A stretch of 64,000 bases of DNA from NCBI GenBank assembly GCA_012862575.1, contig BLSF01000052.1:186001-250000 (forward strand). Reading direction: 5' to 3'. This DNA comes from Parietichytrium sp. I65-24A. Taxonomy: Eukaryota > Sar > Bigyra > Thraustochytrida > Thraustochytriidae. Positions 1-64,000 of this stretch are shown here, one piece after another (the first letter of the stretch is position 1; every line of letters begins with the position of its first letter). The notes beneath the pieces are model-generated. The model did no database searches, had not been told where the DNA came from, and saw only the letters and a list, made by a program, of their open reading frames with translations. The position numbers were made by a program, and so were the translations under genes.

Positions 1-1
1 G

Positions 2-1195
2 GCATACTTGGCCCCGCCTAAATCGTACGCCGACGAGCCTGAAGAGCCAATGCCTCCAACTCCGCGGACTCCTAAAACCCCGAAAAAGTCTCCTCCTCCT
101 GCGCTTCCACCAAAGCGCAAGTCTCCTCCTCGTGAGCCTTCCTACGACGGCTCTGACTATACCGACGGCCCAGAAGAGTTCGTCCCTCCCCCACCTCCTC
201 CTCCTGACGATGATGTCGAGGAAGAACCCGTGCCGGTGCGACAACTTCCCAAGTCGCCGCCTCCTCCCACCAAATCAAAGGCCACGGGATCTTCCCTGGA
301 GTCTCATTTAAGGACCACGCTGCAGGGATACTACGCCCAGCACGACCCTTCAAAGCTGGAGCACATGGAGGCTATCGTTGCTTGGGGACTACAGATTGGC
401 GAGGAGGAGCTCGAAGGAAAGCTCATGCAGATTTACGGCTACGGCTTCAGTGCAGCGGAGAAGAAGAAAAAGGAGACTAAGAGAGGATCTCTGCGCGAGA
501 TGTTTCGCGTGCGGGCGGATAGTAAGGCAAGTAAGGCATCGAAAGCCTCCAAAGGATCTAGCAAGCCCCAATCCCCGCCGCAGCCCCCTCGCATGCCGCC
601 TTCTCCTAAAATGAAGCCCTCCAAGCCAAAAGTCTCTCGCGATCCCATTGCGCAGGTACAGGCACAGGCTGGTGTGTCCTCACGGAACTCGAACTCCCGG
701 CCAAACACGATCACTCGAAAGGCAGCCTCACCTGATGATGGCCCGTGCACATACTACGAGCTGGACATGACCGGAAGCAGCTTTGGCGTGTGCAAATGTG
801 GCTACAGCCGGCTTGCGCATATGAAGGGAAGCCCAGAGAACCGGAAGGCGACAGAGCGTGCTATGAGCAAAGCTCATGCAATCGCTTCGGAGATGCAATC
901 CCGCCGCTTCAACCCAGTCAAGCCAAATGCCCAGCCTACTGGAACCTACTTGTACATGACTACCTCAGAGAGCAAGAGCAGTCCTTCCAAGATCGACGCA
1001 AGAGCCCACGGAGGCGAGAAAGGCGGCGACAAGCCATGCGGGAATTTCAATCTGGACATGACTGCAGGCGGGTTCTCGGTTTGCGAGTGTGGGTTCAAGC
1101 GTGAGCAGCACGGTTCTTCATCCAGCCGCAAAAAGAAAGAGAAGGGCTTTCGGAGCTCGATGAAACGTTTGTCCAAGCAATTGCTTGGTAGGTAA
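2..1195 (+). CDS. Proline-rich protein with two CxCG-H zinc-like repeats (5' partial)
   Basis: The frame is open from the left edge and its first in-frame ATG is at 50, so the real start probably lies upstream. The first ~95 residues are Pro/Glu/Lys-rich and look disordered. A short helical segment (about 320-455) holds a Tyr-Tyr...Asp-Pro-Ser-Lys pattern ending in IYG. It resembles a small motif found in many protist proteins, often written FYxxxxPxK...KYG. A Lys/Ser/Pro linker follows, then two copies of one 25-residue unit at 746-820 and 1037-1111, both spaced C-x14-C-x-C-G-x5-H with LDMT near the start. The four conserved Cys/His suggest metal binding, which is inference. The last residues are basic. 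I do not recognise a named family; a cytoskeletal or scaffold role would be a guess. The protein ends at TAA, with gene-free DNA downstream. Confidence 0.75.
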   Translation, partial: AYLAPPKSYADEPEEPMPPTPRTPKTPKKSPPPALPPKRKSPPREPSYDGSDYTDGPEEFVPPPPPPPDDDVEEEPVPVRQLPKSPPPPTKSKATGSSLESHLRTTLQGYYAQHDPSKLEHMEAIVAWGLQIGEEELEGKLMQIYGYGFSAAEKKKKETKRGSLREMFRVRADSKASKASKASKGSSKPQSPPQPPRMPPSPKMKPSKPKVSRDPIAQVQAQAGVSSRNSNSRPNTITRKAASPDDGPCTYYELDMTGSSFGVCKCGYSRLAHMKGSPENRKATERAMSKAHAIASEMQSRRFNPVKPNAQPTGTYLYMTTSESKSSPSKIDARAHGGEKGGDKPCGNFNLDMTAGGFSVCECGFKREQHGSSSSRKKKEKGFRSSMKRLSKQLLGR

Positions 1196-2502
1196 CTCTT
1201 ATTATATGTGGAGCATCGGCTTGCCTCCGATACCAACTGTCTACGCCGCGTTGTTGTTCGATGGCGAGCATTGCCCCCACCTTCGATTTTCATATTCATG
1301 CATGCAATCCTCGTACGGCCTGTATTTCTCCACCTATGTGTTAACTAAGTAATATTTTCTTGCCTTCTTTCCGTTCCCGATTCTCAGTCTTTCCTTCCAT
1401 CCCACCTAATTTCTCTTCCATACCTCAGCTGTTCATCTCGATCAACAATGATCTTGATCAAATCAATCAAAATCATCAACATCAACTAGCATTTCTCAGT
1501 GAGTGGAGTACGAGTACTAGCATTCGCACCTCACACACCATCTCACTCCTATCAGACTTTATGACCATGTACTATATATACTATGTATGGTTAGCTAGCT
1601 GAATTGGTAATAGTGAAATCACAATAGATCCGTTTAAGGAGGGAGATTTGATCATCATGATCATCATGATAATCTGAATCTGATGATTGATGATTGAGAG
1701 GTGAGTGAACACGAAACGTAAATTGTTTGTCATCTTCCACTTTTATTTTGTTATTTGTTATTTGTTTACATGTCGCATGTCGGGATGAATTGACGCAGAG
1801 GTTATGCCACCTCCAGCGACCTGCTCCAGAAGGCCTCGGCACACGATACCTCATGCAGTTGAGTCGAACGAGAAGGACAGGTAAGAGCAAAAGCAAAACG
1901 AGCTAGGCGATTTCGATCAGCCGATACTCTTGCAAGCAGCACTTCAAATGCCTCACAGCTGCGCCATTGCCGGATCCAAGCTGGTTATTGTTTGGGCGTC
2001 GGAACTCCTTCAACACTACCAATAGTACTGTGCCTGGCTCTCATGCTCACTCACTCACTCACTCACTCACGCTGCCAAAGTCTGAAAGCTGCGGATCAAA
2101 GCTCGAGAGGGGAAAAAGCTGCGCTAGCGTGCCTCTTCATCCCACTTGCTTAGCCAAGAAACGAAACCTACAGCTCTTGGCAAAACAAATAGCTAGCCAG
2201 CCAGCCTCTCCTCAAGGTGGGTCAAGTCGAGTTGCTCATCCTAAGCTTCTACGTACCAGCGGCGGCCAGCTCTGCGCCGCAGAGGAGGAGAGGAGGAGAA
2301 GAGGACAGGGCAATTGATCGCACATCAAAACGACCCCGAAAGCGCGAGACTATCCGCTTCACGCCTAGTGTAGAAGCGCGTGGAGGGGAGGCTTTCCGAG
2401 GAGGGAAGCCGGAAGGCGGCATCGATTGGCCCACGAGGCAGCCGGCAGCCATCCCGGACGCTATCATCTCACCGCGCGGATGCTCGAGAGGAGGCCGAAG
2501 CA
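1196..2502. other. Gene-free interval with simple repeats
   Basis: No convincing coding frame on either strand. It holds a TGATCA/TGATGA-rich patch (about 1645-1695), a TCAC microsatellite (about 2046-2070) and CTAG-rich stretches. The last ~250 bases are GC-richer and are probably the promoter and leader of the coiled-coil gene that follows. Confidence 0.6.
2046..2070. repeat. (TCAC)n microsatellite
   Basis: About six uninterrupted 4-nt units in the intergenic DNA upstream of the coiled-coil gene. Confidence 0.85.
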
Positions 2503-4467
2503 ATGACGATGGAAGACGCCGCATTGCCGGACGCTGGGTCACCCGATGGGTCGCCCGATGAGGCCGCGGACGAGCTATCGGCGATGGAAAGTGAGTACAG
2601 GGCGGAGCTCATCGCCGCCATGCAGTCGGAAAACTTTGAAGGCGAGAGCTATTTCGATGACACTTATGATCGAACAAGTACAGAGGTAGACAGCAATCTC
2701 GGCCACTCGGCGATGACAGCGTCCAACAACCCGACAGATGATAAGTACCTTAAGCTAGTGGACTTTGGGGGCCTTGCAAGTGCCTTGAAAGGTTCTGATG
2801 AGCAACTCGGCGAGCACGAAAGGCGATTGTCCCAGGTGGAAACTCTTATTGACAACTTTCCTCGAAGTTACGTGACAGCCGAGGAGGTGCGCGAGAGCAC
2901 GGAGAGAGTGGACTTTCTCTCCAAAAAGATCAAAAAGATTCTCGAGTCGGCAGAGCGAAATCAAAAGGTCGACCAAATTAAGATCACCAGCGAGTTCAAC
3001 ACACTGTCGGCTTCACTGTCCAACATGGACCAGCGGATAGCCAAGGTGGAGGAGGAATCAAAGTCGTCGCTCAGCGCTGTTGAGGCATTCAAGTCCGAGC
3101 TGGAAAAAAAGGCTAGCTACGACGAAATCCAAGGGCTTGAATTCAAATTAGACAAATTTGCAGACAAAGGAGACCTTGTGGCTATCCGGACAAGCATGAT
3201 GAACTGCGCAGACCGCAGCGACGTGGAGTCCCTCAACCGTAGACTCGACGCGCTAAGTAACTCTGAGAGCCATCTTGACGTGCTGAATGAAAAGTTTAAC
3301 GAGGAAATGGAAAGTATCAAAAACACTATTGCAAATGTCGCGCAAGCGCGTGATCTCGAAAAGGTCGAGAACCGGGCGGTGGAAGCGTACAACAGAGTGA
3401 AGCAAATTAAATCTTCCATCGAGAACATGAACGACCAGCTGGAAAACTTCACGGAACAAATCGAGTACATACAACTCTCTCTGGAGGATCGCGTGACGAA
3501 AGAGGAGTTAAGGTTCGAAACATCTCAGCTCTCCAACCTCGTCGAAGCGCGAGCTGATGAAATGAACAGTATTAACAAAAGGGCAATGGAGCAATTCGAA
3601 GCCCTCTCTGGGACGGTAGGATCGAACGCCAGAACAATTGAGCGCATTGAAGCTGACATTGGCACAATAAATATTAGCCTGGATAGCAAAATTTCCACCA
3701 CAGACTGGGAGGCCATCGAAGCAGATTTAGTGGAGACGTTCGTGCCAAAGGAAATGCTCAGCAAAACAGTTGAGCCAATAGTAAAAAAGATGAACCAGGT
3801 AGTCGCAAAACTTATCGACTTGGACAAAGTCGTTGCCGCCAAAGGTGAGAACGAAACCGTGGTGGAAAACCGTGAGCACATCCAAGACCTGTACAGAATC
3901 ATTTCGAACCTGGGTGACTCGGACAGCCGTCTTGGCTCCAAAAAGATGAGAAGCATCTCTATGGACATGGACAGCTCTTCCAAAAAGATTCCCAAAATTC
4001 AAGAAAATAGGCAAGAGCCGGGAGATCGCAAAGAGATAGCCCGGCTTCAGCAAGAGCTGGAGCAACTCCGGAGCGAGAGCGACCGAGCGAAGGCAATGGG
4101 GGCTGTGATTGAAAAGCAAAACGGGGAACTCAAAGAATTGCGTGAGCAGCTGGCTGACTTACGCGCGCTCGTTCTCCAGAAGAACGGGTCAGGGATACAA
4201 ATGTCTGGAAGTGTGGTGACGTCCGGCATTGAGCCTCGGCGACCAGACCAAGACCCAGGCCATCGCGCGAGAAGCATTCGGAAGGACAGTGGCTCGACGT
4301 CAGTCACATCAGATGTACAAAATTGGGAGAAGCAAGAGAAGGAGCGTTGGTTAACCGAAACAAGAGCAGGGAGTTCTAACATGTTTGATGTAATGGCAAA
4401 AGCGGACGCTCTTTCTCGCGATGCCAGCACCACAGGAGATACTTCCTCGAGACTTCCAAGGCTATAG
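2503..4467 (+). CDS. Long coiled-coil protein of unknown function
   Basis: Predicted 654 residues. The open frame reaches back to a GTG at 2380, but the first ATG is at 2503 (a second at 2509), so I place the start there. After an acidic N-terminus comes a conserved-looking segment (KYLKLVDFGGLASAL). It is followed by roughly 450 residues of continuous heptad-type sequence rich in Glu, Lys, Asn, Ser and Leu, in which a unit built as 'hydrophobic-xx-R-x-x-x-Leu' recurs. A second coiled coil (about 4040-4190) precedes a Ser/Thr-rich tail ending in LPRL. No enzymatic domain, membrane segment or signal peptide is visible. The architecture suits a structural or tethering protein (centrosomal, ciliary or golgin-like), but nothing in the sequence distinguishes these. 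It is tail-to-tail with the WD40 gene, about 116 bases away. Confidence 0.75.
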   Translation: MTMEDAALPDAGSPDGSPDEAADELSAMESEYRAELIAAMQSENFEGESYFDDTYDRTSTEVDSNLGHSAMTASNNPTDDKYLKLVDFGGLASALKGSDEQLGEHERRLSQVETLIDNFPRSYVTAEEVRESTERVDFLSKKIKKILESAERNQKVDQIKITSEFNTLSASLSNMDQRIAKVEEESKSSLSAVEAFKSELEKKASYDEIQGLEFKLDKFADKGDLVAIRTSMMNCADRSDVESLNRRLDALSNSESHLDVLNEKFNEEMESIKNTIANVAQARDLEKVENRAVEAYNRVKQIKSSIENMNDQLENFTEQIEYIQLSLEDRVTKEELRFETSQLSNLVEARADEMNSINKRAMEQFEALSGTVGSNARTIERIEADIGTINISLDSKISTTDWEAIEADLVETFVPKEMLSKTVEPIVKKMNQVVAKLIDLDKVVAAKGENETVVENREHIQDLYRIISNLGDSDSRLGSKKMRSISMDMDSSSKKIPKIQENRQEPGDRKEIARLQQELEQLRSESDRAKAMGAVIEKQNGELKELREQLADLRALVLQKNGSGIQMSGSVVTSGIEPRRPDQDPGHRARSIRKDSGSTSVTSDVQNWEKQEKERWLTETRAGSSNMFDVMAKADALSRDASTTGDTSSRLPRL

Positions 4468-4583
4468 TTGCATATTGTCACTAACAGAGTAAAGCAAAGT
4501 AATAAATTTCGTTGTGCTCTTTGAGCCACTTTGAAATGGCCGGCCGGCAATGAATGCGCCAAGTGGCGAGATGGCGAGATGGC

Positions 4584-7500
4584 TCATGCGCGCCACGTGC
4601 GAACAGTACCGTCCTCCGAGCAGCTCGCAAGCATGGACTGAGAATTGTTCCATGCAGTGTGAAAGACTGGTCCCGAGTGTCCGCGAAGCTTTGCAAGCAA
4701 GTTACCAGATTGAGTGTCCCACGCATGGACCTTTCCATCCTCCGACCCGCTGAATACCAGGGCTTCCAGAGGGCCAAACACTGCTCGCACAAAGTTGAGA
4801 GAACTGTTTTGGTACCCACCAAATCGCCGAATGGATCTTCCAGTGCGGACGTCCCACAATCGCACGGAACTGTCTTTGGAGCTGCTAAGTATCTGAAGCC
4901 CGTCCCTGCTTACGTCCACCGAGGTGACCTCTCCTACAGGCTGGTAAAAAGTGCGAATGCACACCCCGCTAACCGTATCCCAGAACTTTATCGTCGAGTC
5001 TTTGGACGCTGATATGATGAGGTTCCCGAACGGATTGAACTTGACGTGCGTCACTGCCGAGCTATGACCGTGAAATGCCTTCACGACCTGGTTCGTGCGC
5101 AAGTTGACGAGGCGGACGGTCTTGTCGTACCCAGCAGTAACTAGATGCGCTTGGTCGTAATGAAAACCGACTGCATAAATATCGCCGACATGACCAGTGC
5201 TGACGAGCTCGTGGCGCGGCTGTTGCGGTGCAGCGTTGGAGGTGCCTGACTGCCGACCGTTTTCAAATTCTTCAAGGCAAGACCAAATATCCCACAAACG
5301 AACGGTGTTATCTCCCGAGGCACTGCACAACCACCGTCCTGAGCGATCAGAAGCAAGGTCCCATACCCTTGACTTGTGGCCCTGTATACATACCTCTGCC
5401 CCCCTCTGATTCATTCGGCGGTGGAATTTGCTTTTGCCAACTCGCTCCCCGTTTGCAGAGGAAGTCTCTGAGCCATGAATTCTGGCGCTTGCTTCCTTCT
5501 GACTTGCCAATACATGGTTCATGCTGCTGGAGCTATTCTTTCTCATGCGTTTAGCGTCCGACCCAGACACGCCATTCTGGCTTGTACTGCCCACATCAAA
5601 CACATTCTTGGCCTCTTCCGGATCATCAAGGTCACTTTCGGCATCGCTACCCTCCCCGTCGCTACTCAGTCCTGAGTCATAATCATCTTGAACTTTCCAG
5701 ATCATTATGGTGCGGTCACTGGATCCTGAAGCCAAGAGGCGGCCATCTTCCCCAAGAAATTCCACGCACTTGACATTGTGGGAGTGGCCGACGAATACGC
5801 CCGACTGAATGGACGGAACAGCGATGCTCTGAAAGTCCTCCAGAAGCGTCTCAATTTTAGGGGTCACCCCCGAGTTTGCTGCCGAACTAAATTCCAATTG
5901 GTACGCAACTGCTTGTTGCAAAAGGTGGACAAGGCGGTGCTTCTCCACGAATGTTGGCCGAGAGAGCAGAGAGGTCTCCTCCGTTGTGCTATACTCAGAA
6001 ATAACCATGGTTTTAAAGTCTTCGGCCAGCTTGTCTCTCGCAATTGTGGCGTCCCAGTTTCGGAAAGAAGTCGCGTCGTGTACCGATTTGCAGGTCAGCA
6101 AGTAGCACAAGTCAGCAAACTCGTTCCCGTCCCCTTGCGCTTTACTTTGTGCCTCCAGAGGCTTTAGTTTCTTGTGCAAAAAGGAGAACGCTCGCTCGTT
6201 TTCGCCTCTGGAAATAAGTTCGAGGTACTCTTGTTTGTGGAGAGCGTAAAGGAATCGTCGATTGTTTCTGCCCAAGATTGACTTGGTGTTAAATTTTGAG
6301 ATTGCGGTCCATTCTCCTCGCGCAATCAAGTCGTAGATCTGTTGCGCCTTGTCGTGCATTTCACTTCTCTTCTGCAACTTGATCTGTGCCTCGTCTTGCA
6401 GAGTGAGGGAGGCCGCTGTGTACCCTTCTGATTGCAGATAGGTCCCAATAATTCGAAGCACGTCATTCTTCACCCCAGGATCTTCGGGATCGAGAACTTT
6501 GAGTGGATCAAAACATTTTTCCCTAGAACCCCGACGAATTCCGCCTCTCGCGACAGCTGCGTCTGAATTCGCACTTTTCGGACGTCCACCGCCCTGCTTT
6601 GATTGCGCTCCACTGGATGCCGTTGTTTCAAAATGTGGAGTACCTGGCCTGCTCTTCTTTATTGGAACAAACGCGGACACCGCAACCGACTCTTTGCCGT
6701 TGCTGCCTTCCATGGTCGGGGTTTTCCTATCTTCCAACGTAGCGGCAGTTGATGCAGCTGACATGGCTGAGAGTGATGATGAGCGTGGCGCCTTTTCGTC
6801 ACTTACTTCACATGATTCTACCGCTGCCTGACTTGATGCCACCATGCCCTCAGCAGTCGAGGGCGGTGTTGGGGTCGGTGAAGCCGACTTGGAATTGGCT
6901 ATTATATCGCTGTTGTATATGTCCTTGCAATCGTTGCAAGCGCACATGACCCTAAACTTAATCTGTCTTATAATCCTCGTGTCTGTGAAAGCTTCGCCTT
7001 TTTCACTGCTGGACTGGTGCAAGTTATGCACCGAGAGCAGGAAGCGGTAGATATCATCCTGACAATTGAGCAACGCCAGGCGTGCCGACTCCTTCAGTTC
7101 ATCTCCAAGCGCCTTCAAGCTCGATTGCTTGGCATCGGAAAGCCTGTGCGACACTAAAATTTGAAGCGCTTCAAGATGACCGTTGGACGCCGCAAGGAGT
7201 ATCGCCGAACGCGAGTTGTGAAGCTTTTCGCCCCAGCTATAGCTCTTATCTTCCTGCTTTTGCGACCACGGCTCTAATGCTGCGCCGCAAAGAATGAGCT
7301 CTTGAATGAACGCTGCGTGTCCGTTCGCAGCGGCAATTTTAAAAGGTGTAAGTCCGAATTGATTTCTTGTGTCGAGGTCGGCGGAGCTGGCTGCTAGTAT
7401 TTTCACGAGCATGTCCTTCCCTGACCGTGCCGCAAAGTGGGCTGCTGAATTACCAGCATTGTCGACAGTGTTCACGTCACACTCTATCCTACATAGGGCC

Positions 7501-8197
7501 TCGACGATTGTGTGGAAACCCTTCGAGCACGCCAACATCAGTGGCGTGACGCCGGAGGAGTTTCGTGCATTGACGTCCACTTTTTCCAGGTCCACTGTTA
7601 GTAGCTTGACAGACCGAAGACACCCTTTCTTGCACGCATAGTGCAATGCAGTGTCTTGTTTGCGATCTACGTTGCGAAGGCTTGCCCCGTAACGAAGAAT
7701 CAAATTTACGAGATCGGGATGATTATTCCTCTTTCCGTGTAGCGAGCAGGCCAGCATAAGAGAATCTATCCCATCTGTCATCTGTGCAGAGGGATCCGCT
7801 CCTATACCGAGCAGAAACTCAGCCACGGCATAGTGCCCTTGCGAGATAGCCGCAATCAGCGCTGACTTTCCTTTCTATTATGAGTGTGCAAACAACAGCA
7901 GAAACAACACGAATGCAACGCTTGGTCAGCAAAGCAGGTATCAGGCAAATCAGAGACGAGGGACCACGTTGCTGGGGTAAAACTTACCTTGGAGTCGACC
8001 GTGTTGACAAGCTCCAGCTTGGCCTCTTCAAAAGAGACAGAGTTGTCTATCGAAGGCCTATGCTCCTCGCCAAACGCGACACCATCTTCGCTCGAAGTCT
8101 CGTCCCGCGAGTGCACGTTGGCGCGGTCCTCGCACGCCAAAACCAGTGACTTGACTTGCTCGAGGTCCCCGATCTCCGCGGCAAAGATGAGCGCCAT
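4584..8197 (-). CDS. Ankyrin-LisH-CTLH-WD40 protein
   Basis: Two exons, complement(4584..7874 and 7988..8197). The intron 7875-7987 has a GTAAGT donor and a TAATAG acceptor, and the phase-0 junction restores an ankyrin repeat that begins just before the exon boundary. Start ATG at 8197 in GCCATGG context; 1166 residues. The order is about six ankyrin repeats (residues ~1-300, with TALHYA and TPLMLA cores), a Ser/Thr-rich disordered linker, a LisH (~530, with IIGTYLQSEGY), a CTLH-like helical block, then seven or so WD40 repeats (~740-1166). LisH-CTLH-WD40 is the architecture of WDR26/GID7, WDR47 and TOPLESS-type proteins, which dimerise through LisH and act in E3 ligase, microtubule or corepressor complexes. 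The N-terminal ankyrin block is an unusual addition. Complex membership cannot be read from the sequence. Confidence 0.88.
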
Positions 8198-9054
8198 GGC
8201 CGCAATTGCTTCTCCAGTTTGACCGTGCTCTGCGCTCTTTTATTCCTCGCCGTCGCACCGATCTTCTTCCTCTTCCGCAGCCGCTCGGGCAACCCAAAGT
8301 TCAAGTTCTCTGCACAGCGAACGCCTTTACCAGTCCTCACGGAGCGGCCGTTCTGGCCGTTCTATTTGTTCCTCTTCTCTCCTTCTCTCTCTCTATGTAT
8401 ATATATATATCCTCTTCTTCCTCCTCGTCTTCTTGTTCTTCTTCTTTTCCACTCTTTCCCGACCTCGCCACCCTCCTCCCTCGCGCTGCCGCGCTCCTTC
8501 CCACTTTCGTTGTTAGGATTTCATTCATTCATTCATTCACTCATTCATTCATAGATTGATTCATTCACAACAAGCAAGTCAACAAAGAACATAAACAGTG
8601 CTAGTAGTCGAAATAGAACTCCTCACGTCACGCTGTGGCCCTTGTGACGCATCGGAGACCTTGTGCTGGGAGGGGCTGGGGCGGCGGAGCGTGACGAGCG
8701 GGTCCTTGTGACATAGTTGTGATAGTATGTATAGTATGTTGTGAATGTAGTTTGGCTTCTGAATTCTGTTCTGATGTTTCTGACATTTTCTGACGCGCAG
8801 GAGGTCTCTCAGAAGAGAAGCAGCATAGCACGCCGCGTTCAAGCTCGCGCTTAAGACATAAACCGAGTGCGCTTTGGCTTCTTTGGGCGGCGCGGGAGTC
8901 GGAGGCAGGTTCTAACAACGTCAGGAGAAGGTGTGTTCTGTTCTGATTCGGGCTGATCAACAACTCTGTTGTGCTGTTGGTTAAGTGCACTTTTCTGACT
9001 TGCGGCGGCTCTGACAAGGCTCTTGGTTTGTGTATGGTGTGAAGTTGAGGAAGA
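8198..9054. other. Divergent intergenic region
   Basis: Separates the divergently transcribed ankyrin-WD40 gene and the small membrane-protein gene, so it should contain both promoters. It contains pyrimidine-rich DNA (about 8380-8460) and an ATTC microsatellite (about 8519-8552). I see no coding frame. Confidence 0.6.
8519..8552. repeat. (ATTC)n microsatellite
   Basis: About eight 4-nt units with one ATTC-to-ACTC interruption, in the divergent intergenic region. Confidence 0.85.
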
Positions 9055-9709
9055 ATGCAAGCTATTCAGAAGATTTTGAGCGCACCAGAACCGCCAAAGT
9101 GGGCTGTTTTGGTGGTTGCAGTGATTCTCTTGATCAGGTAGGTTTCTGCACGTGAAAGAATTTTTTTTGCACTGGGCCTCTGCGATTTCTAACTCGATAT
9201 CATTGAACCGGGTCTGCGGATAACTTTGACTTCCAAGCGGATCGGGCACCCTGTACTTTTGGACTTTGGTGTTTCTTGGCAAAGAAGTATGCGTTGAATG
9301 CGTCCCATTCGGACTGAGCACATTCAGGTGAGTGACAAATTCAAAACTTTTCAAATCGAGCGGAAGTCCTCTAATATCAGGAACAGATTTCTGTACTGGC
9401 CGATGAGCGATGCGTTTTTATGCTTTCTCTGCTTTGCAACTGCTCTCATGCTCCTGAAGAAAGCACGTTTTCGTCTTTCTCATCGGGACTACCCTGGGTT
9501 TTCTGTTCATCTTTATGGCTTTCCTTGCTTGGTACGTGGACTTCACTGGTTCCACAGATGGACAATTGCAGCCTCAATTCCTTAATCTGTGGTTCGTGGG
9601 CTGGGGATCTTTCTTGGTGTTTTTTATGCACAATTGGCGGTCGCATTGGACCAGCAGGAAGGGCGCCTCGTCCAGCCTTCCAACCACCCGAAAGAGAGGT
9701 GCCATTTAA
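9055..9709 (+). CDS. Small three-pass membrane protein, three exons, unknown family
   Basis: Assembled by hand from three exons: 9055..9137, 9238..9327 and 9460..9709. Donors are GTAGGT and GTGAGT; acceptors are TTCCAAG and CCTGAAG. Both junctions are phase 2 and keep one continuous frame of 140 residues, with stops immediately upstream of the ATG. Predicted membrane segments lie at about residues 16-41 (AVLVVAVILL core), 60-83 (FLIGTTLGFLFIFMAFLAWY) and 97-113 (WFVGWGSFLVFF). A short Cys-x-x-Cys (CVEC) sits between the first two, and a basic tail (TTRKRGAI) follows the last. I do not recognise a family. The hydrophobic pattern and matched splice phases argue strongly that it is real. It is tail-to-tail with the acylcarnitine carrier. 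Confidence 0.7.
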
Positions 9710-9995
9710 GCAAACCTCCGAGTTCTGATGAAATGGCCGTCGAGAACCGGAGTGGATTGCGTCGATAAGACCAATGATTACGTTGTTTTGATATCTCTTT
9801 TTCGACAGAGACATTAGGACAGAATAGCTTAGTAAAGAGAAGATATCAACAAGTTCGAGTATTCGACCAAAGAAAGTTCAGAAAACGGGGAGAAAAAGGG
9901 AGAGAGCGGGTGAGGATTACTAAGATGCTTTTCCTAGATGCCGACAAAGAATTTGCTACTTGATAAATAGGGCCATCCCTGCAGAGACGCCTCAC

Positions 9996-11444
9996 TTAAA
10001 AGTACATGTTCATGACCTTCTTGGAAGTCTCCACTCCCAGGAAGCATGCAGCATTAGCTGGGAAGGCACGAGCCAATGCTGGGACCAAGCCCTTGTAAAG
10101 AGAGCCAATGCCTTCGGCGGCAATGAGCTCGCTTGCAACTTGGCGCAGACCACCAGGGTAGCGGCCCTCTGGGGAAGTTTGGTAGATGGACTTGAGGACA
10201 TCGGCAGGAACTGCTACGATCCAGTTGAAGACTCCTGCCATACCTCCGCAAAAGATGATCTTGAGTGGGCTCAAGCTTCCAGCTGGGCTGTCCTTGGTCA
10301 ACTGCTGGTACATGACATCGTAGGCTCCATAGTATGCCACAGATCCAGGAACATCGCGAAGTAGAGTCAGCGCAGTTCCCTGTGAGCCGCAATTTTGTAA
10401 AAACGAAAAGTTAGACCACCGTTTTTCACTGCCTCAAATTAAATCGCAAGAGAGTAAAAAAACTTGCCTTGTAAAGGGCACGGATTCCGCCTTCCTTCCA
10501 CATGCCCTTGGCGCAATCAATTGGACCACTGTACTTTGGGTTCTTGGCGTCCTGACTCTGCAAGATAACCTTAATCCGGTCTCCAGGCACTGTGCAAACA
10601 CGAATTGAGTTGTTAGAAACAATACTGTTGTGATTTCGAGCGGGTCGCTTTCAAACGGTCACTTACCCATCTATTAGATTCCAAACGAGAGTTGTTGATA
10701 GAGAGACACAGGAAAAATTAGAAAACACAGAAAACAAAAAAAAGGTGCGCCAATTCCGGACAAGACCAATACAGCTTACAATAGCAGACCCTGTTGTTTT
10801 GCATCAATACACAAAGGCAAGTTAGATGAACTTTCGAAGGCCATGTACTTCCATCGTAAAAGTCAGCAGTACTTACCTGGGAGGGCAGAGAATCCACCAG
10901 CAAACATTGAGCCCCAGACGGACACTGGCTGATCAGCAGCGGTTCCTTCTACGGAACGGGCCATGCTTTTTCCGAGCTCAAAACCCCAAAAGTAGACTGC
11001 AAAGATTGGAGCAATGCCAGCTAGGGGAGCTGCCATTCCCCTGTAAAGGCCGCCGAAGCCTTCGCGGGCGACGGTCTTACGGAAGCAGTCCCCCATGCCA
11101 GAGTACTCCTTGCTAGTTTGGAGGCGCACCTATAGGAAGAAGACGAGAGTGCAAAATTAGGATTGACTTGAGGCTTCAGTGGCAAATGATAGAGGGTGGA
11201 GCGACTGGAACCTCGCCCACGCGCAACAAGAACGTACCTTGATGGTGTCCAAAGGATGGCCCACAAAGACTGTGCATTGCATAGCGACCCGATAAATTGA
11301 GCGCACGCAGTCCAATGTCAGAACACTTTCAATCCGCCCTCAAAGTGTCACCTCCGACCGGAAGCGAGATTCACAGACCGCCAAAAACTTACCGAGGGCC
11401 ATTCCTCCGAAGCCTCCGGAGAGGAAGGCTTTGACCTGATCCAT
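9996..11444 (-). CDS. Mitochondrial carnitine/acylcarnitine carrier, seven exons with two microexons
   Basis: SLC25-type inner-membrane carrier that exchanges acylcarnitines for free carnitine to feed mitochondrial beta-oxidation. Exons on the complement: 11393-11444, 11238-11269, 10877-11129, 10780-10790 (11 nt), 10667-10670 (4 nt), 10468-10589, 9996-10379; total 858 nt, 285 residues. All three repeats carry the carrier signature P-x-D-x-x-K (PLDTIK, PGDRIK, PADVLK). Carnitine-carrier-specific stretches include GLYRGMAAPLAG, TLLRDVPGS and RAFPANAACFLG, which match SLC25A20. Without the two microexons, helix 3 would be five residues short. With them the segment reads SALPGSAIMVPGDRIK, the same length as in animal carriers. 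The last intron (10380-10467) uses a GC donor (AAG|GCAAGT). The ATG at 11444 starts at the usual N-terminal boundary, with no presequence, as is normal for this family. Confidence 0.93.
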
Positions 11445-13499
11445 GTTGCTGAAGGGTTCGCTTCGCGGTGAGAGCTGAGAGTTGGAGAAAGTTGGGCTGT
11501 GCGTTGGCGGGCCTGTGTTTGGTTAGGGGAGCACAGTGAGCAGAGCGCGACTTGTGACTTGAGACCTGGCTCAAATACTCGGTCGTCCCTCGAGCACTTG
11601 CAGCTAAACAAGCTAAACCCCATCTACTATCTTTCCCCAATTCGCTCTCGCAGCTACGCTCCATATTAGAAAAGGCGGGACTTTCCTAGCTAGCTAGTGG
11701 CCAGCCAGCCATAGCCAGCTTATGCCAGCTTACTGCGAATCATTGATTGAAAGGTATCACAGCCGCACACGTTTAGTTATGGCGCGTAGCCGTGTATAGA
11801 GAGTATAGAGCGTGTGTCTTTCTCTCCTCTCCTCGTCACTCTGGTCACTGCCAGGGGCTGGCTAGTCATCGCTAGCCGTGGCAGCCAGGCTCCAAGTGTA
11901 AGACATTTTCGAATTCCCTTAGACGTATAGTTACATGACAGGGTTAGCTGGTTGCTAACGTGTAGTGAGTGGAGATTAGCGCTTCGCTAGTACAGTAGAG
12001 GTGAGGTGATGGGGAAATACTATTTCATGCATTTGATTTGTCCGCTCATTTCCGTCCTTTCAAAGTTTCGAAGTTCAAGTTCGAAGTTCAAAGTTCAAGT
12101 TGTCGCAGCCACAGTAAACGTGGGATTTGTTGGAGCTCGATTCTCGCCTTGGCCAAATTTTCAGTTCAGGTTTTTAAACCTCACAGAAGATTTGAAGGCC
12201 AAAACGTTCGATTGGAACAGTTCATTTCACAGTCAATTTTTATAAATGAGAGCGCTGGGTTGGCCGGTGTCGAGGTTGTATTGAACTTTGACGCGGTCTA
12301 TGTGTCAGCGGCTGAGACTCGGAGAACCGCTCTTCGCTTGTGATGCTGCATGTTCTATCAATCAATCAGTCAATCAATTAACTTGGAATCATTTAGAAAA
12401 CAAGACTGAGGAGAAGAAATTGGACCACCAGCACTGCGGAGTGAACGTCATTGACTTCTCTCGGTATACGGTTTCTTGGTTTCCTTTTTGTTTCGGTGTT
12501 ATCTGCGTTCTGCTTTCGATGTTGTTGCTATCGTGTGTGTTCACCGTAAGAAACCTGGTGGCCGCAGAAATCCGAAGAACTAAAGAGAGGGCCGGTGCTC
12601 AAGAAGTTGAGCCCTTAAGCCCAGGGAAACCCAGAAAAAGAGAAAAAGAGAAAAAGAGAAAAAGAGAAAAAGAGAAAAATAGAAAAAGAGAAAAAAAGAA
12701 AAAGAAAAGAGGTGCTCAGTCAGCGGTTGGTACTCACTGTCAGTACCCGAAGTGGTGTCTTGCCCCTCGAGGCATACGCCAGTATACACCGGTGCTCAGC
12801 TATGCAACCTCTGAGGGTACATCCCCTCTGCGTCTTGGCTCGAAGTGGGATAGAACGACGAGCTCCCTGGTAGTTTTGGGTGCTGACGATTCTGATACTC
12901 AAAAAGACCTGATTTGTGAATTGTGAATCGTGTTCACTGTCAGAACAGAGCAGAACAAAAACATGACTTGAGTTCAGAAAAGTCGAGTGACTTTCATTTC
13001 ACCCCATTGTAAGCAAGATCACTACTCTTCACTTCGGCACAGCTGATTGTCACTGTTTTGCCACAGCTGATGATTGTCACAGCTGATTGTCGCTATTTTC
13101 CACATCATTTGTCACCGTCGACCGTTTAGAAAATCAAATCAGAATTCAGAATGCAGAATTCTGTCAGAACGCAGTTCGGATTCACAGGAAACACAGGAAG
13201 AATCAATCAGTTCAGAGTGTTCAGAGTGTTCAGAGCACACTTCTCGTTCACTGTTAGTGTACTACAACTAGTAGTCGTCAGCTGAGCCATCAAGATAGCG
13301 ATAAAGTGCTACCATGACGAACGTGATCACACTACCACAGTGCCAGCCAACACTTTACCAAACGATAGCAGCCTCGCTTGCTTGCGGGGCGAGAGTGGCG
13401 AGCGAGCGCTATCAGGTCTCGCATACGGCGCACAGTTTGCAAGTTGACAAGTTGACAAGGATCCTTGGCAGAGGTCTGTGATCTCCATGCTTGGTCGCC
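11445..13499. other. Gene-free interval
   Basis: Divergent spacing between the carrier and the tail-anchored-protein gene. A long open frame at 12288-12926 is driven by an AAAAAG repeat and looks non-coding. The interval has CTAG-rich stretches and short direct repeats (for example TTCAGAGTG twice near 13210), and no recognisable gene. Confidence 0.55.
12632..12710. repeat. (AAAAAG)n purine microsatellite
   Basis: About ten imperfect AAAAAGAG-type units, all purine apart from a single T at 12680. Confidence 0.85.
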
Positions 13500-14186
13500 A
13501 TGGAATCCGTCCCGGTCCGTGAGCTGGCCCAGCGCTTCCAAGGCGGGGCACCGCCTCCCTCTGCAGACTGGGACGTGGCACGTCGCGTTAGGCAGGAGCA
13601 GCAGCGCGAGAGGGAGCTGCAAGAAGAGGCGAGGAGACGGAACGGTAGCTTCAGAGGCACCCTTGGAAAGTTCGACGAAGCGGCTCTCCAACACGGCCGC
13701 AACGAGAGCTTGCTTCAGCAGCAACGGCGGGCAAAGGCTAGAGAGTGCCAGCAGCTGAGCGCTAATCGCCGCAGGCTTTCGGAGCCAGGAGAGGGAGATC
13801 AGGATGTCCAAAATGTAGCAGACTCTCGCGAGCACGGAGATGCCGGTGCAGTTGCCTCGGGTTCACAGCCAGAACCAGTTGCCAGCAAGATGAACCCTGA
13901 ACCTGAGGCCCGCCCAGTCGCTTTGGAGGGGAGCGAGAATATGGCGGAGGAAACCAGAAGTAACACTTCGCAGCAAGCGATTTCCCAGTCAAGTGTTGAG
14001 ACTTCAGGACTCCCTGAGAATGCGAAGGCTAAACGATACCAGAAAACTTATCACAATCTTCTGCGGGAGTTTTGGAGCCGCATTCGGCAATCGCACAAGA
14101 CTGTACTTTATTCCGTTCTCGCTCTCCTTGCTGTCAGCCTGGTTGCGAAAAAGGTCTCTCTATTGCAAGCGCGGAAAAGAAGTTGA
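13500..14186 (+). CDS. Tail-anchored protein with charged N-terminal domain
   Basis: 228 residues from an ATG at 13500 in GCCATGG context; the frame is open slightly further upstream from a TTG. The first ~90 residues are highly charged and helical (RVRQEQQRERELQEEARRR). An acidic, Pro/Ser-rich linker follows, then a conserved-looking basic/aromatic block (RYQKTYHNLLREFWSRI) right before one C-terminal transmembrane helix (about residues 200-220, VLYSVLALLAVSLVA). It ends with a short basic tail (QARKRS). This is the layout of a tail-anchored protein delivered post-translationally to the ER, mitochondrial outer membrane or peroxisome. SNARE-like proteins share that layout, but I see no SNARE heptads. 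Family unknown. It is tail-to-tail with the AP2 gene, about 300 bases away. Confidence 0.75.
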   Translation: MESVPVRELAQRFQGGAPPPSADWDVARRVRQEQQRERELQEEARRRNGSFRGTLGKFDEAALQHGRNESLLQQQRRAKARECQQLSANRRRLSEPGEGDQDVQNVADSREHGDAGAVASGSQPEPVASKMNPEPEARPVALEGSENMAEETRSNTSQQAISQSSVETSGLPENAKAKRYQKTYHNLLREFWSRIRQSHKTVLYSVLALLAVSLVAKKVSLLQARKRS

Positions 14187-14493
14187 CAAATAGCCGCACC
14201 AGAATCAGGATCTTCGGAACCCGCAACTTGGGGGAGGGGGAGCGTCCATCTAATGTCTGATTGACCATACATAGAAATATACAAGTGTTCTTGAAGAGGG
14301 CATACAAGTCAGTTTCAGTTTTTAGAAAATCAGAATCAAACACCTTGCGCAGCGAAGCTCGCGGTCGAAACCATCAGGATTTCGTGCTGCAAATTAAGAA
14401 TAAAATAAACGTTTTAAAAAAGGAGAAGGTCTCCCCATGCCACTCAGAAAAAAATGCACAAGCAGAGAAGAGAAGCTGGCCGTCAAGAAGTTC
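14187..14493. other. Convergent 3' region
   Basis: Short AT-rich spacer between two converging genes. It should hold both 3' UTRs; nothing else is seen. Confidence 0.55.
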
Positions 14494-16773
14494 TCAGCTC
14501 CTATTGGAAGGGCTGTCGTGCTTTTCCTCCTCTTCGGACTCGCCCGCACCATAACGCAAGCTCTTGGAAGCCTTGGATTGTTGTTGTTGTTGCTGTTGCT
14601 GATGTGTTGTTTGCTGGTACACAGGAGACGGGCTGCCAGCAGAGCTCTGCTGCAACAGTCTAAAAAAGTCCAGCTGATTAAAAGCGCCGCCACTGGACGC
14701 AGCCAATTGTTGCAGCACCAGTGGATTTAGTGCTGGAGATCCAAGATATTGCTGTTGAAAGTCCTGCCCAAAATTTTGTTGAGGCGAGTCATGTGACTGC
14801 GGACCAGAAGCTGACAGCTTCGGTGAGGACGTCAAAGATCCAAATCGAGGGAAGCTTTGTGGGTGTTGCATAGCAGCCTGGCCCGATTTACTACCGCCTC
14901 CAAGGCCTTGATCAGCCAAGGATGGATCGGGAGACGCTCTGCGCTGCACCGGGGAGCTATCCATGACACCGCGGGCACTGAATAACTGCCTCAGTTGCAT
15001 TTGCTCTTGCTGGCTGAGATGTGCAAATGCGTCGGACTGCAATGGTTCTCCGTGCTTCTGTAACTGTTGCTGTAGAAGCTGTTGTTGATGCGACAAAAAT
15101 CCTGGCGGAAGAGTAAGCTTTTGCTGGGGAGAGTTTCCCAAGCTGTGAGCCTGTTGTTGAAGGCGCTGAGCATGCAGCTTTTGCAAAAAGTCTCTTGGTT
15201 CAGCTTCCACGGTTCCTTGGTGAGCGAAAGGTGACGTTAGAGAGGAGTAGTCGAGCATCGAAGGCGATTGCCCAGTGCCCTGGTAAATCTGAGCGGCAGG
15301 ACTTTCGCTCATGCTGTTTCGACGGAACCCAAAGGCAGAAGCGTACAAGTTCTTCCGCTCCAAGTCGCGAGGATCTAAGCTGCCCAGAACGGGCGACGAA
15401 GACGCAACAGACGCGAGGTCAGATTTGCGAGGTCCCATGGCAGGGGGGAAATTTAGCGGGGAGCGCAAATCGTTTGCAATCACCGCTTGATCATACGCAA
15501 CGGCAGCGTCTCGTTCGTCTTCGTAGGTTCCAAGGTACTTTTGCTTTCCGGGAGAAAGGTACACATATGCCCTCCAGCGCTTTCTCTGAGTATGCCAACT
15601 CACACCATGAAACGCGGACGATTTGCCACCCTGGCGAGCCGTCTTGTTGTCAGTGTTCTGTTGGTTTTCTTGCTCCGAGGCGGGAGACTGTTGCTCTACA
15701 GCGGCGGCAGAAACCGTAGTGCGCAATGGAGCGAGATGCGGAGAAGAGTTTGCGGTCGGAGGCTCGGACTTTGGACTTGACCCAGACACAATACTTGACG
15801 GGCTAGTCACGGAAGTTGGTGACCCGGAAGAAAATTTTCTCCCTGATTCTGGCGAGTTTGATGAGCCAGACTGACCCGGAGACACAGCGGTCCCTGACAT
15901 TAATATTTTCGGGAGCGCATTCTGAAGCCCGAGTGGAAATGCATTAGAAGGTCCAAACGAGGAATTACGAGAAGCTGAGGTTGTTGAAGCAGCGGCCCCT
16001 GAGAGCTGTTTGTTGCTGGTCGATTGATCTCCAGCGGCGAAAGAGGAGGAGGAAGAGGAGGAAGAAGAGACAACCGGCTCGGAGAAGGCTGACTTCATCC
16101 GTTTATCTGACCTTCCCTCGCGAAGACTTTGTAAGTCGGCTTGATTGTTCACGAGGCTGACGACTTGATCAATCGCACTGATGATCCGCCTGCCATCACT
16201 AAATTCAACTGCGTACAAAGTGTCTCTGTTGATTGGTTCTTTTTCCTGCATGACCCTAATTTCCACCCAGTAAACACCCGGTGAGGCCTCTCGTCCCCGG
16301 CTTGCAGCACTCCGCCCTGAGGAAGCAATTACAGCAGATGCCCCAGCTGCACCAAACCCCACTGGCGATGAGGGTTCTGGTTGCCTCTTTCTTTTGGAAG
16401 AAGTGGACGCCTTCGTTTTGTCGGATACCTGGCGGCCGTCTTTGCGGCTCGTGGTGGTGTCCACCCGTGGTGGTGGAGATGAGGTGCGGGAGCCGCTGAA
16501 ATCATTGCCGGCGGGCATGGTCGTGCCACTTTCTCTCGCGGCCGTCGCAGACGACGAAGCCAACGACCCCTCCTCCAAACGCTGCAAAAACATACCTTCA
16601 TCCTTGCTCCAACTCGAAGGCCGGTCTAAACTAACAGGGCTATTACGGTCAGGCGATGCTGTGCGACTGCCTTGCTCTCCTGAACTTGCGAGATGTGATG
16701 AATGCTGGTGGCCAGCGGAAGAGCGAACAGACCGAGACTCCTCATCGGAAGGTCTGTCGTCTTCAGTCTGCAT
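14494..16773 (-). CDS. AP2/ERF-domain transcription factor
   Basis: 759 residues, single exon, ATG at 16773. One AP2 domain lies at about residues 387-443. It has the FHGV opening, WRAYVYL and YLGTYEDERDAAVAYDQAV strands, and the closing LNFP, all matching the AP2/ERF fold. This domain binds DNA through its three-stranded sheet. A second compact segment at residues ~165-210 (GVYWVEIRV...LYAVEFSDGRRIISAIDQV) looks folded and may be an additional sheet domain; I cannot name it. The rest is low complexity: Ser/Thr/Pro-rich, poly-Ser (~234-244), and a Gln-rich C-terminal half with many QQQ runs, typical of activation regions. A nuclear regulator is a safe inference; the target genes are unknown. 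There is only one AP2 copy, unlike the paired copies of plant AP2 proteins. Confidence 0.88.
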   Translation of the reverse strand: MQTEDDRPSDEESRSVRSSAGHQHSSHLASSGEQGSRTASPDRNSPVSLDRPSSWSKDEGMFLQRLEEGSLASSSATAARESGTTMPAGNDFSGSRTSSPPPRVDTTTSRKDGRQVSDKTKASTSSKRKRQPEPSSPVGFGAAGASAVIASSGRSAASRGREASPGVYWVEIRVMQEKEPINRDTLYAVEFSDGRRIISAIDQVVSLVNNQADLQSLREGRSDKRMKSAFSEPVVSSSSSSSSSFAAGDQSTSNKQLSGAAASTTSASRNSSFGPSNAFPLGLQNALPKILMSGTAVSPGQSGSSNSPESGRKFSSGSPTSVTSPSSIVSGSSPKSEPPTANSSPHLAPLRTTVSAAAVEQQSPASEQENQQNTDNKTARQGGKSSAFHGVSWHTQRKRWRAYVYLSPGKQKYLGTYEDERDAAVAYDQAVIANDLRSPLNFPPAMGPRKSDLASVASSSPVLGSLDPRDLERKNLYASAFGFRRNSMSESPAAQIYQGTGQSPSMLDYSSLTSPFAHQGTVEAEPRDFLQKLHAQRLQQQAHSLGNSPQQKLTLPPGFLSHQQQLLQQQLQKHGEPLQSDAFAHLSQQEQMQLRQLFSARGVMDSSPVQRRASPDPSLADQGLGGGSKSGQAAMQHPQSFPRFGSLTSSPKLSASGPQSHDSPQQNFGQDFQQQYLGSPALNPLVLQQLAASSGGAFNQLDFFRLLQQSSAGSPSPVYQQTTHQQQQQQQQSKASKSLRYGAGESEEEEKHDSPSNRS

Positions 16774-17766
16774 ATTGCAAGGAAGCGTAGGTTGACGTCA
16801 ACGAACGAATCCACAGGCATAAGCCTGCGGAGATGGCGCTGCGAATGCTAAAGTGAGTGGCGTCTGAGATAGAGCGCGCTGTGTGAACTAAAAAATTTGC
16901 CGCCTCTAACGCGGCGAGAAAGGTGACCGGAGGAAGGGAAGGACGACAGTCGTGCACCAGCTCCTTTCGCTGTTTTCAAAACACCTTTATTGGACAGATA
17001 AACACTTCGTTCGACAGACAGATAAACACACCGGTCATGGACAAAATAAAAACACCACTTGCCGCTTGCGAGCAGCTGGGTCGATGACGACAGTTCAATG
17101 GCAAGGAGGTTCTTGCGGAGGGTGCTGCGTCAAACCACGCTCCGGAGTGAAAAAGAATGTACCAATCAGGGCGCCAGCGGAACTCTCTTTCCTCGAGGCC
17201 CCGGCCTACTGCCTGAGGTGTTCTTGGTCGTTCCGCGAGCACTGGCGCTCTTTGCGGCGTTTTCGTGTCACGCAAGAGACCCGGCCTGCTTGGCGGGCAG
17301 TTGTTGCTCCAGGTGGGGGCTGGCGTCGGTGGCCCTTCCTTGGCTTCACCTTTGATTGCTCCTTGACTTGCTTGACTCTGCTGCGCTCGGGGCTCCTATG
17401 CCTCCTCCCAGTTTCTCCACTCGCAAGTATTTTTTCTTCTTGTTGTGTTCAGGTTTGTTCTGTTCCCTATTCGCTCTCTACGGACTTTGGAGGTTTCGAA
17501 TGTGTTGTGTGTTGGGATGCGAGGATGATCAAATATGTCTGGCGGCACAAAGATTGCGGGGACGAAACACCACCAAACAAGTCAATCAACAGAGACAGCA
17601 GTCGCCAAGCAGCAACCAACAGAACAGAACAGAGAAAGAGAAAGAGAAAAAGAAAAAGAGAGAGCACAAGAGCAAAGAGAGCGGGATGAAACCTGATGAG
17701 AGAACTGATGGCAACTGATGCAAACTGGTCCACGATGCAGAGAAGAGTGGAGGAGGACTTTACTAG

Positions 17767-17792
17767 TGTGAGTGAGTGAGTGAGTGAGTGAG
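17767..17792. repeat. (GAGT)n microsatellite
   Basis: About six 4-nt units, immediately before the GA-rich block. Confidence 0.85.
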
Positions 17793-17908
17793 ATCGTGAT
17801 AAGGGGGGGAAAGAGAGGGAGGCGTCATGAGAGAGGAGAGCGGGGTGAGACGCAAGCATAGTCTGCCCCGAGAGAGAGGCAGGCAGGTGGGTGGGTGGGC
17901 AAGTGCAT

Positions 17909-18000
17909 GAGAGAGAGAGAGAGAGAGAGAGGGAGGGGGAAGAGAGATTGAGAGATTGAGAGAGAGAGAGAGAGAGAGAGGAGGAGAGAGAGGACGGTCG
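17909..18000. repeat. (GA)n microsatellite, left of gap
   Basis: Nearly pure GA dinucleotide with GGA interruptions, running into the assembly gap. Confidence 0.9.
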
Positions 18001-18282
18001 NNNNNNNNNNNNNNNNNNNNNNNNNNNNNNNNNNNNNNNNNNNNNNNNNNNNNNNNNNNNNNNNNNNNNNNNNNNNNNNNNNNNNNNNNNNNNNNNNNNN
18101 NNNNNNNNNNNNNNNNNNNNNNNNNNNNNNNNNNNNNNNNNNNNNNNNNNNNNNNNNNNNNNNNNNNNNNNNNNNNNNNNNNNNNNNNNNNNNNNNNNNN
18201 NNNNNNNNNNNNNNNNNNNNNNNNNNNNNNNNNNNNNNNNNNNNNNNNNNNNNNNNNNNNNNNNNNNNNNNNNNNNNNNNNN
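18001..18282. other. Assembly gap (282 N)
   Basis: A run of N flanked on both sides by GA dinucleotide repeat. The gap almost certainly reflects failure to assemble through that repeat, so the true length may differ. Confidence 0.98.
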
Positions 18283-18320
<38 letters not shown>

Positions 18321-18336
18321 AGAGAGTAGAGAGAGT

Positions 18337-18373
<37 letters not shown>

Positions 18374-18375
18374 GG
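18283..18375. repeat. (GA)n microsatellite, right of gap
   Basis: Continuation of the GA repeat on the other side of the gap, with GAGTAGA interruptions. Confidence 0.9.
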
Positions 18376-18566
18376 GTCCTGGTATGTGACCGCAGTTGTG
18401 ACGGATAGAATGCGTGGGTGAGGGGAGTGGAACCACTTACGATGAAGGGCTGAAAGTTCGTGAGAAAAAAGTAAAGAATTCGAGAAAAGGAAGAAAGAAG
18501 GAAATGCCAAAGCCAAATGAAGAAAATGCGGAAAAAGTGGAAACGTAGTGACGACATACCTATAAC

Positions 18567-18735
18567 CCTAGAAATTTGGAGAATTTCTCTTGCAAGAGGA
18601 TGGAAGAGTCCGTTAATAGAAAATAAATCAGAGTTGGAACGCTCTTGCCTCTTCCTGCGCGCATAGTTCTACCAAATTCTTCAACGCCAAGACTATCCTC
18701 AATACCAATGAGTACTAGTCGCTCATAAAGATTGG
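18567..18735 (-). other. Possible exon with HAUS6-like N-terminal sequence
   Basis: On the complement, about 56 codons read as natural protein: NLYERLVLIGIEDSLGV, then FGRTMRAGRGKSVPTLIYFL, then LLQEKFSKFLG. The pattern Leu-x-x-x-Leu-x-x-Gly-Ile ... Met ... Thr-x-x-Tyr-Phe-Leu ... Phe-x-Lys-Phe resembles the N-terminal domain of augmin subunit HAUS6, a microtubule-nucleation factor. Possible acceptor ACAAG before 18735. The best-looking donor (TATAG|GTATGT, at 18559) would leave an in-frame TAG, so the exon may end at a weaker GT at 18567, or this may be a relic. A 9-nt candidate microexon follows at 18441-18449 (CAG|CCCTTCATC|GTAAGT). I cannot build a full gene, because the next DNA is the GA repeat and the gap. 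Confidence 0.28.
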
Positions 18736-19178
18736 CTTGTATGTGTATGTATCGCTCTTGGACAGAGACTCATAGAGGATTGTTTTGATAAAGCCAAAAG
18801 GTTTCGGAGTCTCTCTTCTAATTTTTTAAATTAATGTTGTCTACAATCATCCTCCACCTTTTTGAAGGTGACCATGTGGTGAGTCGACTAGATGAGAGTG
18901 AGCAAGAGTCTAAGCACTTCGAAAAAGCAATAACTGGTTCTCATGATATATACGTGCTAATTTCGAGAGTTGTAGCTCTCGAGCTAGGCTAGACCCCTTA
19001 GTTGCAGTCGGAAATCCTTCTTGTGGCAACTTTTACGCATACTGGACAACGCAGACTTGGCCCTCGTTTGTATCCTCTTCTTGTGGCCGTGCACGGACGG
19101 GAGTGCTAGTTGTTCCAACGTCAAATAAAAGAAAGAATAAGTGCGGTTGAGTCTCGCAAAAACTTTGAAGGAAACTCA

Positions 19179-19504
19179 ATGGCGCGCTATTCAATGCCTA
19201 AGTTGGATGTCAATCCCCAAAACCGGCGTAAGTGCTGCCAGCGTCGTGGTACTGGGAGTGATACTAATATTGATTACCTCTGTCGCCTCTAGTCCAGCCT
19301 CGCTTCGCAGTGAATTTGCACCTTGACTCTCATGTTCATAATGAAGACGGGGAAGAGATTTCTCTTTCCTACTTTTTGGAGGCTATTGCGCTTGGAAGAT
19401 CAGCGCTACTTGTTGAAAGGGCGGGAAAAAAACTTTCTAACAGTTCAAAATCGGACCAAAACTCCAGATTGTACGAAAAGGAAGACCTGAAAATCAGAGA
19501 ATAG
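19179..19504 (+). CDS. Possible small two-exon gene, or gene relic
   Basis: Two segments, 19179..19227 and 19293..19504, join through a GTAAGT...CTCTAG intron of 65 nt in phase 1 to give 86 residues. The second exon contains RFAVNLHLDSHVHNEDGEEI and YFLEAIALGRSALLVERAGK, which reads like a soluble alpha/beta protein. The frame is open back to 19110, so an upstream exon is possible. It resembles no family I know and lies in otherwise gene-poor DNA, so it may be the remnant of a longer gene. The opposite strand also has a frame here, which weakens the call. Confidence 0.33.
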
Positions 19505-22500
19505 GAGGCAGCATGAGGCAGCAGGCAGTGCAGGGCTTTTGACCGGCTCATCTGAGGCATTCCCCATTCCCGCGGGCCACGGCTCAAGCCGTTCGAGACA
19601 GCCCAGTCACTGTTCACCGAGCCACTACGTGGAATTTTTAATGACTTGGGGCCCTAATGTCTGTGCGGCCCAGAATGGTCAATTGACTTGAAACGGCGCT
19701 GCTACGCTCGAGAAGCAGTGCTCCTTTCGTGCATGTTTTCGAAACTCCAAATTCTTTCGTGTCGACCAAGGTGATTCAATGACTTTTGAATGGCACTGTG
19801 AGGCACTTGACTTTTCCAATAGAGAAAGCTGAGCCCTGTTCTGGCTACCAACACAGTTCTCTACTAGGCTAGTTAACCAGGATAGCCAAATAGTGCTCGT
19901 TATAGTAGTGCTATAAGCACGAAGCGGTCGTCCCGACTTTGAGAAGGCCCTCTTGGTTCACTGTCTATCAATGTATTACTGAATTGTACACCGCCAACTG
20001 ATCAGTTTCGCACGTGGCGCTGTACTAGGGTGTGAAGAGGTGTGAACTGCGAGGCATTCTAAGCTAACTCTATTAATTTTAAGTTAAAGTTCAAGCTGCT
20101 CAAGCAGTCGGATCGTCGGATTTGCACGATAAGACGAGGGGCCTCCCAGAGACACTTTACTCTAGTACTGACGAATACTGCAAGGGGCAGGCTGAAATGG
20201 CACTATTTGCCCATTGCTGCTGATACTGGTTTCGACAAGCCCAATAGCCCATGCGCTCATAAATGTCTCACACCAACAAGGGATATTCCTGAACACTATC
20301 GACTTTTGCGATCTTTTCAATCTTGCTGGAGTCATTGCCCATGTCCATGGTCCCACGACTACAACCCGCAAACCTGGCAGTGGACCCTCTGCAGGTCGGC
20401 AGGGTGCTGGCTTTGAGCGCCAACGCAACTTCTTGGGACTCACAATCCAGCAGTGCGATCATCTTTTTGTTCCGTGGGTCATCCGTGTCTTCTCACGACG
20501 TTCTCGCCAAAGTTGTCGCACTGTCAACCAAAAACGCATTTGAAAACATGGCTAACGACAGTCTGTGCGTCCATGCGCGTCCCGTCAGCTAGTACCGAGA
20601 TAAGACTTAAGGCTATGTCGTCACGGTGTGCTCTTGGAGCTAGTTTTTGAAAATTTTCGGAAAATGAAAGATGAGGAAGCTGAGGCAACTGCGTTGCTCC
20701 TGGTTCTATCGTGTTTTAGTTGTCTGCTAGAAGCACCTTCTGTCGGACGCTGGAGCGTGCCGCCTCCCTTCTACTAAAATAGGACTTTGGCAAATCTTCC
20801 CGTTCATAGTTCGCATCTCGGCATCAGTCTCAACTAAATGTGAATACAAATTTGAACTCACTAATTCGGATTGCAGTGTCGTGTCGTGTGCTGCAATAGG
20901 CGCTAGCAAGCCCTAAAGTCACTTATCCTTGTTGTGGCAGGCGGAAGATGGGGCGCCATATATGTTTTTTCTTCCCTTTCCTTGTTTGTCTCCACTCTGC
21001 GCTTGTAGGAATTCTTCATTCTCCCGCCGGATGATTAAGTCGCACTAACAAAAACGATTAGTGTTCCGTTCGCCGGGAAAAGGAAGAGTGCACAAGCTAT
21101 GCGCATGGTCTTGTTGACTTGGATCGTTTTCATCGAAAGGCCACCGAAAGGGGAGAGTGCCTCGGACGAATTCCGACGCTCTTCTCGCGTGAGCCAAATC
21201 CAACAAACCTTCGGCTCGCAGGAGAGCTGAGCTGAATCGTAGGAACGGCTTTTTGCGACGGAGCCCGACGCTTCCGATCTCTTCCACGAACTCGCAGCAG
21301 TGCCTCGTAGAGTAGCTATAATATCTAGTAGAGTGCCTGGTCAGTCTTGGCTTCCTCGTAACAATCCCAATCAATAATCAATTATTCCGATCAAGAGCAA
21401 ACGAATAAACTCTGCATCTCGCTGCAGAGATGTTCTTTGCGATCGGCAGCACTCACTGAGCACAAATAATTTCTGGATCTCGTGCCCGGGCTCTCTCTAT
21501 ACGGAAGAAGCAATCCGCACCAAGATGGAAATCGTACATTCAAAGAGCAAAAAGCGGATGAGTAGTGGGTACGAGTAGTGCTTGCCGTATGCCAGTGTAA
21601 TTCTTGGTGGCAGCGCTCGTTCCATTTCTTTTCCAGAGCATTGATTGAGAGATTTTGGCAGAGAAGTTATGTGCAGCATCTGCGGCTGTGGGGATTCAGT
21701 AGACGACCCTTGTGTTGAGCAAATCAACCGCGAAGAGTGCGCGAATGGCCCCACACCTGCAAAGTGTTATTATACGGCACCCAGTTTTAAACTTGCAATT
21801 CGTCCAAGTCCTGAGTGTCAGAAGAAGAAGTGTCTTTTTTTTTAACCTTGCCTGAGTTGAGTTGAGTAGCCCTATTACTGGAGGCAGGCAAGAAGTCATT
21901 ACTCTTCACCTCTTACTCTTCATTTGCGAACTCCACTCAGTGCGGCCCTTCAATTCCGTGTGCGATGACCAAGGTAGAGTACCAGTACCACTGAGTATCG
22001 GTGCATCGACAAGCAGTGCCGCGTGCATTCGTAGAGACGAGTACTACTAAGCAAAAACTGTGTGGATCCGGGGTTTGACTGTGAGTTCAACAACTCGTGT
22101 GGCGTTTCATGTCGAGAGACATGAGTACCAGGTACTCGGTACCAAGAGTACCTTTGACTGGGAGGGAGCAGGTCCTTTTAGGACTTTCAAAGGCAGAGAT
22201 TTTGAATGCCATTCGGTTATGACTATGATTTACTCACAAAGGCCAAGAGACTCAAGGGTTGAATGAGTGACTTTATAAACTTATTGCACATTAGAAAAGT
22301 GCTTTACAAAATGGCATGCCGCCAACAGCCCGAAAGAAGTCTCGACATGTCCCGGCTACTCCGCTGAAAACTGAAAAGTTTGTTGGGGCTCTGACTGCCC
22401 TGTAACTTCTGATCTGTTTATATGCGGTAACAACTTGTCGTGTTTCGCGAGCCTGAACAAGAACTTGAAATCTTGTTGACTGTGATTCCAAATTGGGATT

Positions 22501-24530
22501 CATTACGAGTGTCGAGTGTCCTCCATTGACGGCACACCCGTACTCACTGTCAATGTGCATCAATGTGCATGCCGTGCATGACCGAATCGAGAGCACCATT
22601 CCCGAGACCTCCAATGCAGTGCGATCGGCACTCACAGGCAGTGCTCAGCGTGAGTCCTGGCTTGAGCGAGACCGACGTCTTCTTGTCGCACAGCCTGCAA
22701 TCGTAGAAACATGCAGTAGTAAGCTTAGTGATACTGTTTGCATTCTCCTGGGTCTCCTGGGATGTGAGCTGTGGCACTTCTTGCACTGCAAAGCTTGCTT
22801 GTTGAGAAGGTTCTCACTGTCACTCCATCTCAATCCTGCTGAGGATACTAAACTCCGAAGCTCCAAAGGCTGAAGCCTTGGAGGAACTTGTGGTTGCGCA
22901 AGTTACCGGTACCTCCCTAACGAACATTGAATTTGAACCACGCTGTCGTGAAGCGGTTTCATCTCGTCGATAAAAAGAGTCTTCTCAAAAAGCGTGGCTT
23001 TCGCTTCCTACTAGGTGCAAGAGAAGCGCAGAGACAGACGACCATCTAGCTAGCTAGAGAGAGGTGGGAGGTGCTCAGTACTAGTACTTCTCGCTGTCTG
23101 TCAGAACCAGGAGTCGCTAGTGAGTATTCCACATGCGTCAAGAATTCTCAATTGGGTCGGTGGCTGTGGTGGCGTCTGTTTCCTCAGAATTCAGCAGATT
23201 GTGAATTTGAGTGAAATTCTGAATGATTTCTCACTTCTGATAGACGAATCAATAAGTTAAGTTAGCCTTCACGTCCTCATCTTTCATTGTAGTGGTCGAT
23301 GGTTAGTTAGGTCAACAAGTACATGTACGGTATTAAAGCTGTACAGTGATAATGTTGACTGTGACTGTGACTGTGAAGTGGCACGTGATCTCCCAGCCGA
23401 GGCGGGTGACTGACAGTGACCGAGAGCGCTTGGCCTGCGTGAAGGTACTCGGTGCTAGTACCAAAAATATCGCGGCGGCCCCTGCTGCATGAACAGATTG
23501 GTGAGTATTTCAATTTCATCAACTGTGCCAGCTTCTCGGTTGTCATCATCGTCACTTGCGGTCCAATGGGTGACAATGCTGCCGTGCACGAGGATTGCTG
23601 CACTGCACACCTCTATCCAGCACTGCCGAATGGGGCGCCATGTTGGTCGTTTCCTTCCTCTTCCCGCTCCTCCAGATGCAACGCGTGCAATCATTACGAG
23701 ACTCGGGCACGAAAGGGATCAGAGTGAACGAAGCGATCAGATTCTTCTAGTATAGTTTTGCATAAACTAGTAGTATCATATCTGCATTATTATGCCACTG
23801 CATAGAACACGCGATAACTACTTTGTTAAAAAGAGTGGTAGTTGACTCTGTTAGTTAGAGAGTATTTAGCCAATGGAGCTATAGATAGATAGATAGATCT
23901 ATAGTACCTTGTCACGAAGGGGAGCTAATTAGTTCACACTGCTAGCTCTATTCCCAGCCAAAGTTTGGAACGAAGAATTCGACGCATGTGCCATTGCTGT
24001 CCCTCCGATGCCTCAGTGTCATGCATTGGCTGACGGTGAATCGAATGGAAGATTAAAAAACAGCGCCAAAAAGGCCAAAAGTTTCGAAGAGCTGGAGTGA
24101 ATGAAATCGAATGGCACGAAGCCAGCGAAGGCAACAGTTTGTTAGCACTCAAAAATTGCGCCTCGGAAAACTACACCCCGCCGAAACTCAATGCAGTTCC
24201 ATGCCAACGTAGATTTGGAAAACCGCTTTCTACACACACTTGCGATTCTAAAACACGGTCCGGTAGATTTCCAAGCTTGAGGTTGGGGCGCTTTGCATGC
24301 GCTTGGACGTAAGGCAATTCCGTGTACGTACATATTGAAGACGCTTGCGTTCTCGAAACGTGCTTCAAAGCACAACACTGACTGCTTTGGAGAAAAGACG
24401 TTAACTTTCAGAAGAGAATGCAGCACGAATGAATGCCTCCAAGCAAAGCGAACTTGCAAAAGATAAAATGCAAAGCTTCTTCGAAAATGCTTATATGAGT
24501 CAAACAAGAGCTAGAAAGAGCTCCAACTAA
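19505..24530. other. Five-kilobase gene-poor region with decayed-looking frames
   Basis: No full gene is recognisable. Short coding-like stretches occur on the minus strand near 20250-20620 (separate entry) and 21045-21374 (a 109-codon frame containing FRWPFDENDPSQQDHA), and on the plus strand near 21669-21842 (a Cys-rich frame, CSICGCGDSVDDPC). The rest is rich in CTAG, GAGTACTC and GGTACC palindromes, with a GATA run at 23881-23898. Genes built of very small exons, as seen in the carrier, would be missed here. Confidence 0.45.
20250..20620 (-). pseudogene. Broken reading frame, possible gene remnant
   Basis: Two adjacent minus-strand frames read like protein but do not connect. The first (about 20619-20535) contains DDIALSLISVLADGTRMDAQ and ends at TGA. 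The second, overlapping frame (about 20545-20270) contains NAFLVDSATTLARTS, a TGA stop, then KKMIALLDCESQEVALALKA and continues to another stop. One frameshift plus one stop would explain the pattern, or there may be small introns. I do not recognise the family. Confidence 0.25.
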
Positions 24531-25745
24531 TCACACGAACTCCAACCCCTCAAACTTGACGCCTGCAGGATCAGAGAGGTACATGAAGCCATCCTCATCA
24601 ACCGCTGGGTCGGATGTGTCTAAGAGCATTTTCCCCGTGGAATCGAATGCGGCGATCCACGAAGCTGTGTCCTCACCAACTTCCCGGACCTTTAGTGCCA
24701 AAAAATGGTCCTCCGTTCCAGGCACCTTCCTGATCGCAGTGAAGCCACGATCAGGCTGCAACGGGCCAATCGTTACCGCGCGAATATCCCTGAAATCTTC
24801 TGAAGCGATGAGCAAAATGTTTGTTCCCATAAGCTCGTCAACGACAGGATCATAGGCCGTTTGAAGGGAACGTTTCCTCGGAAGGATGTACCACTGACGA
24901 CTTCGAGGACAAAAGTGAATAGCTTCGTGCCACAAATACCCGCTGGTTGCGTTCGCCGCATACTTCAAGGCCCCATAAATCCTGCCCCAGTCGATGTTTT
25001 GTACTCTTCCGCTTGTATCGATTGTTTTGACCCACTCCGCGTCACGGTGAACCACGTGCCCTTGTGCATCCGTCCATTCCTTCCCGATAGAACCAACCTA
25101 CACAGCGAGAAACAAGGTCAGCTAGTTTCCTTCCCAGAGTCTTCACATGAGTGAAGATCCCATGCTGGACCCCGCTCCAAAACTTACCCAAAGCCGGTTG
25201 TCCTTCACGGTAGCCCACTCCAGCTTGCAAGGTTTGACCTTCTCTCCATTGCCGTCTGCAATAGCCCAACGTTGGAATACTTTCGGATTCACTCCTTCTC
25301 CAGGGTTGAGAGTATCGAGCTTGAAAATCAGGCCAGTAAAATCACACATCGCGTAGAATCGATCTTGAAATCGAACGAGTTCGCTCAGCTCCATCGATCT
25401 GTTCTTTTTAGCAGTCTCGCTTTCAAGCATGAGTGTCCGCCCAAGGTCGACTCTGTATCGTTTGACCCCGTCCTCGGCAACGGCACTCAAAAGCCGGCCC
25501 TTCTGCAGAATGGAGCGCCATATAAATTTTTGCGGATCCCTGCTCTTCAGGTCAAGGTCGCTCACCATAGCAAACTCGTGCACCGTACTATCAAAGAGGA
25601 GCACTCCATCATCGAAGCACTCCTGGACCGACCGAAAGTCGTCGCGGGAAGAGTGAAGCGGAGGCTGGTAGTGCACTTGAGCGAGCACTGCCGCGACCAA
25701 AAAAACATGCACAAAGCTTCCCGCGAATACGCCAAAGGCCCCCAT
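24531..25745 (-). CDS. Secreted calcium-activated nucleotidase (apyrase, CANT1 family)
   Basis: Two exons, complement(24531..25097 and 25188..25745). The 90-nt intron has GTAAGT and TGTGTAG ends, and its phase-0 junction joins NRLW to VGSIGKEWTD; 374 residues. The family hydrolyses nucleoside di- and triphosphates in a Ca2+-dependent way on a five-bladed propeller. Family hallmarks are visible in order: SDLDLKSRD near residue 62, MELSELVRFQDRFYA, CKLEWATVKDNRLWVG, GKEWTD, AEWVKTID, GYLWHEAIHF, RQWYILPRKRS, LMGTNILLIASEDFRDI, and a terminal VKFEGLEFV. The N-terminus (FGVFAGSFVHVFLVAAVLAQ) is a signal peptide or signal anchor, so the enzyme should act in the secretory pathway or outside the cell. 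A ~20-residue insertion (around DPAVDEDGFMYLSDP) lies before the last strand. Length and ends fit the family. Confidence 0.93.
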
Positions 25746-27421
25746 GGCCCGCCTTGTTCAGCGTACTCTATCCACTGGCTGCGCACGCTTGGCGCTTGAA
25801 TCTTGCGAATGACGAATGACGAATATCCAGATACTCTGGCTTGGAAACGAGCGGGAAAAGCACAAAACTCAAGAGTCTTGTCCCCCACGTGCACTGATAT
25901 TGCACGCCTCGTCCTTTGCGGATTCTTCCTCTCACCGTGACGCCCTCACTGCTTCGAGCCGCGCGTGGTTCTCTGCTCACATCCCCCTCCACTTACACCT
26001 GGCAATGTTGGCGTCAGATGAGTCAGATCTCATCCTGTTAGCCACACAGTAGATTACAGGCCACTGGCACCACTGGCACCACTGGCACATATAGTACGTC
26101 TACATTTACAGGTCCGCTGCAAGATTGCGTGCTCGAGTACGCTCGAGTACGGGGTAGTACTCGCTAGTTCTATGTGCGAACCTGCGATGTCCTCCACCAG
26201 TGTACTCGAGCGCAGATACAGAATGTGGGGTGATCGCGGACAGCATCAAGATTTTACTCCTCATGACACTGCACTGACTCCAATTGGGGTTCTGGGAACT
26301 GCTACGCTGAAGAATGTTCGCTGACTGCAGTGAACACTGGTATCGGCACCAATTTCCACCGAAGTTTCCACAAGTTACTGAGCTCTTGCCACACGCACGC
26401 CAACCATTGCTGTTTGTCTCAGTGGCACCCGAGTCGGGACCATTCGGAACCGGCGAATTCCTGGGTCAGCTCCAGTTGTTTCGGCTTTCGAAGAATGCTG
26501 TTCTCCCGACCAGCGTTACACTAAATTCGAGGCGACCATCCTTTGCGTGGTTTAGGTCCTGTGAAATCCTGTCAACTCATGATGTTTGATCAACTCCATT
26601 CCTCGGAACAGAATTGCGGAAGGGCGTCGTCGCTCATTGTCTTATCACTCATCATGTTCAGGACGTTCAGAGCAAGTGTCACTAGTAACCTGGCGGTTGC
26701 AAAAGCTGTACTGAACCTACTGAACCATTCCGTATTTCTCTAGGCTAGCAAGTCTACTCATAGTATAATGATACAGTGTATACAGAGCCGAAACGGAGCA
26801 CGTTCCAATACTAGGACAAACTAACAATGGAACTAGTACTCTTATACCCAGCCTACCGCCTTCTTATACTCAGGTCGGTTAGTTTAGGAGCTAGCCTAGT
26901 TAGGAAGAGTGAGGTACTACCAGAGCATGATAGGAAGCACACCAGTCCCTAGGAATTCCCAGCTGGTATTAGTAAGGTAGCGCAGTTGATTAAGCATCCG
27001 CCGGCAGAAAGTGTAAGCTATGGGCGGAGAGTGTCGCACTCCCTTGGCCTCATGCAGCTCACGCATGGAATGCAAGTATAGGAATGTATGTACTTACGCT
27101 GAGTGCACTAGCAGGCGTAGGCGTTCTCTTACGGCTCCTACGCCACCGATTAATAAGCACTAAACTAGAATTTAGTGAACTGGCATTTGCACATCGAGTG
27201 TGCCCACAAGGCAGCGCACTCAACACACGGCAGATTCCAAACAAACAAGCTCAAGCAGCAGAGAGCAGAGAGCAGAGAGCAGCAGTGGCTGTGGCAGCAA
27301 GACAAGGAAGGCGCCTGGGAGCCGCGGAGTAGAGAAAGCCTTTGTAAAGTCGTCCAAGCCGTTGTCGCCAGTGCACGACCAGACTCGCCGCTCACTGCTC
27401 GCCACGAAAAGTTTTCTCAGG
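25746..27421. other. Gene-free divergent interval
   Basis: Lies between the apyrase (minus) and SNF7 (plus) and should hold both promoters. Contains a 9-nt tandem repeat (about 26061-26088), CTCGAGTAC palindromes near 26140, and a GAGAGCA repeat (about 27254-27283) in the SNF7 leader. No coding frame is convincing. Confidence 0.55.
26061..26088. repeat. 9-nt tandem repeat (CACTGGCAC)
   Basis: Three copies of a 9-nt unit upstream of the apyrase gene. Confidence 0.8.
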
Positions 27422-28141
27422 ATGAACTTCTTCGGCCGTCGCAAGACGGCAGGGACCACCTCCAAAGCCGCCTCGGCGGCCAAGGCTGCAGCCGTGGAAC
27501 CAGGCTCAGCTCTGCAGGGTCTCAAAACAAGGATCAGCGCTCTCGAGAAACGTCAAGAATTTCTGGAGAAAAAAATGCAGGCTTCCCTGGTGGAGGCGAA
27601 GCGCTACAGCGAAAAGAAAGACAAAACAAGAGCAATGCAATCGCTCAAGAGGAAGAAAATGTACGAGAAGGAGGTTGAAAAACTTCGGGTTGCGATCAAC
27701 AACCTGGAGCAGCAAGCCTTTTCCATCGAGAACTCATCTGTGACCCTCGATATTGTTTCCGGCCTCAAGGCCGGCAAGTCCGCCATGGAGGACATTCAAA
27801 GACAAGTCAATGTGGACGACTTGGAGGACCTCCGTGACGACATTGATGCACAGATGCAAGCACAGCAGGAGGTTGACGACATTCTCGCCAATCCGATCGG
27901 AGAAACACTGGATGACGACGACCTGCTCGCAGAGCTTGATGATCTTGAGGAGGAAGGTGAGGACGAGCTCAACAGCTTGGAGTCGGAGCTCGGCAGTGTC
28001 AACGTCAGTCCTCAACAGAATCCAGCGATTGCGCTTCCAAAGGCACCGGCAGGGGCAATTGCGATTGCTTCTCGTAAGGAAGAGGAAGAGGACCCTGACG
28101 CAGCGGCTCTTCGGGCCTTGGAAGCAGAGATGGCGGCATAA
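27422..28141 (+). CDS. ESCRT-III core subunit SNF7/CHMP4/VPS32
   Basis: 239 residues from the ATG at 27422, the normal family length. It polymerises on membranes to drive multivesicular-body budding and membrane scission. The protein starts MNFFGRRK, followed by a basic N-terminal helix region. The long alpha1-alpha2 hairpin comes next, with the diagnostic ALEKRQEFLEKKMQ and AMQSLKRKKMYEKEVEKL. After it, INNLEQQAFSIENSS, the MEDIQRQVNVDDLEDLRDDI acidic segment, and an acidic C-terminal half with alternating DDDLLAELDDLEEE. The C-terminal helix (PDAAALRALEAEM) fits the MIM1/MIM2 region that recruits VPS4 and the ALIX/Bro1 site. The open frame continues upstream without an ATG in a GAGAGCA-repeat leader, so I reject the longer start. 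Confidence 0.96.
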   Translation: MNFFGRRKTAGTTSKAASAAKAAAVEPGSALQGLKTRISALEKRQEFLEKKMQASLVEAKRYSEKKDKTRAMQSLKRKKMYEKEVEKLRVAINNLEQQAFSIENSSVTLDIVSGLKAGKSAMEDIQRQVNVDDLEDLRDDIDAQMQAQQEVDDILANPIGETLDDDDLLAELDDLEEEGEDELNSLESELGSVNVSPQQNPAIALPKAPAGAIAIASRKEEEEDPDAAALRALEAEMAA

Positions 28142-28998
28142 TCCAAACCTCGTGCACTTGCGCTGAGTATCTCCTCTCGCGGACCGATTCCATGAATTGT
28201 TTTTTTTCGTGAAGAAAGAACTCTCACTAGCTGGACCGGAGACAATTAATAGTCGATCCGGTGTGCCATCGCATCTATGGAATGCGCGATCATATCTGTG
28301 AAACCCTGTACCTGACACGAGACGTTCTGAATTGGAAGGCCCATCTACGCATGGAACCATTGTTCTGCTATGCCTGAGCAGTACGTGGGGTGCTTGAAAC
28401 GCTCCGGGTTGCGACCGCCGCACCACTGTATTTCGTCTCTCATTTTCGACAAAAGTCAACAAAACGTAAATTGCATGTCTCTTTTGCTCTTGTTTTGGTA
28501 TTCTGCCAGGTCTCCGCTTGCCCAGACTGTTCTGTGTTTTTTTTGTTCTTTTTCTGTGGAAACGCAGTAAACCGCAGCTGCACGCTCGCCCTTGGAGAAT
28601 TAAGAGGCAGGAAAGCAAAGAAAATTTGTTTCCACATGAGAATATATTTGCAAATAAATAGTTGTGGAGCCACAACGTCGTAAAGACGAGAGCGCCCATG
28701 CGTGAGTATAGATAGATATATAATGAAAAATAAATACGCCAATCAAGCCGGAAAAATAGATAAATAAATACTGCCCCTTGGGCACCATCGCCAGAAATTG
28801 CAGGTCTCTATTTTACCTCCTCCCCAAGAGCGGAAAACGGAGGAGCACTGACCACAGCCAGTAGTAAGAGCAAGGAATAATACCGAATCAACAGTTCCTT
28901 CTTCCCCAGAAAGAAAAAAATGAACCCAGTCAGAAGCCCAATTCGACCCGGAACCGTCAAGAAAACATCCCGTAGACGAAGAACTACGCCAAGTGCGC
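28142..28998. other. Convergent 3' region
   Basis: Tail-to-tail spacer of about 860 bases between SNF7 and the double-bZIP gene. AT-rich toward the right (AATAAATA runs near 28730-28770 read as A-rich 3' sequence). No coding frame supported. Confidence 0.5.
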
Positions 28999-30783
28999 TT
29001 ACTTGGATGATGGAAGCGAGCGAATTGCAGCCAAGGCGAGTGCTCCAGCCACATCCGCTTCACAATTGGACCTATTGTTGCTAGCCCCAGTTGGCGGGTT
29101 TGCGCTCTGCTCCAACTTGAAATTGCGAGGAGGAAGAGCCATCTCTTGAGGATAGACGCTCTGGAGTAGAGGCGAAATCCCTGGTGATCCAAACATGCCA
29201 GGCATGAGAAAGTTGGAGCTCGTAAAGCTTGCGATGGAACTCATTGGGGAGGAAAATACGTTTCCCATCTGAGGCTTATTAGCATCAGTGTTTGCCTCCG
29301 AGAGCACGGACGACAAGTGGGACGAGGACACCGGCTCAACGCTTGCTCCGCTTTCCGGCCTTTTGTCCGAGCCCTCTTCTTTCATGTTAGTGCGCTGTGA
29401 TTTGGACCACCCACTTAGAGGTGGCAAAGTGTCCCCCGACGCTGCACGAGGTCGCCCAGCAGAAAGAGAGCCACCGGGAACGGACTTGCCTCCGAAGGAG
29501 TCAATCGTGTCCGAGCGCTGTCTCTTACCGCCCCTTAACTGAAAGCTATCATCAGAAGCGTGAGGAGACGAGACTTTTCGCTTTGCGGAGGCAAACCCGG
29601 GGAGAGATGGAGAGCCCCCCTTTCCAGTGGTCACAGATTCGTTGTCATTAAACGAGGACTCGTCGTCGTCGCACACTGAAGCACATGACGACTGCATATC
29701 GTCATCGTTCTCGCCAGGAACAGGACACTTGCGCCTAATCTCTTCCACAATTTCGTGTGGGAGAGCAGCCTCCAAAGCTTTCACCTTGTGCAACAAAGCT
29801 GGAAGCTGCACTCGAAGGGACTCGATGTAGATCTTCTTCCGCTGGCGGCAAAGTCGAGCGCTAGCAGCGTTTCTCTCAAGACGCCGCTTCTTCCGTTCTT
29901 CGGATGTTAAGCGAGAGAGCTTGAAATTCTCCTCCTCCGAAAGAGGAACATTTACGCTGTCAGCGTCGGTGATGTTTGTTGACATACCAAAGGATCGAGA
30001 CTCGATGTAAAATTGCTCACGAGCCTTGATCTCAGACGCATGATTCAGCTTCTCGTGTTCCTCCATGTCTGAGGGTTTTCGAAAGGTCAACGTGCAGAAC
30101 CGGCATGGAACGTCTGGCTTGCCATAACCATTCACAATCTTGCGAGCGTGGTCGCGCTCCTTTCCATCCAAAGCATTAAACTTGGCCTCGAGCTCCTTGC
30201 AACGCTCATCCAACGCAGACACAACACGTGTGAGGGTTTCAGCTTCTTGCTTCTTCCGCTCACGTCTCAGGCGAGCAGTTGTTCTGTTGCGAGCAAGACG
30301 CTGCTTTACCCGGACTTCCTTCTCTTCGCCACGTCCGCCAGCCTTGGCGGTTACGTCCGATACACCAAGAAGAGAAGAGGCAAACGCTCTATTCAGAGTG
30401 CTGCTCTCATTGTTGTCCAACTGGCTGGCAAGAGGAAAGGCCTGAGTCGCAGGAGCAGGGGTGGTTGACGACGACGACAGGTTGTTCAGTGCACCGGGAA
30501 CCAGAAGCATCGGGTTGAAAAGCAGCTGAGAGTAGAGGTCGTTGCTCGATGGTGAGGCGTTCAAAGAAGCGAGCTTGCTTGCGAGGGTCTGCAAGAGCAA
30601 AGGATTTTGAGCAAGCAAATTGGCAGTCGCATTCTGCTGTTGCTGCTGAAAGCTTTGGAATTGATTCTGATGAATGCCATCCTTTTGCTTTCCCCCGCCT
30701 TGATTCGCAGAGCTCGAGGCAGCTGCGTTTCCGCCAAAATTGTTGGCTTGATTAAGAAATGGGAACATAGTGTCGACCTGCAT
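28999..30783 (-). CDS. Transcription factor with two bZIP regions flanking a C2H2 zinc finger
   Basis: 594 residues. The open frame begins at a GTG (30843), but the first ATG is at 30783 (another at 30768). In order: a Gln/Asn/Ala-rich N-terminus (SFQQQQQNATANLLAQN); a first basic region (residues ~159-179, RLARNRTTARLRRERKK) followed by heptad leucines; a C2H2 finger (residues ~227-248, CRFC-x12-H-x4-H); a second basic region (~298-317, RRLERNAASARLCRQRKK), the textbook N-x3-A-x2-C-R bZIP signature, with a short leucine-heptad tail; then an acidic Ser-rich stretch and a disordered Ser/Pro C-terminus. The first basic region keeps N-x3-A-x3-R but lacks the Cys. bZIP proteins bind DNA as dimers, so two bZIPs in one chain would permit intrachain or higher-order pairing. 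Nuclear; targets unknown. Confidence 0.88.
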   Translation of the reverse strand: MQVDTMFPFLNQANNFGGNAAASSSANQGGGKQKDGIHQNQFQSFQQQQQNATANLLAQNPLLLQTLASKLASLNASPSSNDLYSQLLFNPMLLVPGALNNLSSSSTTPAPATQAFPLASQLDNNESSTLNRAFASSLLGVSDVTAKAGGRGEEKEVRVKQRLARNRTTARLRRERKKQEAETLTRVVSALDERCKELEAKFNALDGKERDHARKIVNGYGKPDVPCRFCTLTFRKPSDMEEHEKLNHASEIKAREQFYIESRSFGMSTNITDADSVNVPLSEEENFKLSRLTSEERKKRRLERNAASARLCRQRKKIYIESLRVQLPALLHKVKALEAALPHEIVEEIRRKCPVPGENDDDMQSSCASVCDDDESSFNDNESVTTGKGGSPSLPGFASAKRKVSSPHASDDSFQLRGGKRQRSDTIDSFGGKSVPGGSLSAGRPRAASGDTLPPLSGWSKSQRTNMKEEGSDKRPESGASVEPVSSSHLSSVLSEANTDANKPQMGNVFSSPMSSIASFTSSNFLMPGMFGSPGISPLLQSVYPQEMALPPRNFKLEQSANPPTGASNNRSNCEADVAGALALAAIRSLPSSK

Positions 30784-31268
30784 AGGGGGATATCGCGTGT
30801 GACAGCAAAGCGTGATGGAAGGAGCCTTTGCGAGTGCCTTCACGTGCCTGCTTGAACCTGCTGACCTCTGTTGCGCGTGGACTGCGTGTAATAATAAAAA
30901 AGAATAAATAAATTGCCGCGGGGAAGGGTGTTGAGCTACAGCTTGCCCAACTTGCCCGACTTACGACACTGCAGAGGCAACCCAGGAGCCTTCAGGCAGC
31001 GCGGAGCGCAGTCACACACGCGAGAGCAGCCGCAGAGACGTACAAATACCGATTCACAGGCCCACCAGCTCCCTCCAAAGCTACAAAGCTAGAGGAGAGA
31101 GAGAGCGTAGCGCTTCACGCACCCAGACGAGCGCGGTCACGACCGACAGTCTTGCAAAGGAGACACGCAACGAGACGCTCGAGGCGACAAAACAGGCGCT
31201 TGATCGAGTGCGCCGAATCGCCGACGCGCTTGCAGTGTGTTCCTCTCTCTGTCGTCTGTCTGTCTCTC

Positions 31269-31311
<43 letters not shown>

Positions 31312-34225
31312 TTCTCTCCCACTCTGTCTCTGTCTGTGTCTCTCTCCTTGAGCAGACTTGCCTGTCTCTCTTCCTCTCTGCGCTGACCTCCGTAAATCCC
31401 TAGGGTACCTAGGGGATGAATAGACTGACAGTGAAGCCTTCCTCCTCCTGCAGTTCTCTGTACCGAGTAAGCTTACCATTCTTCCTCTGTTTTTCCTCCG
31501 TTCCTAAGTCTCCCTTTTTCGCACTCCTTAAATTTGCCCCTTTCTGTCAGGTCCTCTCACAGTACGTTTTTTCAGAGTCCGAACGCCCATGCACTCCTAC
31601 CACCACTCTGCTGATGACGTAAACTTGTACTCTATAAAACTTTCCTCTGTCCTTCCTCACTCCACTACGAGGGTCACAGACTTCAGTTAGAAGGGAGTAG
31701 AAGCAAATCTTGTTTCTTCCTTTCCCCGATTTCCTTTTTCTCGTGCAAGGGCTGTGAGGGGAAGGAGACCAGAATTCAGAAGATCATCCGGTCGCCTCTA
31801 CTTCATCTTACGTGCCCCTGGTGGGCCCCAACTAAAAATCTTGGAATGGCCAGAGCCCAACGAAAGTTCTTGTCGGCGAACGCTGATTCCTTTCTAGCTC
31901 ATCTTAGACAAGTCTTAACTTTGGTTCAATACGAGCAGCAAGTGGTCATCTTATGCATTGTGTTAGAGTTTACTATGGATACGCGTCAATCGCTGGACCA
32001 GTTGCTCCTTTTCGGATGCATGATTTTGCCAGCAACGCAATCTAGTCTTTGCTATACATCCATTTACAAGTCGGTCTGCCTTCAGGTATCCATATTCGAC
32101 TCTTACGCAGCAGAATCGACCTGCTTTCGTTGGAGACGCCTACACTCCTTTTATCCCATTCACTAAGGTCGCACGCAGAGCTGGGTTGATTCGCCCGAGG
32201 GATAGATCCAACGCAAAGCGCTGAGACGTGGAGGGGCGTAAGCCCAGGTCAGACAGTTGCCGTAATTCCTCCACTCTCACACTCCACGTTTACATTTTTT
32301 TGCTGTTCACCCAGAGTTGGGAGAAGAAGGGAGTGCATCCAAAATCAGAGTTCCACTCTATAATTGGTACTATTCTTTACTCAGTAGCTATAGCTGCCTG
32401 CAAACTCCCAAACGTAGCCGAGACGCCAAATGGGAGAAGGTAGAAATTTTTTCAAAAGTCAGCCTGCGATCATCGATTCTCTCTTTCTCTTTGACCCACA
32501 TACATTCTGTCTGTCACGGTTAGGCCTGTGAGGCCACGAAAAACGCTCTCAGGTGGATGCAGCTCGTGGTATGACTTGTCCCTTGTTGTTTCCGTCGCTG
32601 ACTGCAGTTGACAACAGGACTGATCTACGCTCTGTAGGTACCCCTTTTCGTAGTGAAATAAATCAGTCGAACGAGTACCCGTGCCGGTAACAGCACGGTG
32701 AAAAGTTTCTGGGAGGGGAAGTCAAGCAGGAGTAGGAGTAAGGGCTGAGAGTCTCCCTGAGACTCGGCAGAGAGAGAAGGAGAAAAGGAGAAAAGGGGGG
32801 CGCAACGTGCAAGCCATTCCCTCGCATCAGTCGTGATACATAAAAATTCTGCACTTGTCGACTTGGATGTCATTCCGCGGGCGACTAGGAAAAGCTCCTG
32901 ATTTGCATTGATAGTGGAGAGCACCGTTCCTGTCGAATTTCGCTTCAACTTCTCACGTCAGATCACAATGCCAAAACAGTACAACGCCGAGTTCAGCAAA
33001 GTTCAAATCATTCGGATACTGTTGTACCGTACTCGTGAGTCCACTCAAAGCTGCAGGTACTATGGTACAGTAGGTACATTACTGCGAAATCCCACTCCAG
33101 CCTTAATCACTGTCAGCGCAGCTTAGAATTCAACCGAAGACTTTTGCAATAGCACTGGTGCTAGCACCTCCAGCCTGAGAATCGTGAGAGAAGGAAAAGA
33201 GAGCGTAGAAAAATTGCGTCACGCAAGACGGAGTAAGCTTACTGGCTGTGAATACTTTGAGCAATGAGAGTGTGTGCTATCAGAACAGAGGAAAACTCCA
33301 GCCAGACGACACTGAAGTCCATTTCGGACCTTCGAAAAACAAATCGTTCAACGCATTCAACGCCTTGACTGGGCCGGTTATCTTTCTCCAGCGGTACAAT
33401 GCACAAGCACTGAGAGAGCAATGAAAGCACTGGTCCAGATCATGGCTCTTGACTCTTGGCTCTTGGCTCTGGAAGAGGATGACGTCTGAGACGCACTTTC
33501 GCCAGAAAAGAGTCATCACGCGACATGGCTAACATCATCTAAGAAGGAATTATAGCGTGGAGTGGGTCGTCGGCTCGTCGAACGTGGTCAGCTAACATGG
33601 CTTACATTGCTCTACCGCCCTTCCAAGAGAATCCAGTGCCAAAGATACCTTGCAAGAGGATCCAGGGCTCGTTACCCACGGTAGTAATTACACGCTTACG
33701 CGTCGAACGCCATCATCCAGTGTGCGACGAGTCGAACGCGCTGTCGTCATCAGATAAGAGCAATTACTATCATGACGCAATACGCCCTCAGTCCGTCACT
33801 TTTTTCTTGTTTTGTTTTTGTTTCTTTTCTTTTCTGACCTGAATTTGAAAATATGCTTTGCAAGGCTCATTCGCTCAATTCATCGATCATGCTCAACTAA
33901 CTCTAGACTTTGTAGTCACAATATTTTAAGAATTATTAGCTTACTAACCAAAAAAGGGTCTTGTCAAACAAGTGAAGATGGGAACCGCTCTCAAGCTGTG
34001 CCCGGTTCTCAATGTTTCCCCATTTCCTAACACAACACAAGAACCACACTTTTCAGCGTCAGGAGTTCGAACCGCCAAGTTGTTTGCCTCTGACTTTGTT
34101 GCCTGGGGTGCGGGTAATAGATGAGACAGGTCTCTACTTACGCTCGCGGATGAGAGAGTGAGAGAGAGTGAGAACCTGAGAACAGGCCTGGACATGTTGG
34201 TTCCTCTCACCCTTGATATTAAAAA
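30784..34225. other. Gene-poor interval of 3.4 kb
   Basis: Lies upstream of the double-bZIP gene and downstream of the CFAP157-like gene. Contains a TC microsatellite (about 31244-31320). Several 60-110-codon frames (31846-32166 plus, 32625-32948 minus, 33239-33519 minus) have no recognisable motif and I do not support them. Otherwise I see nothing. Confidence 0.55.
31244..31320. repeat. (TC)n microsatellite with TGTC interruptions
   Basis: Almost pure TC dinucleotide, with CTGTCT breaks every 10-20 bases; the same repeat class as the GA block around the assembly gap. Confidence 0.9.
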
Positions 34226-35500
34226 TTAACATGGCCCGTTCATGTGAACGCCCGTGCGAGGGCTAGGAAATGACGGCCCTTTTGTCTTTTCGGGCGGAGC
34301 AGCAGGCTTTCGCAGCCTCTGAATTGGGACCTGTTCTTTCCTCTTCGCTTGTTTTGGAAACGAGTATGGCAATCCAGACAAGCTCGCATACACTGCCTCT
34401 AAAAGTTCTCGAAGACCCTCGCTCATGTCCTCCTCTGTCTGGTCCAATACGCGACGGACTACTTGTCTCGAAATTCCTACTAGCTCCCGGCCATGCTGCA
34501 CCTCCTTCTTCATTTGCTTGATCTCTTCTAACAGCATGGCCATCCGCTTACCTTTAGCGTTTGGCAGCTGGTTGCTTGACGTCTCCTCGTCCCCGGCATT
34601 TTGTTGACGACTTGCGTCTTGATCCAAGTCAGACACAGGGGTCGGCTCTTTCCCTTCCGTTTTTGCGCTGCTGTTTGCCAGAGCCTGCGATAGGTTCCAG
34701 TACAGGGCTGCTTTTTCAGCGTGACCTTGATTTTCCATCTTCGCAAGCGCAAGCTCCCTTTGAAGTGCTTCATTTTCCTTCTCCAATTTTTGCAACTTTA
34801 TCAACAGCTTCTCCGTTTCGCGGGACTGATACTGTAGCTCGGTTGCCATTTGCTCGTTTTCGAGTATCGTTCGTTTCGTCGTGGTGTCAAGCTGGTTCTC
34901 AGTCATCGTCAATAGATTTTTCTTCGTCTCCTTTATTTTGACGAGCATTTCCTTTTTTAGTCTCTCCTTCTCTTGCACCTTTTTCAGCTCCATCTCTGCA
35001 ATTTCAGAGCGGTGACTCTCTTTCACAGCATCGAGTTCGCCCTGCAAACTTGATATCTGTGCCTCGTACTTTGACTTGGTCTTTCCGAATTCTGTCAAAT
35101 CTGAGAGCTCGAGAGAAAGCTGTTTTACCTTCGCGCTAAGATCCTGCTCCGTCTTTTTGGCGTTCTCTCTCTCGCTTGCAAGCAACCGGTCGAGGTCTTT
35201 CTTCTTTTGCGTGTACTCTGATCGGAGCTTGTCGCGCTCTTGCTCTAGGATTAAAATAGCATCTTGGCTCTCGTCTACTTTTTTGTGAAGGTGGAAAAAG
35301 ATATCTGCTTGATCAACCCTCTGCTGCTCCAACTTGCTCTTCAACTCCCTGTTTTTTTCCAGCAGGCTCTGGCGATCCTGCTCACTCTCTGAGAACCTAT
35401 CCTGCAGCTGCGCTACTTCCAATAGCAGTCTGATCTCCTCCGGACTTTTCCCGTTTAGTTGGGCTCCCGCGTTTGCTTCGCCCTTCCGCTTGTCGCCCAT
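34226..35500 (-). CDS. CFAP157-like cilium/basal-body coiled-coil protein
   Basis: 424 residues from the ATG at 35500; the frame runs 39 codons further to a TTG but an upstream stop rules out an earlier ATG. Nearly the whole protein up to residue ~270 is coiled coil. The order of conserved patches fits the CFAP157 family: RFSESEQDRQSLLEKNRELK; then DIFFHLHKKVDESQDAILIL; a LSLELSDLTEFGKTKSKYEA block; KERLKKEMLVKIKETKKNLL; then the family-typical Thr-Thr-Lys-Arg ... Glu-Asn segment (LDTTTKRTILENEQMATELQ). The C-terminus is a Ser/Pro/basic tail (KTKGPSFPSPRTG). CFAP157 proteins localise to basal bodies and axonemes and are needed for normal sperm or flagellar microtubules. The assignment rests on remembered family pattern. 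A related DUF4515 protein (BBOF1-type) is the alternative. Confidence 0.72.
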   Translation of the reverse strand: MGDKRKGEANAGAQLNGKSPEEIRLLLEVAQLQDRFSESEQDRQSLLEKNRELKSKLEQQRVDQADIFFHLHKKVDESQDAILILEQERDKLRSEYTQKKKDLDRLLASERENAKKTEQDLSAKVKQLSLELSDLTEFGKTKSKYEAQISSLQGELDAVKESHRSEIAEMELKKVQEKERLKKEMLVKIKETKKNLLTMTENQLDTTTKRTILENEQMATELQYQSRETEKLLIKLQKLEKENEALQRELALAKMENQGHAEKAALYWNLSQALANSSAKTEGKEPTPVSDLDQDASRQQNAGDEETSSNQLPNAKGKRMAMLLEEIKQMKKEVQHGRELVGISRQVVRRVLDQTEEDMSEGLRELLEAVYASLSGLPYSFPKQAKRKEQVPIQRLRKPAAPPEKTKGPSFPSPRTGVHMNGPC

Positions 35501-36847
35501 GTTGACGTGGCCAGCTCCCGCTGGGGGCACCACTCCAAAGAGCTCGAGCTGCTTGCGCTCAGTCTCCTCTTTCAGCAGGCGAGACACCTGGCATTCGAGG
35601 TGACCCGACCACGGCAAGGCAAACGAGGAGTTGAGTGCTCAATTGTGAATTGAGCCTCCCCGCGTGGCTGTACAGCGGCACAACGGCGCAGCAGCGCAAC
35701 GACGCTGCAGCGCTACAGCGCTACAGTGCGCGTCTTGCGTCTTCCAGAGTCGCGGCCACTGGCTCCTTTGAACCAGTGCTGAGCGCACGGTGTTTCGCGT
35801 GGAACTTGGAAGCGCTGATGTGTCGTCCCAGGCGCACACGTTCTCGATGAGTGCAACTTGACCAAGTTTCTTCCGACTGCAGTTTTAGGCTACGGTATAA
35901 GACCGCCTCAAAAGTTTGAAAACATACAAAATTGGATTGCCTCTGCATTGGTTGACCAGTCGTTGAGACTGCAGCGTCTTGGCCGGAATGAACCGTGCCT
36001 CGAAATTTCACTCACACCTGTGACTTTTCTTGAAATGAATCCGAGACTGAGATTGTGCTCAGCTCCATATCCGTGGTCACCAACCAAATCACGGTCGACG
36101 GTCGACGGTCACGCTCACGGTCACGGTCATCTAACTTCGAACGGATCAATTGCTGAGAGAATGTTTTAGCATGGGAATCTAACCAGTAGCCAGTAGGTCT
36201 TGCCCTCTGACTTTCTGTAAACTCTACCTAACATATGTCAGATGCATGGGTTACTAGCTGCTACAGTGAAATAAGACTAACGAGACACTGATTAACTGTA
36301 AGTATACTGCTGTCTTGATTAGCGGATTCCGCTAAGGCATTTATTTTCACTGCTACAACAGCATAATAGTACATTGCAGCATGAGCTAGTCTATTCCTCT
36401 CTTAGACACTCTCTTATTCGAATATCAGAACAAGTCCTGTTGACTTTCTTACTCGAAATGGTAGCCTATACCATTGCAATAGCTCATACGTTATCCTCAG
36501 TTACTCTATATTACTATAGAGCCTAGAGCTAGTTAGCTAAAGCTAAAAGCTAACTATCCGTATGACACCGTTATAAGGAGTGCTGCTCTGAAAGGCTAAG
36601 GCAGAGATAGGCAGAGATAGACAGAGGCAGGATAGACTAAGACAGGTGCCACAGTGAGAGCGATCCTCGGGTCTGTGGAGTCTGTGGGTTTGTACATGTC
36701 TGTACTCACAGTCAGTACTCAATACTCGAGTACTGCTCCACCACGCTGCCCAGTTCAGGTTTTGAAACGCTAACCGGTGAACATCCCCTCCCCAACCAGG
36801 AGTCAGCACTCGCAACTCCCTCTAGCTTCTTTGGCACACCGGTCAGG
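35501..36847. other. Divergent intergenic region
   Basis: Between the CFAP157-like (minus) and B56-kinase (plus) starts. Contains a GCGCTACA-type short repeat at 35680-35725, a GGTCGAC/GGTCAC repeat at about 36091-36131, and AGTACTC palindromes near 36715-36730. No coding frame is supported. Confidence 0.55.
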
Positions 36848-39376
36848 ATGAGCGACTCTGAGGACCCGGAGCTGGACAGCGCACTCGCTTTGCTCGCAGA
36901 ATGTTCCTCCAAAGCCGATTTAACAGCCGCGAAAACGCTCGAGAAACTAGCGACGAGCCAGGAGCTGCGCGACATTGACATCACGGGCTCCAGGTTTCTG
37001 GGAGCATACCACACAGCTCTTTTGTATGCTCTGCAAAGCGATAACGCACAGTTCGCCACAAGCATGCTTGTAGCCACCTCAAGCTTGATTGCGTATCCCG
37101 AAGTGGACGACCAAGCCCTTGCTCAGCTGCTTTCTCCGAGTGTCGCATCAAAGAGCATCTTGCGACTGGAAAACTTGTGCAGCTCCGAGAGCGAGGCATC
37201 GCACACCATGGAGCTCGTTCGTCAGGCCTATGACCGAAACGGTCGCACAAGGAAAGATATTCGCTCAAGAATAGGAACTCTACTTTCGCGAGTGCATGAC
37301 ACGAAGATATACGACACACTAGCTGTCATTCTGGATTTTGTGGATTCTGTCATCTGTGGTTGGCGAACGCCTATGTCTGTGGCAAACACTTACCTCGTGG
37401 TCGAGCTTCTCATACCGCTACACGAGACCATTGGTAAGACATCGCCTACGGAATCGACACTCGGACTCTTTCACAGAGAGCTAGTGCGCTGCTTCCTTGG
37501 TGCAATCAAGAACTCTGCTGCACTGATAGAGCCCATTATTGATGGGCTTGTGAAGCGCTGGCCAACAAATTGGGAAGGAAATTCCCCCAAAGAAGTATTG
37601 TTCCTGCATGAGCTTGAAGCGATTTTGGAGACAGAAGCAGCGCAAGCGTGCAATAGTCGGAAATCAAGCAATCTAGTTGCACAACGGCTTGCTGCTTGCC
37701 TAGCTAGTGACAACAGCACTGTTTGCGAGCGTGCTCTGATGTTCTGGAAAAGCGAGTGCGCCATCCAGTTCCTCTTCTGCGCTGAGGCGAACCCGCAATC
37801 GATTTTATCCCTCATCCTCCCGCCTTTAGTCAACCATGCGCTGGTACACTGGAACAAGACCGTCACAGTCATGGCGTCTTTCGTTCTCCGCAGCCTCACC
37901 CAGTCCCACGAAGAACTTGTTGCGAAGATTGCTGGCCCACATCTCCTCAGTAAGGGGCTGGTGACAGGCGAAGAGGATGTGGTTTCCGAAATCTATGATC
38001 TTACCGAGCACGTCAGTGACAGTAACAAGCCGGCGTCCAAAGAAGCCCCCCTTGCTCGTGTGGCCACTTCCGTGCCAGAAAAACTTAAAGACGTCTCCTT
38101 CATGAACATGATTGTCGCTGAAGAGCTCGGCCACGGCTCTTTCTCCACCGTTTTCAAAGCTCTCAAGGTTGTGAAAGGCAAGTCACGTTCGGAGTGGCCG
38201 ATATATGCCCTTAAACGCATCGAAACGAAGCACAAGGAGATCGCTGAGAGGGAAGCCACAATGATGGATCGTATTGAGCATCCCAATTGCACGCGACTCG
38301 TGGCGATGTACGAGAGCGACAAGAACATAAATTTAGTGATGGAATTCGCCCACCTCGGAGACTTACATACGTGTGTGTCTGCCATGGGGACTCTCGACGA
38401 GGCTTCTGCTCGCTTCGTAGGTGCCGAGATTGCTGCAGCACTCAACGCGGTGCACAACGAGAATTTGATATTTGGGGACTTGAAGCCTGAAAACGTGCTT
38501 GTGCATCAAAACGGGCACGTCAAACTTGGTGACTTTGGAGCAACTCGAGAATCGACCGCCGTGCTTGATGGGAACGACCCTTTGGAAGGAACCCTGTGCT
38601 ATTTGGCGCCTGAGCTTTTCGAGCAACGCAGCCGTCAGAAACTTATGAGCGGGGCTGGTGTTCAAATCCCCGAGGCTATAGACTGGTGGGCATTCGGCTG
38701 CATCGTATATTATATGTTGACCGGCAGGCCTCCTCTGTGGGTGGAAGAAGAAAAGCAAATGATCGAAAGCCTTGTGCATTTTAAGATCGACCGCTATCCA
38801 GCTGGCTTCCCACCTCTTGCGCAAGATCTAGTCAGTGGAATCCTAGTCCGTGATCCCACGAAGCGGCTGTGTTCCGACGGTGGCAAGAAAGAGCTTGAAG
38901 CACATCCTTTCTTTGAACCTTTGGGACTGGAAAACTTTGATCAGGCACATGAGCTTTCAGCGCCCAAGTTCTCCTCCGGAGCAGTTGCCGCCAAGCATGG
39001 CCCTTGGACACAACGCACGTATTCTATGATGATCGCCCCGCTTCCCTTGAGCTACACTGCGGGAGCCGCACTCGGAGGCACATCTCACTCGATTGAGGAA
39101 TCTGCGCAAGATCAGAATTTGTCATGGGAGCCAGTGCAGAGAGGGGATCCTGTGGGTCAGAGACCGGTCTTTACCCCTTCCCTTCAAGCGGTTAGCGAAG
39201 TCTCTTCAACTGGGATGCACCCTCGCAGTGGTGGAATTCCTGCTCCAACCTCCCGGCCAGGTATTCCAGGAATTGGGGCAACATTGAGTGGTGTTCGAGG
39301 TGCAAGCAGAGGGAATCCGAAATCGGGTAAAAATTCCAAGTACAGTGTGAAAGGCCTGGACCTTACTGCGGGTTAA
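36848..39376 (+). CDS. PP2A B56 regulatory subunit fused to a PDK1-like protein kinase
   Basis: 842 residues in one uninterrupted exon, ATG at 36848. Residues ~55-375 are a B56 (PR61) HEAT-like array: VVELLIPLHE, LIEPIIDGLVKRWP, SPKEVLFLHELEAILE, TVCERALMFWKSE and HALVHWNKTV are diagnostic of this PP2A targeting subunit. After a short linker, residues ~424-692 are a complete Ser/Thr kinase: glycine loop LGHGSFSTVF, VAIK-type Lys456 (YALKRIE), Asp544 in a modified HRD loop (FGDLKPEN), DFG at 562-564, APE at 587-589 and DWWAFGCIVYYMLTGRPP. The C-lobe ends in AHPFFEPLGLENF, reminiscent of PDK1. HRD His-Arg is Phe-Gly, so it is a non-RD kinase, but all chemistry residues are kept. The tail is Gly/Ser/Pro-rich. 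The fusion would place a kinase inside a PP2A holoenzyme; that is inference. Confidence 0.93.
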   Translation: MSDSEDPELDSALALLAECSSKADLTAAKTLEKLATSQELRDIDITGSRFLGAYHTALLYALQSDNAQFATSMLVATSSLIAYPEVDDQALAQLLSPSVASKSILRLENLCSSESEASHTMELVRQAYDRNGRTRKDIRSRIGTLLSRVHDTKIYDTLAVILDFVDSVICGWRTPMSVANTYLVVELLIPLHETIGKTSPTESTLGLFHRELVRCFLGAIKNSAALIEPIIDGLVKRWPTNWEGNSPKEVLFLHELEAILETEAAQACNSRKSSNLVAQRLAACLASDNSTVCERALMFWKSECAIQFLFCAEANPQSILSLILPPLVNHALVHWNKTVTVMASFVLRSLTQSHEELVAKIAGPHLLSKGLVTGEEDVVSEIYDLTEHVSDSNKPASKEAPLARVATSVPEKLKDVSFMNMIVAEELGHGSFSTVFKALKVVKGKSRSEWPIYALKRIETKHKEIAEREATMMDRIEHPNCTRLVAMYESDKNINLVMEFAHLGDLHTCVSAMGTLDEASARFVGAEIAAALNAVHNENLIFGDLKPENVLVHQNGHVKLGDFGATRESTAVLDGNDPLEGTLCYLAPELFEQRSRQKLMSGAGVQIPEAIDWWAFGCIVYYMLTGRPPLWVEEEKQMIESLVHFKIDRYPAGFPPLAQDLVSGILVRDPTKRLCSDGGKKELEAHPFFEPLGLENFDQAHELSAPKFSSGAVAAKHGPWTQRTYSMMIAPLPLSYTAGAALGGTSHSIEESAQDQNLSWEPVQRGDPVGQRPVFTPSLQAVSEVSSTGMHPRSGGIPAPTSRPGIPGIGATLSGVRGASRGNPKSGKNSKYSVKGLDLTAG

Positions 39377-39617
39377 AGGCCTTGCCGTTTCATCGAATGC
39401 GTGCAACAATGAACAAAATACTAACCATCTATGGCGGAGAATAAGTTTGGATGGCCGAGGAGGAATGTAAAAACTGAATCCGCGTACCTCGTATTGCCCA
39501 GACTAAATATGAGCTCGAGCCAGCTGCAGGCGCGCCAAGACTTGTCAGAAAACATGTTGAATTTTATGTCAAATTTTATTTTGTTAATAATATATTGCAG
39601 CTCCGGAAAGTCAATCG

Positions 39618-40955
39618 CTACAAGAGCTGCATGACTGTTGGAAGCAACGCCTTCCGCGTCACCGGTTTGCGAATATGGAAGGACTGAAATTCGTTATTGG
39701 AATACTCTGGCCAGTTCTCCAAATCAAATCCTTCACTCGATACGCCTTGGCTCTGGAACAAAGGGTCCGCAGCAAGGTCGCCTGGAAGGTTCTCCGGAGT
39801 CTCACTTAATAAAAGCGCTACAGCGTCCGTCAAAGTCGCCTCCTTGGGGCCACTCTCCTCTGCTGGTTTGGGTTCGAATATCATAAGCCCCTTCCGCTTC
39901 TCCTTGCTCCCATCTTTGGTCTTGATCTTTTCGGAGTTCCCGAACCCAATCAGAAGGCTAAATCCGTTCTCCTCGCACATATCTTGAAACACCGTGGCAA
40001 GGGCTTCAGTGGAGCTCTCCCGAGAGCAAAACGCAGTCACAGTGTCCATTAGCGAGCAAAACCCTATCACGCCACCCTCAAATGCGCCTTGGCTCACTCG
40101 TGCAACTTTGAAGTCCAGCCTTAGCAAGTCTGCACAGCTGAGATCTGACACATCGTACCTCGCGGTGATCAACTCATCAAACCAGCTAGCGTGCTCTTCC
40201 TTGCCCGGGAGGCAAGATTTGTACGTCGTGCACAGCTCTTCATAAATGGCAACATCAACCTCGTTGAACCGCTTCCCGGATGGATCAAAATTGCGGGTAT
40301 CTAACAAAATACCGCCCAGCAAGAGCAACGCGAGTTCAGGTGGCAAGGTGATGCCTTCGATCAGTGCAAGCTCCGTCACCAATGTGCATGCCGACCCACA
40401 TCCAGTGTCAATCCGGCGCAGACGAGCTTCCTGATGCTCGCTGCTATCCTGGTGGTGGTCTACTATCGCAAGAACTTGATTTCTTGGGAACTGCTCCTTC
40501 AATTTGGAGCTCTCCACATTGTGATCAGTGAGGGCCAAAAACACATTCTCCTGTTCCCCAAACGCTTTCTGATCTTCACGACGAGGAATGTCGTCCCAAA
40601 AAACGAGCTCCTCTGGCGCACCTAGCTCATCGAATGAGAATCCTGCCCGCTCAAACACCTTTTTCGCATCGCCCCGCAAACGAAATTCCTTGCGAGGGAA
40701 CAATGCCAGAGGCAGAGCTACCTCCGCTTCAGGTTGCCATCCGCCTTCTTTTGCGGCCGCACTTTGCACTTTCAGCTCTTTCCAGATGTAAGAGAGCGCC
40801 AAAGATGAGACAATGCTGTCCACGTCGCCCGCCTCATTTCCAGCCACAAACACAAGCCGCCGAGCTTGATGGCTCGCACGATCACGAGAGTCCCAAGACC
40901 GCAACGCACCTCTCGCTCTTTGCAGAGCCTTCCGAAGCTCGCCTGTGCGCTGCAT
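39618..40955 (-). CDS. DHH-DHHA2 phosphohydrolase (prune/exopolyphosphatase PPX1 family)
   Basis: 445 residues from the ATG at 40955; the frame continues to a TTG at 41042 which I do not use. The metal-site motifs of the DHH family are present in order: GNEAGDVDS (motif I, Asp-x-Asp), FWDD then LTDHN (motif II), IVDHHQD (the DHH motif III), and DTGCGSACTLV followed by LLGGILLDTRNF (motif IV). A DHHA2 region begins near residue 290, with LRLDFKVARV and GVIGFCSLMDTV. Members are eukaryotic prune proteins (short-chain exopolyphosphatase/cyclic-nucleotide phosphodiesterase) and yeast PPX1. The DHH core is intact, so the protein should be active. The N-terminus (~25 residues, basic) might be a mitochondrial presequence. 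It is tail-to-tail with the kinase-fusion gene. Confidence 0.92.
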   Translation of the reverse strand: MQRTGELRKALQRARGALRSWDSRDRASHQARRLVFVAGNEAGDVDSIVSSLALSYIWKELKVQSAAAKEGGWQPEAEVALPLALFPRKEFRLRGDAKKVFERAGFSFDELGAPEELVFWDDIPRREDQKAFGEQENVFLALTDHNVESSKLKEQFPRNQVLAIVDHHQDSSEHQEARLRRIDTGCGSACTLVTELALIEGITLPPELALLLLGGILLDTRNFDPSGKRFNEVDVAIYEELCTTYKSCLPGKEEHASWFDELITARYDVSDLSCADLLRLDFKVARVSQGAFEGGVIGFCSLMDTVTAFCSRESSTEALATVFQDMCEENGFSLLIGFGNSEKIKTKDGSKEKRKGLMIFEPKPAEESGPKEATLTDAVALLLSETPENLPGDLAADPLFQSQGVSSEGFDLENWPEYSNNEFQSFHIRKPVTRKALLPTVMQLL

Positions 40956-41461
40956 TTTCACAAAACTTGGCGCGCTTTCCTTCCTTTCGGGTCTGTGAGC
41001 AGAAGGGTTTGGATACCACCTATGTGTATGCTTCACAGTCAAAAGACATTTGAAAAAGACTGTGGACTTGACGAACGAAACGACAGTTCAGCAAAGTGTG
41101 TTCGTCAATAGTTGTCTCGTTACATCTTGTTACTCGAGTACTATACAATTCATTATCTCTAGTAGTATGGATGCGCGGCAACCCCAAAACGTGGCTTGCG
41201 GCAACCCCAGGACCACAGCTGCTGAGTTCACACGGGCACACACTCACATCGCATGTAATGGCAGGGGTTATAGTGGTCACAGCTGCTCGCTGTCGTTGTT
41301 TCCGCTGATGTAGTCCCGGTACTGAGTACCATCAGTTCAGAATTCAGAAGCTTTTATTGGCCCTCTGCACGCACTGTAGACGGAAGAGTATGCAATTATG
41401 GGTATTGGACAAGGAGAAATGAAGAAATATTGGCTACAAAGCGAATAGAGAAATTAAAATA
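40956..41461. other. Intergenic region
   Basis: Promoter side of the DHH phosphohydrolase and 3' side of the UPF0301 gene. Carries a CTCGAGTACT palindrome near 41133; no coding frame is supported. Confidence 0.5.
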
Positions 41462-42715
41462 TCAATTATTGGCGATCGACGACTCCCACTGTGTAAGACA
41501 CTCGGTGGTGCGAGAATTCAAGTTGCCGGTACGTTGCTTGAGCAAATCGCTAAGCTGAGAAAACTCGACAACCACGGATCCGATATCATCGCAAGGATAG
41601 AAATTTCCCATCTGAACCTCCTCTTCGAGCTGCCCTTGGCTCCAACTCATGTGACCAGCAAAAAGCCGAAACCTGGGACGGTACCCCAGGGAAGCTTGAA
41701 GCGCAAGCGCTATGGTCAGTAATCGCCTTGGGGAATTATTTGTGAAGAGAAACAAGTTTGACGTCCCAGAAAGGCGTTTCCATTCAGTGTCTGTCTCAGA
41801 GGTGGCGGCACCAGCAGATGGAGAAGTCGCCATGTTATTTACACTATTTACGATGCTCGGCAGGAGAGTTGCTTGAAGGTGGACGAGTTCGTACCTCAGG
41901 TCTCCAGGTCTGTTAGCCAGACTGGACATGAGGAACCATCTCCTCGAAGAAGAACCGGGTCTTCGGCCACCAATAGAAAGCAAGATGTCGCATCGACTCG
42001 CCGGACAAAGTTGAAACGTCGCATCACGACCGATAATCCTATCTGTATTGTGCGAAGAATTGGTGAGTGCATCGAAACCACGCAGAGGTTCCGAAAGCAT
42101 TGCTTGGAGGTCCAAAGTCGCCAAATTTATCGCTCGTTGAAGGCTCATCGAAGACGGGTCCACCACGTCTTGATGAGACTTTGGGAGGAAAATTTCTTTG
42201 TCAGAAAGCAGCTCGTCCCGAGCCTTTTTTAACTCTATAAGTTTAGCATCTGGTGAGAACAGAAGCCCGTGAGCACCTTCAACCGGGTCATAGTTAAAAA
42301 TAACAGCAAAACTTTTCTCCGAAGGATCAAGCGGGAGCAGCAAGCATCCCTCAACATCTGGTATGCGGTTCGGCAAGACAGGCCACGACGTTAAGGCGTC
42401 ATATGCTCTGCCAAAAGTGGCGTCCGTAACGCCCTCGACGTGTCGTGGGCCAGACGGGGTAAACGATGCGACGCTCTTAGCCTCTCTCTTTTCTGCGCTC
42501 CGCAAAGTTTTCTTAGCCTCGCTCTTTTCTGCGCTCCTGAAACTTTGCGGGGAGGAGTTCACAGCCGATGGCGACAGCCTTGTTGCGGCGCTTGGGTCGA
42601 TGGAAGCTGAACGTCGAACACTAGAGAGGCTAAGGAGAGCCCCAATGGCACTTATGGTCGCGAGTACGACAAAGCGGCGACGCAGCAGACGCAGCAGTGG
42701 ATTTCTTCCTGCCAT
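41462..42715 (-). CDS. UPF0301 (DUF179, AlgH/YqgE-type) protein with N-terminal signal anchor
   Basis: 417 residues, ATG at 42715. A basic N-terminus and hydrophobic helix (RRRFVVLATISAIGALLSLS) look like a signal anchor or organelle signal. A Ser/Ala/Lys stalk follows that carries an imperfect tandem duplication (RSAEKSEAKKTL / RSAEKREAKSV). The main domain begins near residue 120. It matches the UPF0301 fold: EGCLLLPLDP then AVIFNYDPVEGAHGLLF (compare the family's GxLLLAHP...HDxxGAxGLVLN), and at the C-terminus LGYRPRFRLFAGHMSWSQGQ followed by LEEEV (compare the family's RxFxGYxGWxxGQLExE). Bacterial members are ~185 residues with no known enzymatic activity; plants and algae have extended versions. 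The middle ~130 residues are an insertion I cannot assign. Organelle or endomembrane location is inferred from the signal only. Confidence 0.8.
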   Translation of the reverse strand: MAGRNPLLRLLRRRFVVLATISAIGALLSLSSVRRSASIDPSAATRLSPSAVNSSPQSFRSAEKSEAKKTLRSAEKREAKSVASFTPSGPRHVEGVTDATFGRAYDALTSWPVLPNRIPDVEGCLLLPLDPSEKSFAVIFNYDPVEGAHGLLFSPDAKLIELKKARDELLSDKEIFLPKSHQDVVDPSSMSLQRAINLATLDLQAMLSEPLRGFDALTNSSHNTDRIIGRDATFQLCPASRCDILLSIGGRRPGSSSRRWFLMSSLANRPGDLRYELVHLQATLLPSIVNSVNNMATSPSAGAATSETDTEWKRLSGTSNLFLFTNNSPRRLLTIALALQASLGYRPRFRLFAGHMSWSQGQLEEEVQMGNFYPCDDIGSVVVEFSQLSDLLKQRTGNLNSRTTECLTQWESSIANN

Positions 42716-43099
42716 TGCATCTGGGTTTCGTCATAGGGTTGCATCTGTTTGCGAGTACCCTGTGAACCCAAACAAAAGTGACCACAACTGGGTTTGTACT
42801 CCTCAGTGAGTCGAGAGGCTAGTGCCATCGGTGGTACCATTAAACACAATTCCGGTTACTACTACTTTAGCATACCCGAAACATCCCGAAATTCACGCGA
42901 CTTACATGTCAAGTTTGCCCGGGATGACAAATTTTACCTACACACAACTCGGGAATACAGCACAGTAGCAGAACTGACACACAGTAAAACCAATAGCGCA
43001 AACGTCGTCCTCCATTACCGATTCAAATTTACAGTTACATACTAATTGGTAACCATTGCATTGCGAGAGTCAGAAGAGCTGAAATTCTTTCCGAAAAAG
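42716..43099. other. Short intergenic region
   Basis: Contains the 3' end region of the BEACH gene and the promoter of the UPF0301 gene; nothing else is seen. Confidence 0.5.
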
Positions 43100-46000
43100 T
43101 CAAACATCCATTGTGGCCCCAGACTCGGACAACTGAAGACAACAAAGCTGTCCATGCTCCGTTCCTATATAGAGAGCTTCTCCATTCGGCGAGGCCGTGA
43201 TGCATCTGATCGGGCTCTCCTTTTTGCAAACCTTTAGCGCAGTGCGGCTCGAGAGATCGTTTGATGGCGATATCCAAAGCGTCCCGGTGTCGTCACCACA
43301 TAAAACGATCTCAGAACCGTAACCGCTCACATAGGCAACACAGCACGCAAGACTACTTCCCGGGGTTTGCGTTCTTGAAACTAAATCTCCGTTAACAGTG
43401 CAGGAAAGCAGCTGCCTCGACTTTTTGGAGTAGACAACGATGTTGCTCGTATATGGTGCAACACGCACATAGGAAATTGGGCCCCGCTCTGGGTCAGGAA
43501 TCAGTCGACGAAGAAATGTGCCCTTTTCCAAGGAGTGCACTATTAGTGTCCCGTCAGCAGCCCCAGATACAACGAATGACATGCTTGAAGACACTGTCAC
43601 GGCAGTGACCGGAGAAGTATGACCGCAAAGTCGCCGCACATAAGTCAGAAGGCCGCCCCCAGACGCCTGTGGAGTCATGAACGAGGAGTCCTCATTCGGC
43701 AGCGTGGCAAGCCCAAGGGTTGTGGTTGATCTAGAGATGATGTCTGGTGCCGTTATAGGCTCCATAACCTCTGACTTGGTGTCTCCAGGACCAGACACCT
43801 GCCACACTGCCACGGTGCAGTCCACGCTCCCGCTAACAACGAACTCCTCCCGCTCGCAAATTGCGACACAAAGCACGCGACCAAGATGAGCGATCGCCGC
43901 AGTTTCCAGCTTCGGATTCTCAAGACTCTGGACCCGGATTGAGCTATCCGTGTAATTCACTGATAATACAAGCTTCCCTTGTCTCGCACTAGCGATCGAG
44001 TTGCCTGACAGACGGAGATGATCCATTCCAAATTGGGTGTCGACCATTCCCTTGTCTCGAGGATGCGCCCACGCAGATATGGACAATGCAGCGCTGTTCA
44101 GGAGACGCATCGGGCCGGCTTTGGAGATGGCCATGTCAGATCCCAAACGGTGGGTACCGAATGAGAGATCCTCGTGAACTGCGACAACGCGATCATGTAA
44201 AGCCGTGAGGTGGATTACAGGCGGACAATTCACGGAGGCATCGCTCACTCCTCGACTGCCAGCAAACTTCCAAATGGCACTGAGTCCGCCCGCGGATGCA
44301 GCGCTAGCAAGACCTGTCTGGCTTGCGCCAGATGCGATACTAGCATTGGTCGGCTCTGACCAAATTTCGTAAAACCCAATCGTAAAAAGATGTCTCGCTG
44401 GACCTTCGGAAACAGACAGTCGCTCCACGAGTCGCTGTCGCGGTGACACCGGAAGCCTCTTCACATGTGGTCTCGTGAGGATTTGCGATGGAGTCTGACC
44501 GAAATATGCTATCTGATTCTCAATGGAGTGCCGCTGCACAGGGTCTTTTATTGTGTCCAAGTCAATCGCCCCTTCGTAAGTCAGATAGTAAAAGACGTTG
44601 TGGGATCGAATGGCCTCTTGTCCGCGCTGCTTATAGCCGAAAATCAAGTCTATCCAGCTGTGAAGATGCTCGGAAACATAGTCCGACTCGAGAGCCTCCC
44701 GGTTAAGACGAATGAATTCATGAGCTGAGCCGTTCGCCCACGGAGGCAAAATCACAGAACTGACACGCTCTCCAGAAGCCTCTCGAACGCCAAAATCAAA
44801 ATCGTTCATATTCTCCAGCATTTCTGGGCAATAAAAAAACTCTGGAATGAGTTCTTTCACATCAGACATGCTCTCCATGCTGCTCAGCCAACAATCTTCG
44901 ATGGAAAAAAATAGTCGTTCAGGGCAGTCGAAGCGCCCTCCCTGCAAATCGATTGCAAGACTTGTAAATGGCTCCATCCGAAGCAGGTAGTGCAACACAA
45001 TCCCCGCGTTACTATAATGACTTCCATAATGAAACGGTGGAATATCTAACGAGGGGTCATTCAAATTTTCGAATCGATCCAGAAACTCCTGCAGGCGACT
45101 CTCATTCAAAGCCCCAATGGGCTTGGACAAGTCTCGGAAGACGGCAGGATTGCTCAAGTTGAGCTTCTCGGAGGTATAATCCGCAAGAACCCACGGAAAC
45201 ACCGGGTATTGGGTTATGTCATTGTACGATCTGCCGGCCAATGTATTGAGCTTCATGAGATATTCAAAGTTGGAAATCTCTCTTCTCTGCCAGCGTTCCT
45301 GCAAGTTCGATTTTTCGAAAACTAGCTTGGACTGGAGGCTCTCCTTGAATGTGCGCGACAGGTTCGGCGTACTTTGCTTCAGAATCGCAGAAAAGCAGTC
45401 CCATCTCGCCTTAACCGTTGGCAAGCACACAAAGATATTGGTCATGTCTCGAAAGAAAAGCTCCAAAGCAGTGTCGCGCAGCAGATACCTTCTTCCGTGA
45501 ATTTCCGTCAGGTCTGTCAGGTTCCATCTCATCGTGGAATTTCGCTTCGAGGAGAGGCCAGAACTGGGCTTGGAACTCGAAGCGTCAGTGGGCATATCTT
45601 CATACATGCCGCCAACTAGCTCCAAGTCCTCCATGCTTTCATCGTTCGTCTCCCCAGCAGCATCCACAATACCAGTAGAATAGAAGAAAATGTGCTGGTT
45701 GGAAATTTCCAGCCTTCCTCTGGAAACCTGCAACGGTGTCACCCAAAGAGCACTGGAGCAGACATGCACGAGCACCTCGTCTTTCCGCAGGGCGAACTGC
45801 TCACTTTGCGGCTTCGCAACGCTTTTCACCGCCCACTCATCCACTTCGTTGATCAAGGAGTCCTTCGACGCGAGTGAAGACCCCGTTAAAACTCGTGCGC
45901 TTGGGATGTCAGTCGCGTTGGGCACACCGCGCCCGCTCATGTCAGCCGACTCCACAGCAGACGCACGAAAGCTGGTTTCGGCACTGGAAAGCGACGCTTC

Positions 46001-49000
46001 GTCTTGCAAACTGACATCGCTCGCCACTGGATGCTCCGGTTGCGGAGTAGTTGCGGTTGGAGACTGGCGCTCGCCAAGTTGGCAAAGCGCGTCTGATGGC
46101 GCAGATGAGTCCCTCCACGTCAGCCTACGGAGCCTACGAGGCTCCACCGTGTTACCGCCTTGCCATTTGAACCAAGTCAAATCAACAATCTCTTCTCCGT
46201 TCAACCGAAAGGAAGCGAGTTCGTGCTGGAGCCTTCCAGACCTCCTCTTCTTCGCAAATATCGAGGAAATCTCTTCGAGAGCCTCTACGTCTTCAAACGC
46301 CTCTTGCTCATCTGAGACTATTGGAGAGTGAACGGTAATTTTGGGTTTGGGGGAAAGGATACTGCTCGACGATGAAGACTCTTCTGGTGGCGAGGAGCGC
46401 TCGTCGAGCTTTGACGACCGGTAAACCGCCTCCGCGTGATCAGTGAAATTGTGGTTGGGCTGGAGGAGGCGCCTACAGCGCAGGCGGTCCTCCCTTTCGC
46501 TCATCATCCAGTGTTGGCTGTTGTTCCCAATATCCCAGATCGACGCTTCGTGCGCAGCCTCTACTATCAACCTATACCACGCCGCGATGAGCTCACTTTC
46601 GTGCTCCTGCAACAGAACTGATTTCGAGGACAACCGATTCAGCTCCGCGTAAGCCATACGTTGCTGATAAATCGTCGCCAGGTTTTCCACCTTGATTCTC
46701 GTCTTGGAATTTGCCAAACTTGTTTCATGAGTACAATAAGCTTCGAAAATGGTGCTGATCCTCGAACGCATAAATACGCGCATACCACCCTCTCCCTCTT
46801 TAAGCGATGCAAGCGCCCCGTTGAACCCGAGATACCGATCGTTGTTGACCACGCCCATCTCGGGCTTGGACTCGACCAGCTCAGGAGCAAAGATCCATGC
46901 GCAAACCCCGTTTTCGTCTCGATTTCGCAGGGCCACTGCGGCTCGATGACACACATTTTCGTTTCCATACATCTGTCGCAAAAGTTCTTTGTATTGTTCG
47001 CATATCATCAGCAGAAGCACAGCCAAACTTTCGAGATTAAGGGCTTCGTTTGTGTCACTCGTAAGATTTGCGGTACGAGCATATTCCAGCAGTGCATGAA
47101 TCTGAACGTACACCTGAATGACAAGACCGCTCTTCTCACCTTTCACGCTGGTGCCATCAGTTGTCGTCCACCGAGTGAGAGACTTCACTTTGGGCATCTT
47201 GCGAAGGACAGACACCAACAACAAAAGTCTCCGACAATGCTTCACAAAAGACGGCGAGGATAGATTTTCTGATCGAAGATGGTCAAGAGAGAGCGAGATC
47301 AGGGAAAATGCTGCCGGCCCACGAATACGATCCATCTCATCCTGCCATTTCTTGTCCACGGGCCAGCACAACTCCCTGAGGATCGGATTGGCATCAGTAT
47401 TCTCTGTTTGCTTTGTTTTGACACTTTGCGCAAACCCTTCGTCAAGAACCTGCGGAGGAAGCGATAATGTATAGTCCACGATATTTAACAACGCTTCCTT
47501 GGCGCGAAGCAAGGATGGGGAGAGCTTGTCTGCCATCACGAGAGAAAGCATGTCCGTGAATATACAGGCTCGTTTGAGATTCTGCCAGAAAACACGCACC
47601 CTTGATGGCACCCCTTCCGATTGCACATGATGGTATACTGCTTCGTACAGCCCGGAGATTATATTAAGCGCAAGGCTCTGCCCGTCGGGCAGCAGTGGGT
47701 GAAGACTAAAGAGCGTCTCTATGCGCTTCCAACCATCGTCGTACTCCAGCATTGAGTCCTGCAAAGGCAGAAGAAACAGCTTGACTGCCATGTCAAAACA
47801 TACCTGTGCACCCGTATTTCGCAACCCTGCATTCTCGAGCGCCCCCAGCATGCCCATAAACGCACCTTCCCACCCAGGCATTTCAATGACAGCTCGACGA
47901 TTAGCGGGTTGGTTTTTTAACAGAAGAAAAAGGTCTTGACACACCCTCTGTTGCAGATACAACCCCATCCGCGGAAGCAATTTAACAATCACCATCAAAA
48001 TGTGGACGTTGTGAATTCTCTGGGTATCATCAAGGATTAACGAGTCCGCGGAAGCTATTTCCATCACATTATCCAGGCGCACTGCGTCACAAACAGATGC
48101 TGAGTGGAGTATCGGTGCGAAAGGAAGCATTTTTGTAACTCCATTCAAGTCTCTCTCGTGGATTCCGGCCTTCATGGATGAATCTTGTTTTGCGCTCAGC
48201 TTTGCAGCCCCTATAGGCTTGTCGGATACCATGAGCTCTAACAAAGCGCCATATGTCAATCCAAGGTTGTCATCATCAGAGTCACCCTCGATTGGTTCGG
48301 CCAATCCTGGTCCCCGTTGGACTGCCTTCACCCCTACACGTGAGATACTGCTGAGGGCATTCAGAATTACAGAATAGCCCCCAACACCTGCAAAAGCTTC
48401 CAAGCCTCGTCTCGAGGAGCTCACATTCTCTAGCATCGTTAAGTATGGGAGGGGTACCAAAGAAAAGATGTTGCTTGGACTTCGCTCCATTCTCCACAGG
48501 TAATCGTGGATACATCGAATTGCCAGAGCCCGCAAAAAGTCGCCGGCGTCTTGTGCGCCAATTACGTTCACCGCAAAAAGCGTCGCCAAGTCATTATTAC
48601 TATCCACTCGCCCGATTTCATCGAAGAGGTTTTTCGGGCTCGGTTCAAGTCGGAGAATCAAAGTGAGAATTCGTATCGCGTCTCTTGCAAGTAAAAGATC
48701 TGAAAGATCCCAAGATGAGCCCATCGCACTCGCAAGCATGGGCTTCTCAGACCCGCTAGAGCTACTAGAGCCAAAGTCGGCAAAGAGAGAAAGTACCCCA
48801 GTCCCGAAAGATTGAAGCGAGGATGCTAACGATGTTGGAGTCTCCTGCTCTTGCGCTTTCCCTCTAAATGACGCCTGCTTAGAGGATGATCCATGTCCTC
48901 CAGCAATCGCTGCACACACTAGTGTACGAACATCTTCCTTCGAAATCGTGTCCGCCACAAAAGCCGCACCTATCCGCACAACATGGTATCCTAAACAATC

Positions 49001-51238
49001 TAAAAACATAAGAGTACGGTTTGTTCCAAACTGCCCATCACGGAGGGATGTAGCGATTGAGTTTTCATCGATGATAGGGCTTCTTAGTTCCGAATAAAAC
49101 TCCCTGACATTGTCCAGCCAACCTTGCAGTCCGATTGTGCTGCGATAGACATTCACCCTCCGCCTGACACGGGTCTCGACAAGTTCCAGCCAACGAAGTT
49201 GTGCCAGGGACAAAACCTTCTGTGAAGCTTCCAAACCACCCTCATTTCCTGCGACGGAACACCTTGCGATAATGTTGAGATTGAACAAGATGTTGCTGTC
49301 AATTTCTCGTTCCAGAGCATTATAAGCACCTGATTCCACGCCATACGGCGCGCTTGCAAAACCGATGGCATGCGATCCGCCGCTCGTTCCCGCTTTGGGG
49401 GTTGCACATTCAAGTACGCGCTCCGGCCAATCACGAACGGATTCCAAAAGGTTCTCCAGGGCCTCAAAGATCGGAGGTTTCATGCCTGTCTCGTCCCCGA
49501 TAAGCGCGTCATCACAAGCTGAAGCCAAAACGGTGGACGGAAGACGCTCCAAGGCGGAGGCAATCAATGCTGGGCCACTGAGAGCGCGAAAATCCCTTTG
49601 ATTAACTGCCGAGCGAAACAAAAACTTGGCCATGAGATTGATAATTTCGATGATACAGGTGCCATCGATGATCGACGAAGTTCTATTCTCATCCGAGCTC
49701 CCGCTTGGCTTCTTGCTGCTTTTCTTCCACAAAAATGGCATCAAAATGGAAATGCCCCCGATAGACGGAAGGACATCTTTTGGGGACGCAAGCTTCCAAG
49801 CAGAACTATCAGCAATTAACTTGCCATGGTGACCGCCGCATAGATCCAAGCAGTATCCGCCAACCGACGAGAGGGGGTTATAACAAATAAAAATAAGCGA
49901 ATCACTGACCCTGTCTAGAGAAGCTGCAGGCAGCCCCGAACCAGGGCATCCATCATGCACGTCCAAGGATGGGCCTTTCTCCAAGTGCAGACGCTGCAAC
50001 TCTTCGGCAAGTTCTGGGGTCACGCCTTCCCGAAAGAGATAAAAGGGCCCGCTTTGGCCGTCGAAATCCTCAAAAACTGTCGCGCGAACAAGAGCTTCCT
50101 GAGGCATCCGTGCGGGATAAGCCATCGGGAAAGCATAGCCATTCGGATGCTTCACTTCGACTCCGTCGATGAACACCTTCAATTGGCTAGAGCCCAAGAG
50201 TCTCGAAAAGTGATGTATGGTGATTTGGTGCCAGACGCGACATTGCATAGACTCGGCTGGAAACGCTATTCGAATGGCGGATTTGCCTTTCGCGTCGCTG
50301 CACTCAAATATCAGCGAGTAACCGATTACATCATCCCCTGCCACGGAGATCAAAATTCCGCTCCCTGAAATAGTTTGAAGCCGCAAGAGGTGAAACTTCC
50401 CACAGCCTTCTTCTAAACGGAGCCAAAACGAAGCAGAATACTCCTTTGGGAAGGGCCAGCATCCAAGCCCAGATATTTCTATGCCGGAATTCGGCGCAGC
50501 AAAGGAGAAAAAGTGAGGTGGCTCTAATGCGGCGCGGAGGGCTTGTGAGCGAGGCTCCTCTGCGGAAGGCGGCGCCGAGTACAAGTTCCGTGATGCGTGT
50601 CCACCCAGTGAGCTGCATATTGCGTGCCTTATTCCTGAGGCTTGATTTGGCGTCGATGAAACCCAACTGTCCGACGCCCGACTAAGAGCAAGGTCGATGA
50701 CCCACAGAAAGCGGAGCTGAGTTTTGCTGTCCCGCCTGATCAAAGCGTGAGAAGCCAACTTGAGAACTGCCTCCAAAGTTGCTGCGTGCGTACCTGCGGA
50801 GAGCAGCATGGCGATGAGGTGAAGTGCGGCATCGGCTACTGCTCCTGCGTCCTGATCGTCGAGCGTGGACACGCGTTGGTAGATTTCAGTGAAGATTTCA
50901 AAGGCCCACTCGTGCTGGTGAACCTGAGACTGGTCTGAGCTTCCATCGTGCCCCACGCAGAGCCATCGGGCCACGTCATAACGATTTGCAAGTGTTTGGC
51001 CCACGCGCTCCAAAAACCTCGCCTGCCACTGCAACGGCTTGCTCGCGAACTCGTCTTTCCGTGCGAGAAGCTGTCGAGTGACTTGGGGACTTCGTACCGA
51101 TTTATTGCGCCGAGAGCTGGTATCCTCCTCCCTTGCTAGGGCTTCAAAAGAGTCCATCGCACTCTCGCGGGAGGTGCGGCGAGTCCTCTCGTGCGGTCGT
51201 ATCGTATCGTTGCTGAAAAGTTCATTCTCCCTTTTCAT
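43100..51238 (-). CDS. Giant BEACH-domain protein (LRBA/neurobeachin-type, ConA-PH-BEACH-WD40)
   Basis: 2712 residues in one exon, ATG at 51238 (another at residue 28). Residues ~240-370 form a concanavalin-A-like sandwich (YSASFWLRLEEG, FHLLRL, WHQITIHH, LKVFIDGVEV). Helical-repeat regions follow (DUF4704-type, ~400-1500). A PH-like domain begins near 1812 (LWVTPLQVSRGRLEISNQHI). The BEACH domain lies at ~1980-2260, with SNFEYLMKLNTLAGRSYNDI, YPVFPWVLADYTS, DLSKPIGAL, FHYGSHYSNAGIVLHYLLRM, FFYCPEMLENMNDFDFG, and NVFYYLTYEGAIDLD. C-terminal WD40 repeats (2380-2712) close the chain. BEACH proteins act in vesicle trafficking, lysosome sizing and receptor sorting. The layout agrees with the LRBA/neurobeachin/LYST group; which subgroup is not decided. 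A long single exon is notable when neighbours are split. Confidence 0.95.
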   Translation of the reverse strand: MKRENELFSNDTIRPHERTRRTSRESAMDSFEALAREEDTSSRRNKSVRSPQVTRQLLARKDEFASKPLQWQARFLERVGQTLANRYDVARWLCVGHDGSSDQSQVHQHEWAFEIFTEIYQRVSTLDDQDAGAVADAALHLIAMLLSAGTHAATLEAVLKLASHALIRRDSKTQLRFLWVIDLALSRASDSWVSSTPNQASGIRHAICSSLGGHASRNLYSAPPSAEEPRSQALRAALEPPHFFSFAAPNSGIEISGLGCWPFPKEYSASFWLRLEEGCGKFHLLRLQTISGSGILISVAGDDVIGYSLIFECSDAKGKSAIRIAFPAESMQCRVWHQITIHHFSRLLGSSQLKVFIDGVEVKHPNGYAFPMAYPARMPQEALVRATVFEDFDGQSGPFYLFREGVTPELAEELQRLHLEKGPSLDVHDGCPGSGLPAASLDRVSDSLIFICYNPLSSVGGYCLDLCGGHHGKLIADSSAWKLASPKDVLPSIGGISILMPFLWKKSSKKPSGSSDENRTSSIIDGTCIIEIINLMAKFLFRSAVNQRDFRALSGPALIASALERLPSTVLASACDDALIGDETGMKPPIFEALENLLESVRDWPERVLECATPKAGTSGGSHAIGFASAPYGVESGAYNALEREIDSNILFNLNIIARCSVAGNEGGLEASQKVLSLAQLRWLELVETRVRRRVNVYRSTIGLQGWLDNVREFYSELRSPIIDENSIATSLRDGQFGTNRTLMFLDCLGYHVVRIGAAFVADTISKEDVRTLVCAAIAGGHGSSSKQASFRGKAQEQETPTSLASSLQSFGTGVLSLFADFGSSSSSGSEKPMLASAMGSSWDLSDLLLARDAIRILTLILRLEPSPKNLFDEIGRVDSNNDLATLFAVNVIGAQDAGDFLRALAIRCIHDYLWRMERSPSNIFSLVPLPYLTMLENVSSSRRGLEAFAGVGGYSVILNALSSISRVGVKAVQRGPGLAEPIEGDSDDDNLGLTYGALLELMVSDKPIGAAKLSAKQDSSMKAGIHERDLNGVTKMLPFAPILHSASVCDAVRLDNVMEIASADSLILDDTQRIHNVHILMVIVKLLPRMGLYLQQRVCQDLFLLLKNQPANRRAVIEMPGWEGAFMGMLGALENAGLRNTGAQVCFDMAVKLFLLPLQDSMLEYDDGWKRIETLFSLHPLLPDGQSLALNIISGLYEAVYHHVQSEGVPSRVRVFWQNLKRACIFTDMLSLVMADKLSPSLLRAKEALLNIVDYTLSLPPQVLDEGFAQSVKTKQTENTDANPILRELCWPVDKKWQDEMDRIRGPAAFSLISLSLDHLRSENLSSPSFVKHCRRLLLLVSVLRKMPKVKSLTRWTTTDGTSVKGEKSGLVIQVYVQIHALLEYARTANLTSDTNEALNLESLAVLLLMICEQYKELLRQMYGNENVCHRAAVALRNRDENGVCAWIFAPELVESKPEMGVVNNDRYLGFNGALASLKEGEGGMRVFMRSRISTIFEAYCTHETSLANSKTRIKVENLATIYQQRMAYAELNRLSSKSVLLQEHESELIAAWYRLIVEAAHEASIWDIGNNSQHWMMSEREDRLRCRRLLQPNHNFTDHAEAVYRSSKLDERSSPPEESSSSSSILSPKPKITVHSPIVSDEQEAFEDVEALEEISSIFAKKRRSGRLQHELASFRLNGEEIVDLTWFKWQGGNTVEPRRLRRLTWRDSSAPSDALCQLGERQSPTATTPQPEHPVASDVSLQDEASLSSAETSFRASAVESADMSGRGVPNATDIPSARVLTGSSLASKDSLINEVDEWAVKSVAKPQSEQFALRKDEVLVHVCSSALWVTPLQVSRGRLEISNQHIFFYSTGIVDAAGETNDESMEDLELVGGMYEDMPTDASSSKPSSGLSSKRNSTMRWNLTDLTEIHGRRYLLRDTALELFFRDMTNIFVCLPTVKARWDCFSAILKQSTPNLSRTFKESLQSKLVFEKSNLQERWQRREISNFEYLMKLNTLAGRSYNDITQYPVFPWVLADYTSEKLNLSNPAVFRDLSKPIGALNESRLQEFLDRFENLNDPSLDIPPFHYGSHYSNAGIVLHYLLRMEPFTSLAIDLQGGRFDCPERLFFSIEDCWLSSMESMSDVKELIPEFFYCPEMLENMNDFDFGVREASGERVSSVILPPWANGSAHEFIRLNREALESDYVSEHLHSWIDLIFGYKQRGQEAIRSHNVFYYLTYEGAIDLDTIKDPVQRHSIENQIAYFGQTPSQILTRPHVKRLPVSPRQRLVERLSVSEGPARHLFTIGFYEIWSEPTNASIASGASQTGLASAASAGGLSAIWKFAGSRGVSDASVNCPPVIHLTALHDRVVAVHEDLSFGTHRLGSDMAISKAGPMRLLNSAALSISAWAHPRDKGMVDTQFGMDHLRLSGNSIASARQGKLVLSVNYTDSSIRVQSLENPKLETAAIAHLGRVLCVAICEREEFVVSGSVDCTVAVWQVSGPGDTKSEVMEPITAPDIISRSTTTLGLATLPNEDSSFMTPQASGGGLLTYVRRLCGHTSPVTAVTVSSSMSFVVSGAADGTLIVHSLEKGTFLRRLIPDPERGPISYVRVAPYTSNIVVYSKKSRQLLSCTVNGDLVSRTQTPGSSLACCVAYVSGYGSEIVLCGDDTGTLWISPSNDLSSRTALKVCKKESPIRCITASPNGEALYIGTEHGQLCCLQLSESGATMDV

Positions 51239-51665
51239 ACTCTGAGAAATCCTTCCTTCTTTCCTTCCTTGTATATATCTTACCTCTAGAGCTAGCTAGA
51301 GTAGCTAGCTCTAGTAGACGTTCACTACCCGTGTCTATCTGATCTCCCCCAAAACACCCAAAACATCCCAAAACCCAAGGCAAGGCAAAGATAGGCAAAA
51401 CACGAAATGAGTCAGCAAGAAGGACTCAGAATTCATACGATAAGTTATTTCTAACCCGAACCACTTTATCGCTAATAGAATATATCATTGTCGGGAAATG
51501 CCACTAGTCCATGGTAGCGCAACTCACCACTACTAGTAGTCGCTTCTGGCACAAGTAATATGAACAGCTACTGTACTTGTTATTGCGGACTCTATGTGAT
51601 AGTAGTTTATTAGAGGAGCAATAAGATCGTGCAACAAAAAAGGGGAGCGAGAGGAGCGAGCGAGT

Positions 51666-51667
<2 letters not shown>

Positions 51668-51694
<27 letters not shown>
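51668..51694. repeat. (GGCT)n microsatellite
   Basis: About six 4-nt units upstream of DUS3. Confidence 0.85.
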
Positions 51695-51697
<3 letters not shown>

Positions 51698-51837
51698 GCG
51701 GCTATTCGTTGAATAAGTACGTGACCAACTTGTTGAACGTGACTTTGGTGACTTTGTTATTTCCGGTACTCGAGTACAGCTCTGACCGGGGTGTCTATGA
51801 GTACGCGTTCGTGTACGTACACTTGCCAACTCACAAC

Positions 51838-51886
51838 CCGCACATACCACACATACCACACATACCACACATACCGCACATACCAC
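51838..51886. repeat. 9-nt tandem repeat (ACATACCAC)
   Basis: Five near-identical direct copies (one T-to-G-type variant unit) in the BEACH/DUS3 divergent region. Confidence 0.88.
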
Positions 51887-51934
51887 ACCCACTGCACCTC
51901 CCATACTGGCAGGAACCGGTCTAGAGCTCTCGAG

Positions 51935-51974
51935 CAGGTAGGCAGGTAGGCAGGTAGGCAGGTAGGCAGGTGGG
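51935..51974. repeat. 8-nt tandem repeat (GGTAGGCA)
   Basis: About four to five copies, immediately upstream of the DUS3 start. Confidence 0.85.
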
Positions 51975-52034
51975 CAAGTAGACAAGCTGCCAGGAGCAAG
52001 TCGGGAGAGGTCGAAAGCGTAGCTAGCCAGAGCC

Positions 52035-54146
52035 ATGGGCGAGGGTGAGGGTGAGGGTGAGTCTTCAGGGCGCGTCAACGGCGTCGCAAAGGTGCAGGAG
52101 CGCTTCAAGGTCCTCCGTGACCGAGGGGACCGAGGGGACCCTGCCGTCCCTGCCGCCCCTGCCGAACACGGCCCTCAGCCAGTGCCTGCCCACCCATCGG
52201 AGTCTGCCGAGAACGCCGCACCCGACGCTGAGGCGAGGGGTGTTGCGGAGCCGGAAGGTGTCCATGACACGAAGGAAGCAAAGGATGGCGACGACTCTCG
52301 TGCACAAGGGAAGCGGGCTCGGGCGGAACGGTCGCGAGGCCGCAAAAAGGCGCGTCGCGAAGAGCGACAGGCGAATAGAGGGGTCACCGGGAGGCCCGAG
52401 TGGGACTCGTTGTGCTATCAAGTTGCCTCGGGAAACCAGTGCGAAAAGACGGCGCAAGGGGCGGAGTGCAAATTTTCGCACGATGTCGACGCCTTCATGA
52501 AAGCCAAACCGAAATCTCTCAACCTTGAGTGCCTCGCATTCAAAGATAGTGGGCTTTGTCCCGCTGGATTGAGGTGCCTTGTCGGGGAAAAACATATTCA
52601 AAAGGTGGTAGAGGATGGTTCGGTCCATTACAAGAATCTGGACGAATCTAATTCGCGTGACTGGAAGACCGCGACGGGGTCCAAATATGACGGAATTGGG
52701 GAGTGCAACTATTTTTCGCGCGACTTCCGAAAATCATTGAGAGACAAGTCATACTTTGCAGTTTGCCCGGAAGGCTTGGTGCGAAAGCCAAAACCAGATT
52801 TTAAGGACAAGATTTACATCGCGCCCTTGACTACGGTGGGAAATCTGCCGTTTCGAAGGATCGTGAAGGAATTTGGGGCTGACATCACATGTGGCGAAAT
52901 GGCACTAGCAAAGAGTCTCGTGGAAGGCCAAATGAGTGAGTGGTCGCTTGTCCGGCGCCACAAAAGTGAAGATTGCTTTGGAGTGCAGCTAGCTGGCAAT
53001 AACGCAGAGATCATGTCAAAAGCTGTTCAAGCCCTTGAGCGCGAATGTAACGTTGACTTTATCGATATAAACATGGGTTGTCCGATTGAGCTCGTTTGCC
53101 GCCAAGGCGCTGGAAGCGCGCTGCTGAAGCGAGTGAATAAAGTGGAAAGTATTGTCCGCACCATCACCTCTGATACTAAGGGTAGAGTACCAATCGGGCT
53201 CAAAGTACGAACGGGTTGGGCGTTTGAAAAGCCAACCACCCACACCCTTGCCTCCACCGTCCAATGCTGGAGGCATACGATGCCATACGGCAGCGCGATT
53301 AGCTACTTTTCTATACACGGCCGCTCAAGAGCCCAGCGGTATACCAACTATGCTGACTGGGACTTTGTTCAGCGCTGCTCTGGCAGAGTAGTTGCTACCG
53401 AGCATATCTTCCGAAGCAATTACAGCCATTGCAATAAACTCAGCCCAATTCCAGTTTTCGGAAATGGCGATATCATGTCCTACCGAGATTGGGAGTCTGC
53501 GATGTCACGAAGAGACGATTGGCGCTCCCGCCTCGATGAAATTAATGGCCAATGTGAAATCGAGGACTCGAGTCTTGCCAACCTTCTTACAGGCTGGAAA
53601 GGAGAATTTTGCAGCGCGGAGTCGATTCGCGAGGCCGACTTGTTCGACGCTTCTCTGGATGAGTATGAAGCTCGGTTGAGCGCGTGCATGATTGGACGTG
53701 GAGCACTCATTAAACCATGGCTTTGTACAGAAATCAAACAGAAGCGCGACTGGGACATCAGCGGCTCTGAAAGGTTTGACATGGTCAAGCGTTTCACAGA
53801 GTACGGTTTAGAACATTGGGGATCAGACGCGATTGGCGTTGAACGTACGAGGAGGTTCACTTTGGAATGGCTGTCGTTTACCTGCCGGTATGTTCCCATT
53901 GGAATTTTGGAGGCGGAATATGTGCCGCAGCGCATGAATGATCGCCCGGAGAGCTTCATCGGCAGAGATGACAAAGAAACCCTACTTGGGTCCACAAACG
54001 TTCAGGATTGGGTCAAAATTACCGAAATGTTCTTGGGTAAAGCTCCGGACAATTTCAATTTTGAACCTAAACACAAGTCAAACAGCTACTCGACCAGTGT
54101 GTCCGACTTGTTACAAGAGGGAGGGTGGTCGTCTCTTGAGGCGTGA
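52035..54146 (+). CDS. DUS3: tRNA-dihydrouridine(47) synthase, DUS3 family, CCCH-type N-terminus
   Basis: 703 residues, ATG at 52035 followed by a GGTGAG repeat that encodes EGEGEGES. The flavin enzyme reduces uridine 47 in the tRNA variable loop. Two CCCH-type clusters lie at ~127-149 and ~166-187 (Cys/Cys/Cys/His, the second with GLCPAGLRC), the DUS3-specific RNA-binding module. The Dus barrel starts near residue 254 (KDKIYIAPLTTVGNLPFRRI), then GADITCGEMA, FGVQLAGNNAEIM, the catalytic-Cys loop DFIDINMGCPIELV, GAGSALL, GLKVRTGW, and FSIHGRSRAQRYTNYADWDF, which binds the flavin and RNA. GNGDIMSYRDWE and MIGRGALIKPWL precede the helical C-terminal domain. Length matches human DUS3L/yeast Dus3p. 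An N-terminal ~120-residue disordered, basic stretch may carry a nuclear signal. Confidence 0.95.
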   Translation: MGEGEGEGESSGRVNGVAKVQERFKVLRDRGDRGDPAVPAAPAEHGPQPVPAHPSESAENAAPDAEARGVAEPEGVHDTKEAKDGDDSRAQGKRARAERSRGRKKARREERQANRGVTGRPEWDSLCYQVASGNQCEKTAQGAECKFSHDVDAFMKAKPKSLNLECLAFKDSGLCPAGLRCLVGEKHIQKVVEDGSVHYKNLDESNSRDWKTATGSKYDGIGECNYFSRDFRKSLRDKSYFAVCPEGLVRKPKPDFKDKIYIAPLTTVGNLPFRRIVKEFGADITCGEMALAKSLVEGQMSEWSLVRRHKSEDCFGVQLAGNNAEIMSKAVQALERECNVDFIDINMGCPIELVCRQGAGSALLKRVNKVESIVRTITSDTKGRVPIGLKVRTGWAFEKPTTHTLASTVQCWRHTMPYGSAISYFSIHGRSRAQRYTNYADWDFVQRCSGRVVATEHIFRSNYSHCNKLSPIPVFGNGDIMSYRDWESAMSRRDDWRSRLDEINGQCEIEDSSLANLLTGWKGEFCSAESIREADLFDASLDEYEARLSACMIGRGALIKPWLCTEIKQKRDWDISGSERFDMVKRFTEYGLEHWGSDAIGVERTRRFTLEWLSFTCRYVPIGILEAEYVPQRMNDRPESFIGRDDKETLLGSTNVQDWVKITEMFLGKAPDNFNFEPKHKSNSYSTSVSDLLQEGGWSSLEA

Positions 54147-54692
54147 AAAGCGCCACGCATGTGGCTCTCTTGAGGCACATTAAACCTCGAGATGACATTG
54201 GTGCCCAGAATAGCTCTCTCACGAAGAGCGAAATGAAAATTTGATGATGTAAGAAGCTTAGATTTGTTTTCTCTTCTGTGGTTCCCACCGTTGCAAGATA
54301 AGGATATGTCATTTGCTTCCTATTGCATCCTGATCAGATGTTCTGTGATTGAAGAGACATTCCCCATTCACGGTCCGAGTCAGCAGCACTGACGCAGTGA
54401 GGTGGATAAACACCACCTATAGTGAACAACTTGAACAAACAGCAATTCAGCATTTACTGTAGTCATTTAGCATTTTTGGTAGCTCTCGTAAACAGTTTTC
54501 CAGTGAGTCCAAGTAGTCAAATGGAATGCTTACTAAAATTAAAGTTGGAAACTAGAGTAGTAACTAGTGGAGTTACTGAGAACCTTTGCCATAAACCGCT
54601 TCCGCTGCAACAAGTCTGCTGAGTTGTTTCTTTTGAGGCCAAGGCAACTTGTTCGAAAACAACAGCGACCGAGAGGTTTGGTACGCGCAGAG
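54147..54692. other. Intergenic region
   Basis: DUS3 3' end and WDR47-like leader. AT-rich; no coding frame before the ATG at 54693. Confidence 0.5.
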
Positions 54693-57434
54693 ATGGGCAG
54701 GCGGGATGACTGCTTAGAGGCAGTGACTGAGTACCTGTTTGTAAACAAGCACTACCTCGCGCTGCGAGAGCTGGAAAGAGATTGCGGGGTTTCGATATTC
54801 GGGGAGCTTGGAAATGAATTGAGCTTCTTGCGAGACCTTGTCTTGGAAGGGGACTGGGCCAATGTAGAAAACACCCTCCTGGCGTTCAACGAAACAGCCG
54901 GAATAAGCGTTAATGTCGCACATGCGTTTCACATCGTCCGCGTCCAAAAGTTTCTTGAACTCGTAGCGTGTGATCCTCCTGGCTCACTCTCAGAGCTGAA
55001 AGATGTCTATTTTGCACTCGAAGCTGCCGAAGGGAAACAGTCGGTTGAGCTCATAAAACTTCAGGATGTTTTGACGGATTTAAATGTCCAACGCCGCTTT
55101 CCAAAATGGTCAAAAATAGCTGGGAGGTATGAAACCATGCACAAGCTTCTCTTAGAGTGTGGTTTGGACGCCTATGTGCCAGAGGGCAATGGTTTGCCGG
55201 AACCACTTGCGATATATCGTTCGAAAACTTCACGCCTCGAGCTTTTCTTTGAGCAGAAAAACGCCACAAATCCTTCCGACGACCATCGCCAAAACCCTGG
55301 TCCTGAAACTAACGGCTTGAGCAGCACCACAAACGCCGGAGGTACTTCGCTGCAGTTCGTTGTCAATTTAAACAGTCAGCCAGAGCCTGAACGCCGATTG
55401 CATAGACCAGAAACTACGCAAGTGTTTGGCCCATTCAGCGAAACAGTGGCACGCGAGAGATCGGGGAGACACCCGGAATCACTGTTTGCAGGATTCGAGG
55501 AGCGGTACTCTGAAGCCAAGCAAGATGTGAAAAAGGCGGTTGCTTTTGACGTGCTGTTGGAAAATAAAAAGGGCATGAAGGAGAAGATTGCATCTCCGGT
55601 TCCGAGAAATGTATGGGAAGCATTTGCCGCGCCAGATCGCGAGCACAAGGTGGAAAAGGACCGAGACGCGAGATTGGGGTTGGGGTTGGGGAACGTTGGA
55701 CAGCTGGGGCGTGCAAAGCGAGACGAACTTGCGGGTTCTCAGCTGGGCAACTCGCCCTCCCATGATATTCCAGGCGATAGCAATATGTATACGGCTGGAA
55801 ATGGCTCTCAGCTTGAAGACGGTAACTTTAGCGCCCCGGAGAGTTATCAGGAATCGAAAGGTTTGGAACTAAAGGAAGAAGATCCTTTTCAAAATTACAC
55901 CAACCCTTACAATGAGATGCCCGCGGGGGATATGAACATGCCAGACAGTGAGTCCAAAGCGTCAGAAAATAAGAGCTCCAGCAAGAAGACAACGCTAAAT
56001 TCTAGTCGGAAGACGCAACAAATAGAAACGAGAGAATTGGAGCGGAACACAACGGAACTAGAAAGCAAAATCCCAGCGCGGTTGCGCACGGGCAAGGAAA
56101 AGGAGAATGGGCCCGATGGTATCGCCGAGGAACCTGCAGGGGAGGGCATGCAGAAAGTCCAGGCGCCCCAAGTTCCAGAGCCGATTCTGCGCGACGTCTC
56201 CAATTCCAAGTCTGACCATTCGGATCATGCACTGAAATCGCGAATGAAACCAGAGGTAGGCCAGAATGCCAAAGTGGGAGGTTATGAAGAGCTAGCAAGA
56301 CCAGAACGACAACACGAGGTCAATGCATTCAAGCCTGTCATTCATTTCATGGAAGAACTACAGCCAGTTCGCTCCATCGGATTCGTTGGTTCGGGGAAAA
56401 ATATTATTGCTGGAACGAACGCAAAGGCGATCAAGTTTTGCAGATTTCCAGATAACATGAACGAGCTATCCGCTTCTGCTCCTCGGCTGGTACCTTTGCC
56501 TACGAACCGCGATCCTAGCGATCCTCTGAGCAAGCGTGGGACCTACTTTGAGTACACTTCTGATAACAGCACTCGAAATCCTCAGCTTCGGCTTCAATCA
56601 CCATACTTTCAACAGCCGAACGCTCACAATGGCTCGGTGTACTGCATGGATGTTGCAACTCACGGGACGTTGTCACTGGTTGCGTCCGGCTCCAATGACA
56701 AGTTGCTGAAGGTGTGGGCAGTGAGGTTCACGGAGCGCGAGGACAACGTTATGCAAACTGGACAGCAACATTGCATGGAGGGTCACAAGAGTACTATCAG
56801 GGCGGTCAAATTCGCTTTTGGCACCTTGTCGACATTGACGAGCGTTGGCGGGGGAGATTTCGGGGTCAAGACGTGGGACCTTCACAGCGCTCAGCTGGAG
56901 AACAACTTTCTCGGTCACAATGACGCCGTGTTTGATGTAGACTATGTTAGGGAGACGCACGCTCCGTGCCTGGTGTCAAGTTCGTCGGACGGAACGCTTC
57001 GTGTATGGGATACGAGGTCGCGCAAAGCGTCCGCTGTGCTGACCGCCCCAGTCCGGGGTCACAGCGGGGCACATAGCGTAAGCTGCTCACCGACAGACGC
57101 AGGATTGGTCGCCTCTGGCCACGGTGATGGGAGTTGCTTCCTATGGGACCTAAAAATGCAAAAAACGATTTCCACATTCGTGCACCACCGAGATGACGTG
57201 CGCACGATTCAATTTAGCCCTGACGGCCGCTGGTTGCTCTCCGGATCATTTGATGGGAGTGTATCAATCGCACATCTGGACCCATTTGTCATGGGAACAG
57301 TGGGAAATTTCAAGTGCCATGCTGGAAAGGTTCTACAAGTCAAATGGCACCCCAAACAACCTTACTTCATCTCTTCTGGCTCCGAGGGGACTGTGAAGGG
57401 CTGGGCAATCCCTTCGTTAGACATTATTTCGTGA
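54693..57434 (+). CDS. WDR47-like LisH-CTLH-WD40 protein
   Basis: 913 residues from the ATG at 54693; the open frame upstream begins with a GTG and has no ATG. The LisH lies at ~5-40 (AVTEYLFVNKHYLALRELER). A CTLH follows (FLRDLVLEGDWANVENTLLA), then a helical block with VQKFLELV and ALEAAEG. This is the layout of WDR47 (Nemitin), which binds microtubules and MAPs. A ~430-residue disordered stretch separates it from the WD40 propeller (~600-913). Clear blades include SLVASGSNDKLLKVWAV, GHKSTIRAVKFAF, CLVSSSSDGTLRVWDTRS, VRTIQFSPDGRWLLSGSFDG and YFISSGSEGTVKGWAI. WDR26/GID7 proteins share the N-terminal architecture, so the alternative is a GID-type ligase scaffold. Cytoplasmic, microtubule-associated action is inferred. 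It is tail-to-tail with the transporter. Confidence 0.82.
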   Translation: MGRRDDCLEAVTEYLFVNKHYLALRELERDCGVSIFGELGNELSFLRDLVLEGDWANVENTLLAFNETAGISVNVAHAFHIVRVQKFLELVACDPPGSLSELKDVYFALEAAEGKQSVELIKLQDVLTDLNVQRRFPKWSKIAGRYETMHKLLLECGLDAYVPEGNGLPEPLAIYRSKTSRLELFFEQKNATNPSDDHRQNPGPETNGLSSTTNAGGTSLQFVVNLNSQPEPERRLHRPETTQVFGPFSETVARERSGRHPESLFAGFEERYSEAKQDVKKAVAFDVLLENKKGMKEKIASPVPRNVWEAFAAPDREHKVEKDRDARLGLGLGNVGQLGRAKRDELAGSQLGNSPSHDIPGDSNMYTAGNGSQLEDGNFSAPESYQESKGLELKEEDPFQNYTNPYNEMPAGDMNMPDSESKASENKSSSKKTTLNSSRKTQQIETRELERNTTELESKIPARLRTGKEKENGPDGIAEEPAGEGMQKVQAPQVPEPILRDVSNSKSDHSDHALKSRMKPEVGQNAKVGGYEELARPERQHEVNAFKPVIHFMEELQPVRSIGFVGSGKNIIAGTNAKAIKFCRFPDNMNELSASAPRLVPLPTNRDPSDPLSKRGTYFEYTSDNSTRNPQLRLQSPYFQQPNAHNGSVYCMDVATHGTLSLVASGSNDKLLKVWAVRFTEREDNVMQTGQQHCMEGHKSTIRAVKFAFGTLSTLTSVGGGDFGVKTWDLHSAQLENNFLGHNDAVFDVDYVRETHAPCLVSSSSDGTLRVWDTRSRKASAVLTAPVRGHSGAHSVSCSPTDAGLVASGHGDGSCFLWDLKMQKTISTFVHHRDDVRTIQFSPDGRWLLSGSFDGSVSIAHLDPFVMGTVGNFKCHAGKVLQVKWHPKQPYFISSGSEGTVKGWAIPSLDIIS

Positions 57435-57718
57435 AAACTTTGTAATTGTTGTGCACAGGTTCACCATCTTGCTTTCTATTCAGACAAAATGCTCTACTCT
57501 AAAAGCTCTTCAATCCCCACTCCTTCAGGATCGATGACAGTTATGTAAATCGTTTTTTCCCCAAAAGCACCGTTTGGCTTTGATGTGGCAACTCTTTCCT
57601 CAAATTTAGCGAAAGCGCACACAGTTGACAACCAAACCACAACAGCTGCTGTCTTTATAGGGGTAAAAGATTCAAGGAGAGAGAGTAGACGGGTTGATCG
57701 AAGGGGCCATCGGATGCT

Positions 57719-58807
57719 TCATTTTTTCATTTTCCCACTGTGCGTGCGCCTAGGACGCGACTTGGTCTCTTCATCTTGCTTCGCCTTTGAAGCATGCGCC
57801 CCGATCGAGTGCCCTTCAAAACTACTGCGCTTTGGGCTCTTATCAACGAATGAGTACCATGCGACACCAATGAAGCAGATGACAATACCTGCTTTGTTCA
57901 CCGCGGTCAATTCCTTGTCAAAGAGAAAACTCCCAGCCCCGATGATACTCAGACGCCGCGCAATATCCGCAATAGAAAATGCCAGCGGATCGACCTTCCC
58001 AGTGAACACAAAATTCAAGGTGTATTCCGCATGGTATGCTATTGCAGCGAGAAGAACAATCCAAACACCGTCGGATTTTGCAACTTGAAGAGCAAAAGTC
58101 AGACCTTCAGATATTCCAAAGTAAGGCACCAGGAAAGTCAGAAGTGTGGCATTGGTCGATGCCATCACAAACTGTGCTTTAACTCCTGATACCTTGGTAA
58201 TCTGAATGACACGCTTCGACTCAAAGTTCAAGAATGTCTGAAGCAACATACTAACCAGGGCAGCACTAAGACCAAGAATGCTAAATTCGACATCAGCCCA
58301 TGCTGCAAGCGCGACACCAAGAACAGTTGGAATTATTGTCAAATACACCACACTGTTAAAATACAAACCCTGTAAAGCTGAGATAAGGACCGTTGCAACA
58401 GGTATCGAACTCTTCACAACATAAGTCAGCGTGATACCGGAGAGCTGTAGAGCGACGCTGTTGGCGTAATTCGCGCTCAGAAGAAGCAAAGACGGCACCA
58501 AAAACTTGAGCCAGATGTGTTTGACGTCCCCTGGACCAAGCCGTTCAGTACTCTGATCTGCAAAGTTGGCGAAGAAACCTAGAAGAGCCGAACCCGCGAA
58601 GCGGACCAGCGTAAGCGCGTACGGAGAAGGGTAAGCCTAGAAAGCGTTGTCAGCAAATCCGATCCCAAATACATTTACAGGTTATAGGAGTCACAAACTT
58701 ACCTGCAAGAAAGCAGAGTTGGCATAAGTCGAGAGAATCGCGGACGTTGCAAACCACGCGAGGCCGACGCCGATGGTCTCCCAATCCGTTCCTTCTCGGC
58801 TCCTCAT
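57719..58807 (-). CDS. Drug/metabolite-transporter fold, triose-phosphate-translocator/SLC35-like
   Basis: Two exons, complement(57719..58636 and 58703..58807). The 66-nt intron has GTAAGT and CCTAG ends, junction phase 0, total 340 residues. I count about ten hydrophobic helices. Landmarks of the triose-phosphate-translocator branch include YALTLVRFAGSALLG in helix 2, LTYVVKSSIPVATVLISALQ (with the substrate-site Lys) in helix 4, NFESKRVIQITKV between repeats, and IARRLSIIGAGSFLFDKELT near the C-terminus, where plant TPTs have VKRVVVI. The protein should exchange a phosphorylated sugar or nucleotide sugar across Golgi, ER or plastid membranes. Substrate and compartment cannot be determined. 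The C-terminal ~40 residues are basic and Lys-rich (KSRPRRTHSGKMKK). No clear transit peptide precedes the first helix. Confidence 0.85.
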
Positions 58808-59496
58808 TGGCGCTGCTCAGACCCAGTACAACAAAACAATTCTGAGACTGTGTTCGCAGTTAGATACCTCCCCGACCCCGGACCTCTTGGGGCCAAAGCA
58901 CTGTTGGCTGTGAGGTGCCTTAACTGGAAAGTCGTCCAACCTGAGAGCGGACGAACTCGAAGCGTTTGTTGACAGTGAATAAAAATAACCTTCAATCACC
59001 CCGCTAACTGCAACGTTACTCACTTTCAGTTACAGCATAATCCGCCCCCAAGTCATCCCAAGTCATCCCAAGTCCCGAAGTCCTCGAGGACCGCCACCAT
59101 AGTTTGGCATTGGTTATAATAGTTTGGTATACTAGCGCTACATACAGAGCGATTAGTACCCCTGCTGAAAGCTGCTAGAGGACAGCTATTAGAGGCTATA
59201 GCTAGGCTAGCTAGTAGATGAGCTGATGTACTAGCCGAGTGCACTGTACGAGTAGCTAGGAGACAGTGGAGACCATTGAGACGCATTGAGACCATCCAGA
59301 TTATTCAGATCGTCAGAGCGGAGGAGCAGGAGACAAAGGAGACACAAGAGACACAGGAGGCAGAGGGAGACACTAAAGAGACACTAAAAGAGACTGGACA
59401 CAAACGCATGCTACACGGTTCTCACCGGACACTTCGCCAGGGGCACATCCGCACAGCTTTAGGGCCGCTGGCTGTATTCGCTGTGCGGCGCAGAAC
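58808..59496. other. Divergent intergenic region
   Basis: Between the transporter and TAM41 starts. A GAGACA-type repeat (about 59326-59395) and CTAG-rich DNA near 59190-59220. An upstream open frame from about 59276 does not contain a better TAM41 start. Confidence 0.55.
59326..59395. repeat. GAGACA-type imperfect tandem repeat
   Basis: Purine-rich units such as GAGACACA repeated about eight times, upstream of TAM41. Confidence 0.7.
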
Positions 59497-60486
59497 ATGT
59501 GCGAGCCGAGCGGTCAAAACGACTCGCTCGAGATAGTCACCCGCGCTCTGCCTTCCGCAGGGGGCGTGTCTGCGGTGTTCGGGTATGGCTCAGGTGTATT
59601 TCAACAGGCTGGAAAGAATCCGAAGGACAATCCGCTTCTAGATTTCATCATTGTCGTTGAAGATGCCGCTGCTTGGCACGAAGAAGCGCTAATGAAGCGT
59701 CCAAGTGACTATCCATTTGTCGCGCACTCCTTGGGGCCACAGTGGGTACGCGGGTTTCAGCGGTGGGGCGGAGGGAAGATATGGTTCAACACTGATGTTG
59801 AAATTCAAACCGCCAAGCATTCAGTGCCCCTCAGAGCCAAGTATGGCATAATAGAAACTGCCGATCTGATTGAAGATCTCAGTACCTGGAGTTTGTTGTA
59901 TGTTTCTGGAAGGCTGCACAAGCCAGTCAAGTTTCTCGGCGCTAGACCCTCAGAAGCAGTCCAGCAAGCTCTTCAAACGAACCTATCATACGCTCTTAAA
60001 ACAGCCCTCTTCCTTCTTCCAGATAAATTCTCAGAGCGAGACCTGTACAGGACAATATCATCCCTCTCCTACTCGGGCGATGTCCGCATGGCATTCGCTG
60101 AAAACCCAGACAAGGTGAACAATATTGTGGAGGGTAGTCTTTTGCACTTTCGGTCGTTGTACATGCCGCATTTGACTGCTCAATCTCGAGACACAGGCGC
60201 AATTCAACTTGGAAATCCGAGCAACGATTCGCAGGAGCTGATGAGTCTCGAACAGGACACCAGCATCGAGAATAGGAGACGGCTTTATGCGCAACTCCCG
60301 ATTCAGGCCCCCGTGGGTCTCGAAAATTTCATCTATCAAGACCGTCGCAGCGCTTTGCTAAGAGATTTGAGCATGCGAGTGTCGCATAGCAGCCGCGCGC
60401 AAACTGTCAAGGGACTCGTGACTGCTGGCTTCACAAAGGCGTTGAAGTATGGGATCCGCAAAGTCGGAAAGAGGGTCTTCAAGTGA
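59497..60486 (+). CDS. TAM41: Mitochondrial phosphatidate cytidylyltransferase TAM41
   Basis: 329 residues, single exon, ATG at 59497. It makes CDP-diacylglycerol from phosphatidic acid and CTP on the mitochondrial inner membrane, the first committed step to cardiolipin. The nucleotidyltransferase motif is intact: FGYGSGVFQQAGKNP followed by LLDFIIVVED with the metal-binding Asp. The family-specific middle part reads AKYGIIETADLIEDLSTWSL then LYVSGRLHKPVKFLG; later SYSGDVRMAFAENPDKVNNI and HFRSLYMPHL complete the match. No strong presequence is visible; the N-terminus (MCEPSGQNDSLEIVTRA) is short, and an in-frame upstream extension is unlikely. The last ~20 residues are basic (FTKALKYGIRKVGKRVFK) and may help peripheral membrane binding. 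Length matches yeast and human proteins. Confidence 0.94.
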   Translation: MCEPSGQNDSLEIVTRALPSAGGVSAVFGYGSGVFQQAGKNPKDNPLLDFIIVVEDAAAWHEEALMKRPSDYPFVAHSLGPQWVRGFQRWGGGKIWFNTDVEIQTAKHSVPLRAKYGIIETADLIEDLSTWSLLYVSGRLHKPVKFLGARPSEAVQQALQTNLSYALKTALFLLPDKFSERDLYRTISSLSYSGDVRMAFAENPDKVNNIVEGSLLHFRSLYMPHLTAQSRDTGAIQLGNPSNDSQELMSLEQDTSIENRRRLYAQLPIQAPVGLENFIYQDRRSALLRDLSMRVSHSSRAQTVKGLVTAGFTKALKYGIRKVGKRVFK

Positions 60487-61010
60487 AGAAGTCGGGGGCA
60501 CTTCTTCATGCGCACTATAACCGAAAAGGCTGATGATCAATTAATGTTACCTGCTTGTTAATTCTTATAGATTGTTTTAATCATGAGGCTACCCCATTTC
60601 GGTTATAGTGATGGTGCCAGTGGCTCATAGTGGCACTGTGCTTTCACTGTGGCACTGCACATGGCGCATGTAACCGTTTTAATCTAACTTTGGCCGCGCA
60701 TACAAATTGAACGAACTTCGACTTGCGCTCTTGTTGACTTGTCGAGTACACAGCTCGCTGGGCTTACACGGGACAGTGCGGTAAACGCGACATGCCTAGC
60801 CGGTCGCCGAAACAGTGCGGTAACCCTCAACACTTATCGTGCTTGCCACTGCCTCACGAACTGTCCTTCAGGAGGTCCAGCAAGCAAGTGAAAAGCTACT
60901 TCAGGCATCTCAGCACACCGTGTTTTTGAAGGACTTGAAGTTTCCTCAAGAGCTCTCGAGCTGCACTTGATTGGAGCGAAGCTCGCGGCTCAAGTCTTCG
61001 CGTGCGAAAA
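60487..61010. other. Intergenic region
   Basis: TAM41 3' end and leader of the BAR-domain gene. No coding frame supported. Confidence 0.5.
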
Positions 61011-61916
61011 ATGGATCCGCTCAATGACGAACGAACGAATTCTATGATAGTAAGTTTGAGCTGCTGGATGGTTCTCCCGATGGTATAAGAAACAACTGAA
61101 CGAATCCTTTGATGTCATCTGTCTGCGCAAAGATTCGCGTTTCAAATTTTCACGAAAGCTGCCTCAAGCTACAAGCCCAAAGCTCGCTTGTACTAAAAAG
61201 GGAAAACAGTGAGTTGCTTCCTTCGGCCCGCGAGAGTTTAGGCTTTTGTGGCAAGAGACTAACCCGTGAATGCTCGACTCGACACTTGAATTCGTCCTGT
61301 TGTCGTAATCGAACCCGACACAGAGGCTTCCATGCATTACATCGGCTTGGCAGAAAAGTTCTCCAAAATGTCCAAAGAAGAACAAAGTGATTCGCTAAAG
61401 TCAGCACTGAGGACGTTGAGTGACGCGCTGAATGAAGTTCAGGGTTTTCGAGAGTCTCTTCTCACGAGCCGGATAAAGTTGCTGCAGCAAAGGTTACATG
61501 AGCTCGATGAAACGTGCAACAACCCCACCTCGACAATGCTCAAGGATAGAAATTCTTCAGTCAGAAGCTCTCAAAAATTCAAGGATCAGATGGAAATACT
61601 CGCGTCAAAGAAGGCAAATCAGAAAAAACTGGACCAAAAGACCGTACAGCTTCAGGAGGAAGAGAAACGAATGTTTACCATAGACCGCGGTCTGCAAAAG
61701 AATATTCTCAAGTACGAAGAGAAGCGAATTAAGGAGTGCAAGTTGATGCTCGAGGATTTTATAAAGGGACAGCTTGCCTTTCACTGTCGATGTGTCGAAC
61801 AATTCACCAAAGCGATGAAGGCGCTGTCACAGGTCGACTCAACCAAAGCCGTGGAGGAGCTCTGCGCCGAGTTCCATATTTCTGCTAAACAGCTCAATTT
61901 CCAGGTGCAAAAGTAG
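61011..61916 (+). CDS. CIBAR/FAM92-like BAR-domain protein, three exons
   Basis: Exons 61011..61049, 61133..61208 and 61324..61916 (donors GTAAGT and GTGAGT, acceptors GCAAAG and CACAG, phases 0 and 1 both matching) give 235 residues. The ATG-containing first exon encodes MDPLNDERTNSMI. The exon 2-3 join gives VLKRENKASMHYIGLAEKFS in place of the noncoding upstream sequence. The fit to FAM92 is the long helical pattern. Examples are VSNFHESCLKLQAQ early (compare the animal VSNVEKHFGELCQIF), a central Lys/Gln-rich helix, and KECKLMLEDFIKGQLAFHCR then CVEQFTKAMKAL late (compare the family's FITIEMLFHGKALEVY). Animal CIBAR proteins bind curved membrane at the ciliary base. Without the two 5' exons the BAR domain would lack its first helix. 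A general BAR protein is the alternative. Confidence 0.75.
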
Positions 61917-61978
61917 GTCTGCCCCCGCCTCGAGGCATACCGTCATGTGCGGAGCGAAGAAGTGCCTGTGGGAGCGCA

Positions 61979-62443
61979 TCAATCAAGCATGTAGAAAAAC
62001 AACTCATAAGAGATGTAGAAAAAGCCAAGCACAATGCCCACCCAGTAGGCTTTTCTGGCGTAGTCTACAATAGACCAAAAGTTGCTGACAATTCGCGTGG
62101 ACAGAGAGTCCACTTCGTTTTCTACATGCAAGTCTTCTCGTTTGTAGCGATCCTGGATTTCAACCTCTTCTAAGCTCAGCACGTTTGCGTTTTCTGGGCG
62201 CTCCCAAGACCTTTCCCCTGTGCTCATGTTCTGAAAATAAATTCGACCTTGACTATTCTTGACCTCCTTCCAGAGGGACTTGAGCTCTTCCTTGGACATG
62301 TTGCTTTGTGGTGGAGCTCCGCTTTGAAGCCTACTTCCTGAAAACGCTAAAAGAGAAGGCAGCCGGTTCGGCCTCAGATTGAGCGCGGCTCGCCTTGAAG
62401 AAGGCCCCAGGCCAGGAAGACGTACAAAAGCAGCCGCGAGCAT
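61979..62443 (-). CDS. WW-domain protein with presequence and C-terminal membrane helix
   Basis: 154 residues from the ATG at 62443 (the frame begins three codons earlier at a TTG). The first ~50 residues are Arg/Leu/Ala-rich with no acidic residue (LAAAFVRLPGLGPSSRRAAL), typical of a mitochondrial or organelle presequence. A WW-type motif follows: LWKEVKNSQGRIYFQNMSTG then ERSWERPE, with the two Trp 22 residues apart and the terminal Pro. WW domains bind Pro-rich peptides. The C-terminus has one membrane helix (YWVGIVLGFFYISYELFFYM). A WW module exposed on an organelle membrane is inferred. No family name comes to mind. It is tail-to-tail with the BAR gene, only 62 bases away. Confidence 0.72.
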   Translation of the reverse strand: MLAAAFVRLPGLGPSSRRAALNLRPNRLPSLLAFSGSRLQSGAPPQSNMSKEELKSLWKEVKNSQGRIYFQNMSTGERSWERPENANVLSLEEVEIQDRYKREDLHVENEVDSLSTRIVSNFWSIVDYARKAYWVGIVLGFFYISYELFFYMLD

Positions 62444-63457
62444 CGTCAGCAACTCGATTCAAGGCTGCAAAACGGAAGCAGTAGTACCAAACAACTCAAG
62501 GAAAGTGAGGCACCTATGTGAGTTGAAGGCGGCACCCGAACAACAGGTGGAATCCTCCCTTGGCCTGCCTTGACTGGTTCCAGCTCTGCTCACAGCTCGC
62601 TCTTGTCTTGCCAACTTGCGTCCTCTCGCCGGCAGCACAACACAATTTATTCTCCACAATTATTCTCCACTGACTGGCCAGGGAAGGAGACTACTAGTAG
62701 CTAGATAGCTGGTTCCAGGAAACATTAACGCGTTCTGTAGTGAGATGAATTGTAAGAGTAGAGCTCGACTGCTACTGAGTGCTTTAGCAACTTCACCGCT
62801 GTGTTTCCTTTATGGCTAGTTGCTAGTAGACCTAGCTAGTAGCAGTCGCAGAAGTGTGAATACTCTTCTATGCTACAAACGTAGTGCGCAATGTGGATGC
62901 TATGCATGCGGCTATGAAAGCAAGTCTATATGAAAGAGTGCTAGGATCATCAGGTAAGACGGGAGCCCAGCGAGCCCAACCGTTTTCACTGTCTCCACGT
63001 ATTTCTATTGTTTCTTCCGATAGCGCACTAAGCTCCAGTTGCTGCGAACTTTTGCAACTTGAGTCGAAGGTGGTTTCCTGTTTCCGAATCTGTGCTCCAA
63101 TTGACAAAAATGGAGAGAAAGCAATAGCGAGCTGGTCGAGATAGTACACAGACTGAGCAGCAAACTCAAGCCGCGAGCTGCGAGCTGCGAGCTGAGAGCT
63201 GAGAGCTGAGGCGAGACGGCTGGGGTTGCCGTGGTAGCTTCGGTGCTGGCGCGCCACCAACACTGCTCAACAACAACAACAAAAAAGACACTGCTCAACA
63301 AAGGATCTGTGGAGCCAAGGCGCAAGCAAGAAGGCTCGCGGCAGGAGGTGCTTAGCCCCCCCAAGACGCCAGACGCCAGTCGCTTGACGATATCGACGTT
63401 TCGTGAAGGGGGAGCTTGACTAATTTTCGAATTCCACCAACTTTTCGAAAAGGTAGA
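62444..63457. other. Gene-free interval
   Basis: Divergent spacer between the WW-domain and C2 genes. CTAG-rich around 62690-62840; a GCTGCGAGCT-type repeat lies at 63176-63213. A 131-codon minus-strand frame (62868-63263) is not supported by any motif. Confidence 0.55.
63176..63213. repeat. GAGCTGCGAGCT / GAGAGCT short tandem repeat
   Basis: Three to five 7-nt units upstream of the C2-domain gene. Confidence 0.75.
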
Positions 63458-64000
63458 ATGAGGACGCTCTCCATCGAGGTGATAAGCGCCACCAAGCTGA
63501 AGAAGCTCGAAAGATTCATCTCGAAGCAAGATCCGTACGTCGTAGTCTCTAGTGACTCCAGGGAGGGGCGCACGGAGACCCACAAGGATGCAGGAGCAGA
63601 ACCACGATGGAAAGAAAAGGGCCTTCAGAACAAGATCACTCTGGAGCTGAAGGATGATGAGGTGCAAGTGATTCTTAAGGTGATGAATGACAATGGGAAA
63701 AAGGCTGCCACATTAATCGGAGAAGGAGTATTAAATATATCCGGCGTGCTAGAGCCGAACAGCGAGCAAATTGTCGACTTGCAAAACAAGGGAAAGCCAG
63801 CCGGGACACTGAAAATTTCGGCCTCCCTCTCCTCTGCCGCCAGCAACGCACTTCCTTCTACGGTCTCTCATAACGAGCCGACAACCGCAAGCAATGATCC
63901 ATCCGTTAGTATCAAGAAGCAGGAGTCCTCCGAGAGCCCGAGTACAAAGCCAACTCCAAAGCAGAAGGTTTCTGGTAGTGGTTCTGGAGACGGAGGCGGC
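63458..64000 (+). CDS. C2-domain protein (3' partial)
   Basis: ATG at 63458; 181 codons without a stop run off the right edge. The first ~125 residues form a C2 domain: LSIEVISATKLKKLE (strand 1), SKQDPYVVVS with the first Asp-Pro-Tyr calcium loop, EPRWKEK (the PxWxE strand), VILKVMNDNG, and LIGEGVLNISGVL ending at GTLKISASLSS. The second calcium loop reads NDNGKK, where stronger C2 domains have DxDxxxxD, so Ca2+ binding may be weak. After it comes a Ser/Thr/Pro/Lys-rich linker ending in GSGSGDGGG. Plant SRC2-type and protist C2 proteins with Pro/Gly-rich tails look like this; the C-terminal part is not in view. Membrane association is inferred. Confidence 0.88.
   Translation, partial: MRTLSIEVISATKLKKLERFISKQDPYVVVSSDSREGRTETHKDAGAEPRWKEKGLQNKITLELKDDEVQVILKVMNDNGKKAATLIGEGVLNISGVLEPNSEQIVDLQNKGKPAGTLKISASLSSAASNALPSTVSHNEPTTASNDPSVSIKKQESSESPSTKPTPKQKVSGSGSGDGGG

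Follow-up and report, generated by a model that had tools for sequence, protein, structure and literature searches.

A reading frame in Parietichytrium joining a diverged PP2A B56-derived HEAT array to an AGC-like protein kinase domain

Introduction

In the cases that we have met, protein kinases and the B56 class of protein phosphatase 2A (PP2A-B56) come together as separate proteins, often by way of short motifs. Among these cases is Neurospora COT1, an AGC-group (NDR) kinase which is physically associated with a B56 subunit, although kinase and B56 are separate proteins (PMC5591878). A closer approach to a single molecule is provided by the MadBub/Bub proteins: in some organisms one protein links a kinase and B56-PP2A, but the B56 subunit is recruited through a short motif and belongs to a different polypeptide from the kinase (PMC10155811). 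Human Bub engineered to have both kinase and B56-phosphatase activity is reported not to support normal mitosis (PMC10155811).

Kinase and phosphatase functions are found on one polypeptide in the kinase-PP2C proteins of oomycetes and plants (PMC3019232, PMC10925823). These carry a catalytic phosphatase domain, whereas the protein described here carries the array of a regulatory subunit. In the list of accessory domains given for kinases of P. infestans, B56 does not appear (PMC3019232).

Our subject here is a gene of the thraustochytrid Parietichytrium sp. I65-24A, located in a window (the whole stretch of DNA that was analysed) of 64,000 nucleotides, C52:186001-250000. A first-pass annotation, made from the letters of the window, had proposed that a PP2A targeting subunit of B56 type and a complete protein kinase are fused in one protein, an arrangement for which it knew of no example in model organisms. 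Our search of the literature on such fusions and on protist kinomes, which covered titles and the beginnings of abstracts, agrees with this: it returned no B56-kinase fusion. Fusions of this kind may have been documented elsewhere, since subscription journals were thinly covered and eukaryotic domain architectures were outside the search.

A B56 array fused to a kinase would be another route for coupling the two activities, or else a phosphatase subunit turned into a kinase scaffold. If the natural fusion still binds PP2A, it would be an informative exception, because the engineered Bub combinations failed in normal mitosis (PMC10155811). The genome retains canonical B56 and PDK1 genes, which allow a residue-level comparison of the fused copy with paralogues from the same organism.

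Organization of the fusion frame

The frame occupies positions 36848..39376 of the window on the + strand, as do all of its parts described below, and consists of 842 codons and a stop with no internal stop codon. It lies within a stop-to-stop stretch of 911 codons. Both halves give Pfam matches far above the respective cut-offs, and the proposal of a B56 array and a complete kinase in one 842-codon frame is borne out. The B56 family (PF01603) is matched by residues 102-361 (37151..37930; 121.9 bits, E 4.3e-35, cut-off 25) over profile positions 138-384 of 413, and Pkinase (PF00069) by residues 424-689 (38117..38914; 162.9 bits, E 1.3e-47, cut-off 31.7). No PH family occurs among the eight Pfam matches of the fusion at E <= 1.

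The B56 part had originally been placed at residues 55-375. The match is significant, but it starts only near residue 102. Residues 7-110 (36866..37177), which a single-sequence model predicts to be helical, fall outside it except for the last few. The two matches are separated by a linker (residues 362-423; 37931..38116), and the kinase is followed by a Ser-, Gly-, Ala- and Pro-rich tail at the C terminus (38915..39373).

Divergence of the B56 half

Searched alone, residues 1-418 give 14 PDB matches at E <= 1, every one of them a B56 chain or a B56-containing construct (best E 1.5e-26). The B56 half is about 25% identical to the human gamma, delta and epsilon chains over 346-364 aligned residues. 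Helices make up most of the single-sequence model for residues 1-420, which is weak (mean pLDDT 57.4), with values of 72-92 for the blocks of residues 11-110. Foldseek returns four matches at E <= 0.001 with this model, all of them B56 chains (best 2npp_B, E 3.5e-6, TM 0.46), which, given the weakness of the model, supports the fold but falls short of proof.

For a comparison of individual residues, we placed the fusion (trimmed to residues 1-420) in an alignment beside three human chains and six paralogues from the same genome, one of which (L004) was trimmed to 560 residues. In the numbering of human B56gamma, used below unless stated otherwise, the groove that binds LxxIxE motifs corresponds to residues 125-180 of the fusion (37220..37387). 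Three of its seven tested residues are kept (Y190, R197 and R201) and four are changed (H187R, R188Q, K240S and H243N), in all four alignment settings. An altered docking groove had been anticipated in the first-pass annotation and stands, but the Leu-Val-Arg example given for it was one residue out of register, since L186-H187-R188 is represented by V-R-Q. With E226, I227 and I231 included, which are D, F and V in the fusion, 3/10 groove residues are kept, against 10/10 in the three canonical paralogues (L001-L003). On the seven-residue count these three keep all seven, and L004 keeps six. H187 and R188 are described as conserved across all B56 isoforms (PMC7108865). The substitutions H187A and R197A are reported to abolish BubR1 binding, and K240A and H243A to weaken it (PMC4930772).

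Features linked to assembly with the PP2A A and C subunits are also affected. The acidic loop (EEDEP..W), present in L001-L003, has no counterpart in the fusion in any of the four alignment settings; in B56delta, the acidic-loop substitutions E198K and E200K impair A and C binding (PMC7072873). Three lysines of B56alpha, K181, K217 and K227, are represented in the fusion by S, R and S, and the triple alanine mutant of B56alpha loses A and C binding (PMC9974998). The last of them is equated with gamma K202 in that source; K156 and K192 were derived as the equivalents of the other two by the same offset. At E276, E310, D313 and E316 of the acidic patch the fusion has K, A, E and Q, in a region which also varies in the canonical paralogues (positions 313 and 316 in L001-L003 and 310 in L002).

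These losses are unevenly distributed. Six B56 proteins (the three human and L001-L003) share 112 invariant positions, of which the fusion keeps 44, with 52 changed and 16 missing; L004 keeps 68/112. From N to C terminus, the fusion retains 17/72 invariants in gamma 23-250, 6/11 in 251-290 and 21/29 in 291-434. Within gamma 291-330 all ten are kept, again in three other alignment settings. The best-kept part of the array by this count, residues 238-336 (37559..37855), runs from WP..SPKEV.FL.ELE.IL to HWN. The C-terminal part of the array thus looks to be under constraint, as fold core or as surface. On these counts a standard PP2A targeting role for the B56 half is unlikely, its C-terminal part being the better kept. 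The loss of the acidic loop and of two of the three lysines linked to A and C binding weakens the case for a kinase on a phosphatase holoenzyme, and assembly of the fusion with PP2A cannot be assumed. Since R197 and the other two groove residues are kept together with 21 of the 29 C-terminal invariants, some contact with PP2A could nevertheless survive.

We give about half of our confidence to a single-gene fusion in which the B56 solenoid has been repurposed to position an unusual AGC-like kinase and would no longer be a standard PP2A targeting subunit. If the frame is expressed and folds as its homologies suggest, one gene would yield a HEAT solenoid of PP2A-B56 origin together with an AGC-like kinase. 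In such a protein the array would act as a scaffold, positioning or regulating the kinase or binding a partner.

The strongest competitor, which we nonetheless consider unlikely, keeps the B56 half in its original role: it would still assemble with PP2A A and C and tether the kinase to a phosphatase holoenzyme. The clear B56 homology is consistent with this, as are the retained Y190, R197 and R201 and a glutamate aligned with E420 of B56delta, a residue described as near the catalytic core of C (PMC7072873). Binding would, however, have to proceed through a surface stripped of its known holders: the acidic loop is absent, the equivalents of K156 and K202 are serines, and human B56 mutants of these same features lose A and C binding (PMC7072873, PMC9974998).

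The N- to C-terminal gradient in conservation also accommodates another, distinctly improbable form of coupling. The kept C-terminal part would hold the PP2A catalytic subunit alone, with neither the A subunit nor the LxxIxE groove, in a pseudo-trimer-like assembly acting as a kinase-phosphatase switch. A CIP2A-B56alpha-PP2Ac pseudotrimer that has no A subunit has been reported (PMC9974998). The parallel is distant, for the B56 in the CIP2A complex is normal, and the residues kept in the fusion may simply be fold core. The C-terminal tail contains an LxxIxE-like match, LQAVSE (residues 779-784; 39182-39199), which might additionally dock the genome's canonical PP2A-B56; it is a post hoc match that arises in 2.5% of shuffles and is given little weight.

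The kinase half

The repurposing that we prefer involves a kinase which is predicted from its catalytic residues to be probably active. Lys456, Asp544, the DFG motif at 562-564 and the APE motif at 587-589 are present exactly where the first-pass annotation had placed them. HRD is the usual form of the catalytic-loop motif in most kinases. In the fusion the loop, LIFGDLKPENVLV (38465..38503), reads FGD, with Gly543 at the position of the HRD arginine. Between DFG and APE (38531..38614), Pro578 aligns with the activation-loop serine of human PDK1 in the PDB alignment, and T566, S569 and T570 are still found in the activation loop. With the HRD arginine and a PDK1-type serine both missing, the kinase would probably be independent of the usual activation-loop phosphorylation.

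In PDB the best match of the kinase is human PDK1 (139.7 bits), followed by S6K1 (128.9), RSK (123.1) and AKT (116.4), and the best 60 of 2386 PDB rows are all PDK1, S6K, RSK or AKT. No hydrophobic motif (F..F/W/Y) was found in residues 701-842. PDK1, too, is not known to have such a C-tail motif.

The resemblance to PDK1 that the first-pass annotation pointed out in the C-lobe is seen in the best PDB match; the trees leave the fusion kinase unplaced. A tree built from 34 kinase domains (L045, whose domain is shorter than 200 residues, was left out) pairs human PDK1 with the genome's own PDK1 at 100/99, with the fusion outside. Compared directly, the fusion kinase gives 48.6 bits against the genome's PDK1, over query residues 8-217 only, versus 142.3 bits against an AKT/SGK-like paralogue. 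Because the genome's PDK1, with its PH domain, is encoded by a separate gene, the fusion kinase was not identified with it; a grouping with PDK1 is not rejected statistically (AU p 0.25). In addition to this separate gene, the fusion differs from PDK1 in having no PH match, no HRD arginine and a proline at the activation-loop serine.

All three placements of the fusion survive AU tests: with PDK1 (p 0.25), with the AKT/SGK-like set (0.21) or with the GDLKPEN set (0.12). Two further affiliations were considered and dropped. Kinship with L022 and L023, which carry an [FY]GDLKPEN signature, was not adopted: the tree places those two with L040 and L044. Their grouping with the fusion is not rejected by the AU test (p 0.12). 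The fusion was also joined to L037 at 84/91, a pairing of two long branches. Once the four long rows (L037, L046, L051 and L053) were removed, a second tree put the fusion in no group, and L037 was not retained as its sister. We class the fusion kinase as AGC-like and assign it to no family.

Replacement of the HRD arginine by glycine is also seen in L022 (C9:86008), L023 (C24:547699) and L044 (C46:180336), which read YGD, YGD and HGD, respectively; they cluster with L040 at 100/100 in the 34-domain tree. The L037/L055 kinase, which groups with the fusion in one tree (84/91, a joining of two long branches) and has no B56 part, presumably resembles ULK4, with a long repeat-like C-terminal region. 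Within L055 (G000:C7:391000-400500, -) its catalytic motif, FCDLKPSN, lies in a run of 1859 codons free of stops.

Paralogues and search for relatives

The genome contains seven B56 matches. L001-L003 are canonical (506, 460 and 417 bits) and are genes separate from the fusion; they are followed by L004 (314), the fusion (124), L006 (61.9) and L007 (41.6). The genome's own PDK1 is likewise a separate gene, located on C26, with a PH domain (PF14593, E 1.4e-27) and 191 bits against human PDK1. Kinase candidates numbered 278, of which 135 were scored, so that kinase counts are lower bounds. No second joining of B56 and kinase was found among the seven B56 and 135 scored kinase matches. Among the same 135 of 278, the kinase match of the fusion is the only one with a B56 match no more than 18 kb away, and inspection by eye of the L004, L006 and L007 frames revealed no kinase.

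L004 (G000:C150:15803-16927) is a B56 paralogue with a long acidic tail and a cysteine in place of R188. L006 (G000:C10:353159-353572) and L007 (G000:C36:81169-81549) are strongly diverged B56-like sequences in which most groove residues are absent. It would seem that this genome has duplicated and modified B56 on more than one occasion.

Relatives of the fusion were also sought in viral and prokaryotic contig collections, with a pattern and with a three-row B56 alignment, and none was confirmed there: the pattern matches (0, 14, 60 and 444) did not hold up in tblastn. Nothing about other eukaryotes follows from collections of viruses and prokaryotes.

Integrity of the locus and its neighbours

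Continuity of the frame was assessed with a codon-usage score trained on 11 other frames of the window (9201 codons) and applied to the fusion in 27 overlapping segments of 60 codons each. The annotated frame ranks first among the three forward frames in 27/27 segments and among all six frames in 26/27, the one exception being codons 271-330, where a reverse frame scores 0.08 versus 0.04. Across the linker the score shows no dip (0.26 and 0.28 bits per codon for 361-420 and 391-450). In the intergenic control stretches on either side, the three forward frames score -0.56 to -0.75 (36150-36800) and -0.92 to -0.15 (39400-39600). The locus lies in the interior of a contig of 308,643 bases, tens of kilobases from each end, in an assembly of 42.5 Mb and 172 contigs. 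Neither PF00502 nor PF00504 is matched anywhere in this assembly. Judged on these properties, the frame is a real gene structure.

An internal promoter, or an internal start at M419 or M421, could in principle give a kinase-only protein and leave the fused form minor or absent. The two methionines are directly ahead of the kinase, but no stop separates the domains and the codon score is maintained through the linker, and we regard the production of two such proteins as very unlikely. Rfam gave no match and ARAGORN no gene, and the promoter scan gave no site between positions 37600 and 38300. An assembly chimera or a decaying gene, to which the strong divergence of the B56 half and the occurrence of the fusion in a single known genome might point, is highly improbable for a frame of 842 open codons with intact catalytic residues and a continuous codon score inside a long contig.

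Five of the 19 larger frames in the window were scanned for families, giving a dihydrouridine synthase, a WD40 protein, a BEACH protein, a frame with a weak AP2 match below the cut-off and one frame with no family. Another multi-domain combination is found close to the fusion at 4584-7826 (-), where a single frame contains, by eye, ankyrin-like repeats, a LisH-like stretch and WD40-like repeats. At 17467-18516 of the window, a long run of N lies beside CT-rich low-complexity DNA and appears as X in the listed frames.
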